Below are positions 1 through 35,768 of a DNA stretch of 35,768 nt, one piece after another. Made by a program: the position numbers and the translations under genes. Every line of letters begins with the position of its first letter. The stretch's first letter is position 1. A model generated the notes under the pieces. The model was given only the letters and a program-made list of their open reading frames with translations, was not told the DNA's origin and did not search any database. The stretch lies in NCBI GenBank assembly GCA_016866775.1, contig VGLJ01000049.1:1-35768 (forward strand), given 5' to 3'. The DNA comes from Candidatus Rokuibacteriota bacterium. GTDB lineage: Bacteria > Methylomirabilota > Methylomirabilia > Rokubacteriales > CSP1-6.

Positions 1-1
1 C

Positions 2-109
2 GGCAACTTCCGGCGCCTGACGGTGCGCTATGACCGGCTGCTGGCGACCTACGGCGGCTTCTTTCATCTCGCCTGTGCCCTGCTCGTCCTCAGACGGGTT
101 TTGAAATGA
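2..109 (+). mobile_element. C-terminal end of an IS5-family-like transposase (partial)
   Basis: An open frame enters from the left edge and ends at TGA 107-109, giving 35 residues that finish with FFHLACALLVLRRVLK. Arg-rich text, an (F/L)HLACAL block and a short basic tail are typical of the extreme C-terminus of IS5-type DDE transposases. The catalytic part lies outside the window. The stop is only 33 bases before the soxB start, so the right end of the insertion sequence must lie within about 110-140. A CTAG at 113-116 would fit the YTAR target of IS5-type elements, but the left end is not available to confirm it. Family assignment rests on a short tail. Confidence 0.6.
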
Positions 110-142
110 CTTCTAGTAAGCGGGTCGTGCCGGGCGCCTGCC

Positions 143-1831
143 GTGAACGTGACGCGGAGAGATCTCTTCAAAGTCGCGCTCGCGAGCGCCGCGGCCGGGC
201 TCGACGCGCGCGCGCTGCTCACGGCCGACGCGGCGCCGGCGCGCATGACGGACGTCGACGCGCTCGGCAACGTCACGCTGCTCCACATCACCGACCCGCA
301 CGCGCATCTGAAGCCCGTCCTCTATCGCGAGCCCGACACGCTGATCGGCATCGGCGACGAGCGCGGCAAGCCGCCGTTCCTCACCGGCGCCGCGCTGCTG
401 CGCGCGTACGGCATCGCGCCGGGCAGCGCCGAAGCCTACGCGGTGACGCACGTCGACTTCGCGGCGCTGGCCGCGCGCCACGGCCGGCTCGGCGGCTATG
501 CCCACCTCGCGACGCTGGTGAAGCGCATCCGCGCGGAGCGCAGCGGCCGCACCCTCCTCCTCGACGGCGGCGACACGATCCAGGGCTCGGCGACCGCGCT
601 GTGGAGCCGGGGCGAGGACATGGTGCGCGCGTCGAACCTCCTCGGCGTCGACGTGATGACCCCGCACTGGGAGTTCACGTACGGGATGGAGCGCGTGCGC
701 GAGCTGTTCGGCGATCGCGAGCGCCGCGGGCTCTTCCAGGGTGAGTTCGTCGCGCACAACGTGTCCGAAGCCGGCTGGGGCGATCCGGTGTTCAAGCCGT
801 ACACGGTGCGCGAGGTCGGCGGGGTCCGGGTCGCCGTGATCGGCCAGGCGTTTCCGTACACGCCGATCGCGCACCCGCGCCGGTTCGTGGCGGATCTCAC
901 GTTCGGCATCCTCGAGGACGACGTGCAGCGCCTCGTCAACGAGCTGCGCGACTCGCGCCGCGCGGACGTCGTCGTCGTGCTGAGCCACAACGGGATCACC
1001 GCCGACCTGAAGCTCGCGGCGCGCGTGACCGGCATCGACGTGGTCCTCGGCGGCCACACGCACGACGCGCTGCCCGCGCCGATCGAGGCCGGCCGCACGC
1101 TGGTCGTCAACTCCGGCTCGCATGGCAAGTTCCTGAGCCGTCTCGACCTCGACGTGAAGGGCCACCGCGTCGCGGCCTACCGCTATCGCCTGATCCCGGT
1201 GCTCGCGCGCGACCTGCCCGAGGACGGGGAGATGGCGCGGCTCATCGCGCAGATCCGCGCGCCGCACGAGGCGAAGCTCGGCGAGGCGCTCGCGGTGTCG
1301 GAGTCGCTGCTGTGGCGTCGCGGCAACTTCAACGGCACGTTCGACGAGCTGATCCTCGACGCGCTGCTCAAGCGCGCCGACGCGGAAGTCGCGTTCTCAC
1401 CCGGCTTCCGCTGGGGCCTCACCGTCGTGCCGGGGCAGACGATCACGCCGGAGGACGTCTTCAGCCACACCGCGCTCACGTACCCGAACACGTGGACGCG
1501 CGAGATGACGGGCGCCGAGATCGTGCGCGTGATGGAAGACGTCGCCGACAACCTCTTCCACCACGATCCCTACTATCGCCAGGGCGGCGACATGGTCCGG
1601 CTGGGCGGCCTCACGTACGCGATCGAGCCCGGCGCCCTGCGCGGCCGGCGCGTACGGGATGTGCGGGTCGGCGGGCGCGCGCTCGACCCCGCGCGGCGAT
1701 ACAAGGCGACCGGGTGGGCGAGTCTCGGCGAGGCGAGCGGGCCGCCCGCCTGGGACGTGGTGGCCGATCACCTGCGCGCGCTCAAGCGCGTCAAGCTCGA
1801 TCCCCGCCCGCGCGTCCGCGTGTTAGGGTGA
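143..1831 (+). CDS. soxB: Thiosulfohydrolase SoxB
   Basis: SoxB is the periplasmic dimanganese enzyme that hydrolyses sulfate from the SoxY-bound sulfane chain in thiosulfate oxidation. The 562-residue length is normal for the family. The N-terminus carries a twin-arginine signal (TRRDLFK, residues 4-10), as expected for an enzyme exported folded with its metals. The metallophosphoesterase motifs are in order: HITDPHAHLKP, DGGDTIQGS, PHWEFTYG (SoxB has W where 5'-nucleotidases have the N of GNHE), VVLSHNG and GGHTHD. The C-terminal 5'-nucleotidase-like domain contains the SoxB-typical block DPYYRQGGDMVRLGG. The GTG start is chosen because it places the Tat motif correctly; no clear Shine-Dalgarno is visible. 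An IS5-type remnant ends just upstream, so other sox genes and the native promoter may have been displaced. The gene lies 5 bases from the thioredoxin gene. Confidence 0.95.
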   Translation: MNVTRRDLFKVALASAAAGLDARALLTADAAPARMTDVDALGNVTLLHITDPHAHLKPVLYREPDTLIGIGDERGKPPFLTGAALLRAYGIAPGSAEAYAVTHVDFAALAARHGRLGGYAHLATLVKRIRAERSGRTLLLDGGDTIQGSATALWSRGEDMVRASNLLGVDVMTPHWEFTYGMERVRELFGDRERRGLFQGEFVAHNVSEAGWGDPVFKPYTVREVGGVRVAVIGQAFPYTPIAHPRRFVADLTFGILEDDVQRLVNELRDSRRADVVVVLSHNGITADLKLAARVTGIDVVLGGHTHDALPAPIEAGRTLVVNSGSHGKFLSRLDLDVKGHRVAAYRYRLIPVLARDLPEDGEMARLIAQIRAPHEAKLGEALAVSESLLWRRGNFNGTFDELILDALLKRADAEVAFSPGFRWGLTVVPGQTITPEDVFSHTALTYPNTWTREMTGAEIVRVMEDVADNLFHHDPYYRQGGDMVRLGGLTYAIEPGALRGRRVRDVRVGGRALDPARRYKATGWASLGEASGPPAWDVVADHLRALKRVKLDPRPRVRVLG

Positions 1832-1836
1832 CGTGC

Positions 1837-2391
1837 ATGAGACTCCAGCGGCTCGCGGTCTCCATGGTGGTCGTCGCGCTCGCCGTCGGCGCGCTCGTCC
1901 CGGGCTCGCGCGCCCAGGCCAAGTCGCTCGAAGACCTGATGATGGACCTCAACATCGCGCCGCTCGAGCCGCAGGCCGCGCCGGCGCTGTCGGTCACGAC
2001 CATCGACGGGGGCCGGCAGACGCTGGCCGATCTGAAGGGCCAGGCAGTCCTCGTCTACTTCATGGCGACGTGGTGACCGTACTGCACGAGGGAGTTGCCC
2101 TCGGCCCTCGCGGACGTCCACCGGGAGATGAAGCCCCGCGGTCTCGTCGTCTTGCCGGTCTCGTTGCAGGAGTCGCGCGACACCGTCACGACGTGGACCA
2201 GGAAGGTGCCGCTGCCGTTCGGCGTGTTCCTCGATGAAGACGCCGCGATGGCGCGCGCGTGGCGGATCACGTCCACGCCGACGGTGTTCCTCATCGATCG
2301 TCGCGGCCGCGTCGTCGGCAAGGCCGTCGGTACGAAGCCCTGGTCGTCACCGGCCGGCCGCGCGCTCCTGACCGCGCTGCTGGCCTCGTGA
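1837..2391 (+). CDS. TlpA/ResA-like periplasmic thioredoxin, predicted selenoprotein (Sec80)
   Basis: Read through one in-frame TGA (2074-2076, codon 80), this gene encodes 184 residues. It has a signal peptide (residues 1-28, hydrophobic core VVVALAVGALV, SRAQA cleavage region), a thioredoxin-fold lead (TLADLKGQAVLVYFMATW), the active site W-U-P-Y-C at 79-83, and a downstream part with LPVSLQES, STPTVFLID (cis-Pro148) and GRVVGKAVG. TlpA/ResA proteins normally have W-C-x-x-C; the TGA sits exactly at the first, nucleophilic cysteine. Both halves are in the same frame and no other lesion is present. A stem-loop of bacterial SECIS type follows the TGA. It abuts soxB, and sox loci often carry a thioredoxin (SoxW/SoxS) that keeps SoxYZ or other Sox proteins reduced, so a similar role is inferred. 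The alternative is a point-mutated pseudogene, which would not explain the hairpin or the placement. A pipeline that does not recode TGA would split it into two ORFs. Confidence 0.82.
2087..2103 (+). promoter_or_regulatory. Putative bacterial SECIS hairpin
   Basis: CGAGGG (2087-2092) pairs perfectly with CCCTCG (2098-2103) around the 5-nt loop AGTTG (2093-2097). The hairpin starts 10 nt after the TGA at 2074-2076. The Escherichia coli fdhF minimal SECIS is likewise a 17-nt stem-loop about 11 nt after UGA, with a GU in the apical loop, which this loop also has. A weak lower stem is possible between GGTG 2072-2075 and CACC 2119-2122. Both strands of the stem lie within codons for the conserved thioredoxin fold, so coding constraint alone might explain part of it. 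Confidence 0.65.
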
Positions 2392-4136
2392 GTGACGACG
2401 CACTCGATCTCGACATCCTGATCCTCGGCGCGGGCGGCGCCGGCCTCTGCGCGGCGCTGCACGCGGCCGACGCGTCGACGTCCCTCCGCATCGGCGTCGT
2501 CGTGAAGGGCCTCCTCGGACGCGCCGGCTGCACGCGCATGGTCCAGGGCGGCTACAACGCGGTCTTCACGCCGCCCGACTCGCTCGACGCGCACCTGCTC
2601 GACACGCTCAAGGGCGGCGGCTGGATCAACGATCAGGAGCTCGTGTGGACGCTCGTGCGCGAAGCGCCGGGCCGCGTGCTCGAGCTCGAGTCCCGCTACG
2701 GCTGCCTCTTCGACCGCACGCCCGAGGGGCGCATCCACCAGAAGCCGTTCGCCGGCCAGACGCACGACCGCACGATCCACAAGGGCGACCTGACCGGCAT
2801 CGAGATCATGAACCGGCTCGCGGAGCAGGTGGACGCGCGCGCGAACATCGCGGTGCTCGAAGAGACGCGCGCCGTGGAGCTGCTGCTCGACGACGCGGGG
2901 CGCGCCGCCGGCGCGCTGGTCCTTGACATGCGGACGGGCGCGTTCACGACGGTGCGCGCGCGGGCGACGCTGCTCGCCATGGGCGGCGGGCCGACGATGT
3001 ACCGGATCTTCGCCTGCTCCGCCGACAAGTCCTCCGACGGGATCGCGCTCGCGTATCGCGCGGGGCTCGCGCTGCGCGACATGGAGATGGTCCAGTTCCA
3101 CCCGACGGGGCTCGTCATCCCGGGCTCGCTGATGACCGGCGCGCTGCTCGAGGAAGGGCTGCGCGGCGCCGGCGGCCACCTGCGGAACCGGCGGGGCGAG
3201 CGATTCATGGAGCGCTACGACGCCGCGCGCATGGAGCGGTCGACGCGCGATCTGGTCTCGCGCGCGTCGTATCTCGAGATCAGCGAGGGGCGGGGAACGC
3301 CGAACGGCGGCGTGTGGATCGACGTTTCGCACCTCGGCGCGGACGTCGTCGAGCGCAACTTCCGCGGGATGGTGAAGCGCTGCCGCGACTTCGGGCGCGA
3401 CCTCGCGCGCGGGCCCGTCGAGGTCGGGCCGACGACGCACTTCATGATGGGTGGCGTCGTGATCGACACGGCGTGCCGCACCGCGGTCGACGCGCTGTAC
3501 GCGGCCGGGGAGGACGCGGGCGGCGTTCACGGCGCCAACCGCCTGGGTGGCAACGGCGTCGCCGAGTCGACGGTGTTCGGCGGCATCGCGGGTGACGTGA
3601 TGGTGGAGGCCGTCGTCGGGCGGCCGGCTCCGCGCGTGTCGCGGGCGGCGGCTGACCAGGCGATCGCGCGTGCGACGGCCCCGCTCGCGCGCGCGGACGG
3701 TGGCACGAGCGGCGCCGGCGGCGATCTGTACGCGCTCCAGCGCTCCCTGCGCGACATCATGTGGGAGCGCGTCGGGCTCGTGCGCGACGGCGATGGCTTG
3801 AACGAGGCGCTCCGCACGATCGCGCGCATCGAAGCCGGGCTGGCGTCCGTCGGCGTCCCCGGCGGACCGTCGTTCAACATCGCGTGGCAGGACTGGCTGA
3901 ACCTCACGAGCCAGGTCCTGGTGGCGCGGCTGATCACGATGAGCGCGGCGGAGCGTCGCGAGAGCCGCGGCGCGCACTACCGTCGCGATTGCCCGATGAC
4001 CGATCCCGGACCGCCGTACGTGGTGCGCGTGCGCCGCGTCGGGTCGGGACCAGGCGTGACGCGCGAGCCGGTCGCGCTGACGCGCGCCACGCCCCCCGAG
4101 ACCGCGACGCCGGCGGCCGTCGAGACCGGCGACTGA
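2388..4136 (+). CDS. Succinate dehydrogenase/fumarate reductase-type flavoprotein subunit (second paralog)
   Basis: This is a 582-residue complex II flavoprotein. The FAD dinucleotide motif GAGGAG is at residues 14-19. Active-site motifs of the family are present: QFHPTG, EEGLRGAGG followed by RGERFMERY, THFMMGG and GANRLGGN, so the dicarboxylate-binding His and Arg residues appear intact. At the position where SdhA/FrdA carries the histidine that binds FAD covalently, this protein has Cys48 (GRAGCTRM); the paralog at 17802 has His48 in GKAHTVMAEGG. FAD is therefore probably held non-covalently or through a different bond. The GTG start overlaps the thioredoxin stop, and the next gene starts inside its own stop, so it belongs to the soxB-thioredoxin transcript. 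No iron-sulfur subunit follows directly; an orphan one is at 9829. Whether it oxidises succinate, reduces fumarate or acts on another dicarboxylate cannot be told. Confidence 0.85.
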   Translation: MSDDALDLDILILGAGGAGLCAALHAADASTSLRIGVVVKGLLGRAGCTRMVQGGYNAVFTPPDSLDAHLLDTLKGGGWINDQELVWTLVREAPGRVLELESRYGCLFDRTPEGRIHQKPFAGQTHDRTIHKGDLTGIEIMNRLAEQVDARANIAVLEETRAVELLLDDAGRAAGALVLDMRTGAFTTVRARATLLAMGGGPTMYRIFACSADKSSDGIALAYRAGLALRDMEMVQFHPTGLVIPGSLMTGALLEEGLRGAGGHLRNRRGERFMERYDAARMERSTRDLVSRASYLEISEGRGTPNGGVWIDVSHLGADVVERNFRGMVKRCRDFGRDLARGPVEVGPTTHFMMGGVVIDTACRTAVDALYAAGEDAGGVHGANRLGGNGVAESTVFGGIAGDVMVEAVVGRPAPRVSRAAADQAIARATAPLARADGGTSGAGGDLYALQRSLRDIMWERVGLVRDGDGLNEALRTIARIEAGLASVGVPGGPSFNIAWQDWLNLTSQVLVARLITMSAAERRESRGAHYRRDCPMTDPGPPYVVRVRRVGSGPGVTREPVALTRATPPETATPAAVETGD

Positions 4137-4453
4137 TGCCTGCGAAGGTCCTCAAGCGAGGGTGGGACGCGGAAGGGTGGCGCGACACCAAGGCCGGCAT
4201 GTGGGCGTGGCTGATCCAGCGCGCGGCGGCGATCCTGCTGCTCGTCGTGATCGCGCTGCATCTGATGAACCCGTTCCGCCGCGAGGTGCAGGCGGCACTC
4301 CTCGCGCTCGCGCTCCTTCACGCGCTGCTCGGCGTCCGCTCGCTGCTGCTCGACTTCGGGCTGCCGCTGCGGTGGCACCGCGCGCTGTTCGTGCTGGCTC
4401 TGCTGCTCGCCGCCGGCATCTTCGCGGCGGTGTGGACGTGGCGCTGGTACTGA
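4136..4453 (+). CDS. Small complex II membrane-anchor-like protein (SdhD/SdhC-type)
   Basis: The protein has 105 residues and about three hydrophobic segments: 22-43 (MWAWLIQRAAAILLLVVIAL), 52-72 and 79-103. The first segment ends with His42 and the second contains His62 in LALLHALLGVRSLLLDFG, a pattern like the haem b ligand helices of SdhC/SdhD anchors. The QR pair before the first helix is also reminiscent of SdhD. The ATG sits in TGATG with the flavoprotein stop, so translation is coupled to it. The protein would attach the upstream flavoprotein and an iron-sulfur subunit to the membrane quinone pool. Similarity is at the level of pattern and context, not a firm family match. Confidence 0.65.
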   Translation: MPAKVLKRGWDAEGWRDTKAGMWAWLIQRAAAILLLVVIALHLMNPFRREVQAALLALALLHALLGVRSLLLDFGLPLRWHRALFVLALLLAAGIFAAVWTWRWY

Positions 4454-4454
4454 G

Positions 4455-4545
4455 ATGAAAGCCTCGCTCTACCGCGCGCAGCTCAACGTCGGCGATCCCG
4501 TCGTGGCGATTCCGTTCTACCGGATATCTCGAGTACACGACGATC
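4455..4545 (+). other. Possible remnant of a gene start after the anchor gene
   Basis: ATG at 4455 lies 1 base after the anchor stop and opens a frame beginning MKASLYRAQLNVGDPVVAIP. After about 28 residues the text becomes Arg/His/Pro-rich frame noise that runs across a gene on the opposite strand. The first residues look like real protein, so this may be the stump of a lost downstream gene of the same operon. I do not recognise the family. Confidence 0.2.
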
Positions 4546-4716
4546 ATGGAGACGCCCGACCTGCTCATGCTGTGGATCATTTTCGTCGTACTGCTCGTCC
4601 TGTGGGCCCTCGGGCTGGTGAGCTCCTACACGCTCGGCGGGTTCATCCACATCCTGCTGATCATCGCGATCGCGGTGGTGCTGATCCGGATCATCCAGGG
4701 CCGCCGGCCCGTTTAG
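4546..4716 (+). CDS. Lmo0937-like small membrane protein
   Basis: This 56-residue ORF is in a different frame from the preceding fragment. It has two hydrophobic helices (residues 7-25 and 31-49) separated by SSYTLGGF and ends in RIIQGRRPV. The pattern W-x-x-G-L-V-S-S-Y-T-L-G-G-F-I-H-I-L-L followed by an (I/V)-rich helix and QGRRP matches the widespread Lmo0937 family of unknown function. An alternative start is ATG 4567 (MLWIIFV), where relatives usually begin; neither has a clear Shine-Dalgarno. It is followed by the hairpin repeat at 4717-4784 and faces the convergent transporter operon. Confidence 0.75.
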   Translation: METPDLLMLWIIFVVLLVLWALGLVSSYTLGGFIHILLIIAIAVVLIRIIQGRRPV

Positions 4717-4784
4717 CAGTCGCGGAGGGCCCGGATTCATTCCGGGCCCGCAGCGGGGGGATTGGGGGTGCGTCTCGCACCCCC
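4717..4784 (-). repeat. Double-hairpin intergenic repeat, copy 1 (also terminator-like)
   Basis: Two perfect hairpins lie between convergent genes. GGGCCCGGA (4727-4735) pairs with TCCGGGCCC (4741-4749) around TTCAT. GGGGGTGCG (4764-4772) pairs with CGCACCCCC (4776-4784) around TCT. Read on the minus strand the unit resembles 31610-31683: a G5-type hairpin, a CCCCCC run, then a second hairpin sharing TGAATCC and GGCCCTCCGCGA. There is no T-tract, so termination would be of a weak or bidirectional type. Confidence 0.6.
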
Positions 4785-4787
4785 ATG

Positions 4788-5693
4788 TCAAACCGCCCGG
4801 GGGTCGAGGGCGTCGCGCAGGCGGTCGCCGACGAGGTTGATCGCCAGCACCGTGAGCAGGATCGCGAGCCCCGGGAGCGTGGGCAGCCACCACGCGACCG
4901 TCACGAAGTCGCGCCCGAGCGAGATCATCTGGCCCCACGTCGGGTAGGCGCGGCCCGACCCGACGCCGAGGAACGAGAGGCCAGCCTCCGTCAGGATCGC
5001 CTGCGCGACCTGCAGCGTCGAGAGCACCACGATCGACGACACGGTGTTCGGCAGGACGTGCCGGAAGATGATCCGGGGTCTGCTCACCCCGATCGCGCGC
5101 GCGGCCTCGACGAATTCTTTTTCGCGCAGGGCCATGACCTCGCCGCGGACGACACGCACATACCGCTCCCATCCCGTGAGACCGATGACGACGATGATCG
5201 TCACCAGGCTCGGTCCCAGCGCCGCCACGAACGCGAGCGCCAGCAGGATCTGCGGGAACGAGAGATTGACGTCGACGATCGTTCCGATGATGGTGTCGAC
5301 CTTCCCGCCCATGAATCCACTGACGAGCCCGGCGGTCACCCCGAGAAGCACGCTCACGACGACCGCCGAGACGCCGACGAGCAGCGAGATGCGCGCGCCG
5401 TGGATGAGGCGGCTCAGGACGTCGCGCCCCACCTGATCGGTGCCGAGCGGATACGCCGCGTTCCCGCCGGCCTGCCACACCGGGGGCGTGAAGCGGCGGA
5501 GGAGGCTCTGCTTCGCCGGGTCGTGCGGCGCGACCCAGGGCGCGGCCAGCGCCGCACCGACCACGATCAGCAGGATCAGAACGCCCGTGAGCGCCGCCGG
5601 GTTGAACGCGAAGCGCCGCCAGGCGCGCGAGCCCGAGGCGACCCGCACCGGGGCGTCGTACGCCGGCGCATCGCGCGAGACCGTGACGGCCAT
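4788..5693 (-). CDS. Peptide/nickel-type ABC transporter permease (DppC-like)
   Basis: The 301-residue inner-membrane permease belongs to the DppC/OppC type. A cytoplasmic N-terminus (to about residue 30) is followed by a first helix (ALTGVLILLIVVGAALAAPW), the family HPLGTDxxGRDV-like block (YPLGTDQVGRDVLSRLIHGA) and five further helices. The EAA loop, which contacts the ATPase, is seen as EFVEAARAIGVSRPRIIFRHVLPN. The ATG start overlaps the dppB-like stop (ATGA), so the two are translationally coupled. No ATPase subunit is encoded in the window; the downstream gene in this direction is convergent, so the ATPases must come from elsewhere. Confidence 0.9.
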   Translation of the reverse strand: MAVTVSRDAPAYDAPVRVASGSRAWRRFAFNPAALTGVLILLIVVGAALAAPWVAPHDPAKQSLLRRFTPPVWQAGGNAAYPLGTDQVGRDVLSRLIHGARISLLVGVSAVVVSVLLGVTAGLVSGFMGGKVDTIIGTIVDVNLSFPQILLALAFVAALGPSLVTIIVVIGLTGWERYVRVVRGEVMALREKEFVEAARAIGVSRPRIIFRHVLPNTVSSIVVLSTLQVAQAILTEAGLSFLGVGSGRAYPTWGQMISLGRDFVTVAWWLPTLPGLAILLTVLAINLVGDRLRDALDPRAV

Positions 5694-6607
5694 CAGCGCA
5701 GTCTGATGGTGGGGTTCAGGTAGACGTAGAGCACGTCGACGATCAGGTTGGCCGTCACGATGGTCATCGCGAGCACGAACACGCCCGCCTGGACGATCGG
5801 GAAGTCGAGCTGGAGGATCGAGCGGACGAGCAGGCGCCCGAGGCCCGGGATCGCGAAGACGCTCTCGGTCAGCACGGCGCCGCCGAGCAGCAGCCCGAAC
5901 TGCAAGCCGATGACCGTGACGATCGGCAGCGCCGCGTTGCGGAGCGCGTGGCGACAGATCACGATCCACTCCGAGACGCCCTTGGCGCGCGCGGTGCGCA
6001 CGTAATCGAGGTTGATGACCTCGAGCATGCTCGAGCGGACGATGCGCATGAAGAGCGGGGTGGTGAACGCGCCGAGCGTCACCGACGGCAGGATGACCGA
6101 CGCCCAGGAGTCCCAGCCGGAGACGGGCAGGAGGCGCCACTGCACCGCGAAGAGCAGCATCAGCATGATGCCGATCCAGAACACGGGCATGGACTGGCCG
6201 AGGAAGACGACCACCGTGGCCGCGTGGTCCGTCACGGTGTTGCGGCGGACCGCGCTGTAGATGCCGACGGGCACGGCGACGAGGACGGCGAGCACCACCG
6301 CGAAGGACGTGAGCGCCAGGGTGGTCGGCAGGCGCTCGACGACGAGCGGGAACGCCGGCTCGCGGTGGAAGAACGATCGGCCGAAGTCGCCGCGCGCCGC
6401 GTTCGCGACGAAGCGGACGAACTGGATCGGAATCGGATCCGCGAGCCCCAGCGCCTCGCGCAGCTTCGCGCGGTCGGCCTCGGGCGCCTCCGGCATGATC
6501 AGGGCGATCGGATCGCCACTCGCCTGCAGGATGGCGAACGTGACGAGCGAGACGCCGATGCAGACGACGAAGAAGCGGAGGAGGCGCCGGATCAGAAATG
6601 CAGACAC
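5693..6607 (-). CDS. Peptide/nickel-type ABC transporter permease (DppB-like)
   Basis: A 304-residue permease of the DppB/OppB type. An N-terminal helix (FVVCIGVSLVTFAILQASG) is followed by the family periplasmic stretch (GDPIALIMPEAPEADRAKLR), five more helices and the EAA loop DYVRTARAKGVSEWIVICRHALRNA. The GTG start is supported by GGAGGAGG a few bases upstream on this strand. It lies 18 bases downstream of the binding-protein gene and overlaps the DppC-like gene by 3 bases. It should form the membrane pore as a heterodimer with that protein. Confidence 0.9.
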   Translation of the reverse strand: MSAFLIRRLLRFFVVCIGVSLVTFAILQASGDPIALIMPEAPEADRAKLREALGLADPIPIQFVRFVANAARGDFGRSFFHREPAFPLVVERLPTTLALTSFAVVLAVLVAVPVGIYSAVRRNTVTDHAATVVVFLGQSMPVFWIGIMLMLLFAVQWRLLPVSGWDSWASVILPSVTLGAFTTPLFMRIVRSSMLEVINLDYVRTARAKGVSEWIVICRHALRNAALPIVTVIGLQFGLLLGGAVLTESVFAIPGLGRLLVRSILQLDFPIVQAGVFVLAMTIVTANLIVDVLYVYLNPTIRLR

Positions 6608-6625
6608 GACGCCTCCTCCTTTACC

Positions 6626-8158
6626 TCAACTTTTCGGCTTCGCGGCGTAGAGCCAGAGCCACTCGTCCGGACGCGCCTGGTAGTCGACCTTCTTCGACAG
6701 GCCGAGCGTGTCGTTCTGCGTGTAGAGGAAGACCGACGGCGCCTCTTCGCGGATCATCTGCTGGATGCGCGTGTAGATCTGCTTGCGCTTCGGCTGATCG
6801 ACGCTCGAGCGGGCCTCGTCGACGAGCTTGTCGAGGCCCTCGACGCGCGCGTAGTGCTTGCCGATCCAGCCGCCCGGCTCCGTGTGATAGAGCGGGTGCA
6901 GCACGGCGTCGGCGTCGAAGACCGAGTAGTTGCCCCAGCTCCCGTAGGCGCCGTGCGCCGCCTTGCCCTCGGCCTGGAAGAATTTGTTCCACGCCGGTCC
7001 CGGATCCCACATCTTCACGGTCGTGCGCAGGCCCACGTCCGTGAGCATCTGCCCGAGCGCCTCGAAGTGCGGACGCCAGTCGACGGCCGCGCTGTGCAGC
7101 GTGATGTCGACCCCGTTGGGGTAGCCCGCCTGCGCGAGCAGCTCCTTCGCCCTCTTCGGGTCGTAGGGGTAGGGCTGGACGGAGGCATCGAACCCGAACG
7201 ACTGCGGCTGCACGACGGTGGCGACCTGCTTGCCGAGGCCCGCCATCATCTTCGTGAGCATCGCCTGCTTGTCGATCGCGTAGTTCGCGGCCTGGCGCGC
7301 GGCCTTCTTGTCGAACGGCGCCGTGCGCATGTCCAGCATGATGTAGTGCACGCGCAGGATCGGCGTCGTGCTGATCGTCGTGAGCGGATGGCTCTTGATG
7401 TCGTTGAGCAGGTCCGCGTTCACGTTGCGGATGATGTCGACGCCCCCGGTCTTCAGCTCGGCGACGGCGGTCGGGACCTCGGGGATCGCGCGGAAGACGA
7501 CGTACTTGAACGCGGGCTTGCCGCGCCAGTGGCCGTCGAAGGCCTCGAGCCGGATGTGCTGGTCCTTCTTCCACTCCACGAGCTTCCACGGGCCCGTGCC
7601 GACGGCGGCCGTGGTCCCGAACGCTTCGTCACCGACTTTCTCGATGTGCTTCTTCGGGACGATCGGGAAGAACACGAGGCGCTCGAGGAGCAGCGGGAAG
7701 GGCTTGTCGGTGATCAGGTGGATCGTGTCGGGGTTGACGATCCTCGCTTCCTTGATCGCGCGCACGTTGCCGTACTGCGGGGACTTCTTCTTCTCCTTGC
7801 CCGGCTCGATCACGCGGTCGATCGAGTACTTCACGTCCTCGGCGGTCATCGTCTCGCCGTTGTGGAACTTCACGCCCTTGCGGAGCTTGAACTCCCACGT
7901 GGTGTCGTTGAGCGCCTTCCACGAAAGCGCGAGCGACGGCTCGAACTCGAGCTTCGCGCTCCGGTGCAGCAGGGAGTCGAACATGTTGATGTTGACGAGG
8001 ATGCCGACGCGCTCGAAGTGCATGTGCGGATCGAGCGTGGGCGCGTGCGACGGCAGGGCGACGGTCAGCGTGTCTTTACCCTGCGCGTCCACGCCCGGCG
8101 GGAGCGCGGCGAGCGCCGCGAGGGCGATCGCCACCAGACCGAAAAGCCAGCGCTTCAT
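6626..8158 (-). CDS. ABC transporter substrate-binding protein, family 5 (DppA-like)
   Basis: The protein has 510 residues: a Sec signal peptide (MKRWLFGLVAIALAALAALP, cleavage near VDAQG), then the mature SBP_bac_5 fold. Family landmarks are PTLDPHMHFER, WEFKLRKGVKFHNGETMTAEDVKYSIDR and GTGPWKLVEW in the first half, and DPKRAKELLAQAGYPNG in the second. It captures oligopeptides or other bulky polar solutes in the periplasm for the two permeases that follow. The start is supported by GGAGGAGA just upstream. The 100-bp gap to the divergent hydrolase gene (8159-8258) must hold both promoters, though I see no convincing -35/-10 pair. The substrate cannot be told from sequence. Confidence 0.9.
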   Translation of the reverse strand: MKRWLFGLVAIALAALAALPPGVDAQGKDTLTVALPSHAPTLDPHMHFERVGILVNINMFDSLLHRSAKLEFEPSLALSWKALNDTTWEFKLRKGVKFHNGETMTAEDVKYSIDRVIEPGKEKKKSPQYGNVRAIKEARIVNPDTIHLITDKPFPLLLERLVFFPIVPKKHIEKVGDEAFGTTAAVGTGPWKLVEWKKDQHIRLEAFDGHWRGKPAFKYVVFRAIPEVPTAVAELKTGGVDIIRNVNADLLNDIKSHPLTTISTTPILRVHYIMLDMRTAPFDKKAARQAANYAIDKQAMLTKMMAGLGKQVATVVQPQSFGFDASVQPYPYDPKRAKELLAQAGYPNGVDITLHSAAVDWRPHFEALGQMLTDVGLRTTVKMWDPGPAWNKFFQAEGKAAHGAYGSWGNYSVFDADAVLHPLYHTEPGGWIGKHYARVEGLDKLVDEARSSVDQPKRKQIYTRIQQMIREEAPSVFLYTQNDTLGLSKKVDYQARPDEWLWLYAAKPKS

Positions 8159-8258
8159 GGAGTCTCCTCCTTGTCTTCGACACGACGGGGACGACGACGG
8201 CCCGAGCGAATCGTGGTGGCCGACGGTATACCATGCGAGGCGTCTTGGGGGGAAGTCC

Positions 8259-9110
8259 ATGGAACGGGCACGCGTGCTCGACACCGAGATGGCCTACGTA
8301 GACACCGGCCGGGGCCGGCCCGTCGTCTTCCTCCACGGCAACCCGACCTCGTCGCTCCTGTGGCGCAACATCATCCCGCATGTGGAACCGGTGGCGCGCT
8401 GTCTGGTTCCGGATCTCGTCGGGATGGGCCGGTCGGGCAAGGCGCCTTCCGGCAGCTACCGCTTCGTGGACCACGCGCGCTACCTCGACGCCTGGCTCGA
8501 GGCGATGAAGCTCACGCGTGAGGTCACGCTCGTCGTCCACGACTGGGGATCGGCGCTCGGTTTTCACTGGGCCCGCCGCCATCCCGACCGCGTGGCCGGT
8601 CTCATATATATGGAAGCGATCGTGCGGCCGTTGACGTGGGCGGAGTGGCCCGAGAACGCGCGCAAGGTCTTTCAGGGCATGCGCTCGCCGGCGGGCGAGG
8701 ACATGGTGCTGCAGAAGAACGTCTTCGTGGAGCGCATCCTGCCCGCGAGCATCCTCCGCAAGCTCGGCGACGAAGAGATGGAGGCTTACCGCGCGCCGTA
8801 TCGCGAGCCGGGTGAGTCGCGCCGGCCGACGCTGACGTGGCCGCGCGAGATTCCCGTGGACGGGGAGCCGGCCGACGTCGTCGCCATCGTCGACGCGTAC
8901 GCGACGTGGCTCGCGCAGAGCCCGGTGCCGAAGCTGTTCGTCAACGCCGAGCCGGGCTCGATCCTCGTCGGCGCGCAGCGGGAGTTCTGTCGCACGTGGC
9001 CGAACCAGGACGAAGTCACGGTGAAGGGCCTGCACTTCATCCAGGAAGACTCGCCCCACGAGATCGGCGGGGCGATCCGGAGCTTCGTCGAGCGCCGGCT
9101 CGCTTCATGA
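8259..9110 (+). CDS. Haloalkane dehalogenase-like alpha/beta hydrolase
   Basis: The 283-residue protein belongs to the haloalkane dehalogenase group (DhaA/LinB-like). It has HGNPTSSLLWRNIIPHV (oxyanion/halide Asn), PDLVGMGRSGK, the nucleophile elbow VHDWGSALGFHWA with Asp as nucleophile, a cap region with RPLTWAEWP, and the catalytic His in LHFIQEDSPHEIG. These enzymes split carbon-halogen bonds hydrolytically; activity on a natural haloalkane is inferred, and many relatives remain untested. The ATG is supported by GGGGGGAAG upstream. Its last codons overlap the start of the VIT1-like gene (ATGA). It is divergent from the peptide-type transporter operon. Confidence 0.88.
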   Translation: MERARVLDTEMAYVDTGRGRPVVFLHGNPTSSLLWRNIIPHVEPVARCLVPDLVGMGRSGKAPSGSYRFVDHARYLDAWLEAMKLTREVTLVVHDWGSALGFHWARRHPDRVAGLIYMEAIVRPLTWAEWPENARKVFQGMRSPAGEDMVLQKNVFVERILPASILRKLGDEEMEAYRAPYREPGESRRPTLTWPREIPVDGEPADVVAIVDAYATWLAQSPVPKLFVNAEPGSILVGAQREFCRTWPNQDEVTVKGLHFIQEDSPHEIGGAIRSFVERRLAS

Positions 9111-9826
9111 GCGAGCCCGCGCTCCCGCACGCGCATCGTCATCACCACCCCGAGCGCCACTTCACCGGCGGCGAGTTCGTGCGCGACACCGTGCTCGGCA
9201 TGGCGGACGGGCTCACGGTGCCGTTCGCGCTCGCCGCGGGGCTCACGGGCGCGATCGAGAGCACGGGGTTGATCGTCACCGCGGGCGTGGCGGAGATCGC
9301 CGCCGGGGCGATCGCGATGGGCCTCGGCGGCTATCTCGCGGCGCGCAGCCAGGCGGAGCACTACGCGAGCGAGCGGCATCGCGAGCAGACCGAGGTGCAC
9401 GAGAAGCCGGCGGCCGAGATGGCGGAGATCACCGAGATCTTCTCGCAGTACGGCATCACCGCCGAGGAGAGCGCCCCGGTCGTGAACGCGCTGCGGCGGC
9501 GGCCGCAGGCGTGGGTCGACTTCATGATGCGCTTCGAGCTCGGCCTCGAGCGCCCGCGTCCGCAGCGCGCGCTGATCAGCGCGATGACCATCGGCGGCGC
9601 GTACGTGGCCGGCGGGCTCGTGCCGCTCGTGCCGTACATGACGCTGACGAGCGCGCGCGACGCGCTCTCCGTCTCGATCGGCATCACCGTGGTCGCGCTC
9701 GCCGCCTTCGGGTACGTGAAGGGCCGCTTCACCGGCATGCCGCCGGTGCGCAGCGCGATCCAGACCGTGCTCGTCGGCGGCGTCGCCGCGGCCGTGGCCT
9801 TCGGGCTCGCGCGGCTCCTGAGCTGA
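9107..9826 (+). CDS. VIT1/CCC1 family iron/manganese transporter-like protein
   Basis: This 239-residue membrane protein starts with a His-rich cytoplasmic stretch (PHAHRHHHPERH). A first helix carries the VIT1 signature DTVLGMADGLTVPFALAAGL, followed by IAAGAIAMGLGGYLAARSQAEHY. A central soluble helical domain (about residues 90-145, rich in Glu, Met and His) is typical of the metal-binding domain of these carriers. The C-terminal half has three helices, the first holding the second family repeat (ALISAMTIGGAYVAGGLVPLVPY). The family moves Fe2+ or Mn2+. Its ATG overlaps the hydrolase stop and it is 2 bases upstream of the iron-sulfur subunit gene; an iron supply role is only a contextual guess. 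Confidence 0.85.
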   Translation: MSEPALPHAHRHHHPERHFTGGEFVRDTVLGMADGLTVPFALAAGLTGAIESTGLIVTAGVAEIAAGAIAMGLGGYLAARSQAEHYASERHREQTEVHEKPAAEMAEITEIFSQYGITAEESAPVVNALRRRPQAWVDFMMRFELGLERPRPQRALISAMTIGGAYVAGGLVPLVPYMTLTSARDALSVSIGITVVALAAFGYVKGRFTGMPPVRSAIQTVLVGGVAAAVAFGLARLLS

Positions 9827-9828
9827 CG

Positions 9829-10545
9829 ATGGCGGCGGTGCTGCGCGTCTCTCGCTACACGCCGGACGCCGACGCGCGCGGCGAGCGCTACGAGGAGTTC
9901 GACGTCGACACCGGGCCGGAGACGACGGTGCTCGACGCGCTCGTGGACATCCAGCGCACCGCCGACAGCACGCTGGCGTTCCGCTACGCCTGCCGCGTCG
10001 GGATGTGCGGCTCGTGCGCGATGGTGATCAACGGGCGCGAGCGCTGGGCGTGCCGCACGCGGATCGCGTCGCTGAAAGGCGCGACGGTCACCGTGCGCCC
10101 GCTCTATCACTTCCCGCTGATCCGCGACCTCGTCGTCGACATGACGCCGTTCCGCGCGCGCATGGCGACGGTCGGCGCGGCGCTGACGCGCACGCCGGAT
10201 GCGCCGGAGTACGCGATCGTCTCCCGCGAGTCGGCGGAACGGCGCGAGATCGACGAGGCCATCGAGTGCATCGGCTGCGGCATGTGCGTCTCCGCGTGCA
10301 CGATGGTGGCCCGCAACGAACGCTTTCCGGGGCCCGCGGCGCTCAATCGCGCGTTCACGCTGCAGCGCGATCACCGCGACGCCGACACGGACGCGCGCTG
10401 GTCGGTGTTGCTCTCGGACGATGCGCTCGCTCGCTGCCACGGGCAGGGCAACTGCACCGACGTCTGCCCGATGGAGCTCGCGCCGCCGACGTCGATCCTG
10501 CGTTTGAGACGCATGGCGACGCGCCGTCTGCTGGGCATTGGTTGA
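9829..10545 (+). CDS. Succinate dehydrogenase/fumarate reductase-type iron-sulfur subunit (second paralog)
   Basis: A 238-residue SdhB-like protein. The N-terminal plant-ferredoxin domain holds the [2Fe-2S] motif CRVGMCGSC with a fourth Cys in ERWAC. The C-terminal domain has CIGCGMCVSAC for a [4Fe-4S] cluster and CHGQGNCTDVCP for the remaining ligands, so three clusters can be built. It differs clearly from the iron-sulfur subunit of the main sdh operon (19604). No flavoprotein is adjacent; the best candidate partner is the paralog at 2388-4136, separated by the inward-facing transporter operon and the two genes upstream. It is in one transcription unit with the VIT1-like gene. The ATG is 2 bases after that stop. 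Confidence 0.88.
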   Translation: MAAVLRVSRYTPDADARGERYEEFDVDTGPETTVLDALVDIQRTADSTLAFRYACRVGMCGSCAMVINGRERWACRTRIASLKGATVTVRPLYHFPLIRDLVVDMTPFRARMATVGAALTRTPDAPEYAIVSRESAERREIDEAIECIGCGMCVSACTMVARNERFPGPAALNRAFTLQRDHRDADTDARWSVLLSDDALARCHGQGNCTDVCPMELAPPTSILRLRRMATRRLLGIG

Positions 10546-10570
10546 CCGCTATCGCGCGCCGCGTTAGAGT
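10542..10570 (+). promoter_or_regulatory. Sigma70-like promoter of the TCA cluster
   Basis: TTGACC (10542-10547) and TAGAGT (10565-10570) are separated by exactly 17 bases. The -35 matches five of six consensus positions and the -10 four of six. It straddles the end of the upstream iron-sulfur gene and lies 84 bases before the small ORF and 182 before mdh. The leader between them is rich in G runs and CCTCC/GGGG pairs that could fold. Confidence 0.45.
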
Positions 10571-10601
10571 TATTCGGTTTTGAGCAGTTGCGTGAGGTTG
10601 A

Positions 10602-11684
<1,083 letters not shown>

Positions 11685-11700
11685 GCGGGAGGGGCGTCCC

Positions 11701-12168
11701 ATGGCGCAGTCGGTTCCGCAGCCGAAGCACACGGTCGTCCCTTACCTTCGGGTGAAGGGCGCCGCGAAGGCCATCGAGTTCTACACGAAGGCGCTCGGGG
11801 CCAAAGAGCACATGCGCATGCCCGGGCCCGACGGGCGCCTGAGGCACGCCGAGCTCGAGCTCTTCGGCGGCATCGTCTATCTCTCCGACGAGTTCCCCGA
11901 GATGGGCGGCGGGACCGGCGCGCCGAACGGCGCCGTCACCGTCCACCTCAACGTGCCGGACTGCGACGCCCTGTGGGCGAAGGCGACGGCCGCCGGCGCG
12001 ACGCCGACGATGCCGCTGCAAGACATGTTCTGGGGCGACCGCTTCGGCAAGCTCAAGGACCCCTTCGGTCACGAGTGGTCGATCTCCCCGACGAAAGAAC
12101 AGCTCACGCCCGAAGAGATGAACCGCCGGGGTGCCGAGGTGATGAAGCAGATGGGGAAGAAGCCATGA
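11701..12168 (+). CDS. VOC (glyoxalase/PhnB-like) family protein
   Basis: A 155-residue single-domain protein of the vicinal oxygen chelate superfamily. It contains TVVPYLRVKGAAKAIEFYTKALGA at the start, HAELELFGGIVYLSDE in the middle, and the PhnB-like end WGDRFGKLKDPFGHEWSIS. Relatives are often called glyoxalases or bleomycin-resistance proteins, but most PhnB-like members have no proven reaction. It lies 16 bases after mdh and overlaps the fumarase alpha ATG by 4 bases, so it is cotranscribed with TCA genes. A role in removing a reactive TCA-linked metabolite is conceivable but not shown. GGGAGGGG precedes its ATG. Confidence 0.8.
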   Translation: MAQSVPQPKHTVVPYLRVKGAAKAIEFYTKALGAKEHMRMPGPDGRLRHAELELFGGIVYLSDEFPEMGGGTGAPNGAVTVHLNVPDCDALWAKATAAGATPTMPLQDMFWGDRFGKLKDPFGHEWSISPTKEQLTPEEMNRRGAEVMKQMGKKP

Positions 12169-13007
12169 GAGAGGTCCACGTCTCCGCGATCACCGACACG
12201 ATCAAGAAGCTGTGCATGGAGGCGAACTGGAACCTCGGCAGCGAGATGCTGCGCGCCTTCGACAAGGCGCTGACGACCGAGCGCTCGCCCGCGGGCAAGC
12301 AGGTGCTGCAGATCCTGAAGCAGAACGCGGAGATGGCGCGGACGAAGAAGATCGCGTACTGCCAGGACACCGGCTTCACGATCTGCTTCGTCGAGCTCGG
12401 CCAGGACGTCCACATCGCGGGCGGCGGGCTCACCGACGCGATCAACGAGGGCGTGCGGCAGGGCTACAAGGAAGGCTACCTGCGCGCGTCGATCGTGAAG
12501 TCGCCGTTCGATCGCGTCAACACCGGCGACAACACGCCGGCCGTCATCCACGTGGACGTGGTCCGAGGATCCGAGCTGAAGCTGATGATCATGGCCAAGG
12601 GAGGCGGCTGCGAGAACCGCTCGAAGTACACGATGCTCACACCGGCCGCGGGCATCGAAGGCGTCAAGGACTTCGTCATCGAGTGCGTGAAGATGGCGGG
12701 ACCGGACGCGTGCCCACCCCTGATCCTCGGCGTGGGCGTCGGCGGCACGTTCGAGAAGGCCGCGCTGCTGTCGAAGAAGGCGCTCTTCCGGGAGATCGGC
12801 TCGCCGAACCCGGATCCGACGCTCGACGCGCTCGAGAAGGAATTGCTCGACCGCGCGAACCGGCTGGGCATCGGCCCGCAGGGCTACGGCGGCGACACGA
12901 CGTCGTTCGGCATCCAGATCCTCGCGTACCCGTGCCACATCACGTCGCTGCCGGTGGCCGTCACCATCGAGTGCCACGCACACCGCCATAAGGAAGCAAC
13001 GCTGTGA
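12165..13007 (+). CDS. Fumarate hydratase class I, alpha (N-terminal) subunit
   Basis: The 280-residue subunit of the two-subunit, oxygen-sensitive iron-sulfur fumarase hydrates fumarate to malate. Candidate [4Fe-4S] ligands are the Cys residues in AYCQDTGF, MAKGGGCENRS and PDACPPLILGVGVGG. The beta subunit is encoded at 16389, beyond icd. The last codons (12972-13007, [11 protein letters not shown] then TGA) are repeated in diverged form at 14120-14155, just before icd. The copy now ending the gene uses codons poorer in G+C (gca, cat, gaa, gca) than the distal copy. This suggests that the present 3' end came in with the inserted segment. The ATG overlaps the VOC stop (ATGA). Confidence 0.93.
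   Translation: MREVHVSAITDTIKKLCMEANWNLGSEMLRAFDKALTTERSPAGKQVLQILKQNAEMARTKKIAYCQDTGFTICFVELGQDVHIAGGGLTDAINEGVRQGYKEGYLRASIVKSPFDRVNTGDNTPAVIHVDVVRGSELKLMIMAKGGGCENRSKYTMLTPAAGIEGVKDFVIECVKMAGPDACPPLILGVGVGGTFEKAALLSKKALFREIGSPNPDPTLDALEKELLDRANRLGIGPQGYGGDTTSFGIQILAYPCHITSLPVAVTIECHAHRHKEATL
12972..13007 (+). repeat. Direct repeat, left copy (functional fumarase 3' end)
   Basis: This 36-nt end of the fumarase alpha gene matches 14120-14155 at 28 of 36 positions by hand comparison. Both encode CHAHRHKEA(T/S)L and a stop, and most differences are synonymous. The pair brackets the GGDEF segment like left and right junctions of an integrated element. Confidence 0.7.
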
Positions 13008-13028
13008 CCTTGGTCGCGGGAGAATTGC

Positions 13029-13330
13029 GTGACGCTTGAGGGGCTACCGCGCAAGCTTCGGGAAGAACTCGAATGCCAGCACGGCTTTCCGCCGCGTCGG
13101 GACGCGGAGACCATGAAGAACGAGTTCTCCATTCGCGGAATGGGGCAGAGCAGCCCGCTTGCGCAAGAAATTGCGCGGTTGTATGTCGACCGGGCAGAGC
13201 GCATTCTCAACGACTTTTGCGACAAGGTTGTTCGGCGGGGGTCTGCCCTGGACTTGCTGACGCCTGAACGGATCCGCGAAGCTGTCTTCAATGCTCACAC
13301 AGAGAGCTTCTTGACCTCACGCGCGGACTT
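13029..13330 (+). pseudogene. N-terminal part of a GGDEF protein, out of frame with its C-terminal part
   Basis: The frame from GTG 13029 gives sensible helical text (KLREELECQHGF, SPLAQEIARLYVDRAERI, LLTPERIREAVFNAHTESFL). After about 13310 it turns into frame noise and stops at 13499. The GGDEF part continues in another frame that is open from 13268, so a one- or two-base change between 13268 and 13330 probably split one gene of about 310 codons. The N-terminal part has no recognised sensor domain. Whether the lesion is real or a sequencing error cannot be told. Confidence 0.5.
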
Positions 13331-13963
13331 GTGCGAGACGAGATGCCTGGCGACTACGGGAAGTTCGCCGCGGCTGTTGTTGATGAACGTCGAGTGCGCG
13401 CGCGTGATCACCTCGACCGTTCCATTGACCTTCATGTCTTGGAAGTGGCGCCATCGAAACCGGCGCGGGATGTCGACCAGAAGTTTGGGATCTTGTTGAG
13501 CGCTCGGCAGGCACAGCATGATTTTGACGGCTGCGTTGAATTTGCGCGTGCACTCGGCAACCCAATCGTCGTGATGTTCCTCGACCTGGACAATTTCAAG
13601 GCGCTAAACAGTCGATTCACCAACGCCAAGGTAGATCAAACGATCCTGCCTGAAGTCCAGAGGCTTGCCCTAAAGGTAGTGCAAGGTCGAGGTGATGCTT
13701 ACCTGCACGGCGGCGATGAGATGGTCTTGATCGCGCTAAATCTGGACGATGACGAGGCAAGAGCATTCGCGGAAAAAGTGCGCCGAACCTTCGAGGGTCA
13801 TAAGTTCGTCGTTGATGGTGAGGCGCTAAGCATCACTGTTTGCGTGGGTGTGGCAAGTTGGCCCGTGCACGGTTCGAGCTATGGCGATGTTCTGGAGGCT
13901 GCAAATCGTGCGCAGGTAAACGCCGAGCGTACACGCAATGCCGTCGTTGTTGCCGCAAGGTGA
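13331..13963 (+). CDS. GGDEF-domain protein (diguanylate cyclase-like), C-terminal part
   Basis: 210 residues from a possible GTG start. A short lead is followed by a GGDEF fold: VVMFLDLDNFKALNSRF (metal-binding Asp and nucleotide-contact Asn/Lys), signature HGGDEMVLIALN with GGDEM at 127-131, AEKVRRTFEG, SITVCVGVASWPVHG and AANRAQVNAERTRN. Active cyclases usually have GG(D/E)EF; Phe to Met is a mild change, so c-di-GMP synthesis is possible. The usual RxxD inhibitory site is not obvious. It may be a separate short protein or the remainder of a frameshifted gene starting at 13029. It uses lower-G+C codons than the surrounding TCA genes and has no functional link with them. Confidence 0.65.
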   Translation: MRDEMPGDYGKFAAAVVDERRVRARDHLDRSIDLHVLEVAPSKPARDVDQKFGILLSARQAQHDFDGCVEFARALGNPIVVMFLDLDNFKALNSRFTNAKVDQTILPEVQRLALKVVQGRGDAYLHGGDEMVLIALNLDDDEARAFAEKVRRTFEGHKFVVDGEALSITVCVGVASWPVHGSSYGDVLEAANRAQVNAERTRNAVVVAAR

Positions 13964-14011
13964 ATGTCGAGCAAAACCATAGTGAACAACGATAGGCCGT
14001 TGAATCAGCGG

Positions 14012-16388
<2,377 letters not shown>

Positions 16389-16389
<1 letters not shown>

Positions 16390-16964
16390 TGAGCGTGACC
16401 AGTGCCGCCGACGGTATCAAGGACGTGAAGACGCCGCTCAGCGACGCCGACGTCGCGTTGCTGAAGGCCGGCGATCGGGTGCGGATCAGCGGCGTGATCT
16501 ACACGGCGCGGGATGCCGCGCACGCGCGCTTGTTCCCGCTGCTGGAGAAGGGCGAGCAGCTGCCCGTCGACGTGAAGGGGACCATCATCTATTACACGGG
16601 CCCCACACCGCCCCGCGAAGGCGACGCGATCGGGTCCGTCGGCCCCACCACCGCGAGCCGCATGGACAAGTTCACGCCCGCGCTGCTCGAGGCCGGGCTC
16701 AAGGGAACGATCGGCAAGGGCTATCGCGGCCAGCCCGTCAAGGACGCGCTCAGGCAGTACAAGGGCGTGTACTTCGGCAGCATCGGCGGCGCCGGCGCGG
16801 TGCTCTCGGAATTCGTCAAGAAGGCCGAGGTCGTGGCGTATGAAGATCTCGGCACCGAAGCGATCCGCCGGCTCGAAGTGGAGGGCTTCCCGGCGATCGT
16901 GCTGTACGACTGCCACGGCGGCGACCTGTATCAGGACGGCCAGAAGCAATATGCGAGGGGTTAA
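16389..16964 (+). CDS. Fumarate hydratase class I, beta (C-terminal) subunit
   Basis: 191 residues that complete the class I fumarase whose alpha subunit is at 12165. Recognisable are KAGDRVRISGVIYTARDAAHARL, GTIIYYTGPTPP, IGSVGPTTASRMDKFTPALLEAGLKGTIGKG, and GVYFGSIGGAGAVLSEFVK. The lone late Cys is in LYDCHGGDLY. The family also includes tartrate dehydratase beta, but the TCA context favours fumarase. The ATG overlaps the icd stop and the gene ends 4 bases before sdhC. Confidence 0.93.
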
Positions 16965-16968
16965 AAAC

Positions 16969-17802
16969 ATGATCCGTGAGGTCCTGAAGGATCAGCGCGG
17001 GCACGTGAGAGCGGCGGCCCGGCCGCCGATCGCGGCCGCGCACCTGAGGAAGGACGCGTGGTGGGCGCTGCCGCTGACGACGTTCGTCGTCCTGACGGCG
17101 TTCATCATCTACTCGACGTGGGCGGCGCTCCAGAACGCCCACTATTACGTCGCGCCGTATCTCTCGCCGTTCTACTCGCCGTGCATCTCGAAGTCATGCG
17201 TCCACTCGACGTTCGGTTACGGGCTGCCCGACATGACGTTCCCGGTGATCGGCGTGCTCTCGCCCGCGTTCCTGATCCTGTGGGGCCCCGGCCTCTTCCG
17301 CCTGACCTGCTACTACTACCGCAAGGCGTACTACCGCTCGTTCTGGCTGGCGCCCGCGGCCTGCGCGGTGCGCGACGTGAAGGGCGGCTACAGCGGCGAG
17401 ACGCGCTTCCCGCTGATCGTCCAGAACTTCCACCGGTACGCGTGGTACGTCGCGGTCATCTTCATCGTGCTGCTCACGTGGGACGCGCTGCTCGCGTTCC
17501 GCTTCCCGGATCCTCGCGGCGGCACGCAGTTCGGCATCGGCATCGGCACGCTCGTGATGTGGATCAACGTGATCTTCCTCGCCGGCTACACGTTCTCGTG
17601 CCACTCCTGCCGTCACGTGTGCGGCGGGCACGTCGACGTGTTCTCGAAGACGCCGGCGCGCTCCTCGCTGTGGCACGTCCTCACGCGCCTGAACGAGAAG
17701 CATCCGACGTTCGCGTGGCTCTCGCTGTTCAGCGTGGGCCTGACCGACCTTTACATCCGGCTGGTCTCGATGGGGATCATCCGGGACTTGAGGATCCTCT
17801 AA
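16969..17802 (+). CDS. sdhC: Succinate dehydrogenase membrane subunit, type F-like
   Basis: A 277-residue protein with about five membrane helices (around 30-52, 85-105, 155-175, 185-210, 245-265), larger than a classic SdhC. Between helices it has FYSPCISKSCVHSTFGYGLPD, and at 211-221 the cluster CHSCRHVCGGH at the end of a helix. In mycobacterial Sdh1 (type F complex II) the single membrane subunit carries a membrane-embedded Rieske-type [2Fe-2S] cluster with Cys and His ligands; Cys211, Cys214, His212 or His216 are candidate equivalents, by pattern only. The gene stands directly before sdhA and sdhB with no second anchor gene, as in type F. GAGGGG precedes the ATG. Confidence 0.85.
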   Translation: MIREVLKDQRGHVRAAARPPIAAAHLRKDAWWALPLTTFVVLTAFIIYSTWAALQNAHYYVAPYLSPFYSPCISKSCVHSTFGYGLPDMTFPVIGVLSPAFLILWGPGLFRLTCYYYRKAYYRSFWLAPAACAVRDVKGGYSGETRFPLIVQNFHRYAWYVAVIFIVLLTWDALLAFRFPDPRGGTQFGIGIGTLVMWINVIFLAGYTFSCHSCRHVCGGHVDVFSKTPARSSLWHVLTRLNEKHPTFAWLSLFSVGLTDLYIRLVSMGIIRDLRIL

Positions 17803-19604
17803 TGGCGACGGTCCAGTACGAAACCCACGAGCACGACGTGATCGTCATCGGAGCCGGGGGCGCGGGCCTGCGCGCGGCGATCGAAGCGGCGGCGCAGGGC
17901 GTGTCGGTCGGGCTCGTCTGCAAGTCGCTCCTCGGCAAGGCGCACACGGTCATGGCGGAGGGCGGCATCGCGGCCGCGCTCGGCAACGTGTGGCCGGAGG
18001 ACAACTGGCAGGTCCACTTCCGCGACACCATGAAGGGCGGCCGGATGGTGAACAACTGGCGCATGGCGCAGCTCCATGCCCAGGAAGCGCCCGAGCGCGT
18101 GCTCGAGCTCGAGCGCTGGGGCGCGCTCTTCGACCGCACGAAGGACGGGCTCATCTCCCAGCGGGACTTCGGCGGTCATCGCTACGCCCGGCTCGCGCAC
18201 GTCGGCGACCGCACCGGCCTCGAGATGATCCGCACGCTCCAGTACCACGGCATCCACCAGGGGATCGACGTGTACATGGAGTGCAAGATCGAGCGCCTCA
18301 CGAAGGACGGCGACCGGGTCTCGGGCGCCTTCGGTTACTGGCGCAACAGCGGTGAGTTCGTCCTCTTCAAGGCGAAGGCGGTCGTGCTCGCCACCGGCGG
18401 CATCGGCAAGGCGTGGAAGATCACCTCCAACTCCTGGGAGTACACGGGCGACGGGCAGTCGCTGGCGTTGTGGGCCGGCGCCGACCTCATCGACATGGAG
18501 TTCGTGCAGTTCCATCCGACGCACATGGTGTGGCCACCGTCGGTGGCCGGTCTCCTCGTGACCGAAGGGGTGCGCGGCGACGGCGGTACGCTGAAGAACA
18601 AGCAGGGCGAGCGGTTCATGTTCAATCACATCCCCGACCTCTACAAAGGGGAGACCGCCGACAACATCGAAGAAGCCGAGCGCTGGTATACCGACAAGAA
18701 GAACAACCGCCGCACCCCCGACCTGCTGCCGCGGGATATCGTCGCGCGCGCGATCAGGGCCGAGGTCAAGGCGGGACGGGGCAGCCCCCACGGCGGCGTC
18801 TTCCTCGACATCGCCTCGCGGCGGCCTGCCGACTACATCAGGAAACGGCTGCCCTCGATGTACCACCAGTTCAAGGAGCTCGCGGACGTCGACATCACGA
18901 AGGAGCCGATGGAAGTCGGGCCGGCCCAGCACTACGTGATGGGCGGCGTGCGGGTCGATGCCGACAGCACGGCGGCGACGGTGCCTGGATTGTTTGCCGC
19001 CGGCGAGGCGGCGGGCGGGATGCACGGCAGTAACCGGCTCGGCGGCAACTCGCTCTCCGACCTGCTGGTGTTCGGACGGCGCGCGGGTCTGCACGCGGCG
19101 CTCTACGCGAAAAACCTCGGCGGGCGGCTCAACGTCGACGCGGGGCACGTGCAGGCGATCGCGCGCGAGACGCTCGAGCCGTTCAACCGGACGGCCGGGG
19201 AGAACCCCTACGCGATCCAGGCCGACCTGCAGGACACGATGCAGAACCTGGTCGGCATCATCCGCACCGAGGAGGAGCTGAAGGAAGCGCTGAAGAAGAT
19301 CGAGGCGCTGAAGGCCCGCGCGAGGAAGGTCGGCGGCGGCGGGGGGCGCACGTACAACCCGGGCTGGCACACCGCGCTCGACCTCAAGTCGCTGCTGACC
19401 GTCGCCGAGTGCTGCGCGATGGCCGCGCTCGAGCGCAAGGAGAGCCGCGGCGGGCACACGCGCGAGGACCACCCGTACTCGGACGACACGTGGGGGACGG
19501 TCAACGTCGTCCTGAGCCAGCGCGACGGCGTCACCTCGCTCCGGCGCGAGCCGCTGCCCAAGATGCCGGACGAGCTCAAAGCCCTGCTCCAGGAGAGAAC
19601 GTGA
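17802..19604 (+). CDS. sdhA: Succinate dehydrogenase flavoprotein subunit
   Basis: A 600-residue flavoprotein that oxidises succinate to fumarate. FAD motif GAGGAG is at 17-22, and the histidine for covalent FAD is His48 in GKAHTVMAEGG. Substrate residues lie in EFVQFHPTHM (HPTH where most have HPTG), TEGVRGDGGTLKNKQGERFM, GPAQHYVMGGV and GSNRLGGNSLSDLLVFG. After the ERFM motif there is an insertion with NIEEAERWYTDKKNNRRTPDLLPRD, a trait of the actinobacterial Sdh1-like group. It overlaps sdhC and sdhB by one base each. A second, divergent flavoprotein is at 2388. Confidence 0.95.
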   Translation: MATVQYETHEHDVIVIGAGGAGLRAAIEAAAQGVSVGLVCKSLLGKAHTVMAEGGIAAALGNVWPEDNWQVHFRDTMKGGRMVNNWRMAQLHAQEAPERVLELERWGALFDRTKDGLISQRDFGGHRYARLAHVGDRTGLEMIRTLQYHGIHQGIDVYMECKIERLTKDGDRVSGAFGYWRNSGEFVLFKAKAVVLATGGIGKAWKITSNSWEYTGDGQSLALWAGADLIDMEFVQFHPTHMVWPPSVAGLLVTEGVRGDGGTLKNKQGERFMFNHIPDLYKGETADNIEEAERWYTDKKNNRRTPDLLPRDIVARAIRAEVKAGRGSPHGGVFLDIASRRPADYIRKRLPSMYHQFKELADVDITKEPMEVGPAQHYVMGGVRVDADSTAATVPGLFAAGEAAGGMHGSNRLGGNSLSDLLVFGRRAGLHAALYAKNLGGRLNVDAGHVQAIARETLEPFNRTAGENPYAIQADLQDTMQNLVGIIRTEEELKEALKKIEALKARARKVGGGGGRTYNPGWHTALDLKSLLTVAECCAMAALERKESRGGHTREDHPYSDDTWGTVNVVLSQRDGVTSLRREPLPKMPDELKALLQERT

Positions 19605-20362
19605 TGCCGACCTACACCATGCGGGTGTTCCGGGGCGACCCGGGAGGCGGTGAGTTCAAGGACTATCGCGTCGAGACGGGCGAAGGGATGGTCGTCCTCG
19701 ACGTCATCCACCGTATCCAGGCGACGGAGGCGCCCGATCTCGCCTGCCGGTGGAACTGCAAGGCGGGCAAGTGCGGCTCGTGCAGCGCGGAGATCAACGG
19801 CAAGCCGCGGCTCATGTGCATGACGCGCATGAACCTGTTCGAGGAAGGCGAGACGATCAGCGTGGCGCCGATCCGCACGTTCCCGCTCATCCGGGACCTC
19901 GTCACCGACGTCTCCTACAACTACGAGAAGGCCAAGCAGGTCCCGCCGCTCCGCCTCAAGCCGCCGGACCCCGACGGCAAGTACCGCATGATGCAGGAGG
20001 ACGTCGACCGCGCGCAGGAGTTCCACAAGTGCATCGAGTGCTTCCTCTGCCAGGACGTGTGTCACGTCATCCGCGACCACGAGGAGCACAAGCCGAAGTT
20101 CGCGGGCCCGCGCTTCTTCATCAAGATCGCCGGCCTCGCCATGCATCCGCTCGACACGGTGGACCGCACGAAGTGGGTGGGCACGCACGCCGGCGTCGGC
20201 CTCTGCAACATCACCAAGTGCTGCACCGAGGTGTGCCCCGAGCACATCCACATCACCGACAACGGCATCATCCCGATGAAGGAGCGGATGGCCGACAACG
20301 TCGACCCGGTCGTCTGGCTGCTGCGCAAGTTCCGCGGCGCGAAGGGCAAGCAGCCCGCGTGA
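19604..20362 (+). CDS. sdhB: Succinate dehydrogenase iron-sulfur subunit
   Basis: A 252-residue electron-transfer subunit passing electrons from FAD to the membrane subunit. The [2Fe-2S] domain has CRWNCKAGKCGSC with a later Cys in PRLMCMTRM. The C-terminal domain has CIECFLCQDVC and CNITKCCTEVCPEH for the [4Fe-4S] and [3Fe-4S] centres. The ATG sits in GTGATG with the sdhA stop. It is followed by a 139-base gap before sucC. Confidence 0.95.
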   Translation: MPTYTMRVFRGDPGGGEFKDYRVETGEGMVVLDVIHRIQATEAPDLACRWNCKAGKCGSCSAEINGKPRLMCMTRMNLFEEGETISVAPIRTFPLIRDLVTDVSYNYEKAKQVPPLRLKPPDPDGKYRMMQEDVDRAQEFHKCIECFLCQDVCHVIRDHEEHKPKFAGPRFFIKIAGLAMHPLDTVDRTKWVGTHAGVGLCNITKCCTEVCPEHIHITDNGIIPMKERMADNVDPVVWLLRKFRGAKGKQPA

Positions 20363-20501
20363 GCACTGTCTCTCCTCGTACACTCGTGCGGGTGTACGGG
20401 CCCGGCTCCACGAGGCCGCGACGCACGGTAAGCGCTCGGCCTCGCGCTCGATCCGATCAGGCGCACGCTCAGGCCGGCGAAGCTCTCCACGTGAGCCCCG
20501 C
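20363..20501 (+). other. Structured spacer between sdhB and sucC
   Basis: The 139-base spacer has no ORF. It holds two inverted repeats: CGTACAC (20377-20383) with GTGTACG (20392-20398), and CGAGGCC (20411-20417) with GGCCTCG (20438-20444). These may attenuate or protect the transcript between sdh and suc. No clear promoter or strong Shine-Dalgarno precedes sucC. Confidence 0.35.
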
Positions 20502-21668
20502 ATGAAAGTTCACGAGTACCAGGCGAAGGCGCTGCTGCGCGAGTTCGGCGTCGCGGTGCCGAAAGGCGACGTCGCCGACACGCCGGCGCAGGCGAAGGAG
20601 ATCGCCCAGCGATTGGGCGGTCGAACGGTCGTCAAGGCGCAGGTGCACGCCGGCGGGCGCGGGAAGGGCGGCGGCATCAAGCTCGCCGACGATCCCGCGG
20701 GCGCGGAGGCCGCGGCGAAGCAGATCCTCGGGATGATGCTGAAGACGCCGCAGACGCCGCCCGAGGGCATCAAGGTCCGCACGGTCCTCGTGGAGGAAGC
20801 CTCGGCGATCGATCGCGAGCTCTACCTCTCGATGACGCTCGACCGGGGCCGCAGCACGCACGTCGTGATGGCGTCGCAGGCCGGCGGGATGGACATCGAG
20901 GACGTCGCCGCGAAGACGCCGGAGAAGATCGTGCGCGAGTGGACGCACCCGGCGATCGGGCTCACCGACTTCCAGGCGCGACGGCTCGCGTTCGGGCTCG
21001 GCCTCGCGGGGGACCAGTTCAGGCAGGGCGTGGCGCTGATCAAGGCGCTGTTCGCGCTCTACCTCGCGAAGGACTGCTCGCTCGCCGAGATCAACCCCCT
21101 CGTGGTGACGAAAGACGGCCGCGTGTTCGCGCTGGACGCCAAGCTGAACTTCGACGACAACGCGCTCTTCCGCCACAAGGAGCTGGTCGAGCTGCGCGAC
21201 GTCCACGAGGAAGACCCGCTCGACGTCGAGGCCTCGAAGTACGGCCTGAACTACATCAAGCTCGACGGCAACGTCGGCTGCATGGTGAACGGCGCCGGCC
21301 TCGCGATGGCGACGATGGACATCGTGAAGATCGCGGGCGGCGAGCCGGCGAATTTTCTCGACGTGGGCGGCGGCGCGTCGCCCGAGCAGATCGAGAACGC
21401 GTTCCGGATCATCTCGTCCGACCCGAGCGTCAAGGCGATCTTCATCAACGTGTTCGGCGGCATCCTCCGCGTGGACCGCCTCGCGGAGGGGATCATCGCG
21501 GCGGTGAGGAAGCTCGGGCTCACGCTCCCCGTCGTGCTCCGCGCCGAAGGCACGAACGTCGAACTCGGTAAGAAGATGTTGGCCGAGTCGGGTTTGGCTC
21601 TCACGATGGCCGACGACATGGGCGACGGCGCGCGAAAAGCCGTGGCTTTCGCCAAAGGGCAAAAGTGA
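20502..21668 (+). CDS. sucC: Succinyl-CoA synthetase beta subunit (ADP-forming type)
   Basis: The 388-residue beta subunit pairs with SucD to convert succinyl-CoA to succinate with nucleotide phosphorylation. The ATP-grasp domain opens with MKVHEYQAKALLREFGVAVP and has VVKAQVHAGGRGKGGGIKLA. Metal and phosphate residues are seen in AEINPLVV and LDAKLNFDDNA. The C-terminal CoA-ligase part has NYIKLDGNVGCMVNGAGLAM and INVFGGILRVDRLAEGI. Length and text are normal for the family. It is separated from sucD by a G-rich hairpin repeat rather than the usual overlap. Confidence 0.96.
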   Translation: MKVHEYQAKALLREFGVAVPKGDVADTPAQAKEIAQRLGGRTVVKAQVHAGGRGKGGGIKLADDPAGAEAAAKQILGMMLKTPQTPPEGIKVRTVLVEEASAIDRELYLSMTLDRGRSTHVVMASQAGGMDIEDVAAKTPEKIVREWTHPAIGLTDFQARRLAFGLGLAGDQFRQGVALIKALFALYLAKDCSLAEINPLVVTKDGRVFALDAKLNFDDNALFRHKELVELRDVHEEDPLDVEASKYGLNYIKLDGNVGCMVNGAGLAMATMDIVKIAGGEPANFLDVGGGASPEQIENAFRIISSDPSVKAIFINVFGGILRVDRLAEGIIAAVRKLGLTLPVVLRAEGTNVELGKKMLAESGLALTMADDMGDGARKAVAFAKGQK

Positions 21669-21679
21669 TACGCCGCGCC

Positions 21680-21788
21680 GTTCGAGCGCCGGCTCCGCCG
21701 GCGCAATTGGTGCTGCCGGGGGGAGGCAGGGAGGAGCGCGCGCCCGCGCGCGACGACCGTCGGAAGGGGGGCGAAGCCCCCCTCCGAG
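21680..21788 (+). repeat. G-rich hairpin repeat, family B, copy 2
   Basis: Second copy of the element at 14012-14116, here filling the sucC-sucD gap. It has the hairpin GCGCCGGC-tcc-GCCGGCGC near the left end and AGGGGGGC-gaa-GCCCCCCT at the right, and ends 7 bases before the sucD ATG. It lies inside an operon, so it must be transcribed and could slow polymerase or shield the upstream mRNA. Confidence 0.75.
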
Positions 21789-21795
21789 GTAAGCC

Positions 21796-22668
21796 ATGAG
21801 CATCCTCGTCACCAAGGACACGCGCGTGGTGGTCCAGGGGATCACCGGCAAGGAAGGCGCGTTTCACGCGGCGCGGTGCAAGGAGTACGGCACCAGGATC
21901 GTCGGCGGCGTCACGCCGGGCAAGGGCGGCACCACGCACGAGGGCTTCCCGGTGTGGAACACGGTCGAGGAGTCGGTGACGAAGGAAGGCGCGGACTGCG
22001 CGCTCATCTTCGTCCCGCCGCTCGCGGCGGCGGACGCGATCATGGAAGCGGCCGCCGCCGGCGTGCCCCTCGTCATCTGCATCACCGAAGGCATTCCCGT
22101 CACCGACATGGTGCGGGCGAAGCACTTCGTGCTCGGGACGAAGAGCCGGCTCGTCGGCCCGAACTGCCCCGGCGTGATCACGCCCGATGAAGCGAAGATC
22201 GGCATCATGCCCGGCCACATCCACAAGCGCGGCAACGTCGGCGTCGTCTCCCGCAGCGGAACGCTGACCTATGAAGTCGTCGGCCAGCTCACGAAGCGCG
22301 GGATCGGCCAGTCGAGCTGCGTGGGCATCGGCGGCGACCCGGTGAACGGCACGAGCTTCATCGACGTCCTGCAGCTGTTCAACCAGGATCCCAAGACGCG
22401 TGCGATGATGATGATCGGCGAGATCGGCGGGACCGCCGAAGAAGAGGCCGCGGGCTACATCAAGGCGAACGTGCGGAAGCCCGTCGTCGCGTTCATCTGC
22501 GGGCAGACGGCGCCGCCCGGCCGTCGCATGGGCCACGCGGGCGCGATCATCGCCGGCGGCAAGGGCACCGCGGCCGAGAAGATGAAGGCGCTCGAGGCCG
22601 CGGGCGCGACGCTGGTGAAGAGCCCGGCCGACATGGGGGCGACCGTCGCGCGAGTCATCGGCGCGTGA
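21796..22668 (+). CDS. sucD: Succinyl-CoA synthetase alpha subunit
   Basis: The 290-residue alpha subunit binds CoA and carries the phosphohistidine. The CoA-binding Rossmann start is [35 protein letters not shown] follows, then [22 protein letters not shown] and [10 protein letters not shown]. The phosphorylated His lies in [11 protein letters not shown]. The ATG follows the repeat by 7 bases, with AGGTAAG as a weak Shine-Dalgarno. Its stop lies 11 bases before the ndk ATG. Confidence 0.96.
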
Positions 22669-22679
22669 AAGGGAGGGGC

Positions 22680-23102
22680 ATGAAGCAGCGCACGCTGGCG
22701 ATCATCAAGCCCGACGCGGTCGCGAAGGGCGTGGCGGGCAAGATCATGGCGCGGATCGAGGAGGGCGGCTTCACCATCCTCGCCGCGAAGCTGATCCACA
22801 TGACGGACGCGCAGGCGCGCGGCTTCTACATCGTCCACAAGGACAAGCCCTTCTACGCGAGCCTCTGCAGCTTCATGACCCAGGGACCGTGCATTCCCAT
22901 GGTCCTCGAGGGCGACAACGCCATCGCGCGCTGGCGTGACCTCATGGGCGCGACGAATCCCGCCAACGCCGCCGCGGGCACCATCCGCAAGGACTTCGCC
23001 TCGTCGATCGAGGCCAACGCGGTGCACGGCTCCGACGCGCCCGAGACCGCGGCCTTCGAGATCCCGTACTTCTTCGCGAGCCTCGAGATCCACCCGCGCT
23101 GA
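22680..23102 (+). CDS. ndk: Nucleoside diphosphate kinase
   Basis: A 140-residue NDK that exchanges phosphate between nucleoside tri- and diphosphates. It starts [17 protein letters not shown], and the catalytic His is in [32 protein letters not shown] is the usual nucleotide-binding stretch. ATG 22680 is chosen over an in-frame GTG at 22665 because GGGAGGGG lies directly before it. Location after sucD fits passing the phosphoryl group from the succinyl-CoA synthetase product to other nucleotides. Confidence 0.96.
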
Positions 23103-23179
23103 GCGGCTCGGCCCCGGGCGCGGACGACTTCGCGGCGCCGCTCGGCCGGCGCGAGCGCCTCTCCACCCTCGCGGCCCTC

Positions 23180-23632
23180 GTGCTCGTGGTCGGCGGCACG
23201 CTCGTCCTCGGCTTCGTGATGACCGTCCGCACCGCCGACATCCGGTGGCTCTTTCTGAGCCTGCCCTTCGTGGTCATGCTCTGGGTCGCCGCGCGCTTCG
23301 CGCCGACCGGCTACCGGATCGGCCCCGACGGCGTCCACGTGGAGCGGCGGGTGGGCCGAAAGGTCATTCCCTATCGGGACATCCGGGCCGTCGACCGCGT
23401 CGTCCGCTCCGTCAAAGGTCTCACCTTCGCCGGCTCGAACGGGCTGTTCGGACGGTTCGGCTCGTTCTGGAGCCCCCGGCTCGGCTTCTACCGGCTCTTC
23501 CTCACCAACACCGACGCCGTCGTCTGGCTGAGCACCGGGCAGGGCTGGGTCGCGCTCTCGCCGGACCGGCCCGAGGAGTTCTGCGCGCGGCTCGCCGCGC
23601 GGCTGCCTGACCAGAATCGACCGCCAGCCTGA
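23180..23632 (+). CDS. PH-domain-like membrane protein of unknown function
   Basis: 150 residues from GTG 23180. Two hydrophobic helices (about 1-14 and 23-41) are followed by a soluble beta-rich part: GYRIGPDGVHVERRVGRKVIPYRDIRAVDRV and FYRLFLTNTDAVVWLSTGQG. This resembles bacterial PH-like domains that follow membrane helices. The frame is open upstream to the ndk stop, and a start at CTG 23099 would complete the first helix (LSTLAALVLVVGG) and overlap ndk. The true start is therefore uncertain. Function unknown. Confidence 0.6.
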   Translation: MLVVGGTLVLGFVMTVRTADIRWLFLSLPFVVMLWVAARFAPTGYRIGPDGVHVERRVGRKVIPYRDIRAVDRVVRSVKGLTFAGSNGLFGRFGSFWSPRLGFYRLFLTNTDAVVWLSTGQGWVALSPDRPEEFCARLAARLPDQNRPPA

Positions 23633-23671
23633 CACGTGTGCGCCGTGGTGACACCGCGCCACGCGTGATCG

Positions 23672-23686
23672 CCGCGAGAATCGCGG
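23672..23686 (+). terminator. Small hairpin after the PH-like gene
   Basis: CCGCGA (23672-23677) pairs with TCGCGG (23681-23686) around GAA. It lies between the PH-like gene and the response-regulator gene. No T-tract follows, so termination is only a weak suggestion. Confidence 0.25.
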
Positions 23687-23725
23687 GGTCCGCGTGTGGC
23701 ATTCCTCGTGCTCTCAGCGCACGAC

Positions 23726-24400
23726 ATGGCGCCCACCACCCCCGCGACCACGATCGTCGTCGTCGACGACTATGCCGACACCCGGTCCCTGATGACCTTC
23801 CTGCTCCGCGCGGAGGGCTTCGTCGTCCGGGAGGCGGCCAACGGCGGGGAGGCGCTGGCGGCGGCCGCCGAGCAGCCGAGTCTGATGATCCTGGACGTCA
23901 ACCTTCCCGACATCGACGGCTTCGAGGTCTGCCGGCGGCTGAAGGCCGCGCCGGAGACGGCGGGGATCACGGTCCTGCAGGTCTCGGCCGCCTACCGTGA
24001 CACCGGCCACCGGGTGCGGGCGCTCAACGGCGGCGCCGACGCCTATCTGACGCTGCCCGTCGACCGCCAGGAACTGCTCGCGACCGTGCGCGCGCTCTTG
24101 CGGATCCGTCGCGCCGAGGCGGAGACCGCGAGCCTGCGCGCGGTCACGCAGCTCGCGAACGCGGCCGGGCACGAGATCAACAACCCGCCGTCGGTCATCA
24201 CCGGGCACCTGCACTTCCTCGCCAAGAATCCCGCGGCGCCCGAGGAGCGGATCGTGCAGATGGGGGAGGCCGCGAACCGGATCCGCGAGATCGTGCTGCA
24301 GATGCTCCACGTCACCCGCGTCGAGCTCGCGAAGCAGCACCGCGACCTGCCGGAGATGCTCGACCTCGAGCGGTCGAGCCGCGAGCGCCGCGCCAGCTAG
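23726..24400 (+). CDS. Receiver-DHp protein lacking an ATPase domain
   Basis: 224 residues. Residues 10-120 form a receiver domain: acidic pair in IVVVDDYADTR, phosphoacceptor Asp in LMILDVNLPDIDGFEVCRRL, Ser in LQVSA. The conserved Lys near the end is replaced by Leu (AYLTLPVDRQ instead of LTKP). A coiled linker (RRAEAETASLRAV) leads to a histidine-kinase dimerisation helix with the H-box AGHEINNPPSVITGHLHFL (usually HEINNPL) and a second helix. The protein ends at about 224, with no N, G1, F or G2 boxes of the kinase ATPase domain. It could be a phosphotransfer or dimer-based regulator, or a truncated hybrid kinase. ATG 23726 is preferred over GTG 23696. Confidence 0.7.
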   Translation: MAPTTPATTIVVVDDYADTRSLMTFLLRAEGFVVREAANGGEALAAAAEQPSLMILDVNLPDIDGFEVCRRLKAAPETAGITVLQVSAAYRDTGHRVRALNGGADAYLTLPVDRQELLATVRALLRIRRAEAETASLRAVTQLANAAGHEINNPPSVITGHLHFLAKNPAAPEERIVQMGEAANRIREIVLQMLHVTRVELAKQHRDLPEMLDLERSSRERRAS

Positions 24401-24873
24401 GTACGGCTCCGCCGCCGGGTCGAGGTCGTGGAAGGCCGCGTCCGCCTGAACGCCCAGCGCGTCGTCGACGTCCGACGCCGTCACGCGATCCGCGTGGAGG
24501 ACGACCTTCTCGACGAACGCCATCATGGCGCGTTCGTGCGGCTCGAGCGGGACCCCGGCGCGCCGGTCATGATCGCCGTCACGGTCGGCGCGTCGAACAC
24601 CCTGGTCACGAGCACGCTGCCGTGCGCCAGCGAGCAGTAGGAGCTGCGGAGCGCGCGGGCGGCGGCGAGCGTGGCGAGCTCGTAGGTCCGCACGGGAAGG
24701 TTGCCCTGAATCGACTGGAGCAGCGCCACCCAGCCCTGCAGCACGCCGGGCCTCAGGCTGAACGCCTGCGCCCAATTCGGCACGTAGCCGAAACGGGCGC
24801 GCGCCTGCTCGTACATCTCGCGCACCCGGCCCTCCGCGTCCGCCGGAGGGGTCGTGCGAATGAAGCCCGCCAT
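24401..24873 (-). pseudogene. Decayed carboxymuconolactone decarboxylase/AhpD-like gene
   Basis: From ATG 24873 (with GCAGGAGG upstream) the reading is normal for an AhpD-like peroxidase: FGYVPNWAQAFSLRPGVLQGW, YELATLAAARALRSSYCSLAHG. The first Cys of the usual CxxC is Ser (S-S-Y-C). Near 24560 the frame is lost. The family text continues one frame over (EPHERAMMAFVEKVVLHADRVTASDVD) and then jumps to DALGVQADAAFHDLDP, skipping about 30 residues normally found between. So there is a frameshift and an internal deletion. The end abuts the convergent receiver gene. Confidence 0.7.
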
Positions 24874-24937
24874 CGCTGTACCTCCTGCGAGGAATGATAT
24901 AAGGCTCTGACGCGCGACGGCGCGGGGAGGGGCGCCT

Positions 24938-25810
24938 CTGGATACCGTCCTGCAGCTGGTCCTGAACGGCCTCGCCGTGGGCTGCATCTACGGCCTGGTC
25001 GCCCTCGGCTTCGTCCTCATCTACAAGGCCACCGAGCTCGTGAACTTCGCGCAGGGCGACCTCCTCATGCTCGGCGCCTTCGTCTGCTACATGTTCGTGA
25101 TCTGGTACGGCGTCGGCTACTGGGCGGCGTTCGCGCTCGCCATCGCGATCGTCGCGCTGTTCGGCGCCGCGCTCGACGCCTCGGTGCTCCGGCGCGTGAT
25201 CGGTCAGCCCCAGTTCGCGGTCGTCATGCTGACGATCGGGCTCGGCGCGATCTTCCGCGCCTTCGCGTCGATGACCTGGGGCTCCGAGATCTACACGCTG
25301 CCCACGCCGTTCAGCGCGAAGGCGACGCGCGTCGGCGGCGTCACCATCAGCCACGAATACGTGTCGATCATCGTCGGCACCGTCATCCTCTGCGCGGTGC
25401 TCTACGCGTTCTTCACGTACACGCGCGTCGGCGTCGCCATGCAGGCGGCCTCGCAGAACCAGCTCGCCGCGTACTACATGGGCATTCCGGTCAAGCGGAT
25501 GTTCTCCTTGATCTGGGCGATCTCCGCGGGCGTCGCGGCCATCGCCGGTGTCCTGCTCGCGCCGGTCTCGCTCATCGACATCAACCTCGGCTTCATCGGC
25601 CTGAAGGCGTTCGCCGCCGCCGTGCTCGGCGGGTTCGGCTCGATCCCGGGCTCGCTCGTGGGCGGCATCACCATCGGCTTGATCGAGCTCTTCGCGGGCG
25701 CCTATCTGCCGCACGGCTTCAAGGACGTGGCGGCGTACGTCGTGCTCCTCGCCGTGCTCGCCATCCGGCCGCAGGGCATGTTCGGCACCGTCGGCCGCAA
25801 GAAGGTCTGA
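24938..25810 (+). CDS. livH: Branched-chain amino acid-type ABC transporter permease (LivH-like)
   Basis: 290 residues with about eight hydrophobic helices. The family begins (M)DTxLQxxLNGLxxGxIYxLVALG, and the matching text here (DTVLQLVLNGLAVGCIYGLVALG) starts at CTG 24938, which is preceded by GGGGAGGGG. The first canonical start, GTG 24977, would remove half of helix 1, so a CTG start is proposed. Further landmarks are IYKATELVNFAQGDLLMLGAF and the C-terminal AFAAAVLGGFGSIPGSLVGG. A TATAAG at 24898-24903 could be the -10 element; no matching -35 is clear. It forms the transmembrane pore with LivM, 6 bases downstream. Confidence 0.9.
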   Translation: MDTVLQLVLNGLAVGCIYGLVALGFVLIYKATELVNFAQGDLLMLGAFVCYMFVIWYGVGYWAAFALAIAIVALFGAALDASVLRRVIGQPQFAVVMLTIGLGAIFRAFASMTWGSEIYTLPTPFSAKATRVGGVTISHEYVSIIVGTVILCAVLYAFFTYTRVGVAMQAASQNQLAAYYMGIPVKRMFSLIWAISAGVAAIAGVLLAPVSLIDINLGFIGLKAFAAAVLGGFGSIPGSLVGGITIGLIELFAGAYLPHGFKDVAAYVVLLAVLAIRPQGMFGTVGRKKV

Positions 25811-25816
25811 GGCCGG

Positions 25817-26959
25817 ATGCGCTTCGTCTTCAAGACGAGCTACGCGCAGGACCTCGGGCTCTTCCGCGACGGCGTCCAGCGCAACTGGTACCTCGCGCTC
25901 CTCGTCGGCGTGGCGGTGCTGCCGGTGCTCGTGCCCGCCTACGTCGGAGACGTCAGCCTCGTCTTCATCTACGGCCTCTGCGGGCTCTCGCTGATGGTGC
26001 TCGCCGGATACACCGGGCTCGTCAGCCTGGGCCACGCCGCGTTCCTCGGCATCGGGTCCTACGCGCACGTCTACGTCACGCAGGACCTCGGCCTGCCGTG
26101 GCTGGCCGGCGTGATCGCGGCGACCGTGATCGCCGCCGCCGCCGGCGTCATCGTCGGCGTGCCCGCGCTCAGGATGACCGGCGTGTACCTCACGATCGCC
26201 ACGCTCGCGTTCGCGCTGATCATCCAGGAAGTCTTCGCGCGCTGGGACGCGGTCACCGGCGGCCTCAAGGGCAAGGCGGTGTCGAAGCCGGTGATCTTCG
26301 GCGTGTCGTTCGCGGGCGACAACGCGTTCTACTTCCTGTGTCTCGTGGTCCTCGCGGCCGGGCTCTGGCTCACGGCCAACCTGCTCCGCTCGCCGACGGG
26401 CCGCGCGTGGGTCGCGATCCGCGACAGCGAGATCGCCGCGCAGTCGATGGGCGTGAACCTCGCCGTGTACAAGACGATGGCCTTCGCCTACTCCGCCGGC
26501 CTCATGGGCATCGCCGGCGCGCTGTTCGCCCACAAGATCGGGTTCCTCGCGCAGGACATCTTCAGCGTGCTGCTCTCGATCCAGTTCCTCCTGATGGTGG
26601 TGGTCGGCGGGCTCGGGAGCCTGCACGGCGCGATCTTCGGCGCGGTGTTCGTGGCGATGCTGCCGGTGATGATCTCGCAGGCCCGCGACGCGCTCCCCGC
26701 GATGCTCAGCCAGCCTTTCACACTGTTCGGCAAGGCGGCGGGCGACACGGTCTTCCTCGCGCTCGACCGCTTCGTGAAGCAGCCGGGGCTCGAGCCCGGC
26801 ATCTTCGGCCTGATCCTGGTGCTCTTCATCCTCTTCGAGCCGCTCGGCATCTACGGGCGCTGGCTCAAGCTCCGCGTCTACTTCTCGCTGTTCCCGCTCT
26901 ACAAGGCGGCGACGTTCCGGCGGCAGAAGGCGTACATGCGCTCGGAGCGCCTGCGGTGA
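25817..26959 (+). CDS. livM: Branched-chain amino acid-type ABC transporter permease (LivM-like)
   Basis: A 380-residue permease. Landmarks are SLMVLAGYTGLVSLGHAAFLGIGSY, MTGVYLTIATLAFALI, a GGLKGKAV-type loop and the C-terminal FLLMVVVGGLGSLHGAIFGAV. The tail is longer than in the E. coli protein and ends in a basic cytoplasmic stretch (FRRQKAYMRSERLR). Members of this group often carry a periplasmic loop insertion like the ARDALPAMLSQPFTLFGKA region here. It is followed by a hairpin repeat instead of a direct overlap with livG. Confidence 0.92.
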   Translation: MRFVFKTSYAQDLGLFRDGVQRNWYLALLVGVAVLPVLVPAYVGDVSLVFIYGLCGLSLMVLAGYTGLVSLGHAAFLGIGSYAHVYVTQDLGLPWLAGVIAATVIAAAAGVIVGVPALRMTGVYLTIATLAFALIIQEVFARWDAVTGGLKGKAVSKPVIFGVSFAGDNAFYFLCLVVLAAGLWLTANLLRSPTGRAWVAIRDSEIAAQSMGVNLAVYKTMAFAYSAGLMGIAGALFAHKIGFLAQDIFSVLLSIQFLLMVVVGGLGSLHGAIFGAVFVAMLPVMISQARDALPAMLSQPFTLFGKAAGDTVFLALDRFVKQPGLEPGIFGLILVLFILFEPLGIYGRWLKLRVYFSLFPLYKAATFRRQKAYMRSERLR

Positions 26960-26975
26960 GCACGCGCTCGATCGA

Positions 26976-27045
26976 GGAGCGCCACGGGTTTCCCGGGGCG
27001 CTCCGAGCGTTGGGGGGTGTGGGGGGCCATCTCGTGGCCCCCCAC
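26976..27045 (-). repeat. Double-hairpin intergenic repeat, copy 2 (inside the liv operon)
   Basis: GGAGCGCC (26976-26983) pairs with GGCGCTCC (26997-27004), with an inner CGGG/CCCG step. GTGGGGGGCCA (27019-27029) pairs with TGGCCCCCCAC (27035-27045) around TCTCG, an 11-bp stem. Read on the minus strand the order (G-run hairpin, CCCCCC, second palindrome) is that of 4717-4784 and 31610-31683, though the loops differ. The element fills the livM-livG gap. Confidence 0.55.
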
Positions 27046-27053
27046 TCGGTCAA

Positions 27054-27812
27054 TTGACGTTCTTCGCGGCCGACGGCCTCGTGATCAACTTCGGCGGCAT
27101 CCGCGCCGTGGACGGCGTGTCGTTCGAGGTCGAGCAGGGGCAGGTCTTCACGATCATCGGGCCGAACGGCGCCGGCAAGACGACCATCTTCAACCTCGTG
27201 TCGCGGATCTACGAGCCGACGGCCGGGACGCTCGTCTTCTGCGACGAGGAGATCACGCGCGTGCCGCCGCACGAGATCGCGCGCCGCGGGATCGCGCGGA
27301 CCTTCCAGAACATCGAGCTGTTCGAGCACGCGACGGTGCTGCAGAACCTCCTGCTCGGGCGGCACGCGCACAAGCGCTCGCGCTTCCTCGAGGAGCTCGT
27401 GTTCCTGCCCCGTGTGCGCGCGCTCGAGCTCGAGCACCGCGAGGCGGCGGAGAAGGTGATCGACTTCCTCGATCTCCAGCCCTACCGTGACAGCCTGATC
27501 GTCAATCTCCCGTACGGTGTCCGGAAGGTGGTCGAGATGGCGCGCGCGCTCTGCACGGAGCCGAAGCTGCTCCTGCTCGACGAGCCGTCGTCCGGACTGA
27601 GCGTCGAGGAGACCGAGGACATGGCGTTCTGGATCCAGGACATCCGCACGCTTCTCGGCATCACGGTGTTGATGGTCGAGCACGACATGAGCCTGGTGAG
27701 TGCGGTGTCGGACCGCGTGCTCGCGCTGAACTACGGCCGGCCGCTGGCCGTCGGCACGGCGCGCGAGGTCCAGGAGCACCCCGACGTCGTGAAGGCGTAC
27801 CTCGGAGGCTGA
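27054..27812 (+). CDS. livG: Branched-chain amino acid-type ABC transporter ATPase (LivG-like)
   Basis: A 252-residue ATPase. Walker A is GPNGAGKTT, the Q-loop region is GIARTFQNIELF, the signature is the divergent LPYGVRKVVEMARAL, Walker B is LLLLDEPSSGL, and the switch His is in MVEHDMSLV. The only reasonable start is TTG 27054 (MTFFAADGLVINFGG), just 8 bases after the 11-bp hairpin stem and without a visible Shine-Dalgarno. Translation may rely on coupling or on an open 5' region after the hairpin. The 3-base gap to livF is typical. Confidence 0.93.
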   Translation: MTFFAADGLVINFGGIRAVDGVSFEVEQGQVFTIIGPNGAGKTTIFNLVSRIYEPTAGTLVFCDEEITRVPPHEIARRGIARTFQNIELFEHATVLQNLLLGRHAHKRSRFLEELVFLPRVRALELEHREAAEKVIDFLDLQPYRDSLIVNLPYGVRKVVEMARALCTEPKLLLLDEPSSGLSVEETEDMAFWIQDIRTLLGITVLMVEHDMSLVSAVSDRVLALNYGRPLAVGTAREVQEHPDVVKAYLGG

Positions 27813-27815
27813 CGG

Positions 27816-28589
27816 ATGCCGAGAGCGTTGCTCGAGGTCAGCAACGTCGAGACGTACTATGGACCGATCATGGCCATCCGCGGGATCAGCTTCACGGTCC
27901 CGAAGGGGCAGATCGTGACGATCCTCGGCGCCAACGGCGCGGGCAAGACGACGATCCTCAAGACGGTGTCCGGCGTGATGGATCCGCAGAAGGGCTCGGT
28001 GCTCTTCGACGGGAAGGCGATCCACGGCATGGATCCCGACCGCGTGATGCGGCTCGGGCTGAGTCACGTCCCCGAGGGCCGCGAGGTGTTCCCGTTCCTC
28101 TCGGTGCGCGAGAATCTGCGCATGGGCGCCTACACCCGGTCGGACCCGGGGGGGATCGCCCAGGACCTCGAGATGGTGTACGAGTACTTTCCGGTGCTGC
28201 AGGCGCGCGCCGACCAGCGCGCCGGCTCGCTGTCCGGGGGCGAGCAGCAGATGCTCGCGATCAGCCGCGCGCTGATGGCGCGGCCGGCGATGATGCTGCT
28301 CGACGAGCCGTCGCTCGGGCTCTCGCCGAAGCTCGTGAAGGAGATCTTCGACATCATCCTGCGGATCAACAAGGAGCGCGGGGTGACGGTGCTGCTGGTG
28401 GAGCAGAACGCGAACATGGCGCTGCACATCGCGGACTACGGCTACGTGCTCGAGGTCGGGCGCATCGTGATGGAAGACGCGTGCGCGCGCCTCCTTGAGA
28501 AGGACGACATCAAGGAGTTCTACCTCGGCGTCAAGGAAGCCGGCGTCCGCGGCACGCGGCGCTGGAAGAGGAAGAAGACGTGGCGCTGA
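27816..28589 (+). CDS. livF: Branched-chain amino acid-type ABC transporter ATPase (LivF-like)
   Basis: A 257-residue ATPase. Walker A is GANGAGKTT, signature LSGGEQQMLAISRAL, Walker B MMLLDEPSLGL, and the switch His is replaced by Asn/Gln text in LLVEQNANMALHIAD, as is usual in LivF. SHVPEGREVFPFLSVRENL is the family Q-loop region. It ends with a basic tail (RRWKRKKTWR) that overlaps the next gene by 10 bases, so the acyl-CoA synthetase is part of the same operon. Confidence 0.93.
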   Translation: MPRALLEVSNVETYYGPIMAIRGISFTVPKGQIVTILGANGAGKTTILKTVSGVMDPQKGSVLFDGKAIHGMDPDRVMRLGLSHVPEGREVFPFLSVRENLRMGAYTRSDPGGIAQDLEMVYEYFPVLQARADQRAGSLSGGEQQMLAISRALMARPAMMLLDEPSLGLSPKLVKEIFDIILRINKERGVTVLLVEQNANMALHIADYGYVLEVGRIVMEDACARLLEKDDIKEFYLGVKEAGVRGTRRWKRKKTWR

Positions 28590-30409
28590 CATTCACGGTC
28601 CACGGCCAGGACACGGTCCCGAAGCTCTTCCGCCACGTGGTGCGCGAGCGCGGCGAGAAGACCGCGATGCGCGCGAAAGACCTGGGCGTCTGGCGATCGA
28701 TCAGCTGGCGCGAGTACGGCGAGAAGGCGCGGCACGTCGGGCTCGGGCTGGTCGGTCTCGGCCTGCGCCCGCGGGACGTGGTCGCGGTCCTCGCCGACAA
28801 CTGCCCGGAGTGGCTCTATGCCGACCTCGGCACGCTCTGCGCCGGCGGCGTGACCAACGGCGTCTACACGACGGACTCCGCGCGGCAGGTGGAATACATC
28901 GTCAACGACAGCGCCAGCCGGTTCGTCTTCGTGGAAAACGAGGAGCAGCTCGACAAGATCCTCGAGGTCCGCGCGGGCTGTCCCGAGCTCGTCAAGATCA
29001 TCGTCTTCGACCTGGAAGGGCTGCACGGCTTCTCCGATGCACAAGTCTTGTCGTTCGGGGCGCTGCTGGAGCTCGGCGCGCGCTACGAGCGCGAGCATCC
29101 CGGCGTGTGGGACTCGCTGGTCGAGCTCGCGCGGCCCGAGGACCTCGCGATCCTCGTGTACACCTCCGGCACGACCGGGCCGCCGAAGGGTGCGATGCTG
29201 AGCCACCGGAACATCCTGTTCCAGCTCGGCTACTCCGACTTCCTCACGATGCCGCGCGACGGGGACCAGCAGCTCTCGTTCCTGCCGCTGTGCCACGTCG
29301 CCGAGCGTTCGTTCACCGTCTTCTACCCGCTCCGCAGCGGCGCGACCGTGAACTTCGCGGAGAGCATCGACACCGTCCCCGACAACGTCCGCGAGGTCGC
29401 GCCGGCGGCGTTCTTCGCCGTCCCCCGCATCTGGGAGAAGTTCTACTCGGGCGTCGCGCTCCGCATGCGCGAAGCGACGTGGATCGGGAAAGTCATGTAC
29501 CGCTGGGCGCTCGGCGTCGGGATGCGGGTCGCGGACGCGCGCATCGCGGGCACGCGCCCGTCGCTCGCGCTGCGAGCGGTGTGCGCGGTCGCCGACTTCT
29601 TCGTGCTCGACAACGTCAAGCGCTCGATGGGCATGCATCGTGTGCGCGGCGCCGCCACCGGCGCGGCGCCGATCGCGCCGGAGCTCATCCGCTGGTTCAT
29701 GGCGCTCGGCATCGACATGCGCGAGGTCTACGGCCAGACGGAGAACTGCGGCCTGGCGACCGCCATGCCCCACCAGCGGATCAAGCTCGGCACGGTCGGC
29801 GTCAAGCGGCCGGACACCGAGGTCCGCATCTCGCCGGAAGGCGAGATCCTGCTCCGCGGCCCGCACGTCTTCATGGGCTACTACAACAACCCGAAGAAGA
29901 CCGCGGAGACGATCGACGCCGAGGGCTGGCTGCACACCGGCGACGTCGGCGAGATCGACGCCGACGGCTTCCTGAAGATCACCGACCGGATGAAGGACAT
30001 CATCATCACCGCGGGCGGCAAGAACGTGACGCCGTCGGAGATCGAGAACCAGCTCAAGTTCTCGCCCTACATCTCCGACGCGGTGGTGATCGGCGACAAG
30101 CGGAGGTTCCTCTCGTGTCTCGTGATGCTCGACCACGAGACCGTGGCGCAGTTCGCGCAGGAGAAGAACGTGCCGTTCACGAACTTCGCGTCGCTGTGCC
30201 GGGCGAAGGAGGTCCAGGACCTGATCTGGGGCGAGATCGAGCGCGTGAACCGGCAGCTCGCGCGCGTGGAGACGATCAAGAAGTTCCGGCTCATCGAGCA
30301 GATCCTGACACCCGAGGACGACGAGCTGACGCCGACGATGAAGCTCAAGCGCGCCTTCGTCAACACGAAGTACAAGGACGTCATCGACACGATGTATGCG
30401 GAGACCTAG
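28580..30409 (+). CDS. AMP-dependent acyl-CoA synthetase (long-chain fatty acid-CoA ligase type)
   Basis: The 609-residue adenylating enzyme activates a carboxylic acid to its CoA thioester through an acyl-AMP. Motifs in order: P-loop VYTSGTTGPPKGAML, A5-like VYGQTENCG, GWLHTGDVGEID, hinge DRMKDIIITAGGKNVTP, and the catalytic Lys near PTMKLKRAF. The length and the VPRIWEKFYSGV segment are typical of FACL/FadD15-like members. The GTG start lies within livF. In this setting the acid imported by the Liv-type transporter is probably not an amino acid but a fatty, aromatic or other organic acid that is activated on entry. Confidence 0.9.
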   Translation: MALTFTVHGQDTVPKLFRHVVRERGEKTAMRAKDLGVWRSISWREYGEKARHVGLGLVGLGLRPRDVVAVLADNCPEWLYADLGTLCAGGVTNGVYTTDSARQVEYIVNDSASRFVFVENEEQLDKILEVRAGCPELVKIIVFDLEGLHGFSDAQVLSFGALLELGARYEREHPGVWDSLVELARPEDLAILVYTSGTTGPPKGAMLSHRNILFQLGYSDFLTMPRDGDQQLSFLPLCHVAERSFTVFYPLRSGATVNFAESIDTVPDNVREVAPAAFFAVPRIWEKFYSGVALRMREATWIGKVMYRWALGVGMRVADARIAGTRPSLALRAVCAVADFFVLDNVKRSMGMHRVRGAATGAAPIAPELIRWFMALGIDMREVYGQTENCGLATAMPHQRIKLGTVGVKRPDTEVRISPEGEILLRGPHVFMGYYNNPKKTAETIDAEGWLHTGDVGEIDADGFLKITDRMKDIIITAGGKNVTPSEIENQLKFSPYISDAVVIGDKRRFLSCLVMLDHETVAQFAQEKNVPFTNFASLCRAKEVQDLIWGEIERVNRQLARVETIKKFRLIEQILTPEDDELTPTMKLKRAFVNTKYKDVIDTMYAET

Positions 30410-30430
30410 CGCTCCGGGGAGGAGCCCTCA

Positions 30431-31603
30431 ATGAAGAAGCTCTGGATAGCGGCAGTCCTGGCCGGCGCCGTCGCGCTGGCCGGCACGGCGATGGGGCAGG
30501 CGACGCGCGGCGTGACGGGCACCGAGATCGTGCTGGGCACGCACAGCGATCTCTCCGGGCCCGCGGCGACGTACGGCGTGTCGTCGACGAACGCCATGAA
30601 GATGCGCTTCGACGAGGTCAACGAGAAGGGCGGCCTGCACGGCCGCAAGATCCGCTACATCGTCGAGGACACGCAGTACCAGGTGCCGCGCGCGGTCCAG
30701 GCGGGCGAGAAGCTGATCAAGCGCGACCGCATCTTCGCGATGGTGGGCGGCCTCGGCACGCCGATGAACAACGCGCTCTTCAAGGACCAGCTCGACGCGG
30801 GCGTGCCGAGCCTCTTCCCGCTCTCGGCGGCGCGCTCGATGTTCGAGCCGTTCCACAAGCTGAAGTTCTACGGCGCCGCCACCTATGTCGACCAGATGAA
30901 GGCCGGCATCAACTACTTCGCCACGAAGAAGGGCAAGAAGAACATCTGCGCGATGTACCAGGACACGGACTTCGGCAAGGAAGTCTTCGACGGCGTGCAG
31001 CAGCAGATCGAGAAGATGAAGCTGAAGCTCGCGGAGACCGTGACCCACAAGCCGACCGACCAGGACTTCACCGCGCAGATCACCAAGCTGAAGGGCGCGG
31101 GCTGCGACCTGATCGTGCTCGGCACCATCGTGCGCGACTCGATCGTCCCGTACGCGACCGCGCGGAAGATCGGCTGGACGGACGTGGACTTCCTCGGCTC
31201 CGCCGCCACCTACGACGGCTTCGTCGCCGGCGCCCAGGGCGGCGTGACCGAAGGGCTGTACGCGATGGGCCTCACGGACTTCCCGTATCGCGACACGCTG
31301 AGCCCGACGGCCCAGCAGTGGTTCGATCGCTACAAGGAGCGCTTCAAGGTCGATCCGAACATCGGCGCGGTCTACGGCCACGTCGCCGCCGACCTGACGG
31401 TGGTGGCGCTGGACAAGGCGGGCAAGGACCTGACCGTCGACACGTTCGTGAAGGCGATCGAGTCGATCAAGGGCTACAGGGACATCTTCAACGGGCCCGA
31501 GGCGAGCTTCGGCCCGAACAAGCGCCAGGGCGCGAACTCGTCGTTCCTCGCGGTGGTCAAGGGCGGCCGCTGGGTCCGCCTCACCGATCCGCTGACCTTT
31601 TGA
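30431..31603 (+). CDS. livK: Branched-chain amino acid-type substrate-binding protein (LivK-like)
   Basis: 390 residues with a Sec signal peptide (MKKLWIAAVLAGAVALAGTA, cleavage near MGQA) and a type I periplasmic binding fold: GTEIVLGTHSDLSGPAATYG, AMKMRFDEVNEKGGLHGRKI, AMVGGLGTPMNNALF, YQDTDFGKEVFDGVQQQ and TDQDFTAQITKLKGAGCDLI. It delivers the ligand to LivHM. The gap to the acyl-CoA synthetase is 21 bases with GGGGAGGAG before the ATG. A hairpin follows the stop. Ligand unknown; the linked CoA ligase hints at a carboxylic acid. Confidence 0.92.
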   Translation: MKKLWIAAVLAGAVALAGTAMGQATRGVTGTEIVLGTHSDLSGPAATYGVSSTNAMKMRFDEVNEKGGLHGRKIRYIVEDTQYQVPRAVQAGEKLIKRDRIFAMVGGLGTPMNNALFKDQLDAGVPSLFPLSAARSMFEPFHKLKFYGAATYVDQMKAGINYFATKKGKKNICAMYQDTDFGKEVFDGVQQQIEKMKLKLAETVTHKPTDQDFTAQITKLKGAGCDLIVLGTIVRDSIVPYATARKIGWTDVDFLGSAATYDGFVAGAQGGVTEGLYAMGLTDFPYRDTLSPTAQQWFDRYKERFKVDPNIGAVYGHVAADLTVVALDKAGKDLTVDTFVKAIESIKGYRDIFNGPEASFGPNKRQGANSSFLAVVKGGRWVRLTDPLTF

Positions 31604-31609
31604 GAACAT

Positions 31610-31683
31610 GGGGGCCGCTTCTAGCGGCCCCCCAAGCCCCCCGGCGCTCCGGGCCGAGAGTGAATCCCGGCCCTCCGCGAGTG
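31610..31683 (+). repeat. Double-hairpin intergenic repeat, copy 3, at the end of the liv operon
   Basis: GGGGGCCGC (31610-31618) pairs with GCGGCCCCC (31624-31632) around TTCTA, only 6 bases after the livK stop. A CCCCCC run and a GC-rich imperfect palindrome containing TGAATCC and GGCCCTCCGCGA follow. Those two strings are shared with copy 1 at 4717-4784 in opposite orientation. The first hairpin may act as a terminator, without a T-tract. Confidence 0.6.
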
Positions 31684-31708
31684 CCGAGGAACGGCGGAGG
31701 ACATCGCG

Positions 31709-32377
31709 ATGACCAACGCGCCGCGATCCCGGATCATCACGCTCAGCGAGATTCCGTGGGAAGGCCGGCAGCCCGGCGTGTCGACGAAGGCGATCTGGGA
31801 GGACCCGGTGACGAAGCGCCGGGCCGTGATGACGCGGATCGACGGCGGCGCGAAGCTTCCGCTCCACCGGCACGTGGGCGACGAGCTGGTCTTCGTCATC
31901 GAGGGCGCGATCTCCGATGAGTTCGGCACCATCACCGCGGGCAACATGGGCTACCGGCCGGATGGATGCGTGCACACCGTCTCGAGCGTGAACGGCGCGA
32001 CGGTGCTCGCGTTCATCGCCGGCGGCGTCGAGCCGCTGACCGAGCGACGGAGCGGCCCGCCGTCGCAAGTCTTCACGCTGCCGGATCTGCCGTGGATCGA
32101 GGCGCGGCCGGGCATCCGGCAGAAGCGCATCTGGGAGGACAAGGTCAACGAGCGACACGCGCTGCTCGCACGGTTCGAGCCCGGCGCGAGTCTGCCGAAG
32201 CACCGGCACGTGGGCGACGAGCTGATCTTCGTGGTCGAAGGCGCGAACGCCGACGAGTCCGGCGTGGTCGCCACCGGCAACATGAGCTATCGGCCCAACG
32301 GCTGCGAGCACACGGTCACGACGCGGCACGGCGCCACGGTGCTGGCCGTGCTCTGGGGCCACATCGAACCGGCCTGA
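31709..32377 (+). CDS. Bicupin protein (ChrR-like cupin domains)
   Basis: The 222-residue protein is an internal duplication. Residues about 8-105 and 118-220 align with each other: KAIWEDPVTKRRAVMTRIDGG matches KRIWEDKVNERHALLARFEPG, and LPLHRHVGDELVFVIEG matches LPKHRHVGDELIFVVEG. Each half keeps the cupin metal set (H-x-H, Glu, later His in GCVHTV or GCEHTV). Such ChrR-type cupins bind Zn, Fe or Mn, but the reaction is unknown. The ATG has GGCGGAGGA upstream. It is a single-gene unit between the liv operon and the decayed binding-protein gene. Confidence 0.8.
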   Translation: MTNAPRSRIITLSEIPWEGRQPGVSTKAIWEDPVTKRRAVMTRIDGGAKLPLHRHVGDELVFVIEGAISDEFGTITAGNMGYRPDGCVHTVSSVNGATVLAFIAGGVEPLTERRSGPPSQVFTLPDLPWIEARPGIRQKRIWEDKVNERHALLARFEPGASLPKHRHVGDELIFVVEGANADESGVVATGNMSYRPNGCEHTVTTRHGATVLAVLWGHIEPA

Positions 32378-32404
32378 CGCATGAGCTGAGGGCCCGTCGT
32401 GGAC

Positions 32405-32434
32405 TTGACGCGCGCCGCCGCGTGCGCCTAACGT
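32405..32434 (+). promoter_or_regulatory. Sigma70-like promoter before the decayed binding-protein gene
   Basis: TTGACG (32405-32410) and TAACGT (32429-32434) are 18 bases apart, 40 bases before the ATG at 32474. The -35 matches five of six consensus positions, and the -10 has the TAnnnT pattern common in G+C-rich bacteria. The gene it would drive is broken. Confidence 0.35.
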
Positions 32435-32473
32435 GTCGGCCACCTGACACGCCCCGCACTGGAGGCTTCCGCG

Positions 32474-33963
32474 ATGACAGCTCTTCGAGGCCCCTCCCTT
32501 GCGACGCTCGTTGTGATCGCGGTCCTTGCGCCCGCGCCGTCCGCCGCGGCGCCCGAAGGCCAGATGACCTGGGCCGTGCACGTCTCGCTGGCGCCCACGT
32601 GGTTCGATCCCGCCGAGACCTCCGGAATCATCACGCCCTAGATGGTGCTGTACGCGCTGCACGACGCGCTGGTGAAGCCGATGCCGGGCAACCCCGCGGC
32701 CCCGAGCCTGGCCGAGTCCTGGAGCATGTCGCCGGACGGGCTCGTCTACGAGTTCGTCCTCCGCAAGGGCGTCAAGTTCCACAACGGCGAGCCGGTCACC
32801 GCCGAGGACGTCAAGTTCTCGCTCGAGCGCTACCGCGGCGCCGCTCACAAGCCGCTCAAGGAGCGCGTGGCGGCCGTCGAGACGCCGGATCCCGCGCGAG
32901 TCCGGATCCGGCTGAAGAGGGCGTGGCCCGACTTCCTGACCTTCTACCTGAACGCCACCGGCGCCTCCTGGATCGTGCCAAAGAAGTACGTCGAGAAGGT
33001 CGGGGACGAAGGGTTCAAGAAGGCCCCGATCCGCGCCGGCCCGTTCCGGTTCGCGTCGTTCACCCCCGGCGTCGAGCTGGTCCTCGAGGCGTTCGACCAG
33101 CACTGGAGGAAGGCGCCGCACGTGAAGCGCCCGGTCCTCAAGTCGATCCCGGACGAGGCCACGCGCCTGGCCGCGCTCAAGCGGGGTGACGTGGACATCG
33201 GCTATGCGATCCGCCAAGCCCGTTGTCGGCCTGGCCACGCACTGGGTCTACTTCACGGAGCAGTGGGACCCGAAGTCGCCGTGGCACGATCGGCGCGTGC
33301 GCCTGGCCGCCAACCACGCCATCGACCGGCAGGCGATCAACCAGGCCGACGCGCTCGGGCACGCCCGCGTCAACTGGAGCATCGTCCCGCCGAGCTTCGA
33401 CTTCTACTGGCAGCCACCGGGCTACGGGTTCGATCCTGGCAGGGCCAGGCAGCTCCTCGCCGAGGCCGGGTACCCCAACGGCTTCGAGGCGGGCGACTAC
33501 TTCTGCGACGCCGCGATCACCAACATCGGGGAGCCGGTCGTCAACTACCTCAACGCGGCCGGCATCCGGGTGAAGCTCCGGCCGATCGAGCGCGCGGCGT
33601 ACTTCAAGGGGTTCGCCGAGAAGAAGTACAAGGGCCTGATCCACGGCGCCAGCGGCGCCTTCGGCAACGCGGCCACCCGCGTCGAGGCGTTCGTCGCCGG
33701 CGGCGGCACCTACGCGTACGGCAGCGACACCGATCTCGACGGGCTCGTCCGGGAGCAAGGCCGCCGAGCTGGATCCCCGGCGCCGGGCCGCGACCCTCGA
33801 GCGCATCCAGCAACTCATGCACGAGAAGGCGATGTTCGCGCCGATCCACCTGAACGCCGCCATGATGGGCTTCGGGCCGAGGGTGGCGGAGTCCGGGCTC
33901 GGGGCCATCGCCGGCTATCTGTGGTCCGCGCCCTACGAGGACCTGAAGCTGAAGGGCAAGTGA
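32474..33963 (+). pseudogene. Decayed ABC transporter substrate-binding protein, family 5
   Basis: The gene starts normally (GGAGG, ATG 32474, signal peptide LATLVVIAVLAPAPSAAA) and continues as a peptide-type binding protein: FVLRKGVKFHNGEPVTAEDVKFS, AGPFRFASFTPG. Three lesions break it. First, an in-frame TAG is at 32639-32641 between SGIITP and MVLYALHDALV. Second, a frame change near 33215 lies where text between GDVDIGYAI and PVVGLATHWVYF is also missing. Third, a frame change near 33765 comes before the end (AAELDPRRRAATLERIQQ to APYEDLKLKGK, TGA 33963). It is related to, but distinct from, the intact DppA-like gene at 6626. The downstream amidohydrolase gene is intact. Confidence 0.85.
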
Positions 33964-33972
33964 GGAGATCGA

Positions 33973-35103
33973 ATGACCGACTATCGCGTCATCTCCGCTG
34001 ACTGCCACATCGACATGACCTGGATGCCCGGCGACCTCTGGGTGAAGAACGCGCCGGCGAAGTTCAAGGAGCAGGTGCCACAGGTCCGCGAGACCGACGA
34101 TGGTCCCCACTGGTTCGTCGAAGGGAAGGACGTCGGCGTCTACGGCGGGCTCGGCTTCGGCTTCGACCGCGTCAAGCGCGGATACTCGAAGCACGTCGAC
34201 AAGATGTTCGACGTCGGCTTCTATGAGGGCGGGCCGCATCCGACCACGCCCGCGCTGCGGCTGAAGGACCAGGATCTCGACGGCATCGACGCCGAGGTGA
34301 TGTACGGGATCCTCGGCATCGGCATGAAGATGACCGATCGCGAGGTGATCCAGTCCGTCTACGAGGTCTACAACGACTGGGCCGCCGACTTCTGCAGGAC
34401 GAATCCGAAGCGGTTCGTCGGCCTCATGTGCCTGCCCAACCACGATCCCGAGGCGGCGGCGCGCGAGCTGCGTCGCGCGGCCGCGCTCGGTCTCCGAGGC
34501 GCGGACTTCGCGGTCTCCACCGCCGTGTATCCGATCTGGCACGGCGCATGGGATCCATTGTGGGCCGCCGCGCAGGAGTGCCGGATCCCGATCTCCTTCC
34601 ACACGACCGGCACGCCGGTGCGCGAGCCGTCGGACGACGTGATGAAGCAGGAGTACGAGCTGCGCTGGCGCGCCGTCCGCACGACGATGTTCCAGATTGC
34701 TGCGGCGGAGTTCCTCGCGAGCATCGTGTTCTCGGGCGCGCTCGACCGCTTTCCCGAGTTCAAGTTCGTGCTCGGCGAGGCGGGCGTGACGTGGCTGCCG
34801 TACATCCTCGACCGGATGGACGAGGAGTACGAGGACCGCTACTACCCGCTCAAGCTGTCGATGAAGCCGAGCGAGCTCTGGCGCCGCCAGGGGTACTCGA
34901 CGTACCAGCGTGAGCCGTCGCTCGCGACGATGATCCCGCTGATCGGCGAGGACACGATCATGTGGGGCTCGGACTATCCGCACCCGGACGGGATCTGGCC
35001 CGATTCAGGGAAGTGGATCGAGAACGATCTCGCCGGCGTCAGCCCGGCGGTCCGGCGCAAGATCGTGTGCGAGAACGCCGCGCGGCTCTACCGGTTCGTG
35101 TAG
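33973..35103 (+). CDS. Amidohydrolase family 2 (ACMSD-like) metal-dependent hydrolase
   Basis: A 376-residue TIM-barrel protein of the amidohydrolase-2 group. The N-terminal strand has ISADCHIDM (HxH-like start reduced to C-H-I-D), then VMYGILGIGM, RFVGLMCLPNHDPEAAARELRRAA, the mid-barrel His in IPISFHTTGTP, FVLGEAGVTWLP, and the C-terminal Asp in IMWGSDYPHPDGIWPDS. The family includes decarboxylases such as ACMSD and hydrolases of aromatic breakdown; the exact reaction is unknown. GAGGAGAT precedes the ATG. It follows the decayed binding-protein gene by 9 bases, suggesting both once formed an uptake and catabolic unit. Confidence 0.85.
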   Translation: MTDYRVISADCHIDMTWMPGDLWVKNAPAKFKEQVPQVRETDDGPHWFVEGKDVGVYGGLGFGFDRVKRGYSKHVDKMFDVGFYEGGPHPTTPALRLKDQDLDGIDAEVMYGILGIGMKMTDREVIQSVYEVYNDWAADFCRTNPKRFVGLMCLPNHDPEAAARELRRAAALGLRGADFAVSTAVYPIWHGAWDPLWAAAQECRIPISFHTTGTPVREPSDDVMKQEYELRWRAVRTTMFQIAAAEFLASIVFSGALDRFPEFKFVLGEAGVTWLPYILDRMDEEYEDRYYPLKLSMKPSELWRRQGYSTYQREPSLATMIPLIGEDTIMWGSDYPHPDGIWPDSGKWIENDLAGVSPAVRRKIVCENAARLYRFV

Positions 35104-35180
35104 GCGACGCGATACGTGGCTTATTGATCTTTCGACAAAGAATGCATCCATTTCCGACGTGCTCTACTCCCGTGGTCGGC

Positions 35181-35697
35181 ATGAGACCACCAGGGACCCC
35201 CGAGCAGTTGGAGACGCGGCGTCGGCGTGCCGTGCCCCTGCTCCATGCCGGCACGTCGTACCGCGAGGTCGCACGGCAAGTGGGAGTGTCGCTGAGTTCG
35301 GTCGTCCGATGGGAGCAAGCGTATCGCCGCGATAAGCGGAACGGGCTGCGAGCACGCCCGATTCCTGGCCGCCCGTGCCGACTGTCCGCCTCCCAGCAGG
35401 ACCAGTTGAAAACCGTGTTGCGCCGTGGCGCGGGCGCGGCCGGATATGCGACCGAGTTGTGGACGCTCCAGCGCATCAGCCAGGTCATCCGCAAGCGGTT
35501 CGGTGTGCGGTACAGCCCGGTCGGCGTCTGGGCTGTCCTGCGTCACGGCCTCGGGTGGAGTTGGCAGAAGCCGGAACGGCGGGCGCTCCAGCGCGACGAA
35601 GCCGCCATCGCGCAGTGGCGCGGCAGAAGGAATGGCCCCGGATCACTCTCGTCCAAATTAGCGGTGCGAGCGGGTGAGCCCCCTGGGGTAGGGTGAG
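35181..35697 (+). pseudogene. Truncated IS630-family-like transposase (N-terminal part)
   Basis: The frame from ATG 35181 encodes about 150 residues of the DNA-binding half: RRRRAVPLLHAGTSYREVARQVGVSLSSVVRWEQAYRR (helix-turn-helix), RPIPGRPCRLSASQQDQL, and the winged part VIRKRFGVRYSPVGVWAVLRHGLGWS. After AAIAQW the frame is lost by an apparent two-base insertion near 35625; the next frame briefly reads RQKEWPRI and then leaves the family. The DDE catalytic half is absent, and unrelated DNA follows from about 35645. The A+T-richer stretch 35108-35160 may hold the left end of the element. Confidence 0.7.
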
Positions 35698-35745
35698 GTC
35701 GAGGCCGCCAAGCTTCGACACCATCCACCGACAGGAGGGTCACCC

Positions 35746-35768
35746 GTGAGTGGATTCTCCAGCATGTT
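35746..35768 (+). CDS. Start of an unidentified gene cut by the window edge
   Basis: GTG 35746 is preceded by AGGAGGGT (35733-35740) at ideal spacing and opens a frame (VSGFSSM) that runs off the right edge. It follows the broken transposase, so it could be the transposase of a second insertion sequence. Too little is visible to identify it. Confidence 0.35.

Follow-up and report, generated by a model that had tools for sequence, protein, structure and literature searches.

The locus and its genes

Near the start of the window, by which we mean the whole 35,768-nucleotide stretch of DNA that was analysed, lie the following genes and features.

143-1831, plus strand: soxB, thiosulfohydrolase (TIGR04486, 778 bits; cut-off 550)
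1837-2391, plus strand: predicted exported thioredoxin of the TlpA/ResA type containing selenocysteine (Sec), SoxW-like, 184 aa, with its stop TGA at 2389-2391
2074-2076, plus strand: predicted Sec UGA codon, residue 80, in the motif W-U-P-Y-C (of the 30 nearest homologues, 28 have TGA in the same column and two have Cys)
2087-2103, plus strand: predicted bacterial SECIS hairpin, with a 6-bp stem (CGAGGG, 2087-2092; CCCUCG, 2098-2103) and the loop AGUUG (2093-2097)
2388-4136, plus strand: flavoprotein of the fumarate-reductase type (TfrA-like); its GTG start codon shares bases with the thioredoxin stop (GTGA)
4136-4453, plus strand: 105-aa protein with hydrophobic segments, whose frame overlaps the stop of the flavoprotein gene; no NCBIfam match

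The frame of 1837-2391 is interrupted only by the TGA at codon 80 (2074-2076) and, as the initial annotation had stated, has no other lesion. The same annotation had proposed that read-through gives one signal-peptide-bearing thioredoxin, and this agrees with what we find. The 184-aa read-through product matches PF00578 (AhpC-TSA) with 85.5 bits, against a cut-off of 26, over residues 46-160, that is, on both sides of the TGA, and a signal peptide can be read by eye at about residues 1-28. The thioredoxin fold is clear from the sequence alone. Residue 80 aligns with the first Cys of the CxxC motif in ResA (PDB 3c71 and 1st9) and in PDB 3kcm, so the TGA indeed falls, as had been claimed, at the first redox Cys of a TlpA-like thioredoxin. 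Automatic annotation would split such a gene or label it a pseudogene. When the window was scanned for TGAs flanked on both sides by coding-like composition, the one at 2074-2076 was the only mid-gene case: the remaining ones on the coding strand are gene ends abutting the next gene, and those on the minus strand, at 16010 and 20064, are antisense to genes. This singularity, together with the retention of the column in homologues, argues that the TGA is not there by chance.

The overlap of the flavoprotein start with the thioredoxin stop suggests that the two genes are probably translationally coupled. A TfrA-like flavoprotein is the usual downstream neighbour of the thioredoxin gene in relatives as well. 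The 105-aa protein encoded next is a possible anchor.

The hairpin downstream of the TGA

Shortly 3' of the TGA, at 2087-2103, is the sequence CGAGGGAGTTGCCCTCG. The published model of the bacterial SECIS element (bSECIS) has a loop of 3-9 nt with a G in its first two positions, a stem of 4-16 bp, a distance of 16-37 nt from the UGA and an energy of -7.5 kcal/mol or lower. The hairpin lies within all of these bounds: its loop of 5 nt has G as the second base, the stem has 6 bp, the UGA-to-loop distance is 16 nt, and the folding energy is -9.1 kcal/mol for the 17-nt hairpin and -12.8 kcal/mol for 37 nt. No SECIS family matching the hairpin was found in Rfam.

The six stem pairs are all formed in 41/41 distinct TGA genes and in 0/21 distinct Cys genes, where the maximum is five, indicating that the hairpin goes with the UGA. 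Three of the six pairs covary (states C-G, G-C and A-U in one pair, A-U and G-C in another, G-C and A-U in the third), with 21 cells changed on both sides among 25 distinct rows. The covariation score was reached by none of 500 shuffles, and slid structures scored far lower. Some of the covarying changes affect wobble positions in Pro or Ser codons and therefore follow the RNA, not the protein. Rare synonymous codons are also held fixed within the hairpin of TGA genes. The Leu codon of the loop is TTG or TTA in all 41 distinct TGA genes; TTR accounts for 2.5% of Leu codons across the window and for 22 of the 755 other Leu codons of the TGA genes, the remaining 733 being CTN. The Arg codon AGG in the hairpin is likewise rare (3.8%). 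In L035, a relative with Cys, these codons are gone, with CGG for AGG and CTG for TTG.

The selenocysteine machinery

The host genome of the window (5.13 Mb, 97.5% complete) encodes the machinery that a Sec codon requires. The lack of selA, selB, selC and selD had been named beforehand as an outcome that would speak against Sec; all four are present with scores over curated cut-offs. The tRNA-Sec scores 70 bits (cut-off 47) and is also called by ARAGORN, as tRNA-SeC with anticodon tca; selA scores 592 bits (cut-off 268), selB 381 bits (cut-off 242) and selD 335 bits (cut-off 125). The genes selA, selB and selC adjoin each other on one contig, and selD has a UGA of its own, in a UASK motif.

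No tRNA-Sec was found in 11 of the 57 genomes of the host's family, some of which carry TGA copies of the thioredoxin gene. Six of the 11 have selB over the cut-off and two more have pieces of selB at contig ends, so the draft assemblies are probably just incomplete at these places. In three drafts that are 77-81% complete and carry TGA copies (G023, G042 and G043), neither tRNA-Sec nor selB was found, probably because of incompleteness.

Conservation of the TGA and the tree

Homologues of the 1837-2391 product are present in 57/57 genomes of the host's family. Of the 30 closest family homologues, window copy included, 28 carry TGA in the residue-80 column and two carry a Cys codon. A separate scan of genome contigs with the Cys-substituted product gave only distant relatives, most of them archaeal. 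The initial annotation had suggested looking for Cys in this column of relatives, where it does occur, and had named further nonsense mutations in close relatives as counter-evidence, of which there are none: relatives keep the single TGA. TGA genes number 49 in total, 41 of them distinct over the first 33 nt, and 24 Cys copies were examined. A pattern that combines the TGA with the hairpin core occurs at 43 places in 36 of the 95 genomes of the phylum, while the reversed control pattern occurs at none in the same 95. The two places outside the family are also in TlpA-like genes with U.

A tree of 72 rows was built in which each UGA was coded as C, so that the Sec or Cys label did not shape it. 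The 49 Sec rows and two Cys rows form one branch (support 100/97), within which both Cys rows are nested. Going by these sequences, the nesting is most simply read as reversion from Sec to Cys on two occasions, once in L035, beside soxB in genome G019, and once in L031, in genome G035; L031 sits on a long branch, and its precise position is uncertain. Both G019 and G035 still have tRNA-Sec. Reversions from Sec to Cys occur naturally in this family next to orthologues that retain Sec, which makes it a clean setting in which to study what maintains Sec.

The earlier proposal that the TGA is a Sec codon is supported by the presence of the sel genes, the conserved column, the covarying SECIS hairpin with its fixed rare codons and the Cys in two nested relatives. 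As far as sequence can tell, the seemingly broken gene is almost certainly intact, its TGA read as selenocysteine; it is conserved and almost certainly encodes an active enzyme. The product is very probably a selenoprotein, an exported thiol-disulfide oxidoreductase of the TlpA/ResA fold with Sec as the attacking residue (U-P-Y-C).

Association with the sox cluster

Matching of soxB places to thioredoxin places across genomes shows the thioredoxin gene 0-3 kb downstream of soxB, on the same strand, in 23 genomes (TGA in 22, Cys in one). The Sox-linked copies fall in one subclade (support 99/92). The order in relatives is PhsA-like MopB, soxY, soxZ, SoxX-SoxA fusion, soxB, thioredoxin, TfrA-like flavoprotein. 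In the host genome the set is divided by a contig break between the window and contig C92, which has SoxY (over the cut-off and ending GGCGG), SoxZ and SoxXA. Contig C92 ends in transposase-like sequence, positions 1-108 of the window are a transposase-like 3' end, and a second transposase-like piece lies at the other end of the window (34962-35696). Given these pieces, the sox cluster of the host may be interrupted by insertion sequences. A few thioredoxin copies have no soxB nearby: L061 and L063 keep soxYZ-XA, L065 retains MopB and the flavoprotein alone, and in L066 the flavoprotein is retained. In view of these copies, the link to Sox is strong but not absolute.

Alternative explanations

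A stop within a frame of a draft genome permits, at first sight, the reading that a plain nonsense mutation or a sequencing error produced the TGA and that the gene is a pseudogene. That dozens of species have TGA in this very column, along with a conserved covarying hairpin and no other lesion, leaves this reading next to no probability. The UGA might instead be decoded as Cys or as Trp, through a suppressor tRNA or an altered genetic code. In favour of this, relatives have Cys in the column, so that an inserted Cys would give an active enzyme. However, the host has tRNA-Sec together with SelA, SelB and SelD, UGA serves as a normal stop in 1837-2391 and in neighbouring genes, and plain suppression needs no hairpin; we regard such decoding as very unlikely. 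Two short proteins might be made instead, the second from TTG 2095 inside the hairpin, and open reading frames from the TTG of GAG-TTG do occur in relatives. Such a division would cut the thioredoxin fold in the active-site helix and part the signal peptide from the fold, and conservation runs unbroken across the TGA, which makes it as improbable as the pseudogene. Conservation, hairpin and fold thus led us to reject pseudogene, code change and split gene.

A real selenoprotein could still be a general periplasmic disulfide reductase, serving for example cytochrome c maturation, SoxXA included, with its position among the sox genes due to co-regulation. ResA, CcmG/DsbE and TlpA belong to the same fold family, SoxXA carries haem, some copies are beside the TfrA-like flavoprotein and MopB enzyme without soxB, and the host genome has Cys paralogues, one of them directly before a DsbD_TM gene. 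Against a general role stand the grouping of the Sox-linked copies, near soxB in 23 genomes, in a single subclade, and the scores of the product, which are far below the curated cut-offs for ResA (79.4 vs 170), rhizobial TlpA (50.8 vs 230) and DsbE (46 vs 123). We would put the chances of a general reductase well short of even, and those of a role dedicated to Sox slightly better than even.

Proposed function

The reading we prefer is a selenocysteine-containing SoxW-like reductase, in which Sec is near certain and the Sox role is inferred. The UGA, the SECIS element, the Sec machinery, the fold and the cluster are there in the DNA; export, the direction of the reaction as a reductase and SoxY as substrate would follow by analogy. 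During translation, SelB would dock on the hairpin at 2087-2103 and bring the tRNA-Sec that decodes the UGA at 2074-2076, with SelA and SelD supplying Sec. In the exported protein, the Sec80 selenolate would be expected, as in known families, to attack disulfides or persulfides, with Cys83 resolving afterwards. The periplasmic source of electrons would be a membrane protein of the CcdA/DsbD type; such genes are present in the host genome and none of them is on the contig of the window. The thioredoxin would most likely act in this way as SoxW does and keep the cysteines of Sox proteins reduced, above all the one in the C-terminal GGCGG of SoxY, its putative substrate.

The location of the gene with Sox genes in some 20 related uncultured bacteria (23 genomes) suggests that its product is a helper in sulfur oxidation that uses selenium. 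A wider proposal, which we hold tentatively and rate a little below an even chance, is a selenium-dependent Sox system: the Sec thioredoxin would have been in the sox operon before the radiation of the family, would have reverted to Cys at least twice, and thiosulfate oxidation would need selenium. If the Sox role is true, selenium would be linked to inorganic sulfur oxidation. Such a link would be unexpected, given that PMC13188914 describes the organisms with the most selenoproteins as mostly anaerobic.

Relation to known systems

The initial annotation had also suggested that a Sec-containing periplasmic thioredoxin next to soxB falls outside the standard set of Sox components. This needs correcting, since periplasmic thioredoxins, namely SoxW and SoxS, are established accessories of Sox systems (PMC10451225, PMC10318464). 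Titles cited in PMC10451225 describe the periplasmic thioredoxin, SoxW or SoxS, as being reduced by SoxV or as keeping Sox active in another way, and SoxW of Thermus adjoins SoxYZ (PMC10318464). The unusual part of the soxB-adjacent thioredoxin is the Sec. Like SoxW/SoxS of Rhodovulum, Paracoccus and Thermus, the product has a thioredoxin fold, is predicted to be exported and is encoded among or next to sox genes; unlike them it has Sec for the first Cys and is soxB-adjacent, and the label SoxW-like refers to its position in the sox cluster. No SoxW family model matching the product was found in NCBIfam, and the plasmid records searched for the SoxW comparison gave only generic TlpA/redoxin proteins. 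ResA of Bacillus, TlpA of Bradyrhizobium and PDB 3kcm share the fold and the active-site position, but those proteins have Cys, and the ResA and TlpA family scores are, as given above, far below cut-off. The ResA-like WAxxUGC selenoprotein NF041054 also has Sec in a ResA-like protein, but its motif is U-G-C rather than UxxC, and the match is 47.5 bits against a cut-off of 300.

Closest in kind are two predicted entries in Table 1 of PMC13188914, a Prx-like thiol:disulfide oxidoreductase (PF00578, UxxC) and a thiol-disulfide isomerase-like protein (cd02966, UxxC). These share with the present product the PF00578/TlpA-like fold, a UxxC motif that begins with Sec, a bSECIS and the bacterial Sec machinery, and since they are already catalogued, a Sec-containing TlpA-like protein is not new. 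The difference lies in the tie to a Sox cluster in one bacterial family, which those catalogue entries do not give. In a literature search that was not exhaustive, neither a Sec-containing Sox thioredoxin nor Rokubacteria selenoproteins were found, and within that search a Sec lineage built into a sox operon seems undescribed. Judging by gene content and by the shape of the phylum in the pattern search, the host is probably a member of Rokubacteriales (Methylomirabilota). According to PMC13188914, one genome of Methylomirabilota has as many as 63 selenoprotein genes by prediction.

Other observations

Judged by its sequence, the host genome is rich in candidate selenoproteins, selD included. 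At least five more thioredoxin-fold genes have an in-frame TGA at the redox Cys (L070, L073, L074, L077 and L079), with motifs of the types WUPDC, WUGC, WUPFC and WUPYC, and a hairpin follows the TGA in 4/4 of those that were folded. SoxX and SoxA are in one chain in the host's family (L061:3502-4797, L056:3914-5341 and the host's own C92); in L061 and L056 both NCBIfam models, SoxX and SoxA, score over cut-off. The PhsA/DmsA-like molybdopterin enzyme (L058:1063-3873 and orthologues) is a steady upstream neighbour of the sox cluster. Elsewhere in the window, a gene for a peptide ABC transporter binding protein (32642-33963) shifts frame at about 33190 and 33770, apparently two frameshifts that reflect decay or assembly error.
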